A DNA stretch of 64,000 nt from Thermococcus thermotolerans (GTDB lineage Archaea; Methanobacteriota_B; Thermococci; Thermococcales; Thermococcaceae): positions 1,798,001 to 1,862,000 of the forward strand of contig NZ_CP102602.1 of the NCBI RefSeq assembly GCF_024707485.1, read 5' to 3'. The notes under the pieces were generated by a model that saw nothing but the letters and a program-made list of their open reading frames with translations, did no database searches and was not told the DNA's origin. The position numbers and the translations under genes are program-made. This document shows positions 1 to 64,000 of this stretch, piece after piece (positions within the stretch are counted from its first letter, which is position 1; the number at the start of each line of letters is the position of its first letter).

Positions 1-624
1 TTCCCTTGCGAGCGCGTTCAGGAGCGTGGACTTGCCCGCGTTGGTGTAGCCCGCGAGGGCCAAGAGTATGAACCCGACCTCTTCGCGCCTTTTCCTCTTG
101 ACCTCCCTGTCCGCTTTGACCTTCTCAAGCTCCTTTCTGATTCTGCCCATCCGGTACCTGATGTGCTTGAGGTATTGTTGCGTCTGGTACTCGCCCATAC
201 CCTTGAATCCCGCCCTATCACCGAGTTTTATCCTCCGTATAGCCTCCTTCACGAGCGGAACCTCGTACTGGAGGGAGGCGAGTTCAACCTGGAGCTTGGC
301 CTCCTTTGAGTGGGCCCTCTTTTCGAATATCTCAAGGACGAGCTGCCACTTATCGATGATTTCAACCCTCAGCTCCTTCCAGAGATTGTAGGCCTGGCTC
401 GGCGTGAGCTTATTGGCGAATACGACCTTATCCGGTCCGAGCTCCCTTACAAGCTCCTTCAGCTCCTCCAGTTTGCCCTTTCCGATGTTGTACTTGGGGT
501 GCTCCTCTCTGTTCTGCTCCAGAACTGCCACTACCTCGTAGCCGGCACTCCTGAGGAGCTCTTCAAACTCCTCTCGGCTTATCCTTTCCCGCCGTGATTT
601 CCTTATGACGCCTATCGCCCTCAT
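1..624 (-). CDS. hflX: GTPase HflX, 3' part cut by the window edge
   Basis: HflX is a ribosome-associated GTPase that in bacteria acts on stalled or heat-damaged ribosomes. The visible 208 codons begin at ATG 624 with MRAIGVIRKSRRE, continue through the HflX N-terminal domain and its coiled coil, and reach the G1 P-loop GYTNAGKST close to position 1. The rest of the G domain lies outside the window. No strong ribosome binding site precedes the start. An archaeal promoter reading AAAAGGATATAAAGG lies at about 643-656 on the minus strand, so the mRNA is probably short-leadered or leaderless. The gene is divergent from the carboxymuconolactone decarboxylase-family gene at 731. The P-loop and the conserved N-terminal domain together make the family call firm. 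Its role in archaea is inferred. Confidence 0.93.
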   Translation of the reverse strand, partial: MRAIGVIRKSRRERISREEFEELLRSAGYEVVAVLEQNREEHPKYNIGKGKLEELKELVRELGPDKVVFANKLTPSQAYNLWKELRVEIIDKWQLVLEIFEKRAHSKEAKLQVELASLQYEVPLVKEAIRRIKLGDRAGFKGMGEYQTQQYLKHIRYRMGRIRKELEKVKADREVKRKRREEVGFILLALAGYTNAGKSTLLNALARE

Positions 625-730
625 CACAACCGCCTACACTGTGGCCTTTATATCCTTTTGGCATAGTTTCCAACCTAAAGTTGGGGATATGCCTTTAAAC
701 CTAAAATGCAAGTTATTCACGGTGGTTCCC

Positions 731-1090
731 GTGGACTGCGAAGAGGTTAACGTCAAACTTAGGGAAATAGAAGAACTTCTAGATATTCTTGGAAAAAAAC
801 ATCCCAAGGAAATGGGAGCTTTTTCGAGGTTCCTGAAGGAGGTCATTGACAATAAAACCCTCACAACGCGGGAAAAGGAGCTTATAGCGGTGGCTCTCGG
901 AATAGCCCAAGGATGTGAGTGGTGTATAGCACTCCACACTCACAAGGCCCTCGAAGCCGGCGCAAAGCCTGAGGAGCTTATAGAGGCAGGACTTGTCGCG
1001 GTTCTCATGGCCGGCGGGCCCGCTCTAATGCACCTGATCCCGCTTATGAAGGCAATAGAAAACTTCCAGAAGGGAGCTGAAAAGGATTGA
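731..1090 (+). CDS. Carboxymuconolactone decarboxylase / AhpD-like protein
   Basis: This is a small (119 aa) all-helical protein of the carboxymuconolactone decarboxylase superfamily. Many members are AhpD-type alkylhydroperoxidases that use a redox CxxC pair. Here CEWC (C62, C65) is followed by H69 and preceded by E50, which is the usual proton-relay layout of AhpD-like proteins. I chose GTG 731 because GGTGG lies 6-10 bases upstream and the family similarity begins there. An in-frame ATG at 689 would add 14 residues with no homology signal. A TATA-like TTTAAA at about 693-698 fits the GTG start. A peroxidase or disulfide-reductase role is likely but the substrate is unknown. Confidence 0.85.
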   Translation: MDCEEVNVKLREIEELLDILGKKHPKEMGAFSRFLKEVIDNKTLTTREKELIAVALGIAQGCEWCIALHTHKALEAGAKPEELIEAGLVAVLMAGGPALMHLIPLMKAIENFQKGAEKD

Positions 1091-1103
1091 GGGATTTTCT
1101 TTT

Positions 1104-1439
1104 TCATTCCTCTGTGAGTTTGAGTATCGCCTCTGCCAGGTCCCCCTTGGCCTCTTCCAGGGCTTTCTTTGCAGTATCGTAGTCGACGCCGGCCTGCTCC
1201 ATGACGAGCTTTATGTCCTCCTCCGGGATGCTGATCACTGTCCTTACTTCTTCACTGCCCGGGACTATCTGGTAGCTCTTTTCCCCCTGAGCGGTGATTA
1301 TTGTGATCAGGGGGTCTTTAAGGATTATCTCCTTGTTTTCGAGCCTGATTATTACCTCCTTAACGCCCTCAAGCTCCTCCATCTTGATGCCCATCTGGCG
1401 CATGAGCTTCTTCATCTGCCTGGGGTTCATTCCCATCAT
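1104..1439 (-). CDS. nac: Nascent polypeptide-associated complex protein (archaeal NAC)
   Basis: Archaeal NAC is a homodimeric ribosome-exit-tunnel chaperone that shields emerging polypeptides. The 111-aa product starts [17 protein letters not shown], the typical archaeal N terminus. It continues into the NAC beta-barrel to about residue 75 and ends with a UBA domain. I placed the start at ATG 1439 because AGGTGG lies just upstream. The next codon is also ATG (1436) and could be used instead. An open stretch reaching 1487 would add 16 residues that do not resemble the family. The gene is convergent with the CMD-family gene and divergent from the small membrane protein at 1528. Confidence 0.95.
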
Positions 1440-1527
1440 CCCTACCACCTGAGGAGAGTTCCACCCAGATTTTAAAAAGGTTGGCAAAGTTTTTTAGGTG
1501 CCCCGCGGAATCCTCTCCGGGGGGAGA

Positions 1528-1710
1528 ATGTCGTACATCCCTCGAAGTATCCCCACTGACTTCCAGATAGTATTCGGCTTCTTTGCCATAGCCCTGCTCC
1601 TCCTGGCGATCTGGTTCTTCTTCGACTGGATGGAGCGCTATGCTGAGAAAAGGGCGAGGGAAATCGAGGAGGAACTGGAGGAGCTGGAGGAAATGGGAGA
1701 GGTGTATTAA
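1528..1710 (+). CDS. Small single-pass membrane protein with acidic coiled tail
   Basis: This is a 60-residue protein I do not recognise by function. It has one hydrophobic helix at about residues 11-32, followed by a charged C-terminal helix rich in Glu, Lys and Arg (AEKRAREIEEELEELEE) that would form a cytoplasmic coiled coil. The ATG at 1528 has GGGGGAG immediately upstream. A GTG at 1498 is in frame but lacks a binding site. A TATA-like ATTTTAAAAAGG lies near 1471-1482, between this gene and the divergent nac gene. The gene stands alone, ahead of the VapBC pair. Confidence 0.7.
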   Translation: MSYIPRSIPTDFQIVFGFFAIALLLLAIWFFFDWMERYAEKRAREIEEELEELEEMGEVY

Positions 1711-1730
1711 GAATTGCGTTTGCCAAAAAC

Positions 1731-1741
1731 TATTTATTTTC
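1731..1741 (+). promoter_or_regulatory. TATA promoter of the vapBC operon
   Basis: CTATTTATTTT sits about 25-30 bases before ATG 1761, with purines upstream acting as a BRE. The spacing implies a leaderless or very short-leadered transcript. No operator palindrome is obvious, although VapB-type proteins usually autoregulate. Confidence 0.55.
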
Positions 1742-1760
1742 CAAAAACCCAATCTTTACC

Positions 1761-2003
1761 ATGGCAGTGGAAGTTGTGAGACTTGATGACAACGGGAGGG
1801 TTTACCTACCCGCCAGCATCCGGAGGAGGCTCCGCTCCAGAGAGTTCTACATTGAGGAAAAGGACGGCAGGATAATTCTGATCCCCGTCAGGGAGAAGCT
1901 GATGAAATACCGGGGAATTTTCCGGGGGGAAAACCTCACCGGTGAAGAAATCGACGAAATAACCGAGAAAGAAACTGAAAAGCTCCTGAGGGGAGAGCTG
2001 TGA
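1761..2003 (+). CDS. vapB: AbrB/SpoVT-fold antitoxin (VapB)
   Basis: This 80-aa protein has the swapped-hairpin AbrB DNA-binding fold at residues 1-45 (VVRLDDNGRVYLPASIRRRL, then a strand ending IILIPV). An acidic C-terminal helix (GEEIDEITEKETEKLL) follows, which in VapB antitoxins wraps the toxin active site. It lies directly before a PIN-domain gene, with the stop codon overlapping the next start (GTGA at 2000-2003), so the two are translationally coupled. In this family the antitoxin neutralises the cognate ribonuclease, and the complex represses its own promoter. The specific target is not visible from sequence. Confidence 0.88.
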   Translation: MAVEVVRLDDNGRVYLPASIRRRLRSREFYIEEKDGRIILIPVREKLMKYRGIFRGENLTGEEIDEITEKETEKLLRGEL

Positions 2004-2374
2004 GGGTTTACATTGACGTTAACGTGATCTACTACCATCTCACCGACAACCCGGAGTTCGCGGACAGAGCAACAGAACTGCTGGAAGAACATTATGGGTC
2101 AATGATAACCTCATCGCTGACCGTCTGGCAGCTTTACGTGCTCCTCAGAAGGCTGAACAAGAAGAGAAGTTTCAACCTCATGGAAATACTTCCGGAACTG
2201 GGGATTCGAGTCGTGTCCCTAACGCCGGAAATTCTCGTGGAAGCGGAGAGGGTTGAGAATCTGGACTTTGACGACGCGATTCACTACGCTACGATGAAAA
2301 ACCACGGAATAAGGGTTATCCTCTCAAACGACAGGGATTTTGACAAAATTGAGGAAATAGAGAGGGTCTTTTAG
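2000..2374 (+). CDS. vapC: PIN-domain ribonuclease toxin (VapC)
   Basis: This 124-aa PIN-domain protein pairs with the upstream VapB. The acidic metal-binding residues are present: D6 in the first strand (YIDVN), a double Asp in FDDAIHYAT near residue 92, and D residues in SNDRDFD near 110. VapC toxins are Mg2+-dependent RNases that typically cut tRNA or rRNA. The start is a GTG overlapping the vapB stop. The gene ends in a 4-base convergent overlap with the TPR protein gene on the minus strand. All catalytic positions look intact, so an active toxin is expected. Confidence 0.9.
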   Translation: MRVYIDVNVIYYHLTDNPEFADRATELLEEHYGSMITSSLTVWQLYVLLRRLNKKRSFNLMEILPELGIRVVSLTPEILVEAERVENLDFDDAIHYATMKNHGIRVILSNDRDFDKIEEIERVF

Positions 2375-3405
2375 CTCTGGCTCTCCTTCTCCTCCGGGAA
2401 CTTCGAGGTCTCCTCGTTGGCCCTCATTATCTTGGCCCTGTACTCTTCGTACTTTTTCCTTGCCTCTTCTGCCTTCTCCTTTTCCCCAAGGTAATCGTAG
2501 GCCTCGGCGACATGCTTCCACCACATCGGGTCAGCCTCTGCCTCCTTCAGGCAGTATTCCAGGAACTTCTGGTAAGCCTCGCGAGCCAGCTCCTCCTTTC
2601 CGAGCTTTCTCGCTATGTTGCCGACGTCCTCCCAGAATACACCCTCTTCCTGGGCTTCCTTCTGGTAGTACTCCAAAGCCCTCTCCCATGCTTCCCTGGC
2701 CTTCTCCTCATTTCCTAGCTCCTCGTAGAGCTTCGCCACGTCCTCCCAGAACCACGGTTCCTCCTCGGCGTACCTCTCAAGAGCCTTGGCTGCGCGCTCC
2801 ATGTTGCCTGCCTTTTTCCAGTACTCGTGGGCCTCCTTGAGGTAGTAGGTGTCCTTCTCCTTCTCGTACAGCCCTTCGTATATCTCGGCAGCCCTCTCGT
2901 ACTTCTCGGCCTTCTCGTAGGCCCAGGCGGCACTCTCCATCCAGCCGAGCTTCTCGTACATCTCCGCCGCCTTCAGGTAGTTGCCGGCCTTCTCGTACTT
3001 TCTGGCGGCCTGCTTGTACTTTCCGGCCCTTTCGAGGCTTTCTGGACTCTTGAAGCGGTCGACCAGTCCAAGGTCGGGCTCGCTGATGTACCAGATGCCG
3101 AAGGCTACTATTGCGATGAAGAATACTATTATCCCAGTAACGACGTTTAACCTCTGCCACGTGGCGCTCAGGTACAGGCCGTAGCCGCTTATCGCGGTGA
3201 ATATCGCGAGTATTGCCCCGTACTTCCAGCTCTCCGCGTAGAGAGTAAGCCCCGTGAAGAAGAGCAGCATTAGCGTGACTCCAAGGAAGCCGAGGGTGAG
3301 TATCACCTGGAGCAACAGCTTCCAGCCGCCGTACCAGACTATCCCGGCCGCTATTCCCAGAACGATGAGAACGAACGCTATCAGGTATGCTTTGAGCCTG
3401 TCCAT
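2371..3405 (-). CDS. Membrane protein with N-terminal helices and TPR-like repeats
   Basis: The 344-aa protein has about four transmembrane helices in residues 5-110. A soluble region of tandem helix pairs follows, with TPR-like signatures repeating every 16-35 residues (for example GKYKQAARKYEKAGNYLKAA, then Glu/Lys-rich repeats to about 330). Such proteins usually act as membrane-tethered scaffolds for protein-protein contacts, and no enzymatic motif is present. Its start overlaps the end of the ogt gene by 25 bases, so it is probably the last gene of a trmJ-ogt-TPR operon on the minus strand. The exact role is unknown. Confidence 0.82.
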   Translation of the reverse strand: MDRLKAYLIAFVLIVLGIAAGIVWYGGWKLLLQVILTLGFLGVTLMLLFFTGLTLYAESWKYGAILAIFTAISGYGLYLSATWQRLNVVTGIIVFFIAIVAFGIWYISEPDLGLVDRFKSPESLERAGKYKQAARKYEKAGNYLKAAEMYEKLGWMESAAWAYEKAEKYERAAEIYEGLYEKEKDTYYLKEAHEYWKKAGNMERAAKALERYAEEEPWFWEDVAKLYEELGNEEKAREAWERALEYYQKEAQEEGVFWEDVGNIARKLGKEELAREAYQKFLEYCLKEAEADPMWWKHVAEAYDYLGEKEKAEEARKKYEEYRAKIMRANEETSKFPEEKESQS

Positions 3406-3917
3406 CCTTTCACCCCCTCAATTTCGAGCAGGAAGACCTTCTCCTCAAGCCGTGGAGTGTAGTAACCGATGCCATCGCGAGCCACAACCCTGTGGCAGGG
3501 GACGACTATCGGGTACGGATTTCTCCTCATGGCACCGCCGATGGCCCTTGGTGAGGTCTTGAGAGCCTCGGCAAGGCTACCGTAGGTTATAACGCTCCCT
3601 CTTTTAACGTTTTTCGTGAGCCATTCGTAAACCCGTCTCTCAAAAGGTGTAACACCCTCGAAGGACAGCATCGGAAGGAGCTCCCCGTTGTCGAGCTCTC
3701 CGGTGATCACCTCCATCACAAGCGAGGGGTACTCGCTCTGTTTTCTTGCTGTATCAACGCTAACGCCTCTCCTCCTCAGAAAGCCCGTGAGGCGCTCGAT
3801 GTTCCTCTCAAACTGCTCCTTCTCCAGGGAGAACGTTATCCCCTGGATTTTCTCGTCGGAGAAGACCCCAATCCACACCGTCCTACCGGCTATCTTAAAC
3901 CTCTCGACGCTCAGCAT
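3381..3917 (-). CDS. ogt: Methylated-DNA--protein-cysteine methyltransferase
   Basis: This suicide repair enzyme transfers the methyl group from O6-methylguanine to its own cysteine. The 178-aa protein has an N-terminal ribonuclease-like domain and a C-terminal DNA-binding domain. That domain includes a helix-turn-helix (YGSLAEAL..SPRAIGGAMRRNP) and the active-site motif PCHRV with acceptor C141. The length matches archaeal Ogt/MGMT. It overlaps trmJ upstream by 23 bases and the TPR gene downstream by 25 bases, indicating co-transcription and coupled translation. All key residues are present. Confidence 0.95.
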   Translation of the reverse strand: MLSVERFKIAGRTVWIGVFSDEKIQGITFSLEKEQFERNIERLTGFLRRRGVSVDTARKQSEYPSLVMEVITGELDNGELLPMLSFEGVTPFERRVYEWLTKNVKRGSVITYGSLAEALKTSPRAIGGAMRRNPYPIVVPCHRVVARDGIGYYTPRLEEKVFLLEIEGVKGWTGSKHT

Positions 3918-4620
3918 TACGGCATTCCTCCAGCTCCATAGAGGCTTTCCTCAGGGGCCCGATGAGGGTGTGAACCTCCCTCCCGTACAGGACTGCCCTG
4001 CCAACGAAACGCCTGAAAATCTTGACGAAGACCTCCCTTCTCTCGGCGTCTTTGGGATAGTTGAGAACCCCTAACAGTTTCTCCCAGGCCTTCACCAGCT
4101 CTTCTTTTTCCCTACTCGTGGCGGGCTCAAGGGAGTGGACTTTCGCTTCTGGCTTCCTCTTTGCCAGCTCGTAGAGGATAACCGCCACCGCCTGTGAGAG
4201 GTTCATGACTGGGTACGCCTCGCTGGTTGGAATCGTTACGGTGAAGTCGAGTCTCTCCAGCTCCTCGTTTTTCAGGCCGATGCTCTCCCTGCCGAAGAAC
4301 AGGCCGACCCTCCCCGGGTAGCCCCTCAGGGTTTCGGTCAGCTCCCACGGATAGAGCGGGGTTCGGTGCGGAATGAATGTCCTTCCGGGCTTTCCCGTCG
4401 TTCCGACGGTGAGGTCAAAGAGTTCCAGCGCCTCCTCAAAGCTCTCCAATATCAGCGCGTCTTCAAGAACATCCACCGCGTGGACGGCGTAGCCGTAGCT
4501 CTCCTTGGTTATGTTCGGATTGACGAGGACTAACCTTGAGAACCCGAAGTTTTTCATGGTTCTCGCTACCATACCTATGTTCGCCGGCCCCTCCGGCTCA
4601 ACGAGAACAACGCTTATCAT
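3895..4620 (-). CDS. trmJ: SPOUT-class tRNA 2'-O-methyltransferase, TrmJ family
   Basis: This is a SPOUT (SpoU-TrmD) RNA methyltransferase of 241 aa. The N-terminal motif PEGPANIGMVARTMKNFG and the later knot motifs (GLFFGRESIGLKNEE and VMNLSQAVAVILYEL) are those of TrmJ, which methylates the 2'-O of nucleotide 32 in tRNA. The C-terminal helices after residue 165 resemble the TrmJ extension. An rRNA target cannot be excluded from sequence alone. The gene heads the minus-strand trmJ-ogt-TPR operon and is divergent from the ketopantoate reductase gene 45 bases away. Confidence 0.88.
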   Translation of the reverse strand: MISVVLVEPEGPANIGMVARTMKNFGFSRLVLVNPNITKESYGYAVHAVDVLEDALILESFEEALELFDLTVGTTGKPGRTFIPHRTPLYPWELTETLRGYPGRVGLFFGRESIGLKNEELERLDFTVTIPTSEAYPVMNLSQAVAVILYELAKRKPEAKVHSLEPATSREKEELVKAWEKLLGVLNYPKDAERREVFVKIFRRFVGRAVLYGREVHTLIGPLRKASMELEECRNAERREV

Positions 4621-4665
4621 CGATAGGGCTTTAAGGGTGGGGCTTTAAACGCTTGCGGTGGTGGG

Positions 4666-5574
4666 ATGAAGGTTTACGTACTCGGTGCGGGAAGCATAGG
4701 TTCCCTCTTCGGGGCCTTGCTCGCGAGGGCCGGCAACGACGTAACGCTCATCGGGCGGGAGGAGCAGGTGAGGGCCGTAAACGAGAACGGGCTTCACGTC
4801 TCGGGCTTCGAGGAGTTCACGGTTTACCCTGAGGCAAGCCTCTACGCGCCTGACGAGCCTCCCCAGCTTCTGATCCTGGCCACAAAGTCATATTCGACGA
4901 AAACCGCCCTCGAATGTGCCCGCAACTGCATCGGGCCCGACACATGGATCCTCAGCATCCAGAACGGTCTGGGCAATGAGGAACTGGCTTTGAAGGTCAC
5001 CCCCAACGTTATGGGTGGGATAACCACGAACGGGGCAATGCTGGTCGAGTGGGGGCACGTGAGGTGGACAGGAAAGGGAATTACCGTAATCGGCAGGTAT
5101 CCGAGCGGAAACGACCCCTTCGTCGGGAAGGTCGCCGAGGTTTTCAATGTCTCCGGCCTGGAAACCCACGTCACGGAAAACGTGAACGGCTGGAAGTGGG
5201 CGAAAGCTATAGTGAATTCTGTCATCAACGGCCTGGGGACGGTTCTTGAAGTCAAAAACGGGGCTTTGAAGGATGACCCCCACCTTGAGGCTATATCTAT
5301 AGAAATAGCGAGGGAGGGCTGCATCGTCGCCCAGCAGCTCGGCGTCCAGTTTGAGATGCACCCCCTTGAGCTCCTCTGGGACACCATCGAACGCACGCGG
5401 GAGAACTACAACTCGACGCTCCAGGACATAAGGAGGGGGAAGAGGACGGAGGTCGACTACATACACGGAAAGATAGTCGAGTACGCCCACTCGATAGGCC
5501 TTGAGGCTCCGAGGAACGAACTACTCTGGGCACTCATCAAGGCGAAGGAAAATCTAAATAAACCGGGCGGTTGA
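4666..5574 (+). CDS. panE: 2-Dehydropantoate 2-reductase
   Basis: This enzyme reduces ketopantoate to pantoate with NAD(P)H in coenzyme A biosynthesis. The 302-aa product starts with the Rossmann motif [17 protein letters not shown] (residues 7-23). It carries the catalytic-lysine region [17 protein letters not shown] in the middle and has an all-helical C-terminal domain. The ATG is preceded by GGTGGTGGG at close spacing. It is monocistronic or leads into the DUF47 gene 22 bases downstream. In Thermococcales this reductase is the feedback-controlled step of the CoA pathway. That is family knowledge, not visible here. Confidence 0.93.
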
Positions 5575-5596
5575 ACTTAAACCCGGGGGATTGAAG

Positions 5597-6244
5597 ATGC
5601 CCATATTTGGTGGTAAGGAGAGCAACGTCTTTGAGGCTATTGAAAACCACCTTGCGGTCGTGGACGAGACCCTTGTGGCGTTCAGGGAGCTCATGAGGGT
5701 GTACCTTGAGGGCGACCTTGAGAAGGCAAAGGCCTTTGAGCGGGAGGTTGACCAGCTCGAAAGCAAGGCCGACAGGCTGAGGAGGGACATAGAGACCATG
5801 CTGTACGAGGGCGCTTTTCTGCCCGCAAACAGGGGTGACTACGTAAGGCTCAGCGAGCTCATAGACCAGGTCGCCGATGCGGCTGAGAGTGCGGCACACA
5901 CCCTGATCCTTGCAAAGCCAAAGGTGCCTGTGGAGCTCAAAGACGAGATTATGGAGCTTGTGGACTCATCGATCAGGAGCTATACGGTTCTGGTTGAGGC
6001 GGTGAAGGCATTAAACCGCGACGTTGACAGGGCCATAGAGCTGGCAAAGGCTGTTGAGGACTCTGAAGAAGAAGCAGATGACGTTGAGTATGACGTGAAG
6101 GGGAAGGTTTTTGAGAGCGAGACCGTCACAACCTATGCCAAGATTATCTGGAACCAGATACTGACCAAGATAGGCGACATAGCAGACCGTGCGGAGGACG
6201 CTTCCGACCAGGTCATGCTCATGGCAATAAAGAGAAGGGGATGA
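5597..6244 (+). CDS. DUF47 (PhoU-like) phosphate-transport regulator
   Basis: This 215-aa all-helical protein of the DUF47/TIGR00153 family is distantly related to PhoU. It starts MPIFGGKESNVFEAIENHL and consists of long helices rich in acidic and hydrophobic heptads with conserved E/D metal-binding positions (AADDVEYDVK-like segment near the end). DUF47 genes usually sit beside a PitA-type phosphate permease. No such gene is adjacent here, so the partner must be elsewhere. I chose ATG 5597, with GGGGGA 7 bases upstream, over an in-frame TTG at 5591. It is followed closely by serA. Confidence 0.85.
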   Translation: MPIFGGKESNVFEAIENHLAVVDETLVAFRELMRVYLEGDLEKAKAFEREVDQLESKADRLRRDIETMLYEGAFLPANRGDYVRLSELIDQVADAAESAAHTLILAKPKVPVELKDEIMELVDSSIRSYTVLVEAVKALNRDVDRAIELAKAVEDSEEEADDVEYDVKGKVFESETVTTYAKIIWNQILTKIGDIADRAEDASDQVMLMAIKRRG

Positions 6245-6254
6245 GGTGATGGAC

Positions 6255-7172
6255 ATGGTGAAGGTTCTCGTTGCGGCACCGCTCCACGAAAAGGCTATCG
6301 AGGTCTTAAAGAACGTCGGTTTTGAGGTCCTTTACGAGGAGTATCCCGATGAGGAGAGGCTCATCGGGCTCGTCGGAGACGTTGATGCCATTATCGTCAG
6401 GAGCAAGCCAAAAGTGACGAGGAAGGTCATCGAGGCCGCTCCAAAGCTCAAGGTCATCGGAAGGGCCGGCGTCGGCCTCGACAATATTGACCTTGAGGCG
6501 GCAAAGGAGAGGGGCATTAAGGTTGTCAACAGCCCTAGTGCCTCAAGCAGAAGCGTCGCAGAGCTCGTCCTTGCCCTGATGTTCAACGTCGCCAGGAAGG
6601 TGGCCTTCGCTGACCGGAAGATGAGGGAAGGCGTCTGGGCGAAAAAACAAGCCATGGGGATCGAGCTTGAGGGCAAGACCCTTGGAATAGTCGGCTTCGG
6701 CAGGATAGGCTACCAGATAGCCAAGATAGCCAAAGCCCTCGGCATGAACGTTCTCCTCTACGACCCGTACCCGAACGAAGAGCGCGCGAAGGAAGTCGGT
6801 GGGAAGTTCGTCGACCTTGAGACCCTCCTGAGGGAGAGCGACGTGGTTACTCTCCACGTCCCGCTAATCGATGCCACATACCACCTCATCAACGAGGAGA
6901 GGCTCAGGCTCATGAAGCCGACCGCGATACTTATCAACGCGGCTAGGGGGGCTGTGGTTGACACCAACGCGCTAGTCAAGGCCCTTCAGGAGGGCTGGAT
7001 CGCTGGAGCTGGCCTCGACGTCTTCGAGGAGGAGCCCCTCCCGAAGGACCACCCGCTCACGAAGCTCGATAACGTGGTTCTAACCCCCCACATCGGTGCA
7101 TCGACCGTCGAGGCCCAGATGAGGGCCGGCGTTCAGGTGGCGGAGCAGATAGTTGAGATTCTGAAGGGCTGA
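6255..7172 (+). CDS. serA: D-3-phosphoglycerate dehydrogenase
   Basis: This enzyme oxidises 3-phosphoglycerate with NAD+, the first step of serine synthesis. The 305-aa product is a short-form SerA lacking the C-terminal ACT domain. It contains the 2-hydroxyacid dehydrogenase signature with a Rossmann motif (GIVGFGRIGYQIA), the catalytic Arg/Glu region, and the histidine in PHIGAST near the C terminus. I placed the start at ATG 6255 because AGGTGAT lies just upstream. In-frame GTG 6246 and ATG 6249 lie within or too near that site. It follows the DUF47 gene by about 10 bases. The repeat array at 7217 begins 45 bases after its stop. Confidence 0.93.
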   Translation: MVKVLVAAPLHEKAIEVLKNVGFEVLYEEYPDEERLIGLVGDVDAIIVRSKPKVTRKVIEAAPKLKVIGRAGVGLDNIDLEAAKERGIKVVNSPSASSRSVAELVLALMFNVARKVAFADRKMREGVWAKKQAMGIELEGKTLGIVGFGRIGYQIAKIAKALGMNVLLYDPYPNEERAKEVGGKFVDLETLLRESDVVTLHVPLIDATYHLINEERLRLMKPTAILINAARGAVVDTNALVKALQEGWIAGAGLDVFEEEPLPKDHPLTKLDNVVLTPHIGASTVEAQMRAGVQVAEQIVEILKG

Positions 7173-7216
7173 TGCCCGTTCTTCCTTTTTAGTTCATCTT
7201 CGACTTCTCTCAAATC

Positions 7217-7386
7217 TTTACCATCATACTGGTGAAGTTCGCTGGAAAAGTTTACCGGTATGGTGGTACAGTTTTAGCACAAAGTTTGCAGGTATGGTGG
7301 TGCGGTTCCGCTGAAATGTGTGCCAGTATGGTGGGACAGTTTAATGCCAAAGTTTACCAATATTGTGGTAAACCGTCCGGGATTTT
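7217..7386. repeat. Five degenerate 34-bp tandem repeats carrying a TTTACCA-N6-TGGTAAA palindrome
   Basis: Units start at 7217, 7251, 7285, 7319 and 7353, each exactly 34 bp and directly abutting. The first 20 bp of each unit form a dyad with arms TTTACCA and TGGTAAA around 6 bp. The copy at 7353-7372 is perfect. The other four have one to five arm mismatches. In the first four units the remaining 14 bp also resemble each other (CAGTTT..GC..AAAG). The array ends about 15 bases before the TTAAAACTTTTT promoter of the fumarase operon. There are no spacers, so it is not CRISPR. A cluster of operator sites is the simplest reading. Confidence 0.85.
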
Positions 7387-7399
7387 GTGCAATGTTTAA

Positions 7400-7440
7400 G
7401 TTAAAACTTTTTAACTACGGCCTCAATCTTCAACAGGTGG
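7400..7440 (+). promoter_or_regulatory. TATA promoter and ribosome binding site of the fumarase operon
   Basis: TTAAAACTTTTTAA at 7401-7414 is a TATA/BRE-like element. AGGTGG at 7435-7440 lies 7 bases before the TTG at 7448 and fixes that unusual start. An ATG at 7441 runs into a stop after four codons. Confidence 0.65.
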
Positions 7441-7447
7441 ATGCCAA

Positions 7448-8299
7448 TTGATTGAGGCTATCGTCGAGGCGATAAGGCTGGCCGTTACGAGGATTCCTGA
7501 CGACGTTGTTTTGGCTCTCAGAAAGGCCTACGCCGAGGAGGAGAACGAGACAGCGCGCTTCAACCTCGGAAACATAATCAAGGCAATAGACCTCGGCTTC
7601 GCCGACCGGGTTCCCGTCTGCCAGGACACGGGCACGGTAACCTTCTTCGTTGAGGCCGGCGTTGGGAGTCCTTTTCTCGGCGAGGTTAGGGGCTGGCTCA
7701 TCGAGGCGACGAGGAGGGCAACTGAGGAAATACCCCTCAGGCCCAACGCCGTTGACGTCCTCACCGGAAGGAACTCCGGCGACAACACTGGAGAAGGGAT
7801 TCCCATAATTCACTGGGAGCCCGTTCCGGGGGACAGAATAAGGATAGCTGTTCTTCCAAAAGGTGGCGGAAGTGAGAACTGCTCTGCTTTAGCGATGCTG
7901 ACCCCTGCCGAGGGCTGGAAAGGCCTAACGCGCTTCGTAGTCGAGCACGTCAAGGCCTGCGGTGGAAAGCCGTGCCCGCCGGTCATCCTGGGCATAGGGG
8001 TTGGTGGAAGTGCAGATTACGCCCTGCTCCTGGCCAAAAAGGCCCTGCTGAGGAAGGTGGGCGAGAGGAACCCGAATGGTAGGATAGCGAAAATCGAGGA
8101 GGAACTTCTGACGGCAGTGAACAGCACAGGAATCGGCCCCATGGGGATGGGGGGAAAGACCACCGCTCTGGACGTCAAGATAGAGGTCGCCCACAGGCAT
8201 CCGGCGAGCTTTCCGGTAGGACTGGTCGTTCAGTGCTGGGCCAACAGGAGGGCGTTCATCGAGATAAAGCCCGACGGGAGGGTGGACGTGTGGCAGTGA
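7448..8299 (+). CDS. Class I fumarate hydratase, alpha subunit
   Basis: This is the iron-sulfur fumarase alpha chain (TtdA/FumA N-terminal domain), which interconverts fumarate and malate with the beta chain. The 283-aa protein shows the [4Fe-4S] ligand regions VCQDTGTV (near residue 57) and GSENCSAL, plus the GGSADYALLLAKKALL segment typical of the family. Translation starts at TTG 7448 with AGGTGG upstream. It overlaps the beta-subunit gene by 10 bases. Thermococcales have an incomplete citric acid cycle, so this pair probably serves C4 acid interconversion together with the malic enzyme encoded 2 kb downstream. A tartrate dehydratase role is a less likely alternative. Confidence 0.92.
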   Translation: MIEAIVEAIRLAVTRIPDDVVLALRKAYAEEENETARFNLGNIIKAIDLGFADRVPVCQDTGTVTFFVEAGVGSPFLGEVRGWLIEATRRATEEIPLRPNAVDVLTGRNSGDNTGEGIPIIHWEPVPGDRIRIAVLPKGGGSENCSALAMLTPAEGWKGLTRFVVEHVKACGGKPCPPVILGIGVGGSADYALLLAKKALLRKVGERNPNGRIAKIEEELLTAVNSTGIGPMGMGGKTTALDVKIEVAHRHPASFPVGLVVQCWANRRAFIEIKPDGRVDVWQ

Positions 8300-8811
8300 G
8301 GCTGAGGACTCCACTGAGTGAGGAGGACGTTTTGAAGCTCAAGGCTGGGGACATCGTTCACCTCTCCGGGATAATCTACACCGCCAGGGACTCGGCACAC
8401 AGGAAGATCCTTGAGCTGGCAGAGAGGGGAGAACTTCCCTTCGACCTCAACGGGGCCGTTATCTATCACTGCGGGCCGGTGGTGAGGAAAACATCCAATG
8501 GTTATGAGATACTCTCCGCCGGACCGACGACGAGCGCGAGGATGAACCGCTATTTGGACGAAATCCTCTCCCTCGGCGTCCGCGGGATAATAGGGAAGGG
8601 CGGCATGGATGTCGGGCCATTCAAAGACCGCGCCGTTTACTTCTCCTTCACCGGGGGAGCCGGCTCACTCGCGGCCAAGAGCGTAAAGCGCGTCGTTGAC
8701 GTCCTCTGGCTGGAGGAGCTGGGGATTCCGGAGGCGGTGTGGGTTCTTGAGGTTGAGGATTTTCCGGTGCTCGTGGCCATAGATTCTCGTGGGAACTCGC
8801 TCTATCGCTAA
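8290..8811 (+). CDS. Class I fumarate hydratase, beta subunit
   Basis: This is the beta chain of the iron-sulfur fumarase (TtdB/FumA C-terminal domain), 173 aa. Recognisable segments are LRTPLSEEDVLKLKAGD at the N terminus, YHCGPVV, the substrate-binding GPTTSARM and the GKGGM turn. The start is GTG 8290 or GTG 8296. Both lie downstream of GGTGG at 8281-8285, and the second would form a GTGA overlap with the alpha stop. The longer open frame beginning at 8233 is a shadow inside the alpha gene. The gene ends in a 4-base convergent overlap with the CoA-transferase gene. Confidence 0.92.
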   Translation: MAVRLRTPLSEEDVLKLKAGDIVHLSGIIYTARDSAHRKILELAERGELPFDLNGAVIYHCGPVVRKTSNGYEILSAGPTTSARMNRYLDEILSLGVRGIIGKGGMDVGPFKDRAVYFSFTGGAGSLAAKSVKRVVDVLWLEELGIPEAVWVLEVEDFPVLVAIDSRGNSLYR

Positions 8812-10412
8812 ACTTCGTCCTTCAGCCCCATCGGCTCCTCCCGGAAGAGCCTCCCGTCCATTTCCCTGAGCTTTGGGCTCACGATGGGCTCGAACTCCAT
8901 TTTTGCGATTACGTCCCTCTCGACGTCTATTCCCGGCGCATGTTCCTCAAGCACGAGGCCCCTCCGGGTAAGCCTGAATACTGCCCTTTCGGTTATGTAA
9001 ACGACCTCCTGCCCTCTCTCCAGGCCGAGAGGAGCATTGTAGACGACCTTATAGGCCTCCTTCACGAACTTTTTGATGTTTCCATCCCTCACTATCTCAA
9101 GCCTTCCGTTGGCCACCTTTAGCTCCTTCTTTCCTGCTGTGAAGTGCCCCGCGAAGAACATCCGCGGTGAGCCGTATGATATCACAGGGAATCCGCCCGG
9201 GCCGGGAAGCCTTCCCGGGAGGAGCGACGGGTTCACGTTGCCCCTCGCGTCCACCTGCATGAAGCCCAGGCTGGCCGCGTCTATGACGCCGCCCTCATAG
9301 TTGGCGAACTGGTCCGGCTGAGAGATTATCGCAAAGGGCCCTATGGATGCCCCGAAGTCCGGGCCGCCGAGGGCTATTCCGCCGAAGGGCCCGGATTCAA
9401 CGGTGGTAAACACCCACTCTGAAATACCCTCCTCTATGGCAACCCCGGCCACTCTGTCAGGGATTCCTATGCCGAGGTTGACCAGGACGGGCCTTTTGAG
9501 CCTTTTGACGAGCTGAATCATTTCCAAGAGGATCCTTCGCGCTATGACCTTCTTGGTGTTCAGCTCCATGGTTCCGCCAGCGCTCAGCGGAGGTATGACC
9601 TCTCCCGAGATCCTGGGGTCGTAGGTGATGTTGGCGCTCTGTCTGTGGTATTCCTGGGGAGAAACGACCACGTAGTCAACGAGCGGGCCTGGAACCCTAA
9701 CGTTCTGCGGATTGAGAGACGGATACCTTGCTATTCTCTCCACCTGGGCTATGACGATGCCTTTTTCCGGCTCGGCCTTTGCCGCTTGAGCCAGGTTGAG
9801 TATCTCCGTGAAGGCGCCCTCCTTTTCGGTTGTGATGTTTCCAATCTCATCCGCGGTCGTGCCCCTGATGAGGGCCACGTTTGGCTTCGGGGCACGGTAG
9901 AACAGGTACTCCTCGCCGCCGATTTCAATGATCTCTATCCGGCATCGTTTTCTCTTCCTCGCCAGCTCGTTGAGGTAGCCTCCGTCCTCCCTCGGGTCGA
10001 GGAAGGTTCCGAGACCGACTTTTGTGAGGACGCCGGGCAGACCCCTCGAAACCTCCCTGAAGAACCACGAGGCGGTGCCTATCGACCACGTGTAGCCCTC
10101 TATCCTGTTCTCCTCTATGAGCTTCTGGATGTAGGGCGACCAGCCAGGATAGGTTACAAGCATTCCAGCTAAGAAATCCTGATCCTCGTCGCGGTAGAGC
10201 TCTTCGAGTATCTTGTCAAGCACCCTGCCCGGGGCGGTTGGGATGGGGTTTACCTCAAGGAAGAGCCCCTTCGGATGTCCGGTTTCCCTGTATCTCTCGA
10301 AGAGCTTGAGGAGAAGATACTCGGGCGCAACGAGCAGGTTGAAGCCCGAAACAGCTATGACAGCTTTATCGGGGACGGCCTCGACGGCAACCGTGGGTTC
10401 TACGACCTTCAT
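8808..10412 (-). CDS. Family I CoA transferase (acetate/3-oxoacid or propionate type)
   Basis: This 534-aa fused two-domain CoA transferase resembles YdiF/propionate CoA transferase. The catalytic glutamate lies in the motif TVESGPFGG near residue 337, preceded by the oxyanion-loop segment NLGIGIPDRV. Such enzymes move CoA between acyl-CoAs and free acids through a glutamyl-CoA intermediate. The N-terminal domain is less conserved than in the classical enzymes, so the true acyl donors are uncertain. No good GGTG site precedes ATG 10412. A TATA element (CATATAAGC) lies on the far side of the 10421-10455 inverted repeat. The gene stands between malic enzyme and fumarase, suggesting a role in organic-acid metabolism. 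Confidence 0.85.
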   Translation of the reverse strand: MKVVEPTVAVEAVPDKAVIAVSGFNLLVAPEYLLLKLFERYRETGHPKGLFLEVNPIPTAPGRVLDKILEELYRDEDQDFLAGMLVTYPGWSPYIQKLIEENRIEGYTWSIGTASWFFREVSRGLPGVLTKVGLGTFLDPREDGGYLNELARKRKRCRIEIIEIGGEEYLFYRAPKPNVALIRGTTADEIGNITTEKEGAFTEILNLAQAAKAEPEKGIVIAQVERIARYPSLNPQNVRVPGPLVDYVVVSPQEYHRQSANITYDPRISGEVIPPLSAGGTMELNTKKVIARRILLEMIQLVKRLKRPVLVNLGIGIPDRVAGVAIEEGISEWVFTTVESGPFGGIALGGPDFGASIGPFAIISQPDQFANYEGGVIDAASLGFMQVDARGNVNPSLLPGRLPGPGGFPVISYGSPRMFFAGHFTAGKKELKVANGRLEIVRDGNIKKFVKEAYKVVYNAPLGLERGQEVVYITERAVFRLTRRGLVLEEHAPGIDVERDVIAKMEFEPIVSPKLREMDGRLFREEPMGLKDEV

Positions 10413-10420
10413 AAATATAC

Positions 10421-10455
10421 CCCCGCCGCGTATTGTTCAACCTACGGCGGCGGGG
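10421..10455. promoter_or_regulatory. GC-rich inverted repeat ahead of the CoA-transferase gene
   Basis: CCCCGCCGC (10421-10429) pairs with GCGGCGGGG (10447-10455) across a 17-base loop. It lies between the malic enzyme stop and the CoA-transferase start, both on the minus strand. A TATAAG element overlaps its upstream edge, so the dyad covers the expected transcription start. It could be an operator, a leader hairpin or the malic enzyme terminator. Confidence 0.6.
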
Positions 10456-10464
10456 CTTATATGG

Positions 10465-11730
10465 CTACCGCCATCCGAGGGGCGCGATTTTCTCCAGGTA
10501 GAACTCTCTCCACCGCCTGAGATTCTCCTCCACTTCCTTCGGGCTGACCTGGGCCCTTGCAAGGCCCTCTCTGATGGCCTCTTCCGCAACTGCTCTGGCA
10601 ACCTTCGGGTGAACCTCGGGATGGAACGGGGATGGGATTATCTCGTCTTCGCTGGGCTCTATGACGGAGGCCATCGCCTTTGATGCGGCGATTATCATGC
10701 CGTCTGTTATCGTTCTGGCCATCACGTCCAAGGCTCCCCTAAAAATCGCAGGAAATCCGAGAAGGTTGTTTATCTGGTTCGGGTAGTCGCTCCTTCCCGT
10801 TGCAACTATTCTTGCCCCGGCTTTCTTCGCTTCCTCCGGGAGTATCTCGGGAGTTGGGTTCGCCAGCGGAAAGACTATCGCATCGTCCGCCATGAGCCCT
10901 ATCCATTCCGGCTTTATCACGCCGGGGCCCGGCTTCGTGAAGGAGATTAGAACGTCGGCACCTTTAACCGCCTCCCCAACGCTTTCGATTCCCTCGCCGT
11001 TCGTCTTGGAGAGGAGTTCGCCCCTGTATGGGAAGAGCTTTTCCAGAGGTAAGTCGGGCGTTAGGGCTCTCTGTCTCCCGTCAACCAGCTCGACGACGCG
11101 AACGTTTTCCGGTTTGACCCCTGCTTTGACGAGGAGCCTGAGGGTTGCGAAGCCCGCCGCCCCAGCCCCGAAGAGCGCAACACTTATCTCCCCCAGCCTC
11201 TTGCCGACTACCTTCAGGGCGTTCATCAAACCCGCCAAGACAACCGAAGCCGTCCCCTGCTGGTCGTCGTGGAAAACCGGGATGTCCAGCTCGTTGCGAA
11301 GTCTTTCGAGAATGTAGAAGCACTTTGGGGAGGCTATGTCCTCAAGGTTTATCCCTCCGAATGAGGGAAAAACTGCCTTGACGACCTCGATGAACCTCTC
11401 GGGGTCTCTCTCGGCCAGAACGAGTGGGAAAGCATCCACCCCACCGAATGCTTTGAAGAGGAGCGCCTTTCCCTCCATGACGGGGAGTGCCGCAGAGGGG
11501 CCTACATCGCCGAGGCCCAGCACCCGCGTTCCGTCGCTCACAACCGCGACCGTGTTGCACCTGTTGGTGTACTCGCAGGGGTCTTCTCCGTCTGCTATCC
11601 TCCTTGAAACCTCCGCCACACCCGGGGTGTAAGCTAGGCTGAGGGTCTCCTTGGTGAGGGGAACCTTTGGAATGACCTCTATCTTCCCGTTGCCGGGGAA
11701 GTTGTCCCGATGAAAGTTGAGAGCGTCCAT
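10465..11730 (-). CDS. Malic enzyme (malate dehydrogenase, decarboxylating)
   Basis: This enzyme converts malate to pyruvate and CO2 with NAD(P)+. The 421-aa product starts MDALNFHRDNFPGNGK and carries the malic signature YTPGVAEV and the metal/substrate-binding FHDDQQGTA. A Rossmann motif (ALFGAGAAGFATLRLL) and the C-terminal NAD-binding segments follow. I placed the start at ATG 11730, with GGTGG upstream. A frame open to 11829 would add 33 non-conserved residues. Together with the fumarase genes it forms a fumarate-malate-pyruvate route. Confidence 0.93.
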   Translation of the reverse strand: MDALNFHRDNFPGNGKIEVIPKVPLTKETLSLAYTPGVAEVSRRIADGEDPCEYTNRCNTVAVVSDGTRVLGLGDVGPSAALPVMEGKALLFKAFGGVDAFPLVLAERDPERFIEVVKAVFPSFGGINLEDIASPKCFYILERLRNELDIPVFHDDQQGTASVVLAGLMNALKVVGKRLGEISVALFGAGAAGFATLRLLVKAGVKPENVRVVELVDGRQRALTPDLPLEKLFPYRGELLSKTNGEGIESVGEAVKGADVLISFTKPGPGVIKPEWIGLMADDAIVFPLANPTPEILPEEAKKAGARIVATGRSDYPNQINNLLGFPAIFRGALDVMARTITDGMIIAASKAMASVIEPSEDEIIPSPFHPEVHPKVARAVAEEAIREGLARAQVSPKEVEENLRRWREFYLEKIAPLGWR

Positions 11731-11868
11731 CAGACCACCGGGTTTGATTGGCATGCGAAAGTTAAAAACCCTTCTTTTCCAGTGGAAATTGAACTCAAAA
11801 ATGTGTATCACTCCCCGCGTTGAGACCAAAACTTTTTAAACCACCCCGCTTCCCATATAACCGGGTGT

Positions 11869-11946
11869 GGGCCGGTAGCTCAGCCTGGTATGAGCGCCGC
11901 CCTCGCAAGGCGGAGGCCGCGGGTTCAAATCCCGCCCGGTCCACCA
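11869..11946 (+). tRNA. tRNA-Ala (anticodon CGC)
   Basis: A full cloverleaf is visible: acceptor GGGCCGG/CCGGTCC, D arm GCTC/GAGC, anticodon stem CCGCC/GGCGG around loop CTCGCAA, and T arm GCGGG/CCCGC with TTCAAAT. The anticodon is CGC (11904-11906), reading GCG. The acceptor has the G3:U70 pair that specifies alanine, and CCA is encoded at 11944-11946. There is no intron. A TATA-like ACTTTTTAAA lies at about 11831-11840. Confidence 0.97.
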
Positions 11947-11994
11947 GCAAAACTTTTTTACGCTCTATTTCTGAATACCCCTTTAGGTGGTGGG

Positions 11995-12534
11995 ATGGTA
12001 GGCATTGAACTCTTTTCGGAGCCGGAGGTGGATGAACTGCTCCGCGTTTTTAGGGATGTCTCTAAAATTCCTCCCGCTGAAGTTCTTTCTTACCTCATTG
12101 AGCTTTCTGAGGCAGTTCTTGGGCTTTACATCCTGATGAGGGATTCCCTGCCAAAGGACTATGGCAGGATAAAGTTCTCCCGATTCGTTGAGAAAAAGAG
12201 GAAACAGGTTGAGGGCATACGTTCAATTATGATGGAGATGTATCCAGGAGCAAGAATTCGAGGCCATGACATCTCCCTGAAATTTGACGTTGAGACCGTT
12301 CAGGATTACTCCAAAGTACTTGAAGATGCAATTCAGCTTGAGTCCCTTAGCCTCAGGGTACTCAGGCATCTCGTTGAGTCCTCCGACAACAAGATTCTTC
12401 TCAACGATATTGCCCAAGACATTGAGGACAACATCAGGGAGCTTCAAAGGGAGCTGGATAGGCTCAGAAAGTTTGAGAGTAAGGCCAGGTTCTCCGAGTT
12501 TGTTAAGGAGCTGGTTGGTGATAGGGATGGATGA
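11995..12534 (+). CDS. Uncharacterised helical protein
   Basis: I do not recognise this 179-aa protein. It is predicted to be almost entirely helical, with a C-terminal amphipathic stretch of heptads (IEDNIRELQRELDRLRKFES) that may form a coiled coil. There is no signal peptide, membrane segment or metal motif, and a four-helix bundle is plausible. The ATG at 11995 has AGGTGGTGGG directly upstream, and TTTTTTA promoter-like sequence follows the tRNA. A longer frame would start inside the tRNA gene and is rejected. Its stop overlaps the start of the M20 peptidase by 8 bases. The base composition is more AT-rich than that of its neighbours. Confidence 0.8.
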   Translation: MVGIELFSEPEVDELLRVFRDVSKIPPAEVLSYLIELSEAVLGLYILMRDSLPKDYGRIKFSRFVEKKRKQVEGIRSIMMEMYPGARIRGHDISLKFDVETVQDYSKVLEDAIQLESLSLRVLRHLVESSDNKILLNDIAQDIEDNIRELQRELDRLRKFESKARFSEFVKELVGDRDG

Positions 12535-13636
12535 ATTTGAGCTCCTCAAGAGCCTCGTTGCCATTGAGTCTTCCTTCGGAAAAGAGGAGGAAATCTCGCG
12601 CTTTATAGCGTCTTTCCTTGAGGAGCGGGGCTTCAAAGTTGAGACCCTCCCAGTTGATGGCTTCGGCGAGGACGTGATAGCGTACCTCCCCGGACGGAAG
12701 ACGACTGTTGTTCTGAACGGCCACATGGATACAGTAAACCCTTCCCCCGGATGGACGCGCAACCCTTGGGGCGAGCTCGACGGCGACCGCTTTTATGGCC
12801 TCGGCAGTGCCGACATGAAGGGTGGACTGGCTGCGCTGATGAGCGCTTTCATTGAGCTTGCCGAGCTTCCCAAACGCGAGAGGCCAGGGATAATATTCAC
12901 CGCCGTCAGTGACGAGGAGGGCTATTCCCGTGGAACCTGGGAGCTCATAAAGAGCGGGAAGCTGGACGCGGCAGACCTTGTGCTTGTTGCCGAACCGACT
13001 AATGAGAGGCTTATGCTGGGTGCGAGGGGGAGGTTTGTTGTCCGGGTGGAGGTCCTCGGCAGAAAGGCCCACGCCGCCAGACCGCACCTCGGAATCAACG
13101 CCATCGAGGAGCTGGGGAGGTTTCTGGGGAATCTTGACAGGATTCGCTTTAGACGCCACAGACGGCTGGGTGCGGGTTCGTACTGCACGCTCCATATCGA
13201 AGGCTCCGCCGACGGTCTCAGCGTCCCCGATAGGGCTACCGCCATAGTTGACCGCCACATTGTACCCGGAGAGGACTGGGAGAGGGTTAAGGCCGAGCTC
13301 CTTGGACTCGCCGAGAGGCTGAAGCTCAGGGCGGAGCTGAGGATCGAGAAGTTCGAGAGGCCGACGCCGGACATGCTCCCCTACGTCGTCAGAGAAAACA
13401 GCAGGTTCGCGGGAGCGTTCAGGAGAGTTCACGCTGCGCTCTTCGGAAGGGAGCCCGAGGTAACCTACGGGAAGAGCGTGGGCGATTTCAACTACTTTGG
13501 AACCTATCTGGGCAAGCCGACCCTTGTCTACGGTCCGGTAGGCGGGAACTGGCATTCCTCGGATGAATGGGTCAGCATCGAATCTGTGATGAGGGTGAAG
13601 AGGGTTTACGTCGAGTTCCTCAAGAGTTTGGCGTAG
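12527..13636 (+). CDS. M20 family metallopeptidase / amidohydrolase (ArgE/DapE type)
   Basis: This 369-aa zinc-dependent hydrolase shows the M20 signatures: GHMDTV (first metal histidine and catalytic Asp), the bridging Asp in GSADMKGG, and the catalytic and metal Glu pair in SDEEG. A dimerisation domain follows (GRKAHAARPHLGINAIEEL), and the last metal histidine sits in GPVGGNWHSSDEWV. Members remove acyl groups from amino acids (ArgE, DapE) or cleave peptides, and the substrate cannot be fixed here. ATG 12527 has GGTGAT 5 bases upstream. A much longer open frame reaching 12284 lies inside the preceding gene and is a shadow. Confidence 0.9.
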   Translation: MDEFELLKSLVAIESSFGKEEEISRFIASFLEERGFKVETLPVDGFGEDVIAYLPGRKTTVVLNGHMDTVNPSPGWTRNPWGELDGDRFYGLGSADMKGGLAALMSAFIELAELPKRERPGIIFTAVSDEEGYSRGTWELIKSGKLDAADLVLVAEPTNERLMLGARGRFVVRVEVLGRKAHAARPHLGINAIEELGRFLGNLDRIRFRRHRRLGAGSYCTLHIEGSADGLSVPDRATAIVDRHIVPGEDWERVKAELLGLAERLKLRAELRIEKFERPTPDMLPYVVRENSRFAGAFRRVHAALFGREPEVTYGKSVGDFNYFGTYLGKPTLVYGPVGGNWHSSDEWVSIESVMRVKRVYVEFLKSLA

Positions 13637-13778
13637 CCTCAGGGAGCCGGTTGTCCTCACCTTTCAGGGCAGGGAGTTCTCATCATCGGCAGTGCAGAGT
13701 TCGGGTGTTTCCTAAAATCTTTTTGTTGGGGCTCCGTGGAAAGGGGCCCCTATATGAGATAAAAATAGAAGCGGGGGT

Positions 13779-15707
13779 TCACAGCTTCTTACCAACCGCG
13801 GCACCCACGAGGAAAGCCCCGAGGGCTATCAGGATTATTGCCGTCTCGGGAACTCTTCCACCGCCTTCCCCGGGGGTTGGGGTTGTGGTTTCGGTTGCCG
13901 ATGGCGTGGGGATGACTATCTGGGGTATGTCCGTTGCGGTGGTGTTCGTTTGAATCGTTGTCTGGCTGGGCTTGCTGAGGAACAGGTTCGCGGTTTCCCT
14001 GGCGTACTGGTAGAATATCATTGCCGTCTGGAGATCCTCCATGCTGCCGTTCTCCTCGGCGCTCTGCTCGTAGCTCTCCGCGAACTCATAGTATGCTATG
14101 GCCAAGACGGGAGTTATGCCCTGGTTCTGGGCCATCGCTATGGCCACTTTGGCACTTTCCTTCATTCCCGCCAGCTTGTCCTTGAGAACCGTTTGGTTGT
14201 CTATTCCCAGTGTGTCGAGAAAGACCTGCGCCCTCACGCGCGCCTCCATCGCCGTGAAGAGCGCCGCGGAGTACTTGCCGTCCTCGTAGTACTGCTCCGC
14301 CTGCTGAATTCCCTGGCTCAGGTCGCCCCCAACGGTGCCGTACATCGACTCTATGTAGGTCACTATGAGGTTGGACTCGTCTATGTAGTCCCTGGCAGTT
14401 GTCTTCACGACGTCCCTGCTTATCACGTCGCCGCTCGCAAACCTCTCACCGAGGCTGGCCCAGAAAATGGCTGTCTTCGCCCTCTCGTAGGCATAGGCGG
14501 CTTCACCTATTGCATCCCAGTAGTCGCCGTTGTAGTAGTACTTCCATGCGCTCTGGAGGAGCGCCTTTGCCTGCTCGACCCTCTCCTCCGCGGCGGCAAC
14601 CGCTTGGAGCATCGTCGTGCCCCTGATGGTGATGTTCGAGACCCTGCTCTCGGAGGTGTTTATCTGCGAACCCGTCGTTTTTAGAATCCTCTGAACGTCA
14701 TCTCCAGACTTCACGCCCAGGTACCAGTCCACGTGCCTTATGATGATCCTAGCCTGGAAGTCCTTGCTCAGGGTCGTGTAGTACATTCCTCCTTCGAGGC
14801 TCTTCTTGGACTGATTGAGTATGGCGTTTGCCTCGTTCAGCGCCTCCATCAGGGTCGTGTAGGTGGCGTAGTCAACGTCGCTCTTTTTGAGCTTCTCCAG
14901 CGTTGACTGGTAGTAGGCGGTGGTGTTGTCGTAGTCCCTGAGGGCATCGTCCTTCAGGAAAGACGTGTCTATCTTGATATACGCAGGGGCCTCCGGGCGT
15001 GGTATCCTGTGTCCTGTGAAGTAGTAAACGGCATCGTAAATGTCCTTAATCTCAACAACCGTCAGTCCCCAGCGCTCCTTGGCGTAGTCAACGACGTCAA
15101 CTTTCTTCGTCTGGGTGTTTATCTCGACTATGCCGCCAATCTCCTTCTTCTGGGTCTCCTGAACGTACTGGATGCGCTGTCCCTGGGGAATCAAAAACAG
15201 CTCGGCCCCAACGTCGTGGGCCGCGGAGGCCTTCTCAAGTATTCCACCCACCGGCCCTATGGTTCCGTCTGGGTTTATCATCCCGGTCATCATGACCTTG
15301 GGGTTGACCTTCCACCCCTCGAGGGCCGCGATTATTCCAACGGTCATGGTTCCTCCCGCGGAGGGGCCTCCTATAATTGGAGAATCGGCCTTGATCTGAA
15401 TGAACACGTCGTACTTGCTCATATCAACCCCGAGGACTTTGCCCGCTATCTGGGCGGCCAATCTGGCACTCGCCTGCATATCCACTTCAGCTAGAGGCCA
15501 CGTCTCGACGTAGACGTGACCTGTTCCCGGTGCGACTGTGATAACAAAGTCTGTGGCGACACCTATGAGCTGGCCGTCGGCGGTTCTTGAAACCGCGGGC
15601 GCCTTGAGAACGACGGTGTGCCCCTCGCTCGGACACTCTGCTGCGGCAAATGACGCGAATGGCAGCAGAAGCATGAGTATCAGCAGCGGTACTAGTGCCT
15701 TTTTCAT
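13779..15707 (-). CDS. Secreted S16 (Lon-type) protease without ATPase domain
   Basis: This 642-aa protein has a signal peptide (MKKALVPLLILMLLLPFASFAAA) followed directly by a Lon-type S16 proteolytic domain. The nucleophile Ser is in GGPSAGGTM and the Lys partner in EKASAAHDVGAE. No AAA+ module is present. Residues from about 240 to 590 are helical and repeat-like. The C terminus has a Thr/Pro-rich linker and a final hydrophobic helix ending in GKKL, so the enzyme is probably tethered outside the cell membrane. ATG 15707 has GGTGAG upstream, and the frame extending to 15782 lacks family similarity. It is divergent from the stress-protein operon at 15820. ATP-independent cleavage is inferred. 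Confidence 0.88.
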   Translation of the reverse strand: MKKALVPLLILMLLLPFASFAAAECPSEGHTVVLKAPAVSRTADGQLIGVATDFVITVAPGTGHVYVETWPLAEVDMQASARLAAQIAGKVLGVDMSKYDVFIQIKADSPIIGGPSAGGTMTVGIIAALEGWKVNPKVMMTGMINPDGTIGPVGGILEKASAAHDVGAELFLIPQGQRIQYVQETQKKEIGGIVEINTQTKKVDVVDYAKERWGLTVVEIKDIYDAVYYFTGHRIPRPEAPAYIKIDTSFLKDDALRDYDNTTAYYQSTLEKLKKSDVDYATYTTLMEALNEANAILNQSKKSLEGGMYYTTLSKDFQARIIIRHVDWYLGVKSGDDVQRILKTTGSQINTSESRVSNITIRGTTMLQAVAAAEERVEQAKALLQSAWKYYYNGDYWDAIGEAAYAYERAKTAIFWASLGERFASGDVISRDVVKTTARDYIDESNLIVTYIESMYGTVGGDLSQGIQQAEQYYEDGKYSAALFTAMEARVRAQVFLDTLGIDNQTVLKDKLAGMKESAKVAIAMAQNQGITPVLAIAYYEFAESYEQSAEENGSMEDLQTAMIFYQYARETANLFLSKPSQTTIQTNTTATDIPQIVIPTPSATETTTPTPGEGGGRVPETAIILIALGAFLVGAAVGKKL

Positions 15708-15819
15708 TTTTCTCACCCCGATTTTAGCTCGCCGGGCTTTAATAAAGCGTTTATGGTTCAACCCTCTAAAACGAACCGGCAAAAAGCTTAAATCATCTCC
15801 TTATCTTCCCAGTCTGGGG

Positions 15820-16377
15820 ATGACAATGGACGTATTCAGCAGGCTTATCGCCAGGAAGTTCAGGAACATTGCCGGCGGAAGATACGAGGAGATAGCGAAG
15901 CGCTACCGCGAGTTCCTTCTCCTACCCGAGGAGTTCGTTTTACCGGAAATACACTCGATTCTCATGCCTGTGGACAGGTTCTCTGGAAACATACCCGAGG
16001 AACTCTACGAAATACTGAGCGCTTACCCCGGTGCATCGGTTACCGTTGTTTACATCTCCGAGAAGAGGACTCTCCTGCTGATAGAGCAGACCCTCGGCAG
16101 GGATGAGGCTGAAAAACTCAAAAGGGCCAAGATGGAATTCGCCGAACGGGTTGCCGCTGAGATAGCCTCAAGGCTTGAAATGCATGGGCTTCGGGTCAGG
16201 CACAGACAGTTCATAGGCAGCAAAAGCGATGACGTTGTAAAGATGATGGAGGGGGAAGAGTTTGACCTGCTTGTTATTTCGAGGAGCTACGGCTCCGAAG
16301 TTACGAAGATATCCCCAATAAGCCCTCTGGTCCTTAAGATAGTCCAGCACGTGGACAAGCCAACGATAGTGTATTAG
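15820..16377 (+). CDS. Universal stress (UspA-like) protein with N-terminal extension
   Basis: This protein of about 185 aa has a UspA fold from residue 45 onward: MPVDRFSG, then VTVVYISEKRTLLL, and a C-terminal FDLLVISRSYGSEV near the usual GxxG nucleotide loop, which is not well conserved here. A 40-residue Arg-rich helix precedes it. The start is ATG 15820 or 15826, and GGGGAT favours 15826 slightly. TATA-like AGCTTAAAT is at about 15785. It is the first gene of an operon in which two Usp proteins flank an ion transporter, so it may sense or gate transport. Confidence 0.82.
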   Translation: MTMDVFSRLIARKFRNIAGGRYEEIAKRYREFLLLPEEFVLPEIHSILMPVDRFSGNIPEELYEILSAYPGASVTVVYISEKRTLLLIEQTLGRDEAEKLKRAKMEFAERVAAEIASRLEMHGLRVRHRQFIGSKSDDVVKMMEGEEFDLLVISRSYGSEVTKISPISPLVLKIVQHVDKPTIVY

Positions 16378-16387
16378 GGTGGTCTCG

Positions 16388-17674
16388 ATGACTCCGAATG
16401 GACAAGTAGCAGTGGCTGTTGCAGTGTTCATCTTTATCTACGCCCTGATAATCAGTGAAAGGGTTCACAGGACTGTTGCTGCCCTGTTTGGGGCATCAAT
16501 AGTGCTCTTTATGGGGGTCGTCCCCTGGGAGAAAATGCCAGAGTATCTTGACCTCGGCACGCTCCTCCTGCTTATCGGAATGATGATGATAGTCAACACG
16601 GCCAAGGAAAGCGGCCTCTTCGAGTTCATAGCGATAAAAACGGCGAAGTTTGCCAAGGGCAGTCCCATGAAGGTTCTCATACTGTTCTCCATAGTGACAG
16701 CCCTTGTAAGCTCCGTTCTCGACAACGTTACAACCGTCCTTCTCCTGACGCCGATGCTCCTCTATATAACCCGCCTAATGGACGTTAACCCGATTCCTTA
16801 CCTGCTGGCCGAGATATTCGCATCCAACATCGGCGGAACGGCAACGCTGATAGGTGACCCCCCCAACATAATGATAGGCTCGGCGGCTGGACTGAGCTTC
16901 ACCGAGTTCCTCCTGAACATGGGGCCCATAGCGGCCATAGACCTCCTCATAACCCTCGGTATAATATACCTTGTCTACCGGGACGCCATGAGGATAACCC
17001 CCGCGAAGATGGAGAGGATTCAGTCGACCATCCAGATGCTCAGGGAGGACGAGGCCATAAGGGACCGCTCCCTCTTCCGGAAGTCTGTCATCGTGATACT
17101 GGCCGTTGTGTTGCTGTTCTTCATTCACGACAGGCTTGGAATACACCCCGCCGTCGTGGCCCTCAGCGGCGCTTCGGTTCTCCTGCTATGGAGCAGGATG
17201 GAGCCCACGGAAGTCCTCGAAAAGATTGAGTGGACTGCCATATTCTTCTTCATGGGGCTCTTCATAGTCGTTGGTTCGCTCGTTGAGACCGGGGTCATAG
17301 ACGACGTTGCGCGCTGGCTTCTTGGCTACGTCCACACGACGGGACAGGCCATAGTGATGGTCACGTGGTTCTCGGCCATAGCTTCGGCCATAGTGGACAA
17401 CATACCCCTGACTGCGGCAATGATACCTCTGATAAAATCCATGAGCGTCTCCATGGACGTCTATCCCCTCTGGTGGGCGCTGTCCCTCGGGGCCTGTCTC
17501 GGTGGAAACGGCACCGCGATAGGTGCGAGCGCCAACATCGTCGTTCTGGGTATTGCCGCCAGGGAGAGGCTCAACATAACCTTCATGGACTTCCTTAAGA
17601 TAGGCCTTGTAATAATGCTGAGCACGGTCGGCGTGGGCATGGTTCTGATTTGGATAAGGTACATAGGGGTGTGA
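16388..17674 (+). CDS. ArsB/NhaD-type ion transporter (anion permease family)
   Basis: This 428-aa integral membrane protein has about 11 helices and belongs to the ArsB/NhaD (CitMHS/SLC13-like) permease superfamily. Typical motifs are SSVLDNVTTVLLLTPM, NIGGTATLIGDPPNIMIG and, in the second half, IVDNIPLTAAMIPL and GACLGGNGTAIGASANIV. These are the inverted-repeat ion-binding loops. Members carry arsenite, sulfate, citrate or exchange Na+/H+, and the substrate is not decided by sequence. ATG 16388 has GGTGG upstream, 11 bases after the first Usp gene. The third gene of the operon is a second Usp. Confidence 0.88.
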   Translation: MTPNGQVAVAVAVFIFIYALIISERVHRTVAALFGASIVLFMGVVPWEKMPEYLDLGTLLLLIGMMMIVNTAKESGLFEFIAIKTAKFAKGSPMKVLILFSIVTALVSSVLDNVTTVLLLTPMLLYITRLMDVNPIPYLLAEIFASNIGGTATLIGDPPNIMIGSAAGLSFTEFLLNMGPIAAIDLLITLGIIYLVYRDAMRITPAKMERIQSTIQMLREDEAIRDRSLFRKSVIVILAVVLLFFIHDRLGIHPAVVALSGASVLLLWSRMEPTEVLEKIEWTAIFFFMGLFIVVGSLVETGVIDDVARWLLGYVHTTGQAIVMVTWFSAIASAIVDNIPLTAAMIPLIKSMSVSMDVYPLWWALSLGACLGGNGTAIGASANIVVLGIAARERLNITFMDFLKIGLVIMLSTVGVGMVLIWIRYIGV

Positions 17675-17677
17675 TCT

Positions 17678-18127
17678 ATGAGGATACTCGTGCTCGTTGA
17701 TGGTTCGAAGTGGAGCCAGAAGGCAGCCCTGCACGCGATAGCCATAGCGAAGAGGAGGGGAGGTAAGCTCACGCTCTTCTCAGTATTGGATAGGAGGGAG
17801 GCCAAGGCTCTCGCCTTCAACATGGGGATACTGAGCCAGGATTTGAAAAATGTTCAGAAGTTCGAGGAGGAGATATGGAGGGAGATGAAAACCAGTATAA
17901 AGGACATAATGACGAACCTCCTTGAGGTCTGCCACCAGGAGGGTGTGAACTGTTCGATAAGGATCGTGGAGGGCTCGGCCAAGGACACCATACTTGAGGA
18001 GGCCAACTCCGGAAAGTACGGGCTTGTCGTCATGGGGGCCTACGGGAGGAGTGGAAAAACGAGGATAGGAAGCCTTCTGGAGGAGGTCGTTGGCTCGATA
18101 GAGCCTCCGGTGATGGTGGTTCGCTAG
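17678..18127 (+). CDS. Universal stress protein (UspA family)
   Basis: This 149-aa single UspA domain starts MRILVLVDGSKWSQKAALHA. It ends with the nucleotide-binding loop signature GLVVMGAYGRSGKTRIGSLLEEVVGSIEPPVMVV (G-2x-G-9x-G-S/T-like). The gene begins 3 bases after the transporter stop with the binding site GTGATCT, an almost perfect match to the archaeal 16S rRNA tail. Co-transcription with the transporter suggests an ATP-sensing regulatory partner. It overlaps the following minus-strand gene by 4 bases. Confidence 0.92.
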   Translation: MRILVLVDGSKWSQKAALHAIAIAKRRGGKLTLFSVLDRREAKALAFNMGILSQDLKNVQKFEEEIWREMKTSIKDIMTNLLEVCHQEGVNCSIRIVEGSAKDTILEEANSGKYGLVVMGAYGRSGKTRIGSLLEEVVGSIEPPVMVVR

Positions 18128-18378
18128 CGCTTCCAAAGTGCCAGAACAAAGAGAACTAAGACTATGACCTCCAGTGTGCCGACGGCTATGCTCACGTCTT
18201 TTTCTATCCACGCCGCCAGATGCAGGGTCTCTATGACCTTCTTTATTGCCAGCAGGAGGAACGCGGCTATCAGGTAGAGTGCCGCGCGGAGATGGCTCTT
18301 CTTATAAGCTATTAACGAGATCCCCGCAAGGGCCAGTGCGAGGATCAGTGCCGTGACTGTAAGTATGGTTTCGATCAT
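18124..18378 (-). CDS. Small three-helix membrane protein
   Basis: This 84-aa protein has three hydrophobic helices (about residues 3-23, 30-48 and 62-81) and short charged loops. I do not recognise a defined family. Small proteins of this layout often follow HTH regulator genes in archaea. Its start overlaps the stop of the upstream HTH gene by 4 bases (ATGA), so the two are translationally coupled. It may act as a membrane sensor for that regulator. That is inference from position only. Confidence 0.75.
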   Translation of the reverse strand: MIETILTVTALILALALAGISLIAYKKSHLRAALYLIAAFLLLAIKKVIETLHLAAWIEKDVSIAVGTLEVIVLVLFVLALWKR

Positions 18379-18884
18379 TCCTCATCACCCACGCTGGTGA
18401 GCAGATCTATCAGGTTGTCGGCCAGCTTCTCCCAGAGGCTCGGCCGGTAGTCCTTTATGACGCGCGCTATTATTCCCGGGTCGTATGAGAGGGTGTATAC
18501 CACGCTCTTCCCCTCCTTCCTGGCCTCGATGATGCCGAGCTTCAGGAGCTCTCCCATGTGGTAGCTCACGGTAGGCTGGCTGAGCCTTAGCCTTTTGGCT
18601 ATCTCGCTCTGGGTTAGGGGGCCTTCCATGAGGAGCAGGAGGATTCTCCTCCGGGTTTCGGTCGAGATTGCTATGATGAGCTTCTGGCACTCCCTTTCAA
18701 AGCCCGCAGGGAATATGTAGCGCCTCTTTCCGAGCTTCCTTGAAAACACCTTCTTTTCCTTCTCCAGCCGGTAGAGGTGGTACTGCAGGTCACCTATGCC
18801 TATTCCGAGCTCCCTTGCCAGCTCCCTGAAGGTTATCCCCGGTTTGCTCTGGATGTACTGGAGTATTTCATTACGCCTCTCCAT
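18375..18884 (-). CDS. Transcriptional regulator with two winged-helix domains (ArsR-like)
   Basis: The 169-aa product carries two HTH modules in tandem. Residues 1-55 form one winged helix (GITFRELARELGIGIGDLQYHLYRL). Residues 65-145 form an ArsR-type winged helix (LTQSEIAKRLRLSQPTVSYHMGELLKLGIIEARKEGKSVVYTL). Such double-HTH proteins are common archaeal repressors, and no ligand pocket can be inferred. ATG 18884 is preferred over GTG 18893. A TATA-like GTTTAAG lies so close that translation may be leaderless. It is divergent from tldD and followed by the small membrane protein with a 4-base overlap. Confidence 0.88.
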   Translation of the reverse strand: MERRNEILQYIQSKPGITFRELARELGIGIGDLQYHLYRLEKEKKVFSRKLGKRRYIFPAGFERECQKLIIAISTETRRRILLLLMEGPLTQSEIAKRLRLSQPTVSYHMGELLKLGIIEARKEGKSVVYTLSYDPGIIARVIKDYRPSLWEKLADNLIDLLTSVGDEE

Positions 18885-18966
18885 ACCCAACACTTAAACG
18901 CTTGTGGTTCATTCCTCTATGGGAACCCATATAAACGCTATCCCTTTTATGTCCATCGGTGGGAGG

Positions 18967-20328
18967 ATGGAGGATCTATTAAGAACCGCCGAGGAGCTCG
19001 CGGGACGTTACGGTATATTATATTATGAAATACGTGTAACACGAGTTACCGCATCACACCTCACGATGCAGAACGGCCAGCTGGAAGAGCTGGGGGTGAA
19101 CACCGAGGTGGGCATAGGGGTCAGGGCCTTCAACGGGGCGTGGGGATTTTCGAGCGCCAACGATATGAGCCGGGCCAGGGATGCCATAGAGACCGCCATG
19201 AAGATAGCGAAGCTTTCTAAGGGTGATTCGAGGATTTACCTCGGTGATCCTGTGAGGGATAGGGCGGAGATAAGGCCAAAAAGGAGCTTTCTGGATGTGG
19301 ATATCGAGGACAAGCTCGCCCTCGTAAAGGAGATCGATTCGCTCCTCCGTGGAGATGGTATATCCAACAGGAGCGTTTACTACGGTGACGGCCTCAAGGA
19401 GAGCTTTTACTTCAACTCCCTCGGAAGCGAGATAGAGACGGTCGTCCCGAGGCTGAGGCTGAGCTTCTCCGTGACTGCCAGGGGGAACGGCGAGATGCAG
19501 AGCTACTGGAAAAGCTTCGGAGGAACGGCCGGCTGGGAGCTGGTCGAAAGGATGGACCTGAGCCGCTGGACTTCCTTCGTGAGGGAGAAAGCGATTTCAC
19601 TTCTCCACGCCCAATCGCCCCCTTCCGGCGAGTTCGATATCATAATTGATCCCGAGCTTACCGGCGTCTTCATCCACGAGGCTTTGGGCCATGCCGTCGA
19701 GGCCGATTCCGTTAAGAACGGCGACAGCATCTTGGCTGGTAAGCTGGGTGAAAGAATAGCCGTCGAGGGGCTAACCGTCGTGGACGACCCAACGCTTCCG
19801 GGCAAGTTCGGCTCCTATGTTTACGATGACGAGGGGATAAAGGCCAAGAGGGTTGAGATAATAAAGAACGGCGTTCTGGTGAATTACCTCACCGACCGCG
19901 AGACGAGCGCTTTGCTCGGCCTCGAACCAAACGGTCACGGCAGGGCTCAGGGCTACAGCTATCAGCCCCTCGTGAGGATGAGCAACACCTACGTCGAGCC
20001 CGGAGACTGGAGCTTTGAGGAGATGGTCGAGGAGGTCAAGAACGGCCTCTACATGATAGGGGACAAGGGCGGCGAAGTTGACACGGCCAACGGCACCTTT
20101 ACCTTCGGTGCCAAGGAGGGTTACATAATCGAGAACGGCGAAATTAAAGCCCAGGTGAGGGATGTGGCACTCTCGGGCGGGATCCTCGACGTCCTGAAGA
20201 ACATCCGGGCCATAGGGAATGACCTCAGGATAGAGTTCCCGGGCTACTGCGGGAAGGGTCAGTGGGTTCCAGTGGATGACGGCGGGCCGCACGTTCTTAC
20301 ACGGGCCCTCGTGGGGGGATTGCGGTGA
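18967..20328 (+). CDS. tldD: TldD family zinc metalloprotease
   Basis: TldD is the catalytic subunit of the TldD/TldE heterodimer, which degrades unfolded peptides and in bacteria matures microcins. The 453-aa protein contains the zinc motif HEALGHAVEAD (HExxxH) near residue 238 and the downstream conserved Cys near the C terminus (GYCGKGQ). ATG 18967 follows GGTGGGAGG at close spacing. Frames open to 18904 lack a binding site. The gene overlaps tldE by 4 bases. A second, orphan TldD paralogue is at 51886. Confidence 0.93.
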   Translation: MEDLLRTAEELAGRYGILYYEIRVTRVTASHLTMQNGQLEELGVNTEVGIGVRAFNGAWGFSSANDMSRARDAIETAMKIAKLSKGDSRIYLGDPVRDRAEIRPKRSFLDVDIEDKLALVKEIDSLLRGDGISNRSVYYGDGLKESFYFNSLGSEIETVVPRLRLSFSVTARGNGEMQSYWKSFGGTAGWELVERMDLSRWTSFVREKAISLLHAQSPPSGEFDIIIDPELTGVFIHEALGHAVEADSVKNGDSILAGKLGERIAVEGLTVVDDPTLPGKFGSYVYDDEGIKAKRVEIIKNGVLVNYLTDRETSALLGLEPNGHGRAQGYSYQPLVRMSNTYVEPGDWSFEEMVEEVKNGLYMIGDKGGEVDTANGTFTFGAKEGYIIENGEIKAQVRDVALSGGILDVLKNIRAIGNDLRIEFPGYCGKGQWVPVDDGGPHVLTRALVGGLR

Positions 20329-21614
20329 TCGACGAGCTCATCGGCATACTCGAACGTGAGAACGTTGAGTGGGAGATTTACTGGGAGAAGGGACGGGGAG
20401 GTTCCTTCAGAATAGAGAGGGAGAGGCTTGAGCGCTCCCAGCGGAAGTTCCACTCCGGCATAGGCCTCCGCGTGGGCTATAATGGGAAGCTGGGCTTTTC
20501 CTACATAACCGGCCTTAACCACGAGCGGAAGACCCTTGAGGAGTTCGTGAAGAGAACCGTAAAGCTCGCCAGAGTTAGCGAGGTCCCCTTCAGTGGATTC
20601 CCGACCCCCTCCAGGGTGCCCCGCGTTGACGGGCTCTACGACGGGAGGATAGACGAGATTCCCTTTGAAGAGGCCCATTCCCTTGCCGGGGAGTTCGCTG
20701 CCAAGATGCGCGAGCTGAAAGATGACTCACTGACCCTCTCGGGTTCGATAGCCCTTGCGGTCAGCAATTACGGGATAGCGAACTCCAACGGAATTTTCTT
20801 TGAGGGAAGGGGCACCGGAATGAGCGTCTCTGCTTACGCCGTGAAGAGGGGTGAGCGGACGGGCTCCGGTTCGTACTATCAGGCCTATCGGTCACTCCAG
20901 CCCGTTGAGGAGCTTGAGAATGCCATCAAAAGGTCAATTGAAGAGGCAGAGCTCAGCTATCGCGCCAGGAAGGCGGAGCCTTACTCGGGTGAGATTCTTC
21001 TTGAGCCCGAGGCATTCCGCGCCATCCTTGGAATCTTTCTTGAGAACCTCTTCGGCGACGGTGTTTACTACGGGAGGAGCCGCTTTTCCAAGCCGGGGGA
21101 GAACGTGGCTCCGGAGGGACTGGAGGTCATTGACGACGCAACGATACCTGCGGGTGTCGGGAGCTTCCCCTTTGACGGTGAAGGAAACCCCGGCGAGAGG
21201 ACAGTTCTGGTGGAGGATGGCGTTATACGCTCGTTCCTTCTCGATGAGACTTACGCACGCTTTTTGAACATGGAGAGCACTGGAAACGCTGTCAGGGACT
21301 TCAGGACTATGCCCCATATCGGGACGAGCAACGTGGTGGTTGGGGCAGGAAGGGACAACCTGGAGGAGTTTGAGGGCGTAGTTGTTAAGAAGGTCTTCGG
21401 CGAGCACACTGCAAACCCGGTCAGCGGCGACTTCTCGCTGACCGTTGAGTTGGGCTACATTATCAAGGACGGAGATGTCATACCGTTCCGGGACAACATG
21501 CTCGTTGGAAACGCCTTCGGGTTCCTCCGCACTCTAAACGCAATAGGACGTAAAGTCTACAGAAAAGGCTCATTTTATTCGCCGAGGGTTCTTGGCATTG
21601 CCAAGCTCGTGTAA
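20325..21614 (+). CDS. tldE: TldE/PmbA family protein, partner of TldD
   Basis: This is the non-catalytic partner of TldD, 429 aa. It lacks the HExxxH motif but shares the fold. Conserved TldE segments include PAGVGSFPFDGEGNPGERT and the C-terminal NPVSGDFSLTVELGYI. Translation starts at GTG 20325 inside the tldD stop (GTGA), giving tight stoichiometric coupling. In family members the complex forms a narrow chamber admitting only unfolded substrates. The intact pair suggests a functional peptidase. Confidence 0.92.
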   Translation: MIDELIGILERENVEWEIYWEKGRGGSFRIERERLERSQRKFHSGIGLRVGYNGKLGFSYITGLNHERKTLEEFVKRTVKLARVSEVPFSGFPTPSRVPRVDGLYDGRIDEIPFEEAHSLAGEFAAKMRELKDDSLTLSGSIALAVSNYGIANSNGIFFEGRGTGMSVSAYAVKRGERTGSGSYYQAYRSLQPVEELENAIKRSIEEAELSYRARKAEPYSGEILLEPEAFRAILGIFLENLFGDGVYYGRSRFSKPGENVAPEGLEVIDDATIPAGVGSFPFDGEGNPGERTVLVEDGVIRSFLLDETYARFLNMESTGNAVRDFRTMPHIGTSNVVVGAGRDNLEEFEGVVVKKVFGEHTANPVSGDFSLTVELGYIIKDGDVIPFRDNMLVGNAFGFLRTLNAIGRKVYRKGSFYSPRVLGIAKLV

Positions 21615-21678
21615 ATTTCGATTTTCCTAGGTAAGCTTTTATAGTTACACGTCTTAAAAGCTACTTGGGTGCGTGTGT

Positions 21679-22341
21679 ATGGCATACCGCGGGATTGACG
21701 TGATACTCTTCAATATCCGGCCCGGTGAGACTGTGCTCGTCGAGTACAGTTCGGTGTCCTCCCCGGAAATACTTCTGTACCTGATCTGCAGGGGGTGCAC
21801 GAATGCCGGCCACCCGGTTCTCATCGATGACATCTCCGATACCTTCGCCGAATACGTGACCCGGCTTGAACTGATGGGGCTGGATACGGATGATTTAATG
21901 GAGATTCCTGTGATAAAGATAGGCGGTAGCAGGGAGTTTGGCAACGTCGTCGGAAGGGTGGAGGTGGACAAGTACTCCCTCGACTTCAAGTATTACGGCA
22001 AGATATACGACAAGGTCGTGCCTGAAAAGGTAGTGTGCAACCCGGTTCTCGGGATACACAAGCTCTTCGTGGCACTTGAGCGGCAGGACGTGATAAGGCT
22101 CGTCCGCAACATCTCGACTTTTGTCGGAAGGAAGAGTCGCTTTGCCCTCTACTTCATAAACCGCGACGTGCTGGAGAAAAGAACCCCGGAGCTCCTGCCC
22201 CTCCTTGAGGAGACCGCGAGTACCGTACTCCGGTGGGAAGCTGAGAGTGGTAACTACCGCCTGATGGCAATAAAGGCAGCCAGTGACGAGATACTCGGGG
22301 CGGTCGTTTCCCTGAACTTCAAGGATGTCAAGGGAACGTGA
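21679..22341 (+). CDS. DUF257 family protein
   Basis: This 220-aa protein belongs to DUF257, a family largely restricted to Thermococcales and without known function. It begins with a strand-rich region (VILFNIRPGETVLVEYSS) and a Rossmann-like alternation of strands and helices. Members are sometimes compared with RecA-like or KaiC-like folds, but no Walker motif is visible here. ATG 21679 is preceded by GGGTGCG. The promoter-like AGCTTTTATAGTT at about 21633 fits. It is flanked by tldE and the CGTase-like gene on the same strand but appears monocistronic. Confidence 0.8.
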   Translation: MAYRGIDVILFNIRPGETVLVEYSSVSSPEILLYLICRGCTNAGHPVLIDDISDTFAEYVTRLELMGLDTDDLMEIPVIKIGGSREFGNVVGRVEVDKYSLDFKYYGKIYDKVVPEKVVCNPVLGIHKLFVALERQDVIRLVRNISTFVGRKSRFALYFINRDVLEKRTPELLPLLEETASTVLRWEAESGNYRLMAIKAASDEILGAVVSLNFKDVKGT

Positions 22342-22361
22342 AGTTTTTAAGGCTACATTCT

Positions 22362-22378
22362 TATCACTCCTGGTGATA
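22362..22378 (+). promoter_or_regulatory. TGM operator (TATCAC-N5-GTGATA) of the CGTase-like gene
   Basis: TATCAC (22362-22367) and GTGATA (22373-22378) flank TCCTG. This matches exactly the Thermococcales-Glycolytic-Motif bound by TrmB-type regulators (Tgr in T. kodakarensis, TrmBL1 in Pyrococcus). It lies downstream of the TATA element at about 22342-22348 and covers the predicted start of transcription and the ribosome binding site. In published Tgr work this position means repression, relieved by maltodextrins. Confidence 0.88.
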
Positions 22379-22380
22379 TT

Positions 22381-24537
22381 GTGAGGTCAGTTCTGGTAAC
22401 CCTTATCGTCCTGATGCTCTTGGTGCCTTTGGCGGAAGCTTACAGTGTTCCCGAGAGGGGCGTAGTCTATCAGGTGATGGTTGACCGATTCTACGATGGG
22501 AATCAGAGCAACAACGAGCCCTTCTACGACCCGACCCACACAAGCTACCGCCTCTACTGGGGAGGTGACCTGGAAGGCCTGACAGAAAAGCTCGACTACA
22601 TAGCGAGCCTCGGCGTCTCCATGATATGGGTCTCTCCGCTCAACGACAACATAAACAAAATGGCACACGGCTCTGCCCCCTACCACGGCTACTGGACGCG
22701 CGACTACAAACGCATAGAGGAGCACTTCGGAACCTGGAAGGATTTCAGGGAGCTAGTGGAGGAAGCCAAGAAGAGGGGCATGTGCGTAATCGTTGACTAC
22801 GTCCCCAACCACTCCAACCCTGCAATGGACGGCGAGTTTGGAGCTCTCTACGACAACGGCACGTTTGTAACGGACTACTACCGAGACACCAGGAACGCCA
22901 GTGTTAATCCCTACACGGGCATCAGGGAGGACATCTACCACCACAACGGCAACATTTTCACCTGGTCTGGAGTCCCCCTCAAGTACGCCAACCTCTTCGG
23001 CTTAGCTGACTTCAACCAGCTCAACCCGTGGGTCGATTCGTACCTCACCGAGGGGGCGATGCTCTTTGCCGATTCAGGTGCCTGCGGCTTCAGGATCGAC
23101 GCCGTCAAGCACATGGAACTCGGCTGGCTGGAGGCCTTTTATCTGCGCCTCTACTCCAAAGGGCCACTCTTCATCTACGGGGAGTACTACTCGCTCTCTC
23201 CGGAAAGGAGCGACGACCTTCACGAGCTCTACCGCTACTCCAATGTCTCACCGGTCCTCAACATACCGATAAGGGAGGACATAGTGAGGACCTTCGGCTT
23301 CGTGGGAAGCCTTGAAACCCTCTCCAGAACGCTTGAGGATTACTACTCCCTTTTCGTCTATCCGAACAAACAGGTTAACTTCCTCGACAGCCACGACCTC
23401 GTCCGCTTCCTCAACGCGGCAAAGCGGGACGACGCGGTGGAGCGCTTCCACATGGCCCTGGCACTGACGATGACCCTACCCGGGATCCCGGTGATATACT
23501 ACGGCGATGAGAGCTACCTGGTGAGCAAAGACGGAAAGGGCGACCCCTACAACCGGCCGATGATGGCCTTCAACAACACCACCGAGGCCGCCCATATAAT
23601 CAGAACCTTAGCTGAGCTGAGAAAGACCAACGATGCTCTGGCCTTTGGAGACTTCAGAACGGTTTACGCCAACTACTCTGTATGGGCCTTTGAGAGAACC
23701 TTCGGAAGCCATAGACTCCTTGTGGTTATGAACAAGGGCTCGCCTGTGGGTCTGACCCTCAACCTCGGCTGGCCCGACGGAAAGTACCGCGACGCCCTCT
23801 ACGGGGCCGAGATGAGCGTTTCGGATGGAAGGGCCTCCCTCGAACTCGGACGCAACGGCTTCTACGTCTTCCACATCGAAGGGGAGCAAAAAGAACCCCT
23901 CATAGGTTCGGTAACCCCTTACATTGCCCAGCCCGGTCAGAGAATCCTCATAGGTGGGGCCGGCTTCGGCTCCTCCGGAAGGGTCATCATCGGTGGCGTT
24001 GAGGCGAGGGTCCTCTCGTGGAATTCGACCGAGATACTCGTTGAGGTTCCCGAGGTGAAAAGTCAAAAAGCGTGGCTCGACGTCGTAGTCAAAACCGGGA
24101 GGAAGGCCAGCGAACCGGCAAAGCTGCGCTACTATTCGGGGAACGACATTCCGGTGCTGTTGGCTTTTAACGCGAGCCTTGTGAATGTGTCTTTTTCGGG
24201 AACCCTCTGGATCAGGGGCAACCTGTCGGAGCTGGCCGAGCCGAGGCCGCTCCTTAAATCATCGACGGGCTACTACTTCACCGTCGCCCCTCTCCCCAAC
24301 GGAACGGCATTCTCGGCGGAGCTCTACACCGGCTCTCCGTGGGGGGAGCTTGAACCCCTCAACGTCACCCTCTACGGCTTCCTGAACTCCACGGTTGTTG
24401 TCCTTAGGGATGAGCCTTCCATCGTTGCAATGCCAACGACGACAGTCCAGAAACCCACCGGAGAGAACGCCCTCCCATACCTCCTCGTTGCCCTCCTGCT
24501 CGGGGCGGCTCTGATAATCTGGAAGAAAAGGGGTTAA
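22381..24537 (+). CDS. Secreted GH13 cyclodextrin glucanotransferase-like / alpha-amylase
   Basis: This extracellular starch-active enzyme has 718 aa. After a signal peptide (LVTLIVLMLLVPLAEA) it shows the GH13 regions DYVPNHSNP, GFRIDAVKHM (nucleophile Asp), FIYGEYYS (acid/base Glu) and FLDSHDLVRF (transition-state Asp). The early segment GVVYQVMVDRFYDGNQSNN is typical of cyclodextrin glucanotransferases. A TIG/IPT domain (about 500-580), a CBM20-like domain and a C-terminal hydrophobic helix followed by WKKRG complete it, so the enzyme may be membrane-anchored. GTG 22381 is set by GGTGATA. The TGM operator implies derepression on maltodextrin. An ordinary alpha-amylase or maltogenic amylase remains possible. 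Confidence 0.88.
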   Translation: MRSVLVTLIVLMLLVPLAEAYSVPERGVVYQVMVDRFYDGNQSNNEPFYDPTHTSYRLYWGGDLEGLTEKLDYIASLGVSMIWVSPLNDNINKMAHGSAPYHGYWTRDYKRIEEHFGTWKDFRELVEEAKKRGMCVIVDYVPNHSNPAMDGEFGALYDNGTFVTDYYRDTRNASVNPYTGIREDIYHHNGNIFTWSGVPLKYANLFGLADFNQLNPWVDSYLTEGAMLFADSGACGFRIDAVKHMELGWLEAFYLRLYSKGPLFIYGEYYSLSPERSDDLHELYRYSNVSPVLNIPIREDIVRTFGFVGSLETLSRTLEDYYSLFVYPNKQVNFLDSHDLVRFLNAAKRDDAVERFHMALALTMTLPGIPVIYYGDESYLVSKDGKGDPYNRPMMAFNNTTEAAHIIRTLAELRKTNDALAFGDFRTVYANYSVWAFERTFGSHRLLVVMNKGSPVGLTLNLGWPDGKYRDALYGAEMSVSDGRASLELGRNGFYVFHIEGEQKEPLIGSVTPYIAQPGQRILIGGAGFGSSGRVIIGGVEARVLSWNSTEILVEVPEVKSQKAWLDVVVKTGRKASEPAKLRYYSGNDIPVLLAFNASLVNVSFSGTLWIRGNLSELAEPRPLLKSSTGYYFTVAPLPNGTAFSAELYTGSPWGELEPLNVTLYGFLNSTVVVLRDEPSIVAMPTTTVQKPTGENALPYLLVALLLGAALIIWKKRG

Positions 24538-25112
24538 ATCTGTTCCAGTAGCTTCTTTCTCTTTTCCTCGTACTCTTCGGCGCTTATAATGCCCATGTCG
24601 TAGAGCTCCTTCAGCTTCTTGAGTTTCTCGATGGGGTCTTCCTTCTTCTCCAGCGCAGGGGGATGCTGAACCGTGGCTCCAGCCGAGACGACCCTGCTCA
24701 CGAACTCCTTGGGCTTCTTCAGAACCCATGTCTCGTGGGTCAGGCCCTTCTTGACCTCTATCGTTACCGGCTCGACGGCTATCGCGTTGAGGGCGTCCTT
24801 TATGGAGTTTATCGCGTTTTTCGCCTGCTCCTTGTTCATCCAGCCGAGCTTGAGCCTTATGTTCTCCTCGCCCTTTATGAGGAACTCGGATGATATGACG
24901 CCCAGCTCAACGGTGACCTCCTCAAGCTTCTGATAGGGTATGGCCTTCATGTCGTACCTTCCGAGGACTTTCTCATCGATGTAGATTATTCTCCTGTCCG
25001 TTATTACCAGCCACTTCGGCTTTTCAAGGCTGACCTTTTTTCTGACGGTAAACAGAACCTTTTCATCCGGTTCTAAATGCCGGACAACGGCCTTTGGAAG
25101 GTTTGCACCCAT
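24534..25112 (-). CDS. PH-domain-like protein with C-terminal SHOCT motif
   Basis: This 192-aa soluble protein has an N-terminal bacterial PH-like (YdbS/bPH) fold (PDEKVLFTVRKKVSLEKPKWLVITDRRIIYID) spanning about residues 12-110. It ends with a SHOCT motif (DPIEKLKKLKELYDMGIISAEEYEEKRKKLL). SHOCT tails are short helical hairpins linked to oligomerisation, and the function is not known. ATG 25112 has GGTGAG upstream. The gene ends in a 4-base convergent overlap with the CGTase-like gene and is probably transcribed alone. Confidence 0.85.
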   Translation of the reverse strand: MGANLPKAVVRHLEPDEKVLFTVRKKVSLEKPKWLVITDRRIIYIDEKVLGRYDMKAIPYQKLEEVTVELGVISSEFLIKGEENIRLKLGWMNKEQAKNAINSIKDALNAIAVEPVTIEVKKGLTHETWVLKKPKEFVSRVVSAGATVQHPPALEKKEDPIEKLKKLKELYDMGIISAEEYEEKRKKLLEQI

Positions 25113-25148
25113 GACTCTCACCGTATTATCCTCGGATGCGGGAGTATA

Positions 25149-25988
25149 TTAACCTTCCTTCCCCTCTTCCTTCCGGTAGAGCAGGAAGAGCGTCTCGCCG
25201 TCAACGCTCTCTATGAGCGGACTCAGAACCTCCCTTTTGTCTCCTGTCCTCAGGACGACCCGTTTAGGCCTCTTCTTCAGCTCGACCTCCAGCCGGATGG
25301 TGTCCCACTCGAAGGCGGCGGAACGGCTCAGGGGCATGACCCTGCTCCAATCGGGTGTCTCTATAACCACCTCGCCGTTCAGGGGGGGAACCTCAACCGC
25401 AACCATGACCCGCCTGTGGCTCCCGCCCTCGATTGATGAATAGGCCATGGCCACGCCGAGAACGAGCAGGAGAACCGGTAGCAATATCCCTGTTGTTGAA
25501 AGGCCCAGGGTTCTCCCGAGCCACATGAGCCCCAGAGAGAGGGCAAAGGCCAGCAGGACGACGGGAAGGCCGTAGAGCAGGGTCTTTCCACCGGTTCCCC
25601 TCCATCCAAGCCCCCTTAGGACGTTCTCCCAGGTCTCTGCAGTCTCTACGTAGTCGGCGAGTATGCTCAGGGCCATCAGGGCAAAGATGGCCAGGGGGCT
25701 GGAGAAGTAGGGGCTCGCCAGTATCGCCTCGCTCAGGTTTCTGTATGCTTCTGGGAAGGCTATTGGGAGGAACTGTGAGAGGGCTATCGAGTAGGGCACC
25801 GCGTAAAGAACCGTTGAGAGGAAGACAGTCCCGCTGGCGGAACCCCTGGAGAGGAACGTTCCCAGAAGGATTGTCCCGAAGGCCGCCGCCAGCAGGTAGT
25901 CCCCTGGGCGGAACACGTCGGAATACGCCAGAGAGGTAAGGACTATCGCCGGAAGCACCACCGCCAGCTTTACCGCCCTGAAGTTCAT
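25149..25988 (-). CDS. Membrane protein, last gene of the MoxR/DUF58 cluster
   Basis: This 279-aa protein has about six hydrophobic helices in residues 8-190. A soluble C-terminal domain of about 85 residues follows, predicted to be beta-rich (VAVEVPPLNGEVVIETPDW... LRTGDKREVL). I do not recognise the family. Its ATG overlaps the DUF58 stop by 4 bases, so it belongs to the operon running from 32415 to 25149. It may form part of the membrane assembly with the other cluster proteins. Confidence 0.8.
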   Translation of the reverse strand: MNFRAVKLAVVLPAIVLTSLAYSDVFRPGDYLLAAAFGTILLGTFLSRGSASGTVFLSTVLYAVPYSIALSQFLPIAFPEAYRNLSEAILASPYFSSPLAIFALMALSILADYVETAETWENVLRGLGWRGTGGKTLLYGLPVVLLAFALSLGLMWLGRTLGLSTTGILLPVLLLVLGVAMAYSSIEGGSHRRVMVAVEVPPLNGEVVIETPDWSRVMPLSRSAAFEWDTIRLEVELKKRPKRVVLRTGDKREVLSPLIESVDGETLFLLYRKEEGKEG

Positions 25989-27238
25989 CTTATCTCCCCC
26001 AGCAGCTTGCTCAGCACCTCTCCAATCTCCTCCCGCCCGGGGAGCCAGCGGACGACGTAAGCTCCGGTGCCCTCCAGCTCCGCCATTATGGCCCGCTTTT
26101 CCATCTCGATCAGCGTGCCCGTTTTGGGGTCAAGGGTCGGGTAGACGGAGATGTCCACCACCACGGGTCTGGATTTCCCCCTGTGGACGGCCATTACAGT
26201 CAGAACTCCCTTCTTGGTCTCTCCGGCCGTTCTATCGAGCACGTTGGAGACGTATATGACTAGGGGGCTGTACTGGACGAGTATCCTCTTCAGCCTTTCA
26301 ACGGCGTCGGCAAAGCTTTCCTCTTCGGTTTGAACCCTCTCGAAGTCCATCATCGTCCTGACCATTGTATGAAGCTGTCTCGGCCCCGTTGCCGGCGGCA
26401 GGAACTTTCTGGCGCCGAGTAGGTACAGCCCCACATGGTAGTCCTTCCTGAGGAAGCGGTGCGCCATCGACGCGACCAGGTTCATGGCGTGCTCGTAGGG
26501 GCTCTCGCTCTCAATCCCTATCTTCATAGCCTCCCTGGCGTCAACTATGAACAGGACCGTCTTCTTGCCCTCTCTCTCGAACTCGTTGACTAGAACCCGT
26601 CCCGTCCTCGCGGTGGCCTTCCAGTTTATGAGCTTCATCGGATCGCCGGTCTGGTAGTCCCTTATCTCCTTGAAGTCCGTGGAGATGGGCCCCCTTATCG
26701 AGAAGCTTGTTTCAGGAACGCTTATCTTGGCCTTCCTCCGTGTCTCTGCTATCGGAACCGCCCTGATGACTTTGGGGACAGCCCTGAGCCTGAGTTCCTC
26801 ACCGTAGAGCCCCCAGATGTACCTCGTCCCCAGCGGATTTCTGGTGGTCACCTCGCTCCTCGGCAGCCTGTAGAATCCCCTGAGCATCGGCCGTATCCGG
26901 TAGGTGTACTCCGCCTTCAGCGGCTTCAGGCCCTTGAAGAAGACCCCTACGTTGTTCCCCGATGTGAGGGCGACGTTCTTTGGAAGCGGGTCCCTGACGA
27001 CGACCAGTCCAATCCCCTTCTCCACGGTAACCTCGACCCTGATTTCGACCTCCTCGCCGAGCCTTATCTCGCGCCTTGAGAGCCTTCTCCTCACCCTCAC
27101 CCCTCTCGGGGGGTCAACGAGCATCGCCAGGGCGAGAAGGGAGAGCGGCACTATGGCTAGGCCTATCATCCCCGGCGAGAGGAATGCCGTCCCAAGGAGC
27201 AGTGCCCAGAGGATGTATCCGGTTAGGCTTTTCCTCAT
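25985..27238 (-). CDS. DUF58 (vWA-like) protein
   Basis: This 417-aa protein has two N-terminal transmembrane helices (residues 7-42). A beta-sandwich (about 50-170) follows, then a DUF58 domain with the hallmark GDPMKLINWKATARTGRVLVNEFE segment and a vWA-like core containing a DAREA metal-site-like strand. DUF58 proteins regularly accompany MoxR AAA+ ATPases and transglutaminase-core proteins, and are thought to act as adaptors in metal insertion or protein maturation. It overlaps moxR upstream and the small membrane gene downstream by 4 bases each. Confidence 0.9.
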   Translation of the reverse strand: MRKSLTGYILWALLLGTAFLSPGMIGLAIVPLSLLALAMLVDPPRGVRVRRRLSRREIRLGEEVEIRVEVTVEKGIGLVVVRDPLPKNVALTSGNNVGVFFKGLKPLKAEYTYRIRPMLRGFYRLPRSEVTTRNPLGTRYIWGLYGEELRLRAVPKVIRAVPIAETRRKAKISVPETSFSIRGPISTDFKEIRDYQTGDPMKLINWKATARTGRVLVNEFEREGKKTVLFIVDAREAMKIGIESESPYEHAMNLVASMAHRFLRKDYHVGLYLLGARKFLPPATGPRQLHTMVRTMMDFERVQTEEESFADAVERLKRILVQYSPLVIYVSNVLDRTAGETKKGVLTVMAVHRGKSRPVVVDISVYPTLDPKTGTLIEMEKRAIMAELEGTGAYVVRWLPGREEIGEVLSKLLGEIR

Positions 27239-28209
27239 TTCTCCCCCGCCTCTTTAGGTACGGGTGTTTTTTCTAGGGCTTCCCTCACAATCTCCTCCCC
27301 GCTTATGCCCTCAAACGCGTACTCGGGCTTGACCACAATCCTGTGAGCCAAAGCATCCACCGCGTAAGCCTTAACATCATCCGGCAGAACAAAATCCCGC
27401 CCCTCGAGCAAAGCATTAGCCTTAGCCACCTTCATCAAAGCAATGCCCCCACGAGGACTCGGCCCAGCCTCAACCCGCTCATCAGCCCGAGCATTCCGAA
27501 TTAACTCGGCAATGTACTTCAACAAGTCCCGGCTGATGAAGATTCCCTCCTCAACCAAATCCTGCATGCCCACAAAAGTCTCCCGATCGATCAAAGCCTC
27601 CATGTCAACCGTCGGATCATCCCTCCGCCAGGACAAGCGAGCCTCAAGAATGGCAACCTCATCCTCAAGCGATTTCGGATAACCAACGCGGAGCCTGAGG
27701 AGGAACCTGTCGAGCTGAGCCTCGGGCAATGGATAAGTCCCCTCGAACTCAATTGGATTCTGAGTCGCAATCACGAAGAACGGCCTCTCCAAAGTAAAAG
27801 TCTCACCCTCGATAGTCACCTGCTTCTCCTCCATGGCTTCGAGAAGAGCCGACTGAGTCTTTGGTGGCGCTCGATTAATCTCATCCGCCAGTAGAACGTG
27901 CGTGAATATGGGCCCCTTGATGAGCTCAAAGGTTCCGAGGTTTTGACGCCAGACTTTAGTGCCTAAGATGTCTGCTGGGAGCAAGTCTGGCGTGAATTGG
28001 ACGCGCGTGTACTTCAAGCCCAAAACCTTCCCGAAGGCTTTGGCTAAGAGGGTTTTCCCCAAACCAGGGTAATCCTCGAAGAGCACATTCCCATTCACCA
28101 GCGCGGCAGCCAAAGTCTTCCTAACAACAACCTCATTACCAATATACACCCTGGAAATCCTGTCGACGATCTCCTCAAGGGTCTCAAACGCCTCTTTAAT
28201 CTCCATCAT
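27235..28209 (-). CDS. moxR: MoxR family AAA+ ATPase
   Basis: This 324-aa AAA+ chaperone-like ATPase carries Walker A (EDYPGLGKTLLAKA), Walker B (HVLLADEINRAPP), sensor 1 (VIATQNPIE) and sensor 2 with the arginine region. MoxR proteins remodel or insert cofactors into partner proteins carrying vWA domains, here the adjacent DUF58 protein. ATG 28209 overlaps the preceding stop (ATGA) and has GGTGG upstream. About 27330-28200 uses TTG, GCT, GAT and CGG codons far more than the flanking genes, while both ends match their surroundings. This suggests a recombined internal segment. Confidence 0.95.
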   Translation of the reverse strand: MMEIKEAFETLEEIVDRISRVYIGNEVVVRKTLAAALVNGNVLFEDYPGLGKTLLAKAFGKVLGLKYTRVQFTPDLLPADILGTKVWRQNLGTFELIKGPIFTHVLLADEINRAPPKTQSALLEAMEEKQVTIEGETFTLERPFFVIATQNPIEFEGTYPLPEAQLDRFLLRLRVGYPKSLEDEVAILEARLSWRRDDPTVDMEALIDRETFVGMQDLVEEGIFISRDLLKYIAELIRNARADERVEAGPSPRGGIALMKVAKANALLEGRDFVLPDDVKAYAVDALAHRIVVKPEYAFEGISGEEIVREALEKTPVPKEAGEK

Positions 28210-29204
28210 GACTCCCACCCCATGAGCGTTCTCAGTTCCTCAAAAACTTCCTCAACGATTCTAATCCTCCTCTCCAGCTCCCTCCGCTCGTAGGCGTGCC
28301 TTATCCAGAGCGGCGTCAGCCGGGAGGTCTGCCTGCCCCTGTAGTCGGCTATCTTTCCTATGAGTGCCTCGAACCGCTTCCTGTCATCGAAGAGCCGAGA
28401 GCCGTAGTAGGCTATGAACGCCACCAGTGCCGCCTTCTTTCCGCGCACCACGAAGTCCTCGACGGCTTTACTCGCCTCCGCGAGCTCGGGGCCGAGCTTT
28501 TTCACAGTTTTTGCTTCGTGCTTTCTCCACTGGGAAAGGAGGTACGCCTCCGGGTCTTTTTCGCTTATGTAGGAATAGACCATGCTTCCAGCCGCGATGA
28601 CGCCCAGGAGAAGAACCAGCCACTCCCCGTAGAACACAATCTCCGGGTGGCTCTCGCTCAGGCTTCCCCTCACCGCTGTGTAGAGCCCGAGGATTGCACC
28701 GAGGGCGCCGAGCCCGAGCAGGTTCCTCTCAACGGGCTCGGTCCACGGGTACCTCTCGCCGAGCTCGGCTATCGAGTAGCCGAGGAACAGGAAAAGGCCC
28801 GCGTAGCTGAAGACGCTCCCAATCGCTCCGAGAGGGGGAAGCCTTGAGACGCCGTAGAGGCCTATCAAAAGCCCCGCCCCCCTGATGAACCGGGGATGGC
28901 TCTCCAGTTTCGGTGCCATCACAGAAGTCCCCGCTCCGAACACGATCATGGCCGCGGGAACGTTCCACTCGGTCGGCAGGAAAAGCGCCGCGAGGGTTAC
29001 TCCAAGGAGCCTGAGGGCGAAGGCTTCGTTGCTGCCCTTTATCGCTCCGGCAACGTCCCCGGCAGTTAAAAACAGGGCGATTATCACTGCAGGCATTAGG
29101 AGGGCTTTTAACCATTCCATCTGGGTGGAGAAGGCGTATATGAGCGTCAGGGCACCGATGTATATCGCGATTCTTCCCCAGTTGAACTTAAACAACGCAG
29201 CCAC
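28206..29204 (-). CDS. Multi-pass membrane protein of the MoxR cluster
   Basis: This 332-aa protein has about eight hydrophobic helices from residue 10 to 215. A cytoplasmic Arg/Glu-rich C-terminal region of about 110 residues follows (TVKKLGPELAEASKAVEDFV, later HAYERRELERRIRIVEEV). No family is recognised with certainty. Its start lies inside the end of the 1075-aa gene (17-base overlap) and its stop overlaps the moxR start by 4 bases, fixing its place in the operon. It could be the membrane platform for MoxR and DUF58. This is inference from position. Confidence 0.8.
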   Translation of the reverse strand: MAALFKFNWGRIAIYIGALTLIYAFSTQMEWLKALLMPAVIIALFLTAGDVAGAIKGSNEAFALRLLGVTLAALFLPTEWNVPAAMIVFGAGTSVMAPKLESHPRFIRGAGLLIGLYGVSRLPPLGAIGSVFSYAGLFLFLGYSIAELGERYPWTEPVERNLLGLGALGAILGLYTAVRGSLSESHPEIVFYGEWLVLLLGVIAAGSMVYSYISEKDPEAYLLSQWRKHEAKTVKKLGPELAEASKAVEDFVVRGKKAALVAFIAYYGSRLFDDRKRFEALIGKIADYRGRQTSRLTPLWIRHAYERRELERRIRIVEEVFEELRTLMGWES

Positions 29205-32200
29205 CTCCTATTACCTCGAGCACCGAGCGGTAGAACCGTATGAACTCGTCCCGTGAGACCCTCCTCCCGCTGTACTTGGCCTTCTCGAATATCCATGTGA
29301 GGGTGTCTACCGGCTCCCACGGGTACATCATGTCCGTGAGGGTCTCAGCTATTTCCCTGGGCGTCAGTTCGTCCACGTCCACCCCCACGCCCTTCGCCCA
29401 GGGGAGGAAGCACCTCTCGTAGTACTCCACGACGGCGTCGTTGTAGCTGGGCAGTATCCTAGCTCTGGCGGTCTCCACGAGGTCGCCGCACCTGGCCTCT
29501 ATCGTGTGGTCTCCCAGCGGCAGGGTCAACCTGAAGTCCCTTCCCTTTCCAACGGGTTTTCCATCTACGTAGAGCTCGGGCTCACCGTCGCACTCTATGC
29601 TTATCTCCATGCTCTCGCCCTCCTGGAACAGGGGTATGCCGTTGTTGAATATTATCTTCAGAATCCTATCCCGCCTTCTTTCCTCGGGTTTTCTCTTCAC
29701 GAGCCTGTATCTGGCCACCAGAGCGCCGATTATCACGATCACACCGATGTAGAACCATGGGATCTTCCGCTTTTTGGAGATTATGACGTAGAACCTCCCG
29801 CTGGCGGGCAGGTAGTAGGGGGAGCCGTCGAAGGCAACCGTCACAGTCGCGTTGGTTTCCCTCTCCGGCACGGGGACGTCGAGGGTGGCTATTCCGGAGC
29901 CGTTGGTCATCACGCGCATCACAAAGCCGTCCACGCTAACGTTTAAGTATATCCCGCTGACGGGGTCGTTGACCGAATCCACGACCCGGAACTTCAGCCG
30001 GGCGGTTTTTTCGCCCCTCGCCTCCGATGTGAGCAGCTCTATCCTCACGGGAGAGACCACAGCAACGGTTATCCGCTTCAGAATGCTGGCGCCGTGTCTG
30101 AACTCCACCGACCTCTCGCCGACCGTCTGGAATGGCTCAACGGTGAAATCGAAGCTCCCGTTGACGACGTTGATGGTGTAGGTCTTGCCCGGGAACACGT
30201 ATGCCTTTAGCGTGGCGTTTTCAATCCCGATAACCCTGCCGCTGATCCTGATGGGCTTTCCGAGTTCGCCGGTTACCCTATCTGGAACGTCGAGTTCAAC
30301 GGTTGCGAGCCTGACGTTCATGGTTGCCGGGGAATAGTTGGCACTTCCCGGATACTCAAGGGTCAGCGCGTGCTGTTCTATCCCCGGAATCTCCAGCCTC
30401 ATGGAGAACCTGCCGTCTGTTCTGCTCGTTGCGTTTCCGAGGTACCTCCCGTCCAGGTAGTAGGCGACGGTGGCGTTGGCTATCGGCTCACCAGCACCGT
30501 CGATAAGGCTCCCCACCACTGTGACGTTCCCAGGTCGGGCTAAAATCAGCCCGGGGAGCGAAAACTTTGCTAGCCCCTTTATCCTGACCACCAGCGTGGT
30601 GCTTGAGAACAGGTACGGATACCCGGGGGGTGCGATGTAGTAGGCCTTCACCTGGCTCGTCATGGGCTTCAGGTATTCGGGAATCCTGATGGGGAGTGAA
30701 AACCTGCCGTTCGAGAGGTTGCCGTACCCTATCAGGATATCTCTCTCGCCGTCACTCAGGAGCACCACGATGCTTCCCAGCGGTGGGGCGCTTCCGGTGG
30801 AGATTCCGCTCACCGTGCCGTTTATGATGAGAGAATCACCCGCCGTCAGGGTATGGGGGATATCCACACTGATCGCGGTGGATTCCATAACAAAGACCGG
30901 GATGTGGAGGGGATACCTCTTTGCGCCGCTCGTCACGGTCATGTTCACAACGTGCCATCCGAGGGGATATCTGAGAGGCGAAGCCAGCCGGACGTATATC
31001 CCGGTCTCGCTTCCGGGCGTTCCCCACCAGAACCATGTCTCAACCAGTGGAGAGGTCGTGTTGAGCCTCACGTCCTGGGTGGCGCCCTGTATCGGAAGTC
31101 CAAGGATGATCTGGCTCTCCTTGAGGAGGCCAACCGCGGCCTGGTCCGGGATGACGGTTATCTCACCCGGGACTGTAACTGCGGTGAGACGGAGCACCGA
31201 GGCCGGTGTTCCCGCCTTCGTGAATGCCCTGACCATGACTGGGTAGTACCCGGGCTCCCCAAAGGGCCCCACAGTCAGGTTGTATATCCCCGACTCGTTG
31301 ATTACCGCTATCCTACCGAGGGTAGGAACGTCCACGGTGACGCTTGAGTTAGTCCCGCTCGCGACCCTCTCGAACTTCACCGTAACCGTTCCGGAGGAGC
31401 CGGTGTCGAGGGTCATCCTCGGCGGCGAGACATCGAGTTCGAAGGGGACGTAAACGTTCTGGTCCGGATGCAGGGGGTCAAAGACCAGCCAGCCGGCGTT
31501 CTCAAAGTAAACCTCTGCCCAGAAGTGCCTGTTTTTCTCGGTCACCACCTGGGTCTGGGGGATTGCATCGATGTAGACTCCCTCAACGAGCCTCGCGGGA
31601 AGGCCGTTAAGCCTGGCCAGAACCACGAAGGCCGAGGCGAAGTCGTAAGAGCTACCCGCTTTTGACTCGAACAGGAACCATGTCAGCCTGTCTGCACCTG
31701 CTGGGGGGGTCGCGTTCTCCACGTGTCTGTAGTTGTTGGCGAGGTATCTGGCTATATCGAGGGCCTTCTCGTAGTCGGAGCGGGAGCCAAGGGTTATGGT
31801 CCTGGCCAGCTCCACGAGCAGGGTGTCGTTGGGGGCTGAGAGGTACTCCGTCTGGTTCCCGGCGGTAAGGTTCACCAGATACGGCCAGTCAAATGTGTAG
31901 CTGACTGCGGAGAACGAGTATGTGGTCACGTTCAGGGGGGTTCTGAAGAGGTTGTACTCGGGGATGGCCTCTGCCCCGGCACCGTCAACGCGGGTCGTGT
32001 AGAGCGACGTGAACAGGTTGCCCCTAAGGGGCAGAAACGATACAACAGTTATTCTGTCACTTTCGCTGTGGTGGGGGACTTTTATCTCAGGGGGGGCAAG
32101 GACATTGCTCGGAATCTTAGTGGCGTTTCTGGTCAGCCACCTTCCGTCCACGTAGTCGGTGTAGACGTTGAGCCTGAGGTAGTGGGTGTGCGCCGCTCCG

Positions 32201-32415
32201 GTGACGAGAAGGACAAAGCGAGGCGATACCGGAATCTCCACCGGCGGCCCGGTTTCGTTGGTTTCGTTTCCGGGCGGAAGTTTTGGTGAGAGTATATCCT
32301 CGATGCTCTTGGTTCCGGGGGGTGCCTCGATGAGGGCTGGCCCCAGCACGACGGAGGTAAGGAGGAGGGAGAGCAGTGTGAGGGTGAGAAAGGAGACGTA
32401 TTTCCGCCTCGCCAT
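29188..32415 (-). CDS. Large surface protein with transglutaminase-like core (Cys replaced by Ser) and Ig-like domains
   Basis: This 1075-aa exported protein has a signal anchor at residues 7-27. A transglutaminase-like core occupies about 230-330, followed by several Ig-like/Big-type beta domains (about 340-900), a transmembrane helix (WFYIGVIVIIGALVARYRLV) and a 150-residue cytoplasmic tail. In the core the canonical Cys motif (G-x-C-x-x-F-A) reads GSSYDFA, so Ser replaces the nucleophile. The His (NRHFWAEV) and Asp (FDPLHP) are kept. It is the first gene of the minus-strand cluster with MoxR and DUF58. It may be a binding protein, or a hydrolase using Ser, rather than a cysteine transglutaminase. 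Confidence 0.88.
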   Translation of the reverse strand: MARRKYVSFLTLTLLSLLLTSVVLGPALIEAPPGTKSIEDILSPKLPPGNETNETGPPVEIPVSPRFVLLVTGAAHTHYLRLNVYTDYVDGRWLTRNATKIPSNVLAPPEIKVPHHSESDRITVVSFLPLRGNLFTSLYTTRVDGAGAEAIPEYNLFRTPLNVTTYSFSAVSYTFDWPYLVNLTAGNQTEYLSAPNDTLLVELARTITLGSRSDYEKALDIARYLANNYRHVENATPPAGADRLTWFLFESKAGSSYDFASAFVVLARLNGLPARLVEGVYIDAIPQTQVVTEKNRHFWAEVYFENAGWLVFDPLHPDQNVYVPFELDVSPPRMTLDTGSSGTVTVKFERVASGTNSSVTVDVPTLGRIAVINESGIYNLTVGPFGEPGYYPVMVRAFTKAGTPASVLRLTAVTVPGEITVIPDQAAVGLLKESQIILGLPIQGATQDVRLNTTSPLVETWFWWGTPGSETGIYVRLASPLRYPLGWHVVNMTVTSGAKRYPLHIPVFVMESTAISVDIPHTLTAGDSLIINGTVSGISTGSAPPLGSIVVLLSDGERDILIGYGNLSNGRFSLPIRIPEYLKPMTSQVKAYYIAPPGYPYLFSSTTLVVRIKGLAKFSLPGLILARPGNVTVVGSLIDGAGEPIANATVAYYLDGRYLGNATSRTDGRFSMRLEIPGIEQHALTLEYPGSANYSPATMNVRLATVELDVPDRVTGELGKPIRISGRVIGIENATLKAYVFPGKTYTINVVNGSFDFTVEPFQTVGERSVEFRHGASILKRITVAVVSPVRIELLTSEARGEKTARLKFRVVDSVNDPVSGIYLNVSVDGFVMRVMTNGSGIATLDVPVPERETNATVTVAFDGSPYYLPASGRFYVIISKKRKIPWFYIGVIVIIGALVARYRLVKRKPEERRRDRILKIIFNNGIPLFQEGESMEISIECDGEPELYVDGKPVGKGRDFRLTLPLGDHTIEARCGDLVETARARILPSYNDAVVEYYERCFLPWAKGVGVDVDELTPREIAETLTDMMYPWEPVDTLTWIFEKAKYSGRRVSRDEFIRFYRSVLEVIGGGCVV

Positions 32416-32538
32416 GATATTTTCTACTTCTCCCGTGGGTTATATAAGGCTTTTCATTGATGTAAAAGTTTGGTCATCGATGCATCAACCCTCCAAAACC
32501 CTTAACTATCGCTGGGTCGTCCTTGGATTGGTGGTGTT

Positions 32539-33315
32539 ATGCAGTTCGAGAAGAAACCCCTCATAGGCATGGTTCACCTGAAGCCCCTTCCGGGTTCCTA
32601 CCTCTACGACGGGAACATTGATAACGTCATCGAGCTGGCCGTTAATGACGCGAAAACCCTTGAAAAGGCGGGCTTCGATGCGATAATGGTCGAGAACTTC
32701 GGTGATGTTCCGTTCCCAAAGTACGTGGACAAGACGACCGTCGCGGCATTCACAGCCGTCGCCAAGGCAATCCGCGACGAGGTGAGCCTGCCCCTGGGAA
32801 TAAATGTCCTCCGCAACGACGGAATTGCCGCCTATTCCATAGCCTACGCGGTTAAAGCTGACTTCATAAGGGTGAACGTGCTGAGCGGCGTTGCCTACAC
32901 GGACCAGGGCCTCATGGAGGGCATCGCCCACGAGCTGGCAAGGCTCAGAAAGCTCCTCCCGAGCGGGATAAAGGTCTTCGCGGACGTCCACGTCAAGCAC
33001 GCCGTCCACTTCTTCGACTTCGAGGACGCGATAAGGGACACCGTCGAGCGCGGTCTCGCCGATGCCATAGTTGTCAGCGGCAGGGCAACCGGAAAGCCCG
33101 TTGACGTTGAAAAGCTCGCCCTGGCGAAGAGAGTCTCGCCCGTGCCGGTGGTTGTGGGTTCGGGCACCTCCTACGACAACCTCCATGAGCTCTGGAAGTT
33201 TGCGGACGGCTTCATAGTGGGTACGTGGATCAAGCGGGACGGAAAGGTCGAGAACGAGGTCTCGCTTGAGAGGGCGATGAAGCTGGTCGAGCTGGCGAAA
33301 AGTCTTCGCCATTGA
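32539..33315 (+). CDS. btpA: BtpA family protein
   Basis: This 258-aa TIM-barrel protein of the BtpA family is named for photosystem I biogenesis in cyanobacteria. In archaea its function is unknown but clearly different. Family segments present are PLIGMVHLKPLPGSY, GFDAIMVENFGDVPF, PLGINVLRNDG and the C-terminal glycine loop VVGSGTSYDN. Related SgcQ-type proteins act in sugar-phosphate or nucleotide pathways. ATG 32539 has GGTGGTG upstream. It stands alone, divergent from the 1075-aa surface protein. Confidence 0.9.
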   Translation: MQFEKKPLIGMVHLKPLPGSYLYDGNIDNVIELAVNDAKTLEKAGFDAIMVENFGDVPFPKYVDKTTVAAFTAVAKAIRDEVSLPLGINVLRNDGIAAYSIAYAVKADFIRVNVLSGVAYTDQGLMEGIAHELARLRKLLPSGIKVFADVHVKHAVHFFDFEDAIRDTVERGLADAIVVSGRATGKPVDVEKLALAKRVSPVPVVVGSGTSYDNLHELWKFADGFIVGTWIKRDGKVENEVSLERAMKLVELAKSLRH

Positions 33316-33388
33316 AGAAAATTTTGTTTACAAAATCCTCACTTGAATTTTCTTTTCCGAAAGTCTTATTACCCATAACTGCGTAATT

Positions 33389-33405
33389 CGTTGAAAGGAT
33401 CAACG
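33389..33405. promoter_or_regulatory. CGTTGA-N5-TCAACG dyad upstream of the surface-protein cluster
   Basis: Perfect 6-base arms CGTTGA and TCAACG enclose AAGGA. The dyad lies about 25 bases after an AT-rich TCTTATTA element (33364-33370) and 56 bases before the first small gene. It is therefore placed where a repressor would cover the transcription start. A second AT-rich dyad, ATTTTGT-TT-ACAAAAT (33321-33336), follows the btpA stop and may be a terminator or another site. Confidence 0.5.
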
Positions 33406-33460
33406 CAGAGCCTGTCCCGCTTTTCTTTTCCGCGAGATGGTTTTGCCCGGAAGTGATCAG

Positions 33461-33592
33461 ATGCCCTCGGAACCCCTCACGGGCTTGAACGTTTTTGCCC
33501 CACTGCTTGGGCTTCTCCTGCTCCTTGGGGCAGTTATAGTTTTCCTCCTGCTCGCGAGGTGGTCTCTGGGGCTCCTTCGGAGGTTGACATGA
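33461..33592 (+). CDS. 43-residue single-pass membrane protein
   Basis: This short gene encodes MPSEPLTGLNVFAPLLGLLL, then a continuous hydrophobic helix and an Arg-containing C-terminal end (ARWSLGLLRRLT). It is supported by an excellent ribosome binding site (GTGATC immediately before ATG 33461). Its TGA also overlaps the ATG of the next gene (ATGA at 33589-33592). It appears to open the six-gene surface-protein cluster. Its function is unknown. Confidence 0.72.
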   Translation: MPSEPLTGLNVFAPLLGLLLLLGAVIVFLLLARWSLGLLRRLT

Positions 33593-34980
33593 TGTTAAAG
33601 AACCTTGCCCTTTTCCTCGGAGTTATGCTCCTACTAGCTTTGCCCGTTTCCGCCTCCCAGTTTCCGGATCGGTTACCCTCGATAACGAAGGAGGAAGCCG
33701 AATCCCTCGGTCTGATACTCACCTTCGGCCAGGGTGGGGGAGGCTGGGAGGGTTCAAACTTCGTCAACTTTGTCCAGGACTTCATGTGCGCCAACCACAG
33801 CCAGGATGTTACCAACTACATTCGGGTGGCGGCGACCTACTACACCGATAACGAGGCCGTTGAGCTGTTTAATGGGCTCCTCAAAGACTTGCCGAACTAC
33901 ACGGACTACGAGTACGACATGACAGATGACTACGGGCAGAAAATAGGCGTGGAGTTCTGCCACTACGAGTTCGACTCTGGAAGGAACTATGTCAGCCTGA
34001 AGTCCTTCTGCGGCAAGAGGTACCTCGACGGAACCGGCTTCACGGGGGTGACCCACACCTACGATGTCCTCGCCAACGACCACTACTTGGTGAGTGCTAA
34101 GGTTGAATATCTGGTTGGGGCGAACGCCTGCAACCTTGAGGGCCTTGCCCCGGTTCTGCTCAACCTCTATCTGAGCAGAATCCCCAACAGCACTGTTAGG
34201 GTTCCGGTTAACTCATCGGTGGCCGTTCCTGAAAGCCCGGAGGTTCCCCCCAAGGGGTTGAGTCCAGATGCTGCTAAAAGAATGGCGGAAACCAAAGAGG
34301 GACTCAAAGCTCTTGGCGAAAAGTGGGGAAGCTTTGTGGTCGTTAAGACACCGAGGGGAGACGTTATCAGGGTAATCAACTCAAACCCGGGCTATTCTGG
34401 AGACAGCTCGGCCCTTGGCTGGAAGGCCAAATACTACGGCAACAAGGCCCTCGATACCTTCATCGACCAGGTGGCAAACTACCTCCCCAAACCATTGGGA
34501 CTCTTCAAGGACTACTTCAAGGCCGACAAGGACGTCAACATCTTCTCCGATAGCGAGGCGGTGAAGAAGACTGCCAAAGACCTGCACGTGGACGAGAAGA
34601 GTGCTTCGTTCTACAACGACATGTCGGACATAGAGAACCGCGAGAAGGCTATGTCTCCCTACAAGAACGCCGTTCCATCGAAAATTGAGACGAAGCCGAT
34701 CGAGGTGGTTCTCAACTCGATGGGAGTTGCCATAAAGAAGACCTTAGCTCAGGACTACAGGTGGGAGTTCGAAACCACCGCGAAGATTGCCATCCGCTAC
34801 AAGAAGGCCGGCATGAAGTACCGCGACATCATCAGGAACACGATTGACGAAATGAGGGACACCACCACGGGGATGCACAGGGTCAACATGATGAACAGGA
34901 ACTCCAAGGGCGACTTTAATGACCAAGAGGCAAGGATACGGTTCTACCTCAACAGGCTCTACGAGGAGGGGGTAATATGA
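33589..34980 (+). CDS. Secreted protein of unknown function
   Basis: This 463-aa protein has a clear signal peptide (NLALFLGVMLLLALPVSA). The mature region begins QFPDRLPSITKEEAESLG and contains a Gly-rich GQGGGGWEG loop, several cysteines (residues about 62-180) that could form disulfides, and potential N-glycosylation sites. A C-terminal helical region of about 200 residues (EKSASFYNDMSDIENREKAM...) follows. I find no known enzyme motif. The start is ATG 33589, 5 bases after GGAGG, overlapping the stop of the small membrane gene. The stop overlaps the next start (ATGA at 34977). Confidence 0.82.
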   Translation: MMLKNLALFLGVMLLLALPVSASQFPDRLPSITKEEAESLGLILTFGQGGGGWEGSNFVNFVQDFMCANHSQDVTNYIRVAATYYTDNEAVELFNGLLKDLPNYTDYEYDMTDDYGQKIGVEFCHYEFDSGRNYVSLKSFCGKRYLDGTGFTGVTHTYDVLANDHYLVSAKVEYLVGANACNLEGLAPVLLNLYLSRIPNSTVRVPVNSSVAVPESPEVPPKGLSPDAAKRMAETKEGLKALGEKWGSFVVVKTPRGDVIRVINSNPGYSGDSSALGWKAKYYGNKALDTFIDQVANYLPKPLGLFKDYFKADKDVNIFSDSEAVKKTAKDLHVDEKSASFYNDMSDIENREKAMSPYKNAVPSKIETKPIEVVLNSMGVAIKKTLAQDYRWEFETTAKIAIRYKKAGMKYRDIIRNTIDEMRDTTTGMHRVNMMNRNSKGDFNDQEARIRFYLNRLYEEGVI

Positions 34981-35720
34981 AGGGAAAGCTGCTCCTGATA
35001 TTCCTCCTAATCGCGGGTGCCTACCTGTACCTCAACTGGGACTTTCAGATTCCAGACGACCTGAGTCCCGAGCGGGTTATAGACACGGTCAAAAACCTGA
35101 CGAACAATATTGGTGAGACATCCACCGCCGCAGAAACTCCTTTCTCCAACGGGACGGAAACCTCGGGCACCGATTTAGCCGGGAACGTCACCGTTATAAA
35201 CTCCGGTAACTGGACGGTTATACACTTCGAGACGAGCATCATCGACGGGAGCCTTCCCGGCGCCCTCTACACCTTCGCTGAGAAATGGGTAAAAAACGGT
35301 TCCGAGAACATCAGGGTCGAGGCCTATTTCGGGGACGAGCCGGTAATCGCGCTGACGGTCAAAAACGGTGACCTCGACAATGCTACCTTCGAGGACATTA
35401 GAAGGCCGGAGTTCATGATTGAAAACGACCTGAGCCTCTTCGATGTCCTCGTGCACAACGTGACGGTCACGAACGATACCGCCAGTGTTTCCCTCGAGTA
35501 TCTGGCTGGGGAGGACTCCTTCTGGAGGGACTACGCCAGGATGAGCCTCGCCATACTGGAGGACGCCCCCTGGGTCGAGAGGGTGGAGATAGTCTACCTC
35601 GGTGAGAGGAACGTCAGCTTTTCCGTTTCCAGCAGCGCTCTCCTGAAGGCCCTCTTTGGAGAGCTTTCTCCTGAGGAGTTCGCGAACGCGATAAGCGTCG
35701 CTGAAATCCGAAAACCGTGA
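34977..35720 (+). CDS. Exported protein with N-terminal anchor
   Basis: This 247-aa protein has an N-terminal hydrophobic helix (LLLIFLLIAGAYLYL) that acts as signal or anchor. A Thr/Ser/Asn-rich stretch with many Asn-X-Thr/Ser glycosylation sites follows (about residues 45-85), then a beta-rich domain (VIHFETSIIDGSLPG...). I do not recognise a family. Its ATG overlaps the preceding stop. It is followed within 11 bases by the CGP-CTERM protein. The glycosylation-rich region suggests a surface-exposed accessory subunit. Confidence 0.8.
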   Translation: MKGKLLLIFLLIAGAYLYLNWDFQIPDDLSPERVIDTVKNLTNNIGETSTAAETPFSNGTETSGTDLAGNVTVINSGNWTVIHFETSIIDGSLPGALYTFAEKWVKNGSENIRVEAYFGDEPVIALTVKNGDLDNATFEDIRRPEFMIENDLSLFDVLVHNVTVTNDTASVSLEYLAGEDSFWRDYARMSLAILEDAPWVERVEIVYLGERNVSFSVSSSALLKALFGELSPEEFANAISVAEIRKP

Positions 35721-35730
35721 GGTGATGGGG

Positions 35731-37428
35731 ATGAAAAAATTCGGCATCTTCGTCGTGTTTTTCATTCTTATGGGCTTTTTATTGCCCCTTGCAAGCCCCT
35801 CTACCGCGTGGGAGGTAATATACAGTGTCCAGCGTGATAAAACGATGTTTGAAAGCTCATACAACCCTCTGTCTTTCGTCCCTGGAAACGATGGGGACTA
35901 CTATCTTTTGGGGAGCCACGGGGCCGGACTGGCGGTTTTGGTACACATCTCCCCTATGGGGGAAGCGCTCTGGATGAAGAATTTCAGCTTAAGCCCAAAA
36001 CTCCCCCTCAATCTTCCCTACGGGCAGTATCAGGGTGTATCTGATATCGCCGTCGGAAAGGACGGCATATACGTGGTTCTGATGACAAACGGCGTCGTTA
36101 ACGTAACCTATCCAGACGGCTGGCTCAGAGGAGACCCTCTCTTTACCCTGGTCAAGTTCGACTTCTCGGGAAACCCGGTCTGGGCAAGGGCATTCAAGAA
36201 CTCAAAAGGTGGCTATTCGGGCATCAGGGTTCAGCCTACAGGTGATGGGGTCATAGTGGTCGCTCCAATCTACGCGCACATGCATCATAAAAACCCAGAC
36301 GACCCATATGACTCAGATTACATAGCCCCTCGCCTTGACGTGGGGGCGGTAAAGTTCGACCCCTCCGGAAACCTGGAGTGGATTCACATCTACGGCAGGG
36401 AGGGCATCCACGAGCACGTTATGGTCGTGGGCTTCGACGGGAACGATGTTGTCATAGCCTTCTCCTCGCCCAGTGGCATTCCAGACTTCGGTGTTATGGC
36501 CATAGACCCCAAAACTGGAAAGCCGAAATGGGTCAGGGAGTACAGACAGGCGGTAGATGGCGGTGAGCTATGGAAAATGGGGCGCTTCAATAGCCTCTCC
36601 GGTGGAAGGCCGATGCTCTACAGCGTCCCGGACGGGTGGCTCTACACCAACGGCCTCCCTGGGAAGTACGATGGGGGCGCTTCGATATGGATGAAGCTCG
36701 ACAAGAAGGGCAACGTCCTCTGGAGCGGCTTCTGGAACACGAGCCTCCCCAATGGAGAATCTCCAGCTGGCTTTACACTCGCTGACGACGGAAATTACAT
36801 CTTCTTTGACCCGCTCGTCAAGACATCTCCCTCGGGCGACATTTTGGAGGCCTACTACGACGTCCAGCCTCACAGTCGCTACATAACGCGCGCTGGGAAC
36901 GGCTTTGCCATCTTCCTTTCCCCTGATAGACTCCTTAAGCTTGGCCCGAACATGGAATTCGCCGGCTGTGACGTCCATCATGTCGAGCAGGGTAGTGAGC
37001 TGGTCGCGTGGGTTCCCAACTTCGTGGAGCTTGGAAAGGATGACGTAAAGTTCGTGAAGGTGCCTTTCTACTCTGAGACCAGCTCTGAAGGAACGTTTGA
37101 GTTCGACGACCTCCCGATGTGGGAATGGTACAAGATCGCCCAGGTGGAGGTATGGGTTCACGATCATCCGGGCGAGTATTTCCACGTTAAAGAAGTCTGT
37201 AACCAGACGGATTCGTCTGTTGGGAGCGAAACTGATGATTCGGGTAGCCCCACCACCTCCAGCCCATCTGCTACCACATCAGGGGGTTCCGGCTTCACAA
37301 CCCAAAGTCCATCCGGTGGTTCCGGTGGGGAAACTGGCACTGACGGGGGAAGTTCAGTGGAGGTTACCTGCGGGCCGGGTATAATGGCCCTGCTCGCGCT
37401 GTTGGTGATCATAATAACGAGGAGGTGA
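35731..37428 (+). CDS. Secreted propeller-like protein with CGP-CTERM sorting tail
   Basis: This 565-aa protein has a signal peptide (FGIFVVFFILMGFLLPLASPSTA). Repeated beta-strand segments with GxxxWxxxF/FDPSGNxxW-type motifs (FDFSGNPVWARAF, FDPSGNLEWIHIY, LDKKGNVLWSGFW) indicate a beta-propeller of the PQQ/WD-like kind. A Ser/Thr/Gly linker (about 480-540) leads to CGPGIMALLALLVIIITRR. This tripartite end (CGPG, hydrophobic helix, basic residues) is the CGP-CTERM sorting signal known only in Thermococcales, where a lipid-like modification and surface anchoring are presumed. ATG 35731 has GGTGAT upstream. Function is unknown. Confidence 0.85.
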   Translation: MKKFGIFVVFFILMGFLLPLASPSTAWEVIYSVQRDKTMFESSYNPLSFVPGNDGDYYLLGSHGAGLAVLVHISPMGEALWMKNFSLSPKLPLNLPYGQYQGVSDIAVGKDGIYVVLMTNGVVNVTYPDGWLRGDPLFTLVKFDFSGNPVWARAFKNSKGGYSGIRVQPTGDGVIVVAPIYAHMHHKNPDDPYDSDYIAPRLDVGAVKFDPSGNLEWIHIYGREGIHEHVMVVGFDGNDVVIAFSSPSGIPDFGVMAIDPKTGKPKWVREYRQAVDGGELWKMGRFNSLSGGRPMLYSVPDGWLYTNGLPGKYDGGASIWMKLDKKGNVLWSGFWNTSLPNGESPAGFTLADDGNYIFFDPLVKTSPSGDILEAYYDVQPHSRYITRAGNGFAIFLSPDRLLKLGPNMEFAGCDVHHVEQGSELVAWVPNFVELGKDDVKFVKVPFYSETSSEGTFEFDDLPMWEWYKIAQVEVWVHDHPGEYFHVKEVCNQTDSSVGSETDDSGSPTTSSPSATTSGGSGFTTQSPSGGSGGETGTDGGSSVEVTCGPGIMALLALLVIIITRR

Positions 37429-37432
37429 TGAT

Positions 37433-37816
37433 ATGGGACTGATCAAAAAGCTGATCGTTGGCTTCTTCCTGCTTGTGGTCCTGGGTATGGTCGCTGTCTT
37501 CGGCGTCCAGTACTACTACGATACAGCCTACGAAAAGGTTCCGGTCGAGGTTAAGACTGAAACGGTGAGCGGGGATGTCTTCTACCTCAGCCACGTCATT
37601 GAGCCTGGCAAGTACTACATAAACGCGAGCAGCGAGGGCACCGTCGAGAAGATAACGATTCTCGACGAGAACGGGGACGTTCTAACGGAGTCGGAAACAG
37701 GCAGTTTGATCTACGGCTCAAGCAAGCCCTTCCAGGTCAGGGTGGACTATAAGGCCCCGCTAAACGTCGATTCCTACAAGGTCAGCGTTGGGATATACCG
37801 GCTGGAAAAGAAGTGA
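37433..37816 (+). CDS. Small membrane-anchored beta-rich protein
   Basis: This 127-aa protein has an N-terminal helix (LIVGFFLLVVLGMVAVFGV) and an extracytoplasmic beta-rich domain (VPVEVKTETVSGDVFYLSHVIEPGKYYINASS...VSVGIYRLEKK). That domain resembles a small carbohydrate-binding or pilus-subunit-like sandwich, but no family can be claimed. The start has GGAGGTGAT immediately before it and lies 5 bases after the CGP-CTERM gene, so it belongs to the same transcript. Confidence 0.78.
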   Translation: MGLIKKLIVGFFLLVVLGMVAVFGVQYYYDTAYEKVPVEVKTETVSGDVFYLSHVIEPGKYYINASSEGTVEKITILDENGDVLTESETGSLIYGSSKPFQVRVDYKAPLNVDSYKVSVGIYRLEKK

Positions 37817-37853
37817 GACTTTTGTTTTCCATACAAAAACTGGAGGAATGAGA

Positions 37854-38564
37854 ATGAGGAAACCCGTCTTTGCCCTGCTGGCGGTGGTCCTTCTGGTCAT
37901 CGCCGCTGGCTGTGAAAATCCGGAGGCGAATGTGAGGACTGAGAAGACCCTCACGATAAACGATGTAACGGTGCACTACTCCGGCGACGTATCGCTCTCG
38001 CAGGCCAAGGCGCTCATTGACTTCGTTGGAGAGACCTTTCAGATAACCGGGGAGACGGACGTCTATCTGAGCAGGAGCGGTGACGCTTACACCGTCGAGG
38101 TGACCACACCTTACACAAGTCCGGACCAGATAGACGATGCCACGAAGTTCTACGTGGAGATGATGGCCTCGAAGATGTCGCAGGACGTGTTCGGGGGCGC
38201 TAAATCGATCCTGAAGCTCGTAACGGACGAGAGGAACGAGCTCTTCTCCGCGGAGAGCAGGTACTCGTACGTGAACTCCGGCACCATATACGTGTGGTAC
38301 GCTGACGCTGGTGAGGATAAGGCGAAGGCCGTCCTTGACTACGCCGTCTCGCTCGTCGGCGAGGGGCCGTGGGACATAATTCTCGAAGGGAGCAATCCCT
38401 ACGACGTGAAGGCTGTGAGCTCCTTTGAGAGCAGGGACGAGATAGGCGACGCCGAAAACGCGTATAAGCAGATGGCATCCGACCTGTCCCAGAAACTTGG
38501 CGGGGACGTGGTTATCCACGTACTGAACCCCGAGGGGAAGGAGATAGCGGTCTTCAGCAGCTGA
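37854..38564 (+). CDS. Lipoprotein with internally duplicated domain
   Basis: This 236-aa protein starts MRKPVFALLAVVLLVIAAGCENPEA. The LVIAAGC lipobox indicates a lipid-anchored surface protein. Two repeats of about 95 residues are visible: one around NDVTVHYSGDVSLSQAKALIDFVG and one around GTIYVWYADAGEDKAKAVLDYAVS. Both continue into conserved EI-DA-xxY-MAS-xSQ patterns. No enzyme motif is present. The start is ATG 37854, with GGAGG 7 bases upstream, rather than ATG 37848. It closes the surface-protein cluster. Confidence 0.8.
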   Translation: MRKPVFALLAVVLLVIAAGCENPEANVRTEKTLTINDVTVHYSGDVSLSQAKALIDFVGETFQITGETDVYLSRSGDAYTVEVTTPYTSPDQIDDATKFYVEMMASKMSQDVFGGAKSILKLVTDERNELFSAESRYSYVNSGTIYVWYADAGEDKAKAVLDYAVSLVGEGPWDIILEGSNPYDVKAVSSFESRDEIGDAENAYKQMASDLSQKLGGDVVIHVLNPEGKEIAVFSS

Positions 38565-38673
38565 AGGCTTGGAACCTTTTCCCTCCCTCGTTAATTTTTC
38601 CATTCCTTTGATGTGAGAAAACGTTATATTTTCCGTCTCCCAACGCGTACCATAATTCTCACGGGTGAGATTC

Positions 38674-40023
38674 ATGGGAAGGTACTTCGGAACCAGCGGG
38701 ATTCGAGAGGTCGTCAACGAAAGACTCACCCCCGAGCTTGCCCTCAACATTGGCAGGGCCCTGGGGACTTACCTCGGCGGAGGAACGGTCGTCGTCGGCA
38801 TGGACACGAGGACGAGCGGTGAGATGCTGAAAAGGGCTTTAATAAGCGGGCTTCTTTCGGCGGGAATAGATGTTATAGACATCGGCCTCGCGCCCACGCC
38901 CCTGACGGGCTTCGCCATCAAGCTCTACGGGGCAGAGGCAGGTGTTACAATAACGGCCAGCCACAACCCGCCGGAGTACAACGGCATAAAGGTGTGGCAG
39001 GCCAACGGAATGGCCTACACCCCCGAAATGGAGAACGAGCTTGAGGGAATCCTCGAATCCGGGAACTTCAAAAAGGCCCCCTGGAACGAGATTGGAAGCC
39101 TCAGGAAGGCCGACCCGAGAGGGGAGTACATAGAGGCCGCCCTTGAGATGGTTCACCTGGACGATTCATATACCGTCGTCCTCGACACAGGAAACGGTGC
39201 TGGCTCCCTCCTGAGTCCCTACCTGCAGAGAGAGCTTAGCAACAGGGTTATCTCGCTCAACTCCCACCCGAGCGGGTTCTTTGTGAGGGAGCTTGAGCCG
39301 AACGCGGAGAGCCTCTCAGCCCTTGCAAAGACTGTGAGGGCCATGAAGGCCGACGTCGGCATAGCGCACGACGGCGATGCCGACAGGATTGGCGTCGTTG
39401 ATGACGAGGGCAACTTTGTGGAATACGAGGTCATGCTCTCGCTTATAGCCGGCTACATGCTAAGGAAGTTCGGGAAGGGGAGGATAGTTACGACAGTTGA
39501 TGCTGGCTTCGCCCTCGACGACTACGTGAGGCCCCTGGGCGGGGTGGTCATAAGAACGCGCGTTGGGGACGTTGCCGTCGCTGATGAATTAGCCAGGCAC
39601 GGAGGGGTATTCGGCGGTGAGCCGAGCGGGACGTGGATAATGCCGGAGTGGAACCTCACCCCAGACGGCATCTTCGCCGGGGCTCTGGTTCTTGAGATGA
39701 TTGACAGGTTAGGCCCGCTGAGTGAACTCGCCAAAGAAGTCCCGCGCTACGTGACCCTTCGCGCCAAGATACCCTGCCCCAACGAGAAGAAGGCCAGAGC
39801 GATGGAGATCATAGCGAGAGAAGCGCTCCAGAGCTTCGACTACGAAAGGCTCATAGACATAGACGGGGTCAGGATTGAAAACTCCGACTGGTGGATCCTC
39901 TTCCGTCCAAGCGGGACGGAGCCGATAATGCGCATAACTCTGGAGGCCCACACCGAAGAGAAGGCCAGAGCTTTGATGGAGAAGGCGGAGAGGCTGGTGA
40001 GGGGGGCGATTGAGAGGGCATGA
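38674..40023 (+). CDS. Phosphohexomutase (phosphoglucosamine mutase/phosphomannomutase)
   Basis: This 449-aa alpha-D-phosphohexomutase starts [21 protein letters not shown]. It shows the phosphoserine loop [13 protein letters not shown], the metal-binding loop DGDADRIG, the sugar-selectivity loop GGEPSG and the C-terminal phosphate loop [10 protein letters not shown]. It therefore shifts phosphate between C1 and C6 of mannose, glucose or glucosamine phosphates, probably for surface glycans. ATG 38674 has GGTGAG upstream. The product is close to archaeal GlmM. Which hexose it prefers is not decided by sequence. Confidence 0.92.
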
Positions 40024-40049
40024 TGGCTTCAAATTCCTGGTTCTCCGTG

Positions 40050-40628
40050 TTATTCCTGATTTAGGACATTCCTCAGCTCCTCGATGCTCCCCTCCACCTC
40101 ATCCTTATCGAACTCGATGTAGGTTCCCTCCGGGAAGCGCGCCATGAGTATCTCGAAGAGTATCCCGGGCAGGTTCACCAGCCGGAAGTTTTGTTCCTCG
40201 ACTATCTCCTTCGAGCGGCCCAGTCGCTCCTCCTTGCTCAGGTAGAAGAACTCCTGCATCGCTCTGTAAGGATAGTTATCCGGGTTGCTTGAGCTCGTGT
40301 GGAAGACTCCGCAGGTCGGGGAGCCCTTGACCCCAACGAAAACGATCTTCTCGGGCTTTTCCTCGGTCAGGACCCTTCCTATGAAGTCGGCTATCACCTT
40401 CGCCCTTTCGTGCATGCCCAGCCTCTCGTAAACTTCCCTGCTCGCCGGTGCCCGCGGCCAGCCGATGAGCTCGTATTCGGGGCAGGGATAAGCCAGAACC
40501 TGCCAGTTTTCATCGAGCTCTCCAATCAGCTCCCTCAAAAGTTTTGCAGTCTCGTACTCCTTCTCCTTAGCTCCCCGGTAGACGTAGAATGGACTCAGCA
40601 GACAGGGTGCGATGATGAGGAGGTTCAT
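40050..40628 (-). CDS. DUF523-like protein with conserved cysteines
   Basis: This 192-aa protein resembles DUF523 / 2-thiouracil desulfurase-type proteins. The conserved cysteine spots are APCLL near residue 9, PCPE near 48 and GSPTCG in the middle. In DUF523 these cysteines bind an iron-sulfur cluster. The C-terminal half is helical. ATG 40628 has GGTGAG upstream. It overlaps nothing and starts just after the stop of the PIN gene (40630), so it may be the last gene of the antitoxin-PIN-DUF523 transcript. The function is unproven. Confidence 0.7.
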   Translation of the reverse strand: MNLLIIAPCLLSPFYVYRGAKEKEYETAKLLRELIGELDENWQVLAYPCPEYELIGWPRAPASREVYERLGMHERAKVIADFIGRVLTEEKPEKIVFVGVKGSPTCGVFHTSSSNPDNYPYRAMQEFFYLSKEERLGRSKEIVEEQNFRLVNLPGILFEILMARFPEGTYIEFDKDEVEGSIEELRNVLNQE

Positions 40629-40629
40629 C

Positions 40630-41061
40630 TTACTCACCCAGCACTATTTTTGCGAGGTCGTTGGGCGTGAGTGTTTGGACTTCACTCCCTTTTAGTCCTT
40701 CCCTGAGCTTTTTGTCCCCCGTTGCGAGAGGGACGTTAAAAGACAAAGCAAGCGCCACGTACGGAACGTCTTTCGGGTCGGGTGTTATTTCAATCGCCCT
40801 CTGAAGGAAAGGTTTAATCTCCTCCTCTGGAACCGTCAAAGTCTGGCTCTTGATGATTTCAAACATCTCTGAAAGTTCACTCTCGCTCAGTTTTGTTGAG
40901 AGTAAAATCTTTCTCCACTTGCCCCCGATTTCCTCCCAGAAGAATTCGGGGACGAGAAAAGTAGCCCTCTTAACAACGTAGTTCCAGGCGAAAATTAAGT
41001 GAACCCTACCCCTGCTGTGGAGCGCTGAGAAAACAAGGTTGAAATCAAGTGCGATTTCCAT
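40630..41061 (-). CDS. PIN-domain protein, probable VapC-type toxin
   Basis: This 143-aa PIN-domain protein starts MEIALDFNLVFSALHSRG. Acidic catalytic positions are recognisable: D6 (ALDFN), the TPDPKDVPYVALAL motif with central Asp residues (about 94-98), and TGDKKL near 115. This resembles the COG1848/2402-type PIN proteins of archaea. It begins one base after the stop of a short upstream gene (41062), the expected antitoxin. The catalytic residues look intact, so it is probably active. Confidence 0.8.
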   Translation of the reverse strand: MEIALDFNLVFSALHSRGRVHLIFAWNYVVKRATFLVPEFFWEEIGGKWRKILLSTKLSESELSEMFEIIKSQTLTVPEEEIKPFLQRAIEITPDPKDVPYVALALSFNVPLATGDKKLREGLKGSEVQTLTPNDLAKIVLGE

Positions 41062-41286
41062 CTAAATAACCCCGTATCTCTTTGCGAGGTCTCGCTTGAG
41101 ATCTTCTGCAAGATTTTCAGCCTCTTCCTCGGTCAGTTCGCTTTTGTCGGCCAGTTTGATAAATCTGCTGGCCTTCTGGATTCTCCCCTCTATCTCCTTG
41201 ATTGTCTCAAGCTCTATTCTTTTTCTCAGCGCGGGGGTGAGGTATCTCTCAATCTCGTCGGGAATCTTTACAACTATCTCTCCCAT
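41062..41286 (-). CDS. Small antitoxin-like protein
   Basis: This 74-aa protein starts MGEIVVKIPDEIERYLTP. A short strand (IVVKIPDEI) precedes two long charged helices ending LAEDLKRDLAKRYGVI. The strand-plus-helix layout and position next to a PIN gene point to an antitoxin, although it does not match the AbrB antitoxin at 1761 closely. ATG 41286 has GGTGG upstream and is chosen over an earlier ATG at 41313. Confidence 0.65.
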   Translation of the reverse strand: MGEIVVKIPDEIERYLTPALRKRIELETIKEIEGRIQKASRFIKLADKSELTEEEAENLAEDLKRDLAKRYGVI

Positions 41287-41319
41287 CTTCCCACCGTTCA
41301 TGAATTGTTCCAATTCCCT

Positions 41320-41898
41320 TTAAACCTTCCCCGCGATGTGTTCAATAATCCCCTTCACCCTCTCCCTCAGCTCCTCCAGGGTTCCCTCGTTGACTATGAT
41401 GTAGTCCGCTAACCCCTTCAGCTCGCTCGTGTGATACAGCCGCTCCTCGGCGTCGTCCATCGCCTTGAAGTCCTCGAATCTCTTGATGCCCTTGTCCTTG
41501 CTCGCCTTTCTCTTTATAAGGCGCTCGAACCTTACCTCCGGGCTTGCCTCGACGTAGATGACCTTTCCGCCGAGTCTCTTCACAGCTTTTATCTCCCCCT
41601 CCGAGCGGACGCCGTCTATGACGATGTTCTTGCAGTGCCTCATCTTGTCGACGGCGAGCCTTATGAGTATGTCCTCGCCGTAGGTCTCCTTGAGGTACTT
41701 CCCGAACTCTATGAGCCTGTCCCGAGTCGGTTCGGCCTTCTCCGGCAGCTCTGGAATCCACGAGTAGTCCGAGACGTTGTGGGTCAGCAAATCAATCAGC
41801 GGGTCGCTGCAGGAAACCCTGCAGAAGCCTTTCTCCTCGAAGAACTTTGCAACCGTTGTCTTTCCAGCGGCTATCTTTCCAACGACACCGACTATCAT
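41320..41898 (-). CDS. UPF0200 family P-loop nucleotide kinase
   Basis: This 192-aa protein has the P-loop GKIAAGKTTVAKFFEEKG and the alternating strands of the dephospho-CoA kinase / nucleoside monophosphate kinase fold. A DGVRSEGEI motif and VIYVEASPEVRFERLIKRK (lid region) are also present. Archaeal UPF0200 members have no proven substrate, and an adenylate-kinase-like or dephospho-CoA-kinase-like role is suspected. ATG 41898 overlaps the stop of the upstream gene (ATGA). It is transcribed with that gene, which encodes a protein of unknown function. Confidence 0.85.
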   Translation of the reverse strand: MIVGVVGKIAAGKTTVAKFFEEKGFCRVSCSDPLIDLLTHNVSDYSWIPELPEKAEPTRDRLIEFGKYLKETYGEDILIRLAVDKMRHCKNIVIDGVRSEGEIKAVKRLGGKVIYVEASPEVRFERLIKRKASKDKGIKRFEDFKAMDDAEERLYHTSELKGLADYIIVNEGTLEELRERVKGIIEHIAGKV

Positions 41899-42695
41899 CT
41901 CTTCCACATCCTCCAGATTAGATTCGCCCCGTCAGTCGATTCCATAAGCCCCTCGTAGGTCAGGGAAGTTACGAACCTGATCAACGCCGTTTTGTCATAA
42001 ACGGTCGGCATGTCAAAGCCGAACAGGTACTTCAGCTCGAAGAAGCCTATGTGAAGTAGCCGGAATGGGTTGAGGAGATAAACCCCTCTTTCGAGCCTTA
42101 GGCCGAAGGGAAAGTCCGCCAGGATGAGCTTTGCCCCGCGCTCCTCCGCAATCCCGATAAGTTTCCCCTCGTTAGGGAAGAACAGTTCCTCCGGTTCGGC
42201 CTCTATCGGCTCATACTTCAGCCTTGGGAACGCGTACCTGATTCCAACGGCATCGTGGGGAAGTTTCAGCCTCTCGGCAAAGCCCAGCAGGGCTTTCGCG
42301 TTGAAGCTCATGAAGACGAGCGTTTTGATGTCACCTTTAACTTCCGGCCATTTCCTCGGTGGGAACCTCTTCTCCACCTCGATTATCGGGAGGAGGAACT
42401 CAAGCTCCGTCCCCTTAACAAGCCTTTCGGCTTCCTCTAATTTCTTCCTTTTTATCTCCAGATCGAGGTTTGAGTAGACGGTGACCTGTCTGACTCCAAG
42501 CCTCTCGCGGAGCTTCCCGATGACGAAGCTGTTGCCTATGACGACGCTCTTGTCGGTTCTGTCGTGGGCGATTATGAAGAGCTTGTCTTCCCCCTCGTCG
42601 TAGCGAACCTCGTCTATCCTGAACGGGCTGTCGGGAAAGCCGTTCTCACGCCTTATCTCCCTGACAAGCTCTGATATTCTCTCGACCGTAAACAT
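41895..42695 (-). CDS. Uncharacterised archaeal protein
   Basis: This 266-aa cytoplasmic protein without recognised domain starts MFTVERISELVREIRREN. It alternates strands and helices, with segments such as FIIAHDRTDKSVVIGNSFVIGKL, SNLDLEIKRKKLEEAERLVK and GVYLLNPFRLLHIGFFELKYLFG. No catalytic motif, cofactor loop or membrane helix stands out. ATG 42695 is preceded by GGGAGGG. It overlaps the UPF0200 gene start by 4 bases, so the two products may act in one process. The first half could be nucleotide-binding, but I cannot support that. Confidence 0.72.
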   Translation of the reverse strand: MFTVERISELVREIRRENGFPDSPFRIDEVRYDEGEDKLFIIAHDRTDKSVVIGNSFVIGKLRERLGVRQVTVYSNLDLEIKRKKLEEAERLVKGTELEFLLPIIEVEKRFPPRKWPEVKGDIKTLVFMSFNAKALLGFAERLKLPHDAVGIRYAFPRLKYEPIEAEPEELFFPNEGKLIGIAEERGAKLILADFPFGLRLERGVYLLNPFRLLHIGFFELKYLFGFDMPTVYDKTALIRFVTSLTYEGLMESTDGANLIWRMWKR

Positions 42696-42760
42696 AGTCC
42701 CTCCCAAGGTATCTCCAGGGCTCTGCTTTTAAGGGTTCTTTTTGAATTCCTGGGCGAATA

Positions 42761-42802
42761 TTCCAAATATGGAACAAAAATTTATAAATTATGGAACAAA
42801 AA
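42761..42802 (+). promoter_or_regulatory. Promoter with repeated TATGGAACAAAAA boxes around the TATA element
   Basis: TATGGAACAAAAA occurs at 42768-42780 and 42790-42802, exactly 22 bp apart. The TATA box TTTATAAAT (42781-42789) lies between them. The first box is also part of the dyad TTCCA-AATA-TGGAA (42761-42774). This is the pattern expected for a repressor binding on both sides of the TATA box of the ECF S-component gene at 42822. Confidence 0.7.
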
Positions 42803-42821
42803 CCCGCACCGGGGTTTGACC

Positions 42822-43412
42822 ATGAGGATGAGTTCAAGGGAGATAGCCCTAATCGGAATGATGCTCGGCCTTTCGCTCATGTTGGAGGTTATCCCAGTGG
42901 AGATGCCCACCGTATGGGGCATGAAAATAGACCTCGTAGCGGTTCCCATAATAATGGCCTACCTCCTCACGGGATTCGCCGGAGGTATAATCGCGGTATT
43001 CCTGCTGTTCGTGGGGCTGGGGCTCATATCCTCGGCAAGCTGGCTGGGCGGTATGATGAAGGCCACCGCAACCTTCAGCGTCCTCATTGGGCTGGAGGTA
43101 TCCAGACGGCTCACCCGCTTTGACTTCGAGAACGCGGGCGGAAGGAGAACCGTGGCCTTTGCGGTTCTGGCTTTCCTGATAGGCATCGCGGTTAGGGTCC
43201 CCCTGATGGTGGCACTCAACTACTACGTGGCCCTTGAGATATGGCTGGGCGTTCCCCCGGAGAAGGTTGTCGAGACGGTTGAGGCATGGACTGGAGTTCC
43301 CTTCTGGGTTGCCATCGGCCTGCCCAACGTCATCCAGAGCGCCATCGACGTCTTTGTTGGATTGGCCGCCACAATACCTGTGCTGAGGCGCGTTCCACAC
43401 CTGCTGAAGTGA
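42822..43412 (+). CDS. ECF transporter S component (possible riboflavin type)
   Basis: This 196-aa membrane protein has about six helices, with conserved early segment MRMSSREIALIGMMLGLSL and the central GMKIDLVAVPIIMAYLLTGFAGG. The size and layout match S components of energy-coupling factor vitamin transporters, and the helix-2 pattern resembles RibU. The ATPase and transmembrane EcfT subunits are not adjacent, which is normal for group II systems. The boxed promoter at 42761-42802 suggests vitamin-responsive control. Substrate identity is inference. Confidence 0.72.
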   Translation: MRMSSREIALIGMMLGLSLMLEVIPVEMPTVWGMKIDLVAVPIIMAYLLTGFAGGIIAVFLLFVGLGLISSASWLGGMMKATATFSVLIGLEVSRRLTRFDFENAGGRRTVAFAVLAFLIGIAVRVPLMVALNYYVALEIWLGVPPEKVVETVEAWTGVPFWVAIGLPNVIQSAIDVFVGLAATIPVLRRVPHLLK

Positions 43413-43435
43413 AAGACGAAAATTTAGAAAAGGGC

Positions 43436-43891
43436 TCAGAGATTGCCCAGTATCTCCTCTTCTTCCATCGTCCTCTCGCAGTAGTGGCAGCGCACCTTTA
43501 GGGGCTCCCTTGAGACGACATAGAACTTTGAAACGGTGTACTCATGGTTGCTGACGCAGTTTGGATTGGCACAGCGGAGGATTCCGGTTATCTCATCGGG
43601 AATCCCGACCTTGAACTTCTCAGCCACCATGTAGTCCCGCACTATGTTGACGGTGGCAGTTGGAGCGATAAGGGCTATCTTGTTGACCTCCTCCTCGCTC
43701 AGGAATTTTCCTTCTATCTTGACGATGTCCTTCCTTCCGAGCTTTCCGCTGTGGACGTTCGAGGCGAGAAGAAGAACTCCTCCGTTTGGCCTATTTAGGC
43801 GGAGTATCTCGATGACCTTCAGCCCCTTTCCGGCCGGGATGTGGTCTATGACGGTTCCTTCTCTGATGGCGGTAACCTTGAGCTCGGCCAT
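43436..43891 (-). CDS. pyrI: Aspartate carbamoyltransferase regulatory subunit
   Basis: PyrI confers allosteric control (CTP inhibition) on the PyrB catalytic trimer in pyrimidine synthesis. The 151-aa protein has the N-terminal allosteric domain (IREGTVIDHIPAGKGLKVIEIL). Its C-terminal zinc domain has four cysteines in CANPNCVSNHE and CHYCE. It starts at ATG 43891, the base after the pyrB stop, so the two genes are co-transcribed. Key residues are intact. Confidence 0.95.
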   Translation of the reverse strand: MAELKVTAIREGTVIDHIPAGKGLKVIEILRLNRPNGGVLLLASNVHSGKLGRKDIVKIEGKFLSEEEVNKIALIAPTATVNIVRDYMVAEKFKVGIPDEITGILRCANPNCVSNHEYTVSKFYVVSREPLKVRCHYCERTMEEEEILGNL

Positions 43892-44845
<954 letters not shown>

Positions 44846-44929
44846 TTAAACGTTTTTTGACATAAAATTGTTGAGTAAGGCTTTAAGCATGGGTTCGAAA
44901 ATTCAATAACTTAGTTTTAGGGTGGTAGC

Positions 44930-45820
44930 ATGAGGACGCCCAGCGTATACGTAGCCGAGGAGCTGATGCCGTTCCTCAGGGCAAAGATAGCGGAGAGGCT
45001 TTACCGTGAGGGGATGAAGCAGTCCCAGATAGCTGAGTATCTGGGTATAACGCAGGCGATGGTGAGCAAGTATCTCTCCGGCAGGTACAAGAGGCCTCCC
45101 GCTGAAGTTGCCGGAAAGTTGGAGGACATAGCCAGCGACGTTTCCAACCTTATCCTGTTTGGTGGGAGCAGGGAGGATGCCGTGCTCCTTGTGGCGAGAA
45201 GTGTATTCGAGCTCTTTCAAGACGGTTTCCTGTGCAGGTTCTACGCTGAATATGCAGGGGTAAGTGAGGAGGCGTGCCGCTCGCTGTTCTCAATAGGTTC
45301 CAGCCGCGGCGAGATACTTGAGGTTCTGAACATGGCGCTCAACGAGCTTCTCAAGGACGAAAGCTTTCCCTCACTCATCCCGGAGGTCAGGAGCAACTTT
45401 GCATATGCCCTTCCATCCCCGGGGGGCATTGAGGACGTCGCCGCCATCCCCGGGAGGATAACCGCCGTTAAGGGCAAGGCCTTTGCCCTGCCGCCGGAAT
45501 TTGGAGCGAGCACCTTTACCGCGGGAATACTCGTAAAGCTGGCGGGCATCAGGCCCGACATACGGAGCGTTCTCAACATCAGATACGGGCCGGACGTGGA
45601 AAAGGCCATTGAAGCGGCCGGCTTCAAGGTCACCAGGGTAAAAACCGGCGGGCTGAGTGAGGAGGAGGCTGTGAGCACAATCGCGGAGGCCTTCCGTGAG
45701 GATTCCTACGATGCCGTTATCGACATCGGGGGCTTTGGTGTGGAGCCCCTCGTGTATCTCTTCGGAAAGCATCCCATAGAGGTCGTTGAGAAGCTCAAGA
45801 GGCTGGTGAAGAACCTTTGA
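44930..45820 (+). CDS. thiR: HTH-ThiN transcriptional regulator (ThiR)
   Basis: ThiR-type proteins join an HTH domain to a ThiN (thiamine phosphate synthase-like) domain and repress thiamine genes when thiamine phosphates bind. The 296-aa product has an HTH at about residues 20-55 (MKQSQIAEYLGITQAMVSKYLSGRYKRP), a linker, and a ThiN domain from about 130 to 296 (GRITAVKGKAFAL, GASTFTAGIL, IGGFGVEPLVYLFGK). The TTGA overlap with the VanZ gene and the following YjbQ gene make a thiamine-linked operon likely. The ThiN domain may be sensory only. Confidence 0.88.
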   Translation: MRTPSVYVAEELMPFLRAKIAERLYREGMKQSQIAEYLGITQAMVSKYLSGRYKRPPAEVAGKLEDIASDVSNLILFGGSREDAVLLVARSVFELFQDGFLCRFYAEYAGVSEEACRSLFSIGSSRGEILEVLNMALNELLKDESFPSLIPEVRSNFAYALPSPGGIEDVAAIPGRITAVKGKAFALPPEFGASTFTAGILVKLAGIRPDIRSVLNIRYGPDVEKAIEAAGFKVTRVKTGGLSEEEAVSTIAEAFREDSYDAVIDIGGFGVEPLVYLFGKHPIEVVEKLKRLVKNL

Positions 45821-46146
45821 GGCGAGGATTTCTTCTCCTCTACATACTCCTCCTTCTGTTTCTGAACCTGACCCCAAGGGTTCCGTCGTCGCCCGTGGCT
45901 AACGGGGATAAGCTGGTCCATTTGGTAGAATTTGTCGCTCTGGGCTTTTTTGGATGGCGTTTGTGGGCCTACCTCCTGCCCCTGCCGTTTCTCTTAGAGT
46001 TCCTCCAGCTCTTCGTCCCCGGGAGAACATTCTCCCCCGCCGACATGGCCGCAAACCTAATAGGGTTTGCCCTTGGAGTCCTGTTCGGGTGGTGGTATGA
46101 AGGTTCTCACGAGGGAGCTTCGCTTTTCCACAAAGGGGGAGATTGA
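45817..46146 (+). CDS. VanZ-like membrane protein
   Basis: This 109-aa protein has four hydrophobic helices and the VanZ-like pattern: an early RGFLLLYILLLLFLNL, then DKLVHLVEFVALGFFG and ADMAANLIGFALGVLFGWW. VanZ-family proteins are of unknown function outside teicoplanin resistance. It starts at TTG 45817 overlapping the thiR stop (TTGA), an unusual start. The 50-base overlap of its 3' end with yjbQ indicates polycistronic expression. Confidence 0.75.
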   Translation: MRRGFLLLYILLLLFLNLTPRVPSSPVANGDKLVHLVEFVALGFFGWRLWAYLLPLPFLLEFLQLFVPGRTFSPADMAANLIGFALGVLFGWWYEGSHEGASLFHKGGD

Positions 46147-46510
46147 CCTGGTGGACATAACCCGGGAGGTCGAAAAGACCGTTGAGGAGTCTGGAATAAG
46201 AAACGGACAGGTTCTCGTCTTCGTTCCCGGGGCGACTGGCGCGATAGTCACGATAGAGCACGAGTCCGGTCTTTTGGAGGACTTCAAGCGAGCTTTGAGG
46301 GAGCTGATCCCGAAGGGCCAGGGCTACCTCCACGACAGGATAGACGACAACGCCCACAGCCACCTTCGCGCGACGCTCCTCGGCGCGAGCAAATGCTTCC
46401 CCGTCGTTGACGGCAGACTCGTGCGCGGAACATGGCAACAGATTTTCTTCGTCGAACTCGATGTGATACCGAGACACAGGCGCGTTATAGTGCAGGTTGT
46501 GGGGGAATGA
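46097..46510 (+). CDS. YjbQ / UPF0047 family protein, possible secondary thiamine-phosphate synthase
   Basis: This 137-aa single-domain protein of the UPF0047 (YjbQ) family starts MKVLTRELRFSTKGEIDLVDITREVE. Conserved residues include the VFVPGATGAIVTIEHESGLLEDF segment and the HDRIDDNAHSHLRATLLGAS motif with the conserved histidines. E. coli YjbQ can replace ThiE, giving a secondary thiamine-phosphate synthase activity. Its position behind thiR supports that link. ATG 46097 has GGTGG upstream. It overlaps the VanZ gene by 50 bases and the ATPase gene by 26. Confidence 0.85.
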   Translation: MKVLTRELRFSTKGEIDLVDITREVEKTVEESGIRNGQVLVFVPGATGAIVTIEHESGLLEDFKRALRELIPKGQGYLHDRIDDNAHSHLRATLLGASKCFPVVDGRLVRGTWQQIFFVELDVIPRHRRVIVQVVGE

Positions 46511-47675
46511 TGTCAAGGAGGAAAAATGGCACATCTTCCTTTTCGAGCACGATGACGTTCTTTGGGTATTTCCTATGGGCTTTTCCTGCCTTTACCTCAA
46601 CCTTCAAGTCACCTGCTATCGCATCAACCTCGTAGGAATTCCTGTAATAGTAAACTTCTTCGAACCTCCGGTATAGATGCTCTTGGACGACCCATTCGTA
46701 GAGGGCTTCCTCTCTCAACTGAGCACCGCTCCAGACAGAGAAAAGCCGTGCTAAAAGCGGGTCTCTAAAGAAGAACTTCTTCTCCCGCTTGTAGAGTACC
46801 TGATCTCCCTGTTTGAGGTACGCTATCCCGAGCACATACAGCTCCCTAAAGAACTCGATGTAGTCTTGAACCACCTTGTAGGAGTAGCCTGAGGTAGCTT
46901 TAGCTAATGCCCTAAAGCTCGTAGCCGAAGGGGCGCTTCGGATTACTGCCGCCATGGTTTCTCTGGCTATCTCAAGGCTCTTTCCAAAACGGGCGAATTC
47001 TCCTATGTACGCTCCGAGAAGATCGTCCATGGGGAGGCCGTTGATTGATCCCGGGAAACCACCGGTTTTCAGGTACTCCTCAAAGAGTTTCAGCGTCTTT
47101 TTCCTGTGAAGTTCCGGTCTTTTCAGACCCATGACCTCAATGTATTCCCCGAAAGACAGTGGCATGACTTCAAGGGTTCTTCCTTTTCCTTTCCTTCCTG
47201 GGAACAGCTCTATGTCCCGCTTCACCCTCAGAGAGCTTGATCCAGTAACCGTGATCACGTCGTTCTCTAAGATGCCAGCATCAATGAGCGGCTTAATCCC
47301 CCTCCACCACCCTTCGAGTGATGAGGCCTCATCTAGGAAGACGTATCCCCTTTTGATGCCTCCCTTCTCCTTTAGTTCCTGGAACTCCCTTATCAAGGCT
47401 GAGAGCTCTCTATAGTCTGGAAGGATCTCAACGTTGATGTAGAGAACTGACTCAGGTGGATTTTCTTTCAGGAGTTCCTGGATGAGAAGTTTTATCCCCG
47501 TGGTCTTCCCCACCTGCCTCGGGCCGAGGACGAAGTTGAGCGAGAACGGTTCGAGTGAGAGCTCATCAATCCATTTAGGCCACCAATGGATTTTTTGCTC
47601 TCTCCAGCGCCTCGCGTGGTAGTCTTCCTTTCCTTCCCACCAGGGGTTCATGTAGCTCAAATCCCCGAGCCTCAT
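46485..47675 (-). CDS. Archaeal AAA ATPase with DUF4143 domain
   Basis: This 396-aa protein has an N-terminal P-loop (LGPRQVGKTTGIKLLI, Walker A), a Walker B at VFLDEASSLEGWW and an SGSSSLR-type sensor. A helical and winged-helix middle and a DUF4143-like C-terminal region (EVDAIAGDLKVEVKAG, a restriction-nuclease-like fold core) follow. Such ATPases are common, highly mobile gene products in archaea and are of unknown role. It is probably monocistronic under the operator-flanked promoter at 47685-47737, pointing to tight repression. Its codon use is more AT-rich than that of its neighbours, suggesting an acquired gene. Confidence 0.88.
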   Translation of the reverse strand: MRLGDLSYMNPWWEGKEDYHARRWREQKIHWWPKWIDELSLEPFSLNFVLGPRQVGKTTGIKLLIQELLKENPPESVLYINVEILPDYRELSALIREFQELKEKGGIKRGYVFLDEASSLEGWWRGIKPLIDAGILENDVITVTGSSSLRVKRDIELFPGRKGKGRTLEVMPLSFGEYIEVMGLKRPELHRKKTLKLFEEYLKTGGFPGSINGLPMDDLLGAYIGEFARFGKSLEIARETMAAVIRSAPSATSFRALAKATSGYSYKVVQDYIEFFRELYVLGIAYLKQGDQVLYKREKKFFFRDPLLARLFSVWSGAQLREEALYEWVVQEHLYRRFEEVYYYRNSYEVDAIAGDLKVEVKAGKAHRKYPKNVIVLEKEDVPFFLLDIIPPQPAL

Positions 47676-47684
47676 ACCAACACC

Positions 47685-47737
47685 TGAGAAGTTGTAGTTC
47701 TCACACCTTTATAAAGGTTGAGAATTGTGGGTTCTCA
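47685..47737. promoter_or_regulatory. Two TGAGAA-N7-TTCTCA operators flanking the TATA box of the ATPase gene
   Basis: Identical-arm dyads lie at 47685-47703 (spacer GTTGTAG) and 47719-47737 (spacer TTGTGGG), 34 bp apart. Between them is the palindromic TATA element CCTTTATAAAGG (47707-47718). Transcription runs to the minus strand into the gene starting at 47675, so the first dyad covers the expected start site and the second the upstream side. This is a classic archaeal repression layout. Confidence 0.8.
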
Positions 47738-47755
47738 GGGTTTAAAAATAAAGGC

Positions 47756-48097
47756 CTAAATCCTGATGGAAATCTCTGCCTTGTCGTTTTTCTTGAGCTG
47801 GAGGAGGAGGAGAAGTCTTTTGCTGTAATCTCTGTACCTGAGGTACGAGATTATCCAGAGGACGAAACTGATAAGGCCTCCAAGGGAGAACACTATCAGA
47901 GAAACCGTGGTGAGCCAGTGGGGAACTCCGAAGTACAAGAGAATTGCCGTGCTTATTTCGAGAAGTATCCATTCAATGAGAAAACTAATGAACAGGTTGT
48001 AGGCTCTTTTAGTTGCCATGTTATAGGCCTCTTCCAGTTTTTCTTCTTTATTCTTAGTGTCTGCTATGCATCTCTCCATGATTTCATTGGGGTCCAT
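47756..48097 (-). CDS. Small membrane protein with two helices
   Basis: This 113-aa protein has an acidic N-terminal region (MDPNEIMERCIADTKNKEEKLEEAYN) followed by two long hydrophobic helices (about 35-57 and 65-87) and a basic C terminus. I find no known family. It lies 29 bases after the stop of the 65-residue gene at 48127 on the same strand, so it is probably its co-transcribed partner. AT-richer than neighbouring housekeeping genes. Confidence 0.72.
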   Translation of the reverse strand: MDPNEIMERCIADTKNKEEKLEEAYNMATKRAYNLFISFLIEWILLEISTAILLYFGVPHWLTTVSLIVFSLGGLISFVLWIISYLRYRDYSKRLLLLLQLKKNDKAEISIRI

Positions 48098-48126
48098 GCC
48101 CGCGGTGAATTCATGTATGTCGTCAA

Positions 48127-48324
48127 TCAGACCAGGACTATCACGGAGGCTCCGGAGGCAATTCCAAAACTAACCAGTGCGAGTACTGTTGTATCGGATA
48201 AGCCGCTAAATTTCCCCGAGAATATCACAATGTAAATGAAAATTCCGCCCAGTATTCCCCCCACAAGATATAGCGTTATGGTATCTTCTCTTGACCCAGC
48301 TTCTGTGTAGTCGCAAATTGTCAT
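48127..48324 (-). CDS. 65-residue membrane protein expressed from a duplicated promoter
   Basis: This short protein starts MTICDYTEAGSREDTITLYL with two hydrophobic helices. Its ATG (48324) sits directly behind the 55-bp block 48325-48379, whose TATA box lies about 25 bases upstream, so the transcript is probably leaderless. The same 55-bp block precedes the 130-aa membrane gene at 49536. The two proteins do not resemble each other, which makes the shared promoter more striking. Confidence 0.7.
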   Translation of the reverse strand: MTICDYTEAGSREDTITLYLVGGILGGIFIYIVIFSGKFSGLSDTTVLALVSFGIASGASVIVLV

Positions 48325-48379
48325 TTCCCTCCTCCCTCCGGGTATTTATAGATTTCCCTCCTCCCGGAGGGTATAATAC
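48325..48379 (-). repeat. 55-bp promoter repeat, copy 1
   Basis: This block is identical to 49536-49590, and the copies are 1211 bp apart. On the minus strand it carries CCCTCCGGGAGG, then TCTATAAATAC (TATA), CCCGGAGGG and a GGAGG-rich run that reaches the start codon. The flanking CCTCCGGGAGG-type motifs are dyads and could be operators. It drives the gene starting at 48324. Confidence 0.9.
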
Positions 48380-48429
48380 GGGGCGAAGGCGTTAAATACC
48401 TGTGGACTTCAATATTAACGGGTGGGAAG

Positions 48430-48675
48430 ATGGAGATAGTTATACCCGATGATGTTCTTGTATCCATCAAGCTCCCGAAGGGCGAAATTGAGAGGGAGCT
48501 GAAGCTTGAGCTGGCGTTGATCCTCTACTCAAGGGGTGCCCTTTCCCTCGGAAAAGCCTCCAAACTTGCTGGAGTTACGAAGAGGGAGTTTTTGGAGGAG
48601 CTTGCGAGGCGAAAAATCCCGAGGCATTACACCGAGAGAGAGCTTGAGGAGGATTTGGACTTTGCCCGTGGTTAG
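48430..48675 (+). CDS. UPF0175 family protein, probable antitoxin
   Basis: This 81-aa protein starts MEIVIPDDVLVSIKLPKGEIE and belongs to the UPF0175 family of small HTH-like proteins. Its core LALILYSRGALSLGKASKLAGVTKREFLEELARRKIP is a helix-turn-helix. UPF0175 proteins regularly precede DUF3368 PIN-like genes and are taken as antitoxins or repressors. The 3' end overlaps the next gene by 8 bases. It is divergent from the 65-residue membrane gene. Confidence 0.85.
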   Translation: MEIVIPDDVLVSIKLPKGEIERELKLELALILYSRGALSLGKASKLAGVTKREFLEELARRKIPRHYTERELEEDLDFARG

Positions 48676-49147
48676 CAACTCCACTCCACTGATTCATCTT
48701 GCCAAGATGGGTAGACTTGAACTCTTAAGGGAGTTCTTTGGGGAAGTTCTTATTCCCGAAGCCGTCCACAGGGAGTGCGTTATCGAAGGGAAGGGTTCGA
48801 GGGATTCTGAAATCATTGAAAAGGCCGACTGGATAAAAGTTGTGGATATAAAGGACGAGACGCTAAAGAGGTCGCTTATGCTCGAGCTGGACGAGGGTGA
48901 AAGTGAGGCGATAGTTCTGGCGATTGAGAGAAAGGCAGACCTTCTACTCATCGACGACTACGAGGGAAGAGAAGTCGCGAGGGCGCTGGGACTGAAGGTT
49001 ACGGGAACGATTGGCGTCCTGCTGAGGGCGAAGTTCAGGGGTGGGGTTTCCAGCATGAGGGAGGAGCTTGAAAAGCTGAAGGAAACCGGCTTCTGGCTGA
49101 GTGAGGAGCTTTACAAAAGAATTTTGGAAGAGGCCGGGGAGGGTTAG
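48668..49147 (+). CDS. DUF3368 PIN-like protein, probable toxin
   Basis: This 159-aa PIN-like nuclease of the DUF3368 family starts VVSNSTPLIHLAKMGRLEL. It has the conserved early SNSTPLI, DEGESEAIVLAIE in the middle and LLIDDYEGREVARALGL with the acidic cluster. It pairs with the UPF0175 protein upstream (overlap 8 bases), forming a toxin-antitoxin-like module. GTG 48668 is used because the homology starts there. The open frame from 48536 is a shadow of the upstream gene. It overlaps the next, convergent gene by 4 bases. Confidence 0.85.
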   Translation: MVSNSTPLIHLAKMGRLELLREFFGEVLIPEAVHRECVIEGKGSRDSEIIEKADWIKVVDIKDETLKRSLMLELDEGESEAIVLAIERKADLLLIDDYEGREVARALGLKVTGTIGVLLRAKFRGGVSSMREELEKLKETGFWLSEELYKRILEEAGEG

Positions 49148-49536
49148 GTTTCTTTTGCTTTCAGCCCTTTAGCCATTGACTCGCCAAGCTTCTCGCCCAT
49201 CTTCTCGGCAAGCCTTTCGAGCATTTCCTCCTGCTCGAAACGCTTGAGGCGGCGGTAGGAGATTATTGTTGAAGTTCCAGAGAGTGCGAGTGCTATTGGT
49301 ATTAAGGTGAGGGCCCAGCGGTGTTCTTCCAAAACTCCCCTTAATGCCTCTGGATCGGAGTATAAGAGGATTGATCCAACTATGACACCTAAAGTTATCA
49401 CAAGGCCAACATGAAACGCCTCTTCGACTCTCCCCTTCATGGTTGGTGGGTTAAAAATAGTTTCAATACCTCCAACTATGGCATACACCTCAAAGAAGAC
49501 TAAAATAATAGCACCTATCATTCCGAGAAGTCCCAT
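49144..49536 (-). CDS. Membrane protein with amphipathic tail
   Basis: This 130-aa protein has three hydrophobic helices (about 3-22, 42-62 and 74-92) and a charged C-terminal helix (RLKRFEQEEMLERLAEKMGEKLGESMAKG). I do not recognise it. The ATG at 49536 directly follows the second copy of the 55-bp promoter block, so expression should be coordinated with the 48127-48324 gene. It is convergent with the DUF3368 gene. Confidence 0.75.
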   Translation of the reverse strand: MGLLGMIGAIILVFFEVYAIVGGIETIFNPPTMKGRVEEAFHVGLVITLGVIVGSILLYSDPEALRGVLEEHRWALTLIPIALALSGTSTIISYRRLKRFEQEEMLERLAEKMGEKLGESMAKGLKAKET

Positions 49537-49590
49537 TCCCTCCTCCCTCCGGGTATTTATAGATTTCCCTCCTCCCGGAGGGTATAATAC
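49536..49590 (-). repeat. 55-bp promoter repeat, copy 2
   Basis: Identical over 55 bp to 48325-48379, including the TATA box and the CCTCCGGGAGG-type dyads. Its first base is the last base of the start codon of the gene at 49536. The UPF0175/DUF3368 pair and the 49144-49536 gene lie between the copies, so the region may have arisen by tandem duplication or insertion at this sequence. Confidence 0.9.
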
Positions 49591-49594
49591 TGGA

Positions 49595-49790
49595 AGGAGG
49601 GCGTAGTTGTGTCATGACTTCTTAGAAACGCCGTGAAAAGGGGGTAATAACCCGCCCAAGTTCATCGGCTCCGCCTTCGGCGGCACTCCCCGGGCAGGGT
49701 AGGTTGGTCGTCATCCCTAAAAGGCTTCCGGTTGTTGGCATCTCTGCCTTAGAACATGGCAAGATTTTCAGAGGACGTGCAGTCACTAAA
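49595..49790 (-). ncRNA. Candidate structured RNA in a gene-free stretch
   Basis: Between the repeat and the GTPase gene no open frame is convincing. The stretch is GC-rich and folds. CCGCC-TTC-GGCGG (49671-49683) sits inside a longer stem, CCCGCCC (49651-49657) with GGGC-A-GGG (49692-49699). On the minus strand TTTATAA at 49806-49812 is a good TATA box, predicting a start near 49785. Minus-strand GATGACGA and CGATGA resemble k-turn/box-C-like elements but no box C/D or H/ACA RNA can be completed. ACTAA-AAA-TTAGT (49787-49799) may end the GTPase transcript instead. Low-confidence call. Confidence 0.3.
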
Positions 49791-49828
49791 AATTAGTCTT
49801 TGAGATTATAAAGAAAGGAGTGGGGAAA

Positions 49829-51175
49829 TCACTTCTTGAGCTTCTCGCACTTCTCGACGAACTCCTTGAGGATGTCCTTGAGCTTCGGCTCACCGATCTC
49901 CTCAAGCTCGTACCTGACGCGAACGGCCGGCTTGTTGAGCTTCATGACGCGGCGGAGGTCGATTGGGGTACCCATGATGACGACGTCGGCGTCGGCCCTG
50001 TTGATGGTCTCCTCAAGCTCCTTGATCTGCTTGGCGCCGTAGCCCATGGCCGGCAGGATGACGTCGAGGTGGCTGTACTTCTTGTAGGTCTCGACGATTG
50101 AACCGACGGCGTAGGGCCTCGGGTCGATTATCTCAGCCGCGCCGTACTTCTTGGCGGCGATGTAGCCGGCACCGTACTTCATGCCACCGTGGGTGAGGGT
50201 CGGGCCGTCCTCAACGACGAGAACGCGCTTGCCCTTGATGAGCTCCGGCTTGTCGACGTAGAGCGGTGAGGCACCGTCGATGACGATGGCGTTCGGGTTG
50301 ACCTTCTCGATGCTCTCGCGGACCTTCTGGATGTCGTCCCTGTTGGCGGTGTCGATCTTGTTGATGATTATGACGTCAGCGGCGCGGAAGTTGGTCTCAC
50401 CGGGGTGGTACTTGAGCTCGTGGCCGGGCCTGTGCGGGTCGGTGACGACTATCCAGAGGTCGGGCTCGTAGAACGGGAAGTCGTTGTTTCCGCCGTCCCA
50501 GAGGATTATGTCGGCCTCCTTCTCGGCCTCGCGGAGGATCTTCTCGTAGTCAACGCCGGCATAGACCACCATGCCCCTGTCGATGTAGGGCTCGTACTCT
50601 TCCCTCTCCTCGATGGTGCACTCGTGCTTGTCGAGGTCCTCGTAGCTGGCGAAGCGCTGGACGACCTGCTTCCTCAAATCACCGTAGGGCATCGGGTGCC
50701 TTATCGCTACAACCTTGTAGCCCATCTCCTGGAGGAGTTGAGCCACTTTCCTGCTGGTCTGGCTCTTTCCACAGCCGGTTCTGACTGCCGTAACGGCTAT
50801 GACCGGCTTGCTGGACTTGAGCATGGTGCTCTTCGGGCCGAGGAGCCAGAAGTCGGCACCGGCGGAGTGAGCGCGAGAGGCTAGGTGCATGACGTGCTCG
50901 TGGGAGACGTCGGAGTAGGCGAAGACGACGATATCGATGTTGTGCTCCTTGATTATCTTCTCAAGGTCGTCCTCACTCCAGATTGGAATTCCGTTCGGGT
51001 AGAGCTCGCCGGCAAGTTCAGGTGGATAAAGCCTGCCCTCGATGTCCGGGATCTGGGTGGCGGTGAAAGCTACCACCTCATACTCGGGGTTGTCGCGGAA
51101 GAACACGTTGAAGTTGTGGAAGTCCCTACCTGCGGCGCCCAAAATGAGAACCCTCTTTCTCTTCTTTTCGGCCAT
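49829..51175 (-). CDS. GTPase of the cyclic 2,3-diphosphoglycerate synthetase-like family
   Basis: This 448-aa protein starts MAEKKRKRVLILGAAGRDFHNFNVFF. It has an N-terminal Rossmann-like domain, a P-loop at AVTAVRTGCGKSQTSRK (about residue 130), and an INKID (G4-like) segment near 270. It belongs to the family usually labelled cyclic 2,3-diphosphoglycerate synthetase (COG2403). Thermococcales are not known to accumulate cDPG, so another role is likely. ATG 51175 has GAGGTGGTC upstream. The frame open to 51286 has no support. Transcription is monocistronic. Confidence 0.85.
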   Translation of the reverse strand: MAEKKRKRVLILGAAGRDFHNFNVFFRDNPEYEVVAFTATQIPDIEGRLYPPELAGELYPNGIPIWSEDDLEKIIKEHNIDIVVFAYSDVSHEHVMHLASRAHSAGADFWLLGPKSTMLKSSKPVIAVTAVRTGCGKSQTSRKVAQLLQEMGYKVVAIRHPMPYGDLRKQVVQRFASYEDLDKHECTIEEREEYEPYIDRGMVVYAGVDYEKILREAEKEADIILWDGGNNDFPFYEPDLWIVVTDPHRPGHELKYHPGETNFRAADVIIINKIDTANRDDIQKVRESIEKVNPNAIVIDGASPLYVDKPELIKGKRVLVVEDGPTLTHGGMKYGAGYIAAKKYGAAEIIDPRPYAVGSIVETYKKYSHLDVILPAMGYGAKQIKELEETINRADADVVIMGTPIDLRRVMKLNKPAVRVRYELEEIGEPKLKDILKEFVEKCEKLKK

Positions 51176-51411
51176 GATGACCACCTCAAAAGTTTTTAAT
51201 CTGGCACTGGTGTATCGTTTTTGGCATTTATAACGGTTTTTGTTTAACAATGCAAGCTTAACGCGTGGATTATTCGGTACGGCCATTATTGGACTGAAAA
51301 ACCTTCAAGCACGGCTGGATAATCCCCGTTTGAATTTACCCGGGGGGTTGATAACCTAACGTATCTTATTACAGCCGCCGCAACAGTTAATAGGTCCTCC
51401 TCAAAGGTTTT

Positions 51412-51876
51412 ATGATGCCTATGCCGTCGGTGGAGGTTAGAACACACACCGCCCTGCACGTGGTCAAAGGCGCGGTCGTTAAGGTTCTGGGTGAAAACGC
51501 CAAGTGGACGGCGAGCGTTTACGTGGACGGAAATCATGGAAGGCTGACCGTCAAGTTTGACAGGAAGCCAACGCCCGAGGAGGTTGCCGAGATAGAGCGC
51601 CTCGCCAACGAGAAGGTAAGGGAAAACGTCCCGGTTCAGGTTTACGAGTTGCCCAGAGACGAGGCCGAGGAGCGCTTCGGCGAGGACATGTACGACCTCT
51701 TCCCGATCCCGCAGGAGGTAAGAACCCTCAGGGTCGTCGTCATAGAAGGCTGGAACGTCAACGCTTGCAAGGAGGAGCATACCGCAACGACGGGGGAGAT
51801 AGGGGCGATAAAAATCCGGAAGGTCAGGTTTAGAAGGAGCAAGGAGTTGCTTGAGATAAGCTTTGATGTGCAGTGA
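51412..51876 (+). CDS. alaX: Alanyl-tRNA editing protein (AlaX family)
   Basis: This 154-aa AlaX-type free-standing editing domain hydrolyses mischarged Ser-tRNA(Ala) (or Gly). Zinc ligands appear as HTALH (about residues 12-16) and the later CKEEH (near 120), giving the HxxxH...CxxxH set. The short form resembles AlaX-S. ATG 51412, ATG 51415 or ATG 51421 may be used, and no strong binding site decides. It is followed by the orphan tldD gene 9 bases downstream. The 236-base stretch 51176-51411 upstream holds only weak promoter elements and a short CCCCG/CGGGG hairpin. Confidence 0.88.
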
Positions 51877-51885
51877 GGTGGGAAC

Positions 51886-53253
51886 TTGATTGACCGCCTC
51901 GAAAGAGCCCTTCGATGGGCGGAGCAATTGAGGGCAGAATACATGGAGCTCAGGTTTGAGAGCGTTAGACTCTTGACCATCGACTATAGGGATGACAGAT
52001 TGGATGCTTTCTCTGGAAGTCTGAGGGAGGGTATTGGGGTCAGGGTTCTGGCGGATGGTGCATGGGGATTTTCTGCGACCAGTAAATTCAATAACATTGA
52101 ACGGGTGATTGATGAAGCCTATCGGCTTGCCAAAGCTGCCGCCCTGACCAAGAAGGAGAGAATTGAACTGGCGGAGATTAAACCGGTGCGGGATTTCGTA
52201 AAGAGCCAGATGAAGGTCAAGCCGTCCCACGTGGGCCTTGAAGAGAAAGTTGCTCACGTTGGGGAACTAGGCTCCCTGCTTTATGAAGACCCCGCTGTTA
52301 AATCCGTGTGGATTCATTATGAGGACGGTAGCGGGAGGAAGATTCTGGTAACGAGTGAGGGAACGGAAATCGAATGGGACTACAATTATCTCTTCCAGAT
52401 GGCTACTGCTGTTGGTCGATCCGGTAACATCGTTGCCTCTGCGGGGGACAATATTGGAGGCGTTGATACTGGCTGGGAAATTTTTGAGATGAATCCAAAC
52501 GATGAGGTTGCTGGGAGGATATTGGAACGTCTTCGTCCTCAATTTAGTGCAGTTAGGCCTAAACGGGGCGAATGGCCGGTTGTGCTTTCCCCAAAATTCT
52601 CGGCGTTAATGGCACATGAGGCGTTGGGACATCCTGCAGAAGCGGATCTAACCCAGAACTCGGCTCTTGAGGGTATTCTTGGCCAGGAGATAGCCCCAGA
52701 ATTTGTGAACATGAGTGATGGTTTGATAGAGAACGGCTTTGGAAACGACAGATACGATGATGAGGGTGTCCCGGTTGAAAAGGTGGAGATTCTGAAGAAC
52801 GGAATCCTGAATGAACTCCTGGTTGACAGAGAGTGGGCGTTTAGGCTGGGTATCGAGCCGAATGGCCATTCAAGGGCAGAGGATTACCGAAATCCCCCAA
52901 AGATTAGAATGAGGAATACCTTTTTTGAGCCCGGGGACTGGAACTTTGAAGAGATGATTGAGGACATAGGATTTGGCTATTACCTTGTCCTTCCTAACGG
53001 GGGCCAGGCCCAGCTCAACACTGCTTTTCAGGTTGGTGTCGCACTAGGGTACACGATACGAAATGGAGAGCTAGCAGAGCCCATAAAGGACGCCTCAATA
53101 ACTGGAATCGCTGTTGAGGCTATCAAAAGGATATCCGCCGTTGGGGATGACTTTGGGTCTGCTCTGGGAGCATGTGGGAAGGGTACACAGATGGTGTGGG
53201 TCAGTTCAGGTGGGCCCCATATGAGGTTCGATGGGGGAATCCTGATGGGTTAG
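51886..53253 (+). CDS. TldD family metalloprotease, orphan paralogue
   Basis: This 455-aa TldD-like protein has an intact zinc motif HEALGHPAEAD (HExxxH) at about 230 and the conserved GKGTQMVWV tail. Unlike the pair at 18967/20325 there is no tldE beside it. It starts at TTG 51886 behind GGTGGGAAC. The codon use (ATT, GAT, GTT-rich) is distinctly more AT-rich than that of alaX and the dioxygenase gene, suggesting acquisition by transfer. It may act as a homodimer or borrow the chromosomal TldE. It overlaps the convergent gene by 4 bases. Confidence 0.88.
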   Translation: MIDRLERALRWAEQLRAEYMELRFESVRLLTIDYRDDRLDAFSGSLREGIGVRVLADGAWGFSATSKFNNIERVIDEAYRLAKAAALTKKERIELAEIKPVRDFVKSQMKVKPSHVGLEEKVAHVGELGSLLYEDPAVKSVWIHYEDGSGRKILVTSEGTEIEWDYNYLFQMATAVGRSGNIVASAGDNIGGVDTGWEIFEMNPNDEVAGRILERLRPQFSAVRPKRGEWPVVLSPKFSALMAHEALGHPAEADLTQNSALEGILGQEIAPEFVNMSDGLIENGFGNDRYDDEGVPVEKVEILKNGILNELLVDREWAFRLGIEPNGHSRAEDYRNPPKIRMRNTFFEPGDWNFEEMIEDIGFGYYLVLPNGGQAQLNTAFQVGVALGYTIRNGELAEPIKDASITGIAVEAIKRISAVGDDFGSALGACGKGTQMVWVSSGGPHMRFDGGILMG

Positions 53254-54047
53254 AGCGACTTGGTCCTGAGCCATAGCGCCCCGGCCATTCCGAAGTATGT
53301 TGGACAGGCGTAGGCAGAAGCTTTAAGCTCGAATTCAGCCTTTTTCATGGCTCCAAGCATTATCAGCATCTGCCAGTAGCTGTCAACCAGGGCTTTCCTC
53401 ACGAGTTCCTCCGGGAGTTCTGGCAGCTCCTCAAGGCGGTTTTCGTTGATCAGCTCCATTATGAGTCTGTCGTACTCTTCGCTTTCTTTCACCTTTCCAT
53501 ATGGGCCGTTCGGATCGTGAGCGTGGCCATGGTCGGCGCTGATTATGAGGGCGACGTTTTTCTCCTCCATATCGAGCACGTCTCCGAGGACTTCGCCGAA
53601 CCTCACGAGCGTTTCCCTCGAAACCCCGCGCGAGGGCGTTACGAGGACGAGCGGCCTCTTATCTAAAAAGCTCAGCGGGATCAGCTCCCCCCAGCTCAAC
53701 GGCCAGCGTGAGTACTCACCGCTCAGTGCGGCGAAGTTCAAATCAACGACCGGCATTCCTGCCTCTTTCTCTGCTCTATAGATTTTTTCGGCCAGTTCTC
53801 TGTCCGTCTTCCACTCGCCGGGTATTTCCTTTCCCTCAAAGCCAAGCCACGAAACGAGGTTTTCGGCTAAAACAACGCCGAGATGGTCGCTCATACGGGC
53901 GTTGTGCGGGCTTACCAGGACGTAGGCATCAACGTTGTTGAATGTCCTTCCGATTTCCTTCAGAACCTCCGCGAGCTTTCTTGTTTCCTCATCTTCCGGC
54001 TCCAGAACGGGGTTCCCGTGGGGCATGAGGCCGATTCCAACGAGCAT
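53250..54047 (-). CDS. Class III extradiol dioxygenase-like (LigB family) protein
   Basis: This 265-aa protein of the LigB/DODA family starts MLVGIGLMPHGNPVLEPED. It has the metal-binding MPHG near residue 9, SPHNARMSDH in the first third and ISADHGHAHDPNG at about 185. LigB proteins cleave catechols, and archaeal stand-alone members (also called MEMO-like) lack proven substrates. The metal-ligand histidines are in place, so a metal-dependent function is plausible. It overlaps the orphan tldD by 4 bases. Confidence 0.82.
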   Translation of the reverse strand: MLVGIGLMPHGNPVLEPEDEETRKLAEVLKEIGRTFNNVDAYVLVSPHNARMSDHLGVVLAENLVSWLGFEGKEIPGEWKTDRELAEKIYRAEKEAGMPVVDLNFAALSGEYSRWPLSWGELIPLSFLDKRPLVLVTPSRGVSRETLVRFGEVLGDVLDMEEKNVALIISADHGHAHDPNGPYGKVKESEEYDRLIMELINENRLEELPELPEELVRKALVDSYWQMLIMLGAMKKAEFELKASAYACPTYFGMAGALWLRTKSL

Positions 54048-54146
54048 GCTATCACCGGTGTTGCTGTGTCCTTTCCCGTTTATACGTTTTGCCCGGTTTT
54101 ACCCCTCGCTGTTTCCTTCTGGACTTTGAGCCGGAGTAAAGCTTAT

Positions 54147-54172
54147 AAACATTTACACCGTTGTAAATGTTT
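54147..54172. promoter_or_regulatory. Perfect 26-bp palindrome in the promoter of the 90-aa membrane gene
   Basis: Arms AAACATTTACA (54147-54157) and TGTAAATGTTT (54162-54172) enclose CCGT. It immediately follows a TATA element (GCTTATAAAC, 54141-54150) and ends 10 bases before GTG 54183. An 11-base-arm operator at the transcription start indicates strong repression by a dimeric regulator. Confidence 0.85.
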
Positions 54173-54182
54173 GGTGGGTGGT

Positions 54183-54455
54183 GTGGATTTTGGGCTGTTG
54201 ATGGAGCGTTATGGATATGCGCTCCTGCTCAGGCTCATGATTGCCCTCTCATTCGGCATTATGGTCGGGACGCTGCTCTTCTGGGGGTATTTCACCAACG
54301 GCATCGCTACATTCTTTGTGGGGCTTTATGCCGGAGTCATGCTCCTCCTGAAGCGCCTTTACGATCTCCTGTTTGCAGAGAACCCTGATTTGCTGTTCGA
54401 GAAAAACGAGGGGAACAGGCAGCGGGCGAGGCGCTTCTTCATGAACCACTTCTGA
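54183..54455 (+). CDS. Small membrane protein under palindromic control
   Basis: This 90-aa protein has two hydrophobic helices (about 11-33 and 38-58) and an Arg/Asn-rich C terminus (EKNEGNRQRARRFFMNHF). It shows no known family. GTG 54183 follows GGTGG (54173-54179 region), and the palindrome at 54147-54172 precedes it. A much longer open frame from 53883 is a shadow. It overlaps the convergent threonine synthase gene by 17 bases. It may be a regulated stress or permeability protein. Confidence 0.72.
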   Translation: MDFGLLMERYGYALLLRLMIALSFGIMVGTLLFWGYFTNGIATFFVGLYAGVMLLLKRLYDLLFAENPDLLFEKNEGNRQRARRFFMNHF

Positions 54456-55578
54456 TGCAGTTCTCCAGCTCTTCAAGCGGGCATTCTCCTATCCTCCCGG
54501 CCGGAGCGTTCTTCAAGGTTTTCAAACCGGAACCTGTAAGGATTGAGACGACCTTTGCACCCTCTGGCAGGTTCATCTTTTTGAGGGCCGCTATACCCGT
54601 TGCACTCGCCGGCTGGACGAAGAGGCCTTCGCCGGCGAGCTCTCTCTGGGCTTCGAAGATTTCCTTATCGCTCACTGAAACGCATTTCCACCCGAAGTCC
54701 CGCATGAGCTTCAGAACCGCGTTCCCGCTCGGCGGATAGGGGTTGGCTATGGCCTTGGCTATCGTTTTAGGACTCTCAAAGCGCTCGATTTTTTCCCTGC
54801 CATCCTTAAACGCCCTGCATATCGGTGAACAGCCCTCTGCCTGAACCGCCACCAGCTTTGGAAGTTCGTCGATGAGCCCGCCCTCATGGAGCTCGATGAA
54901 GCCTTTGGCTATTCCCCGGAAGAGCCCGCCCGAGCTGGTCGGAATCAGAACGTAGTCCGGGCTCAGTTCTTCGGCTATCTCGAAGGCGAGGCCCTTGTAA
55001 CCCTCGATTCTGAAGGGGTTGTCCGAGTTCATGAAGTAGACGCCGAGTCTTTCTCCCAGCTTCAGGCTCTCGAAGTAGAGCCTTCCGTAGTCGCCGCGGA
55101 CCCTGATGACCTCGCCGCCGTACACCGAAACGGCCTTCAGCTTCTCGTCGCTCGCGCTCTCTGAAACCAGAATCTTTGCCTTCAACCCAAAGCGGGAAGC
55201 GTAGGCCGAAACGCTCGCCGCCATGTTTCCGGTCGAGACAGTCCCAACCGCTTTGTAGCCGGCTTTGATGGCGTAGCTCATCGCCAGAAACGTCCCCCTG
55301 TCCTTGAAGCTCCAGGTTGGGTTTACGGTCTCGTTCTTGAGGTAGAGCTTCACTCCAAGCTCCTCACCGAGTCTCGACTTCACTAATGGTGTGTCGCCCT
55401 CGCCGAGGGAGAACTCCAGTGCCGGTTCCACCGGCCAGAAGTCCCAGAACCGCTCCCAGACGCTCTTTCCTATGTACGGTTCGCCGGTGGGCCTCTCGAA
55501 CTCGACCGGCTCGCCGCATTCACACCTCTGAACCGGTTCCGCGTAGGTTTTTCCACAGATGGAACAGACCAGCTTCAC
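54439..55578 (-). CDS. thrC: Threonine synthase
   Basis: This PLP enzyme converts O-phosphohomoserine to threonine and phosphate. The 379-aa protein has an N-terminal zinc-ribbon-like CSICGKTYAEPVQRCEC and the PLP-lysine motif NPTWSFKDRGTFLAMSYA. Phosphate-binding segments (STGNMAASVSAYA and PTSSGGLFRGIAKGF) and the C-terminal GSGLKTL are also present. Length and motifs match archaeal class II-like enzymes. It is convergent with the small membrane gene. Confidence 0.93.
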   Translation of the reverse strand: MKLVCSICGKTYAEPVQRCECGEPVEFERPTGEPYIGKSVWERFWDFWPVEPALEFSLGEGDTPLVKSRLGEELGVKLYLKNETVNPTWSFKDRGTFLAMSYAIKAGYKAVGTVSTGNMAASVSAYASRFGLKAKILVSESASDEKLKAVSVYGGEVIRVRGDYGRLYFESLKLGERLGVYFMNSDNPFRIEGYKGLAFEIAEELSPDYVLIPTSSGGLFRGIAKGFIELHEGGLIDELPKLVAVQAEGCSPICRAFKDGREKIERFESPKTIAKAIANPYPPSGNAVLKLMRDFGWKCVSVSDKEIFEAQRELAGEGLFVQPASATGIAALKKMNLPEGAKVVSILTGSGLKTLKNAPAGRIGECPLEELENCIRSGS

Positions 55579-55579
55579 A

Positions 55580-56671
55580 TCACTCCCTCCTTTCGGCGAT
55601 CAGGAGAACGGAGCTCCCGTCAATTCTTATCGTGTAGTTTGCGTAGGTGTTGCCCTCCGCGAGCTTGGAGATGGCTTCCCCAAAGGTCTTCGCGGCGTTC
55701 TCGCTTGAGAAAACTACCTTCCACTGGAGGAGGTAGGCACTCATGTTCTGGGTTAGGAGGAGCTTATCCCCGCGCCACGCACTTGAGACGTTCCAGGCGC
55801 TCTCGTCCTCAAGCTTCGCAACGTCCCTGAGGAGGAGGTAAACGTAGTACTCCCCGAGCCTGTCTTCCTTGAGGACGCGTGAGTTCGGCGGTGCGCTCAG
55901 AGTGACGTTGATGGGTGTAGTGTTTTCAAGGTACAGCTCCGGGTGCATGACCTGCTGTGCCGAGACCGGATAGTGACCATAGGCCTCGTTCACCAGCTCC
56001 CAGCCGCCTTTCTCGTAGAGGTACCTCACAAAGCGGTCGCCGAAGACGTAGGGGAAGATGTGCAGGTCAGCTAGGGGGTTCCCGCTCAGCGAGCGTATCT
56101 TGTATATGGGTATCCCGTTCCTCTCGCAGTAGAGGTCGGCGACCAGGTCGGCATCGCCCTCGATTAGTGACTGGACCGCTATCGTTCCGTCGTAGGTGTC
56201 GGCTCCATAGCGTGCATTGAACCACTGCTTCTGAAGCACGTGGACGCTCTCATGGGCTATCGTTCTCTGGGCAACGTCGAGGTTTGACATGAAGTTTTCC
56301 TGGATGATGTATATCGTGTCTCCGACCGTTGCGGCTATCCAGTTGGCGCTCCTCTCGGTTTCCTTTTTGATGTACTGGTAATCGGGCGGAAGGAGGAGGG
56401 TCATCTTGTAGGTCAGCTCTTCTATTTTCATCCTCTCGATGTCGGCTTTGCCGGGCTTCCATTTTGCCAGGGCTTCATCCTTGGTCAGAACGACTATCTT
56501 CGGCCTCTCCCTGAAGGTTAGGTTCCTTATCTCCTGAACCTGATCGAGAATCCCGTTTACCTGGCTGAGCACGCTGTTTGGAGTGAACGTTACCTTCTCA
56601 GCGATGTAGAACGTGGGCAGGAGAAGGAGTATGAGAGCGAGGACGGTTAGGATTCTCGAAGGCTTCTGCAT
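55580..56671 (-). CDS. Membrane-anchored HExxH zinc metalloprotease-like protein
   Basis: This 363-aa exported protein has an N-terminal hydrophobic signal/anchor (ILTVLALILLLLPTFYIA). A mature domain follows with the zinc motif AHESVHVLQ (HExxH) at about 142. Near 175 is SLIEGDADLVADLY, whose Glu in the EGDAD context is typical of gluzincin-type third ligands. It would act outside the membrane as a protease of unknown target. It lies one base from the thrC start and is divergent from nothing nearby. Its stop is followed by thrC, so the two may be co-transcribed. Confidence 0.82.
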   Translation of the reverse strand: MQKPSRILTVLALILLLLPTFYIAEKVTFTPNSVLSQVNGILDQVQEIRNLTFRERPKIVVLTKDEALAKWKPGKADIERMKIEELTYKMTLLLPPDYQYIKKETERSANWIAATVGDTIYIIQENFMSNLDVAQRTIAHESVHVLQKQWFNARYGADTYDGTIAVQSLIEGDADLVADLYCERNGIPIYKIRSLSGNPLADLHIFPYVFGDRFVRYLYEKGGWELVNEAYGHYPVSAQQVMHPELYLENTTPINVTLSAPPNSRVLKEDRLGEYYVYLLLRDVAKLEDESAWNVSSAWRGDKLLLTQNMSAYLLQWKVVFSSENAAKTFGEAISKLAEGNTYANYTIRIDGSSVLLIAERRE

Positions 56672-56723
56672 GCTATCAACTCGAAAAGGGAATTAAAAAG
56701 GGCTCTGGTGCAACCTTTGAACA

Positions 56724-57326
56724 TCACTCTTTGAACTCAACGAACTCCTCCTTCATGCCGTCCTTTGTTATGACGACGACCTGGACCTTCCTGCTGCCGG
56801 TGTAGACGTCCCTCTTTCCGGCCGTCCTGACGGCTCTGACCGCGAGCTCCTTTGCCTCCTCGACGCTCATGTCCTTCTTGAAGCCATCCTCAAGGACGGC
56901 TATGGCGAAGGGGCTTCCCGAGCCGGTTGCGGTGTAGTCGTCGAAGATGAGGCCGCCCATCGGGTCGAGGTTCGCCAGGGTCGGCTCCTCAACGTGGCCG
57001 CCTATGATTATCTGGACGAGGTAGGGGAACCACTTGTTCTCGTTGAGTATGTTGCTGAGCAGGTTTGCCATGGCCTTGGTGCTCATGGGCCTGCCCCATG
57101 TGAACTGGTAGTATCTGGCTTCGGCCTCAAGCATTCTCGCCAGGGCCTGAACGTCGCCAACGCTTCCCGCGGTGGTTATCGCTATCCTGTCGGTGATGGG
57201 GACTATCTTCCTGATGTTGAGGGTCTCGACCATGTGGTCGAGTGAGGCTTGAGTATCAGCGGCCAGAACGACACCGTCCTTGGCCTTTATTCCCACGGTG
57301 GTGGTGCCGGTTTTTTTCGTTTCCAT
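56724..57326 (-). CDS. psmB: Proteasome beta subunit
   Basis: The beta subunit forms the catalytic rings of the 20S proteasome. The 200-aa protein starts [18 protein letters not shown]. Autocatalytic cleavage before the first Thr after KKTG exposes the nucleophile, and the short propeptide is typical of archaeal beta subunits. Catalytic D/K and S residues are in their usual positions (DTQAS, IRKI, and YTGSRK near the end). ATG 57326 has GGTGAG upstream. A TATA (AAAGGTTTAAAAC) lies just upstream. A second beta subunit is usual in Thermococcales and lies elsewhere. Confidence 0.95.
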
Positions 57327-57468
57327 TCTCTCACCCCTGACCCATCTTCTCACACCGGGTTTTAAACCTTTGCGAGTTCCGGCAGAATTACCCCCATGAC
57401 ATTTTCGCCTGTCCTTCAATTATTTGGTGTCATGACTCTTGTGCCGTCTCTCTCATTGCTCCGTACTC

Positions 57469-57497
57469 CCATGCGAGAGGACCCTCTGTTCGCATGG
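57469..57497. terminator. Strong hairpin between the frameshifted gene and psmB
   Basis: CCATGCGA (57469-57476) pairs with TCGCATGG (57490-57497), with an inner GAGG/CCTC stem. On the minus strand it follows the stop of the frameshifted gene by about 42 bases. It could be a terminator or a processing signal. I see no poly-T run directly after it. Confidence 0.4.
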
Positions 57498-57538
57498 TGA
57501 TAGCTGGGTGGGGCATTTTAAAAATAAAAATTGGGAAT

Positions 57539-58968
57539 TTAGTTCTCTTTTCTTTCCCACGGGTTCGTAAATTCTACACATACACCTGTTCTTGGATTGC
57601 AGGGGGGAGATGACGATCCACCGTCCGTTATGACACTGAATACCACTGGAACGTTTACCTTTATCCTGTCCGTTCCAATATTTACACCTAAGACACTGTA
57701 CATAGCGTAGCAGTTCTTTCTTGGTTTGATGTCCACATCGTACACTGCAATTGATACTGTGTTCATGTACTTATGAAATCCAAACGTCAAACTGAGTGCA
57801 TTGGCAAGTTTTCCGAGGGTCGGGCTAATGCCCGCGAGATACTTTCCAGCGGCGTAGCCTATCGGAATGCTCAGACTTGACTTGGAGGAAAGCGAATTAG
57901 CCTGAAGTTGCTTTATGAATACTGCCTCCTCCCAGTTTCCAGTATTACCAATCCACTTTCTCTTCCATTCTGCCTCTCTTGGGATGCTCCAGATGTTAGG
58001 AGTCTTTGTAATTTTTGGAGGATTCTGTCCTGCGGATTTTTCGAACCTCCAGCCTTCTCCCAGTTCTTTAATGTTGTAATCTCCGGTGCTGTGGATTTTG
58101 ATTGGGTATGTTTGTGCTATTTCTATGTCTACATGCCTTTTCATGAGTTTATCGTATGCGGGGACTTTGGCATGGGCCACTATATACTCTACCTTAATGC
58201 CAAGATACCTTTCCCAGGGACCCGAAGAAATAGGGACGGGGCCGTTGTTTTGTAGTACACATCAAGTGTCCATCCTTCGAAGCGATGTCCCTTGGATACG
58301 CTGAGAACTGTGAAGGGCCCCATGTCAATCCCAATCGTCCAGTAGCTGTAGGTGCTTTTGCTGAGCACAAGGTGCCAGTCAAAATCGACTTTCTCTGCGA
58401 CTTTGTTTTCTATTTTTAGCCCCATCACTGAAACCCACTCGGTGAAGGTTTTTGATTTTGCCCTGCTTTCGAAGTAGAGGTCCCATTGGGGGTTGAGGCA
58501 GTACCTTCCTCCAAAGTCTATCCAGCCTCTTGGACATGAGCTCTTTGACTGGATTTGATAGCCTCCTTTCAGGTTTAGGATCTTTTCACTTTCAAGGTTG
58601 ACCCTGCTCGAGGTTATGCTTTTCACTCCCAGCCTTCCATCCTTGGTAACGTAGAGTATTACCGGGGTTGGTGGAGCGTAGAGGGCTTTTTCACCCGTTG
58701 AGAGCTCTTTTATCCACTCTTGTCTCGGCACTTTGACGAAGGTCGGGAAGAAGCCGCCGGCTTTTCCCTTCTTCAGAACTTCAACGCTCCCGTTAGGCAA
58801 GGGGTAGTAGATGATGTAGTTGCCTGAGCCTTCAATTCTGTACACGTCATAGCCGAATATTCTGGTTACTGAGTCTTCGTTGCCTGCTGCGTAGTTTAGG
58901 GCACCTGCTGTGGTTCCTCCTAGGAGAATCAGCAGTAAAACCACTAACAAGGGTTTCTTTTTCACCAT
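57539..58968 (-). pseudogene. Secreted protein gene split by a frameshift
   Basis: Two minus-strand frames, 58189-58968 and 57539 to about 58247, encode one apparent protein of about 475 aa. The first has a signal peptide (LLVVLLLILLGGTTAGALNYAAG) and ends DVYYKTTAPSLFLRV, where the similarity-free tail begins. In the other frame the sequence continues NNGPVPISSGPWERYLGIKV and runs to VEFTNPWERKEN. Adding one A to the run complementary to TTTT at 58248-58251 joins them as YYKNNGPVP. It has Cys-rich ends and no known domain. It could be a true mutation, a sequencing error or a programmed shift. Confidence 0.75.
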
Positions 58969-59120
58969 TGCAGATCCCATGTGGTATTGCCTATTTCAAC
59001 TTATAAAATTTACTCTTTTAGATAGGAAAACTAAATGAGCCTTTCGCTCGTTTGGAGTCTGGGTAATAGGTAGAAAAAGAATATAACTGACATCCTTCCG
59101 GCTATCTCCCATACTAATCT

Positions 59121-59843
59121 TCAAATCCCTGCTATAAGAACTCTGTGACCATCGACCTCGGCTATCTTTGCCTTCACCCCGTAGACTTCCTCGATGGTTT
59201 CGGGCTTCAGCTCTCCCGGCTTCCCCTCCCAGTGCTTCCGCCCGTTGTAGAGGAGCATCAGCCTGTCAGCATAGCGGAGGGCCAGATTGAGGTCGTGGAG
59301 AACGGCTATGACAATTCTCTCCCGGCTCATTCCCTTAAGGAGCTCCATTATCTCAAGGGCGTGGTTTATGTCAAGGTGGCTCGTTGGCTCGTCCAGGAGA
59401 ATCACCTCGCTACCCTGGGCTAAAGCCCTCGCTATCAGGGCCAGCTGATATTCACCGCCGCTCAGGGCTGTTATCTGCTCATTTCTACGTTTCCAGAGGC
59501 CGACCCTCTTCAGGGCTTCCTCCACGTTCCCCCTCGTTGCATAGGTGCCGAGCTCGACGAATTCCTCTATGGTGAAGGCGAACTCGGGGAACGAGCTCTG
59601 GGGGACATAGGTTATCAGTCTGGCCCTCTCCCTGGGCTTAAGCTCAAGCAGGTTCGTCCCATCGAAGGTCACCCTCCCCTCTGGCCTTAGAATCCCGACC
59701 AGGCACTTGAGGAGGGTTGACTTTCCGGCACCGTTGGGTCCGATTGTGGCTAAAAGCTCTCCCTTCTCGGCGGTGAACTCAACTCCCCTGAGGACTTCCT
59801 TCTCGCCGTAGGCGAAGGAAACTTTGACTTCAAGAGCCTTCAT
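59121..59843 (-). CDS. ABC importer ATP-binding protein (iron/cobalamin type)
   Basis: This 240-aa ABC ATPase has Walker A (IGPNGAGKSTLLKCL), the signature ALSGGEYQLALIARALAQ and Walker B (EVILLDEPTSHLD), plus the H-loop (VIAVLHDLNLA). It is closest to FecE/BtuD-type importers of iron chelates, haem or vitamin B12. It starts inside the permease stop (4-base overlap). The substrate-binding protein is not in the window, so the ligand cannot be assigned. Confidence 0.92.
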   Translation of the reverse strand: MKALEVKVSFAYGEKEVLRGVEFTAEKGELLATIGPNGAGKSTLLKCLVGILRPEGRVTFDGTNLLELKPRERARLITYVPQSSFPEFAFTIEEFVELGTYATRGNVEEALKRVGLWKRRNEQITALSGGEYQLALIARALAQGSEVILLDEPTSHLDINHALEIMELLKGMSRERIVIAVLHDLNLALRYADRLMLLYNGRKHWEGKPGELKPETIEEVYGVKAKIAEVDGHRVLIAGI

Positions 59844-60862
59844 GAGTACAGCTCACCCCTCTTGTGCTTCATCAGGAGGTAGAGGAAGAAGGGCGCTCCC
59901 ATGAGGGCTGTTATAATTCCAACGGGCAGTTCCATTGGCTTTGCAACCGTTCTCGCGAGTAAGTCAGCGGAAACGAGTAGAACGCCTCCGAAGAGGGCGC
60001 TCGCGGGGGTAAGGCTTCTGTGGTTCGGGCCGAGGAGGAGGCGCATTATGTGCGGACTGACGAGGCCAATGAAGCCGATTATTCCTGCGGTGGAGACGGC
60101 AAAGGCTGTCAGAAGGGTTATGGTTCCTATGAAGAGCTTGCGGTAGAGGTGAAGGTCGAGGCCGAGGGCGATGCTCTCTTCGCCAAGGAGTATCAGGTTC
60201 AGTTCGCGCCACTTCCATACGAGAAACCCGACGCCGAGGAGTGCAACGATAAACATCTCACCAACGTCGCCCCAGCTTGAGCCGTTGAACGTTCCCATTA
60301 GCCACATCCACGTTATATGGGCCCTCTCACCCTGGCTTATGATGAGGTACCACGTTATTGCGCTGGCTAGAAAGCCGTAGGCTATGCCTGCCAGGAGGAG
60401 CGTATCAACCGGAACGTGGCCGTCGACCCTGGAGACGGTGTAAACTACGAGCACCGAGAGAACCGCCGATATGAGTGCGAGTGTCCCCATGTGTGCGGGT
60501 GCGTAGATAGCTCCCAGAGCGGCGCCTATTCCAGCCCCGGCGCTCACGCCTATTATGTAGGGATCAGCCAGGGCGTTTCTGAAGAGCGCTTGGCTGGCAA
60601 CGCCAGCAGAGGCGAGGGAAAGCCCGACCAGATATGCCAGAAGAACCCGGGGAAGGCGGAGCTCCCACACTATGATGAAAGCCTTCGGCCTCTCACCGGG
60701 GTTTATTGAGGGGAATAACTCAGACAGGGCTGATTTTACTCCATAGACCACACTGGCGGTTACGTCCGAGGGGGTCAGGCTGACGGAGCCGATGTAGATG
60801 CCGAGAAACCCGGCGATGAGCGAAAGTGCCAGCAGCGTCGGAAGCCACTTTTTCATGGGCAT
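59840..60862 (-). CDS. FecCD-type ABC permease
   Basis: This 340-aa permease of the FecCD/BtuC family has about ten transmembrane helices. It shows the family segments PRVLLAYLVGLSLASAGVASQALFRNALADPYIIGVSAGAGIGA and VSPHIMRLLLGPNHRSLTPAS near the C terminus. It pairs with the ATPase downstream to import a metal-chelate or corrinoid. ATG 60862 or the nearby ATG 60856 may be used. GGGTGG is 11 bases upstream of the first. Confidence 0.92.
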   Translation of the reverse strand: MPMKKWLPTLLALSLIAGFLGIYIGSVSLTPSDVTASVVYGVKSALSELFPSINPGERPKAFIIVWELRLPRVLLAYLVGLSLASAGVASQALFRNALADPYIIGVSAGAGIGAALGAIYAPAHMGTLALISAVLSVLVVYTVSRVDGHVPVDTLLLAGIAYGFLASAITWYLIISQGERAHITWMWLMGTFNGSSWGDVGEMFIVALLGVGFLVWKWRELNLILLGEESIALGLDLHLYRKLFIGTITLLTAFAVSTAGIIGFIGLVSPHIMRLLLGPNHRSLTPASALFGGVLLVSADLLARTVAKPMELPVGIITALMGAPFFLYLLMKHKRGELYS

Positions 60863-60943
60863 GGATTATTTGTCCACCCGTTTAAATCTTTCGGGCTAAA
60901 TATAAATAGTTCGGAAGCGTTACTTTATGTTGGTGAGCGCGTA

Positions 60944-62896
60944 ATGAATAAGCTCAAAGCGGTTTTTGTGGTACTGTTGCTGTCAGGTATGCTCCTTCCA
61001 CCCGCCTCCTCAGCCGTGATAGTCTCGGAGCTGAGGCCGCCGATAATAATAGTGGGCAACGTTCCCAAGGATTTCGTCGTTGGCCCCTACGAGGAGTTCA
61101 CCGTGTACTTCTACATAGCCGATGACTTTGGGGTCACGGTGGGTGAGGGCAAGGTTGAGGCATACTACAGAGTAAACGACGGTGACTGGAAGCAGGCCTA
61201 TGTTAAAAAGGCCGCTGCCGGTGAGAACTGGTCGCTCTATCAGTCCATAATACGCCGCTTCTACGGTGAGAGTCAGGACTTCTACGTCTTCTACCGCAAG
61301 ATAAACCTGCCCGGGGCACCGCCGGGGAGCAGGATAGAGTTCAAGATAGTGGTTACTGACGTTGAGGGGCACGTGTCATACAGTCCTGTCTACTCTTACT
61401 ACGTTGCCAACCCAGATGGGCCGAAGGTTCTGATAGTTGACCCCTCGGTTGAGGCAATGGCCTTTGAAAAGTCCCTGGACTCGCTGATGGCTCAGTTCAA
61501 CGTGTCGAGGAGCTTCTACCACTACAATCTATCGGACTTCGAGGCCGTTGCCAAGCCTTTAACCAGCCTGAAACCCTGGATGCTCTCGGACCATCACTGG
61601 GAGGGCCTGGCCAAGTACTACAACATAAAGATAGTCTCCCCCGATGAGCTCGCCGATGCCCTGCAGAGCTTCCAGCCTCAGGCGGTGATACTCTCGAACC
61701 TATGGCTTCCGGAGTGGGGCCTCTCCGAGGATCAGATTTCGGCCCTTGAGGACTACCTTGAAACTCACCACGCCGGCCTTGTGGTCACTGCGGGGACCCT
61801 ATTCGATGCTACCAACCCCCAGCACGTCGGAGGTATAGAGGACCCACCGAGCCTGGCGAAACTCCTTGGCCTCGACCCGCTGGCCATTGCGGATGCGGCC
61901 AAGGGGGAACTAAACCTCACCCAGGCCTCGGCGATGGTTCCGTACGTAAACACCGGCTACTCACTGGTGCTCTCAGACAGGGGGCCGTTCAACGGCGGCA
62001 CAATCGATGTTAGCACCTACTCCACCGTTGGATGGCAGTGCGTGCTTTCGCCAACCCATTTCGGCATAGCCAAGAGGAGCGTCTCACGCTTCGCCTCGGA
62101 GAACGGTCTCAGGATGAGGGAAATGGGCGAGTCCGTTAAGAACATCACCGGTGTGCAGTTCAACTTCTCGCTCTCGGCGTCGATGGTTCTGCCGGAGGTC
62201 ATCTCCTCCATGGATGTTACGGACAGGGGTGTTGTGATTAGCCACAATGGCCTAAGGGTTGAGCTCACCGTTGAGAGGAAGCTCCTTGAGCGCGTCAGGC
62301 TCCTCCATGCCCTCAAGGGCTACGTCCCGATGCTCCTGGCCCGCACCGGCGACTACAGCGGTGGAATACTGGCCACCGAGGGGGACTACCGTGCCGTCTA
62401 CAGTTCCTTGGAGCTTGAGGCCGGTGGTGCTGGGGAGCTCTCGGTTCTCAGGGAGCTGGTTGACTGGGTTCTTAACTACGAGCCCGTTCAGATGCCGGAG
62501 GTTGTTATCCTCGCCAACGACATAGACTGGGGCATCAAGGGCAACCTGCTGGCCTCACAGCTCGGTGCATTTGGCCTCTCGGTGAGGCACGTCACCGCCG
62601 ACGATTTCGAGGCCTACAAGGGATCGAGGATAATCGTAATCCTCGGCGGGCCCGATGCTTACGACGGCGTTGGTGGCTACGTCAGGCAGGTTCTAACTCC
62701 CGGCGAGCAGAGTGCCGTGAGAGCCGGAGAGAGGGGCATGTTCGTCAAGACCAACGTCTGGACCGAAGGGCAGGTTGTCGTAGTCCTCGCCGGGCAGGAC
62801 AGGTGGGCCACCGGAGGAAAAATAAGGGACTACATGAACGGCATCGACGGCTCATATCTGAGGATCCTGGCGACCTTCAGTGTCTCGGTTTCCTGA
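60944..62896 (+). CDS. Large secreted protein with S-layer-like C-terminal segment
   Basis: This 650-aa protein has a signal peptide (AVFVVLLLSGMLLPPASS). An N-terminal immunoglobulin-like region (about 30-145) is followed by a Rossmann-like flavodoxin/GATase-like domain (PDGPKVLIVDPSVEAMAFEK, then AVILSNLWLPEWGL). The C-terminal stretch IVILGGPDAYDGVGGYV... through AGQDRWATGGKIRDY resembles the outer domain of archaeal S-layer proteins. No membrane anchor follows. ATG 60944 has GGTGAG upstream. It could be a cell-surface or S-layer-associated binding protein. It is divergent from the ABC permease. Confidence 0.8.
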   Translation: MNKLKAVFVVLLLSGMLLPPASSAVIVSELRPPIIIVGNVPKDFVVGPYEEFTVYFYIADDFGVTVGEGKVEAYYRVNDGDWKQAYVKKAAAGENWSLYQSIIRRFYGESQDFYVFYRKINLPGAPPGSRIEFKIVVTDVEGHVSYSPVYSYYVANPDGPKVLIVDPSVEAMAFEKSLDSLMAQFNVSRSFYHYNLSDFEAVAKPLTSLKPWMLSDHHWEGLAKYYNIKIVSPDELADALQSFQPQAVILSNLWLPEWGLSEDQISALEDYLETHHAGLVVTAGTLFDATNPQHVGGIEDPPSLAKLLGLDPLAIADAAKGELNLTQASAMVPYVNTGYSLVLSDRGPFNGGTIDVSTYSTVGWQCVLSPTHFGIAKRSVSRFASENGLRMREMGESVKNITGVQFNFSLSASMVLPEVISSMDVTDRGVVISHNGLRVELTVERKLLERVRLLHALKGYVPMLLARTGDYSGGILATEGDYRAVYSSLELEAGGAGELSVLRELVDWVLNYEPVQMPEVVILANDIDWGIKGNLLASQLGAFGLSVRHVTADDFEAYKGSRIIVILGGPDAYDGVGGYVRQVLTPGEQSAVRAGERGMFVKTNVWTEGQVVVVLAGQDRWATGGKIRDYMNGIDGSYLRILATFSVSVS

Positions 62897-62906
62897 GCTT
62901 TCTTTT

Positions 62907-64000
62907 TTACTCCAGCGGGCTCCTCCCGTACTTCAGGAACACCCTCAGCTCGGGGCTTTCGGCCTTTATTATGTTGAGCAGTGCCTTCAGCTCGGCCTCG
63001 AAGGCCTTCTTCTCGATTTTCACTCCCTCGTGGGCCCTCTGGAGAGGTCTGAAATAGCCGTTCCTCTCGTGCCAGAGTATCTCGGCCAGCAAGTCGTCGT
63101 CTATCTTTCTGTTGCTCTGGAGGAGGTATATGACGCCGCCCTTCATGGTGCGGATGTAGGCCATTGGAACGCCGTTTTCTATGAAGTGCTCGACCTTGGG
63201 GAACCGCTTCCTCAGAACCTTGGGCATCCTGTGGCTTATGGCCTTCCCTCCCTGGGTTATTACGTAGTAGCCCGCCCTTTCCTCACCGTAGGTCTTCCTG
63301 AGGTATGCATCGAGATATGGTACGTCAACGATGTCTATGCCGAGCTTTTGGGTCAGTTTTCTGTTGTAGAAGCTCTTCGCTACGTAAACGAGGTCGAACT
63401 GGCCACTTCCCAGAAGCTTCTCCAGGGAATACAGGTACTCCAGGTAGCCGAGAACGACGTGGACGGCGTTTCTGGCGTCGTCAAGGCTGAGCTCTCGTTC
63501 TTCTCCGTACTCGCTTAAGAGCTCTCTAAATATCTCCTCGGCACTCCGCTCGCCTTTCAGATACTCATCTATGGTTCTCCCAGAAATTTTGAGGCCCCTC
63601 GGGGTGGTTCCCGCAAAGTCCCTTACTCTGTACCCCTCCATAGAATTGTAAAACTCTTCAAACTCGCTCAGCCTTTCGTCAGCTAGAATGACCCCGCCAT
63701 TAATTTTCCCCTTTTCCCGAAGCTTCCCTTCAAGCTCTATGTAGTGTTCATCGAGCATCCCAATGAACTCCTCTATGAGCTCCTCCAGGGTTTTCCGTCC
63801 CAAGGCATTCTCTATTGTCGTCAGTCCCTTCACGCTCTCCGGATACACCGGCGGCCTTGTGAGCGAGCCGGTCAGCGTTCCGTCCATCATGACGTAGTCC
63901 ACGTTGCCAATCTTCGCCGCGAGATAGCCCAGCTTGTTCTCAAGGGTCTCCATCTGGAGGCGGATTATCTGGTCGGATATACCCTGGTTATATAACATGG
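62907..64000 (-). CDS. nurA: NurA 5'-3' nuclease, 5' end outside the window
   Basis: NurA is the exo/endonuclease that works with HerA, Mre11 and Rad50 in end resection. The visible 364 codons start in the middle of the gene. The first in-window Met at 63998 is not the true start. The nuclease motif [14 protein letters not shown] (catalytic Asp) is near the beginning, and the RNase H-like core and C-terminal [13 protein letters not shown] continue to the stop. Known archaeal NurA proteins are about 450 residues long, so roughly 85 N-terminal residues are missing. HerA is expected just outside the window. Confidence 0.9.

Follow-up and report, generated by a model that had tools for sequence, protein, structure and literature searches.

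A decaying row of palindromes upstream of the Thermococcus thermotolerans fumarase genes is probably the orphaned operator of a deleted AAA_14-DUF4143 ATPase gene

Five 20-bp dyads lie in steps of exactly 34 bp between a serA-like gene and the fumarase genes of Thermococcus thermotolerans (Table 1), and the question that this locus raises is which gene such an array serves, or once served. The original prediction took the dyads for operator sites, perhaps a platform for the control of C4-acid metabolism, or else for a remnant of repeat expansion. We considered the array within its window (the whole 64-kb stretch of DNA that was analysed) and across 94 genomes of the family, the window's own genome (2.07 Mb) being labelled G000. 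The positions of the five dyads and their 34-bp steps were reproduced, as were the perfect outer arms (TTTACCA/TGGTAAA) of the promoter-proximal unit, which is the sole zero-mismatch match in G000. Tandem Repeats Finder gave the stretch 7247-7370, with period 34, its top score in the window; the two-site dyad score of the array (z 7.54) exceeded all of 300 local Markov simulations (at most 7.18), and was the second highest dyad-pair score within the 64 kb. Two details of the first description did not hold. The units had been called progressively degraded towards the distal end, but in matched outer positions the distal unit ranks second and the middle unit last, so that the decay is not progressive. 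The array was also said to end just before the TATA element; it stops about 34 bp ahead of the fumarase TATA (CTTTTTAAC), and the sequence 3′ of the fifth dyad differs from the conserved GTTT...AAAG linker.

Table 1. Features of the array locus and of the second ATPase locus in the window (window coordinates)
Feature	Position	Strand	Basis
serA-like 2-hydroxyacid dehydrogenase, constant upstream neighbour of the array	6246-7172	+	Pfam 2-Hacid_dh_C, E 7e-73
Dyad unit 1 (distal), TTTACCATCATACTGGTGAA	7217-7236	+	13/14 outer positions matched
Dyad unit 2, TTTACCGGTATGGTGGTACA	7251-7270	+	12/14 outer positions matched
Dyad unit 3, worst decayed, TTTGCAGGTATGGTGGTGCG	7285-7304	+	8/14 outer positions matched
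Dyad unit 4, TGTGCCAGTATGGTGGGACA	7319-7338	+	10/14 outer positions matched
Dyad unit 5 (proximal), TTTACCAATATTGTGGTAAA, outer arms perfect	7353-7372	+	14/14 outer positions matched
Inferred deletion scar, shared with sister genome G023	7373-7406	.	Comparison of intact and lost loci
Fumarase TATA element, CTTTTTAAC	7407-7415	+	Inferred from sequence
Fumarase alpha subunit, TTG start	7448-8299	+	Pfam Fumerase, E 3e-97
Fumarase beta subunit, start codon inferred	8290-8811	+	Pfam Fumerase_C, E 2.5e-44
AAA_14 ATPase, same superfamily as the array's presumed partner	46485-47675	-	Pfam AAA_14, E 5.7e-24; partial PADLOC PDC-S01 match, E 4.5e-31
Start-proximal palindrome of the 46485-47675 promoter, minus strand TGAGAACTACAACTTCTCA	47685-47703	-	Pair lag 34
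Distal palindrome of the 46485-47675 promoter, minus strand TGAGAACCCACAATTCTCA	47719-47737	-	Pair lag 34

Related genomes do keep the dyad. An exact search of the 94 genomes gave matches in twelve, nearly all of them at the array locus, where two or three often follow one another in 34-bp steps, and the array, or remnants of it, was found in about 40 Thermococcus genomes; the consensus read from the relatives' loci is TTTACCAGTATACTGGTAAA, with a 34-bp period. In many of these relatives a 430-amino-acid gene lies between the array and fumarase, encoding an ATPase of the AAA_14-DUF4143 type (COG1373; the PADLOC ‘PDC-S01’), which we call group A (AAA_14 E 1e-27, DUF4143 E 5e-28, PDC-S01 E 2e-108). 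PDC-S01, described as an ATPase fused to a PD-(D/E)xK domain, is reported to rank fourth by frequency among prokaryotic defence candidates, to be enriched in Archaea and to be unvalidated (PMC12988326).

The array stands at the ATPase promoter in 19 of the 19 related Thermococcus genomes which have an intact group-A gene just downstream: the last dyad abuts the ATPase TATA box (TGGTAAActttatagg), and such arrays are 1.3 kb away from fumarase. This position, together with the greater conservation of the arms than of the linker core (85% versus 44% identical among 18 intact genomes), favours the earlier guess that the dyads would form an operator. The proposed tie to fumarase and C4-acid metabolism did not survive tabulation of the serA-downstream region across the genus (the serA-like gene itself has an ortholog in 92 of the 94 genomes). 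Some 20 other genomes have array remnants, some of them strongly decayed, with no intact group-A gene, and in nine fumarase comes straight after serA and the array is absent; the array and ATPase occur with no detected fumarase in G056, G051 and G049 (the assemblies of the last two being incomplete), and a remnant array with neither ATPase nor detected fumarase occurs in G032 and G068. Beyond rare single matches with two mismatches, the dyad was found nowhere else in ten ATPase-carrying genomes, nor in a regulon search of G000, and among the genomes scanned it was absent from other metabolic promoters and fumarase-pathway genes. No transcription factor gene was found to accompany the group-A locus.

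G000 has no group-A ATPase, its closest family member (47% identical) being encoded elsewhere in the genome, so that the array is probably without its partner. Remnants of the 3′ end of the ATPase gene follow the array in G045/G034, in G044/G063/G019 and in G048/G027/G057, with at least three different junctions. The stretch in G034 (ATTCCCACGTCAAACTTTTTAATCAAAACCCCAACC) is identical to the ATPase 3′ end of the intact G043 and G065, and the corresponding matches are CGCTCTGGAGGTGGCTTTTAAATCC in G027 and ATTCTCGCGTCAATCTTTTTAACTC in both G019 and G044; ATPase fragments are also present in G072 and G061. In the window, the ATPase TATA and the 430-amino-acid gene of the relatives would have occupied the place of the scar listed in Table 1, the junction of which is common to G000 and its sister G023, whose sequence is collinear. 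The scar is too diverged to be read as ATPase sequence, and we infer it from the relatives; most likely, a group-A gene once stood between the array and fumarase and was deleted in the window's lineage. In G016 and G040 the group-A locus seems to be interrupted by inserted DNA and not deleted. In intact relatives (for example loci L072 and L078) the fumarase TATA element is embedded in the final ATPase codons. Deletions of the ATPase must thus end before this TATA, which may explain why scars recur.

The sites are weaker where the gene is gone. Out of 20, the proximal site scores on average 16.7 where the ATPase gene is intact and 14.2 where it is lost (Mann-Whitney p 0.0008), and the two best sites 17.1 and 15.4 (p 0.007), both comparisons being between related, phylogenetically non-independent genomes. 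Between G000 and G023 the sites are 87% identical, the linkers 89% and the spacer 92%, so the sites are no better conserved than their surroundings. Nearly perfect arrays are nevertheless retained by G045 and G034 despite the absence of the ATPase. The part of the original prediction which spoke of a remnant comes close, though as the remnant of a deleted gene's operator and not of a neutral repeat expansion; the window's array would be an orphaned operator, now probably without function.

An arrangement of this kind is not peculiar to group A. Other palindromes with a like spacing were first noticed upstream of paralogs. We then scored upstream regions in a blind scan for two palindromes, each self-matching and also matching its partner, with the spacing left free between 22 and 60 bp, and the best spacing was 33-35 bp in 11 of 15 ATPase protein clusters of a first set from Thermococci. 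This spacing was fixed as a prediction before 40 further genes were fetched, and it was the best one in 12 of the 13 new clusters which these formed (p 1.6e-11; if the background rate is taken as 0.16, p 3e-9). Control upstream regions had a median z of 4.9, with 20 of 154 at this spacing; a single control score of 7.8 agreed in both score and lag with the pair before the window's other family member. The array and other family members thus share palindromes about 18-22 bp long that recur every 33-35 bp, and the palindrome sequences differ between ATPase subfamilies, with more than 15 operator sequences at one spacing. In one new cluster TGTGTATTAGTAATACACA occurs twice, with 54 of 54 comparisons matching; TACTCATTAGCAATGAGTA/TACTCATTATTAATGAGTA are an example from another family of the class; and in another family of the same class two members fit well (L254/L290 at lag 33, z 11.2, and L292 at lag 34). 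Many of the ATPase promoters have their TATA box between both palindromes. In Thermococci, then, most AAA_14-DUF4143 subfamilies have private tandem palindromes, 33-35 bp apart, at their own promoters. We found no earlier description in the open-access literature of such a rule, nor of a promoter, operator or DNA-binding specificity of PDC-S01.

The window itself holds an unprompted positive control for the rule. The pair of palindromes before the ATPase gene at 46485-47675 (in the product of which DUF4143 is not scored by Pfam) is the top-scoring dyad pair of the 64 kb, and was met unprompted in the window-wide scan; all 15 of 15 orthologs have palindromes of the TGAGAACT...AGTTCTCA type at lag 34 around a TATA-like tttataaa. 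A single-sequence structure prediction of this ATPase gave a pLDDT of 34.6, too low to be usable, and we found no solved relatives of AAA_14-DUF4143 ATPases beyond weak matches to two Walker-type ATPases.

Outside Thermococci the generality of the rule is only suggestive. Among bacterial and other archaeal plasmid homologs, 5 of 12 had best lags of 32-33, for the most part at weak scores, and of three loci in bacterial genomes two depart from the spacing. A scan of viral contigs for the ATPase gave no relatives. Individual loci also show variety. At the DUF4143 ATPase locus L184 (G000:C1:791599 region) the palindromes (TATGAAAGTGCACTTTCATA) form a longer row, of which three surround the TATA in 32-bp steps and the others lie upstream, and in the subfamily of L160 and L172 the TATA is flanked by the arms of one long inverted repeat (TTAAGTAGAGAGGTAAA...TTTACCTCTATACTTAA), with no clear tandem pair. 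Close to the start of a Pseudoramibacter DUF4143 gene (L288) there is a 33-bp direct repeat (AAGAAACTGCA..TTTTG), which could be coding or operator sequence, and on an Enterococcus gilvus plasmid (L226) the palindromes TTTGAACTAAACTTCAAA/TTTGAAGTTTAGTTCAAA are found 39 bp apart upstream of a homolog. On a Treponema plasmid (L219) the family member is flanked by type I restriction genes (hsdR and a methyltransferase), consistent with its label as a defence candidate.

We propose, with reasonable confidence, that the array is the orphaned operator of a deleted AAA_14-DUF4143 ATPase gene, the intact versions of which would repress themselves through their tandem palindromes. That each subfamily has an operator of its own, that the dyad of the array occurs at one locus and that a single spacing is shared by many sequences makes the encoded ATPase the simplest candidate as binder. 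The intact protein would bind the palindromes beside its own TATA box through a winged helix-turn-helix that DUF4143 would carry in its N-terminal half. For one member, sub-threshold matches of this half were to GntR, HTH_11, HTH_24 and other winged-helix families, below the Pfam cut-offs, and to the PADLOC CasR. A step of 33-35 bp is about three helical turns, which fits side-by-side cooperative filling of the sites on one face of the DNA, and the position of the palindromes at and around the TATA suggests that their occupation would shut off transcription of the ATPase itself. In G000, with the cognate gene gone, the five decaying units would face fumarase by chance, and fumarase would not now be regulated by them.

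Alternatives to this reading differ in what they make of the same evidence. Were the array the operator through which a C4-acid or redox regulator controls the fumarase operon, its place directly upstream of the fumarase promoter in G000 would be accounted for, as would the good sites that precede fumarase in the ATPase-less G045, G034 and G048. Yet there are fumarase loci without the array and arrays without fumarase, a pattern of co-occurrence on which we rejected this explanation, and intact arrays adjoin the ATPase TATA, far from fumarase, while no other metabolic promoter has the dyad; we regard it as very improbable. It is easier, though still unlikely, to imagine that a former ATPase operator was captured by fumarase after the loss, and is bound by a paralogous ATPase or another protein. 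The perfect arms of the proximal dyad in G000 speak for such a capture, and the near-perfect pairs of G045 and G034, both of which lack group A, would agree with it. However, sites are weaker overall after loss of the ATPase, those of G000 and G023 are not more conserved than the spacer, the operator of the closest G000 paralog is a different one (TTTGTGGTT..AACCACAAA), and G045 is without any family member at the threshold used.

The self-repression that we favour must also be set against control of each ATPase promoter by a separate gene-specific DNA-binding protein. The ATPase is itself a putative binder, and a Mantel test of operator against protein similarity over 16 subfamilies gave no signal (rho 0.065, p 0.25), so that co-evolution of protein and operator lacks statistical support between distant subfamilies. 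Against separate regulators, a single spacing across more than 15 different operator sequences suggests a common binding architecture, encoded most simply by the family itself; DUF4143 has its winged-helix-like part, and the group-A locus has no transcription factor gene to fill the role. We would give this alternative a small chance. That the units are merely a neutral tandem duplication, functionless in every genome, is scarcely credible: they are tandem, and some arrays are clearly decaying, but the arms are conserved well above the linker core in intact genomes, and other family members show this spacing again with sequences that are unrelated. An orphaned operator of the lost ATPase gene remains our preferred account.

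Several known systems resemble what we propose. Toxin-antitoxin antitoxins and the C proteins of restriction-modification systems use gene-private, in-phase palindromes which overlap their own promoters, at genes that are patchy and easily lost. The ATPase palindromes are likewise private, tandem and at the gene's own promoter, but the regulator in those systems is a small dedicated protein, whereas the presumed binder here is a 430-amino-acid ATPase, each subfamily of which has its own sequence at a fixed spacing of 33-35 bp. Archaeal initiators of the Orc1/Cdc6 type, in which an AAA+ ATPase with a winged helix recognises repeated DNA sites (origin boxes), offer another likeness, as an ATPase, a winged-helix-like part and repeated sites would be combined in our model also. 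In contrast to origin boxes, however, the ATPase palindromes are at the gene's own TATA and have no origin context, and AAA_14 ATPases have DUF4143 and a nuclease-like C-terminus, not the Orc fold. The Thermococcales regulators TrmBL1, SurR, Phr and CopR have palindromic operators near TATA/BRE and each control more than one gene, while the array dyad is at one locus only; to our knowledge it resembles none of their motifs.

The apparent control region of fumarase would, on our preferred account, be a fossil of gene loss, and recognising it as such removes a wrong lead into C4 metabolism. The group-A gene which was its likely partner belongs to COG1373, and thus to the AAA_14-DUF4143 ATPases, which are reported to be among the most frequent putative defence genes in prokaryotes (PMC12988326) though they are little characterised. 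More speculatively, and with considerable doubt on our own part, we suggest that PDC-S01 proteins may be a large family of self-addressing DNA-binding ATPases, each paralog recognising a palindrome of its own with a fixed three-turn geometry, the paralogs being silenced by their own arrays and released when an invader diverts the protein or switches its ATPase. If this were true, the array would be the resting dock of a sensor, and turnover of operator sequences would prevent cross-talk among paralogs in one cell. Private operators of fixed spacing predict, at the least, that these ATPases bind DNA, which sequence each of them would bind, and that their expression would be self-limited.
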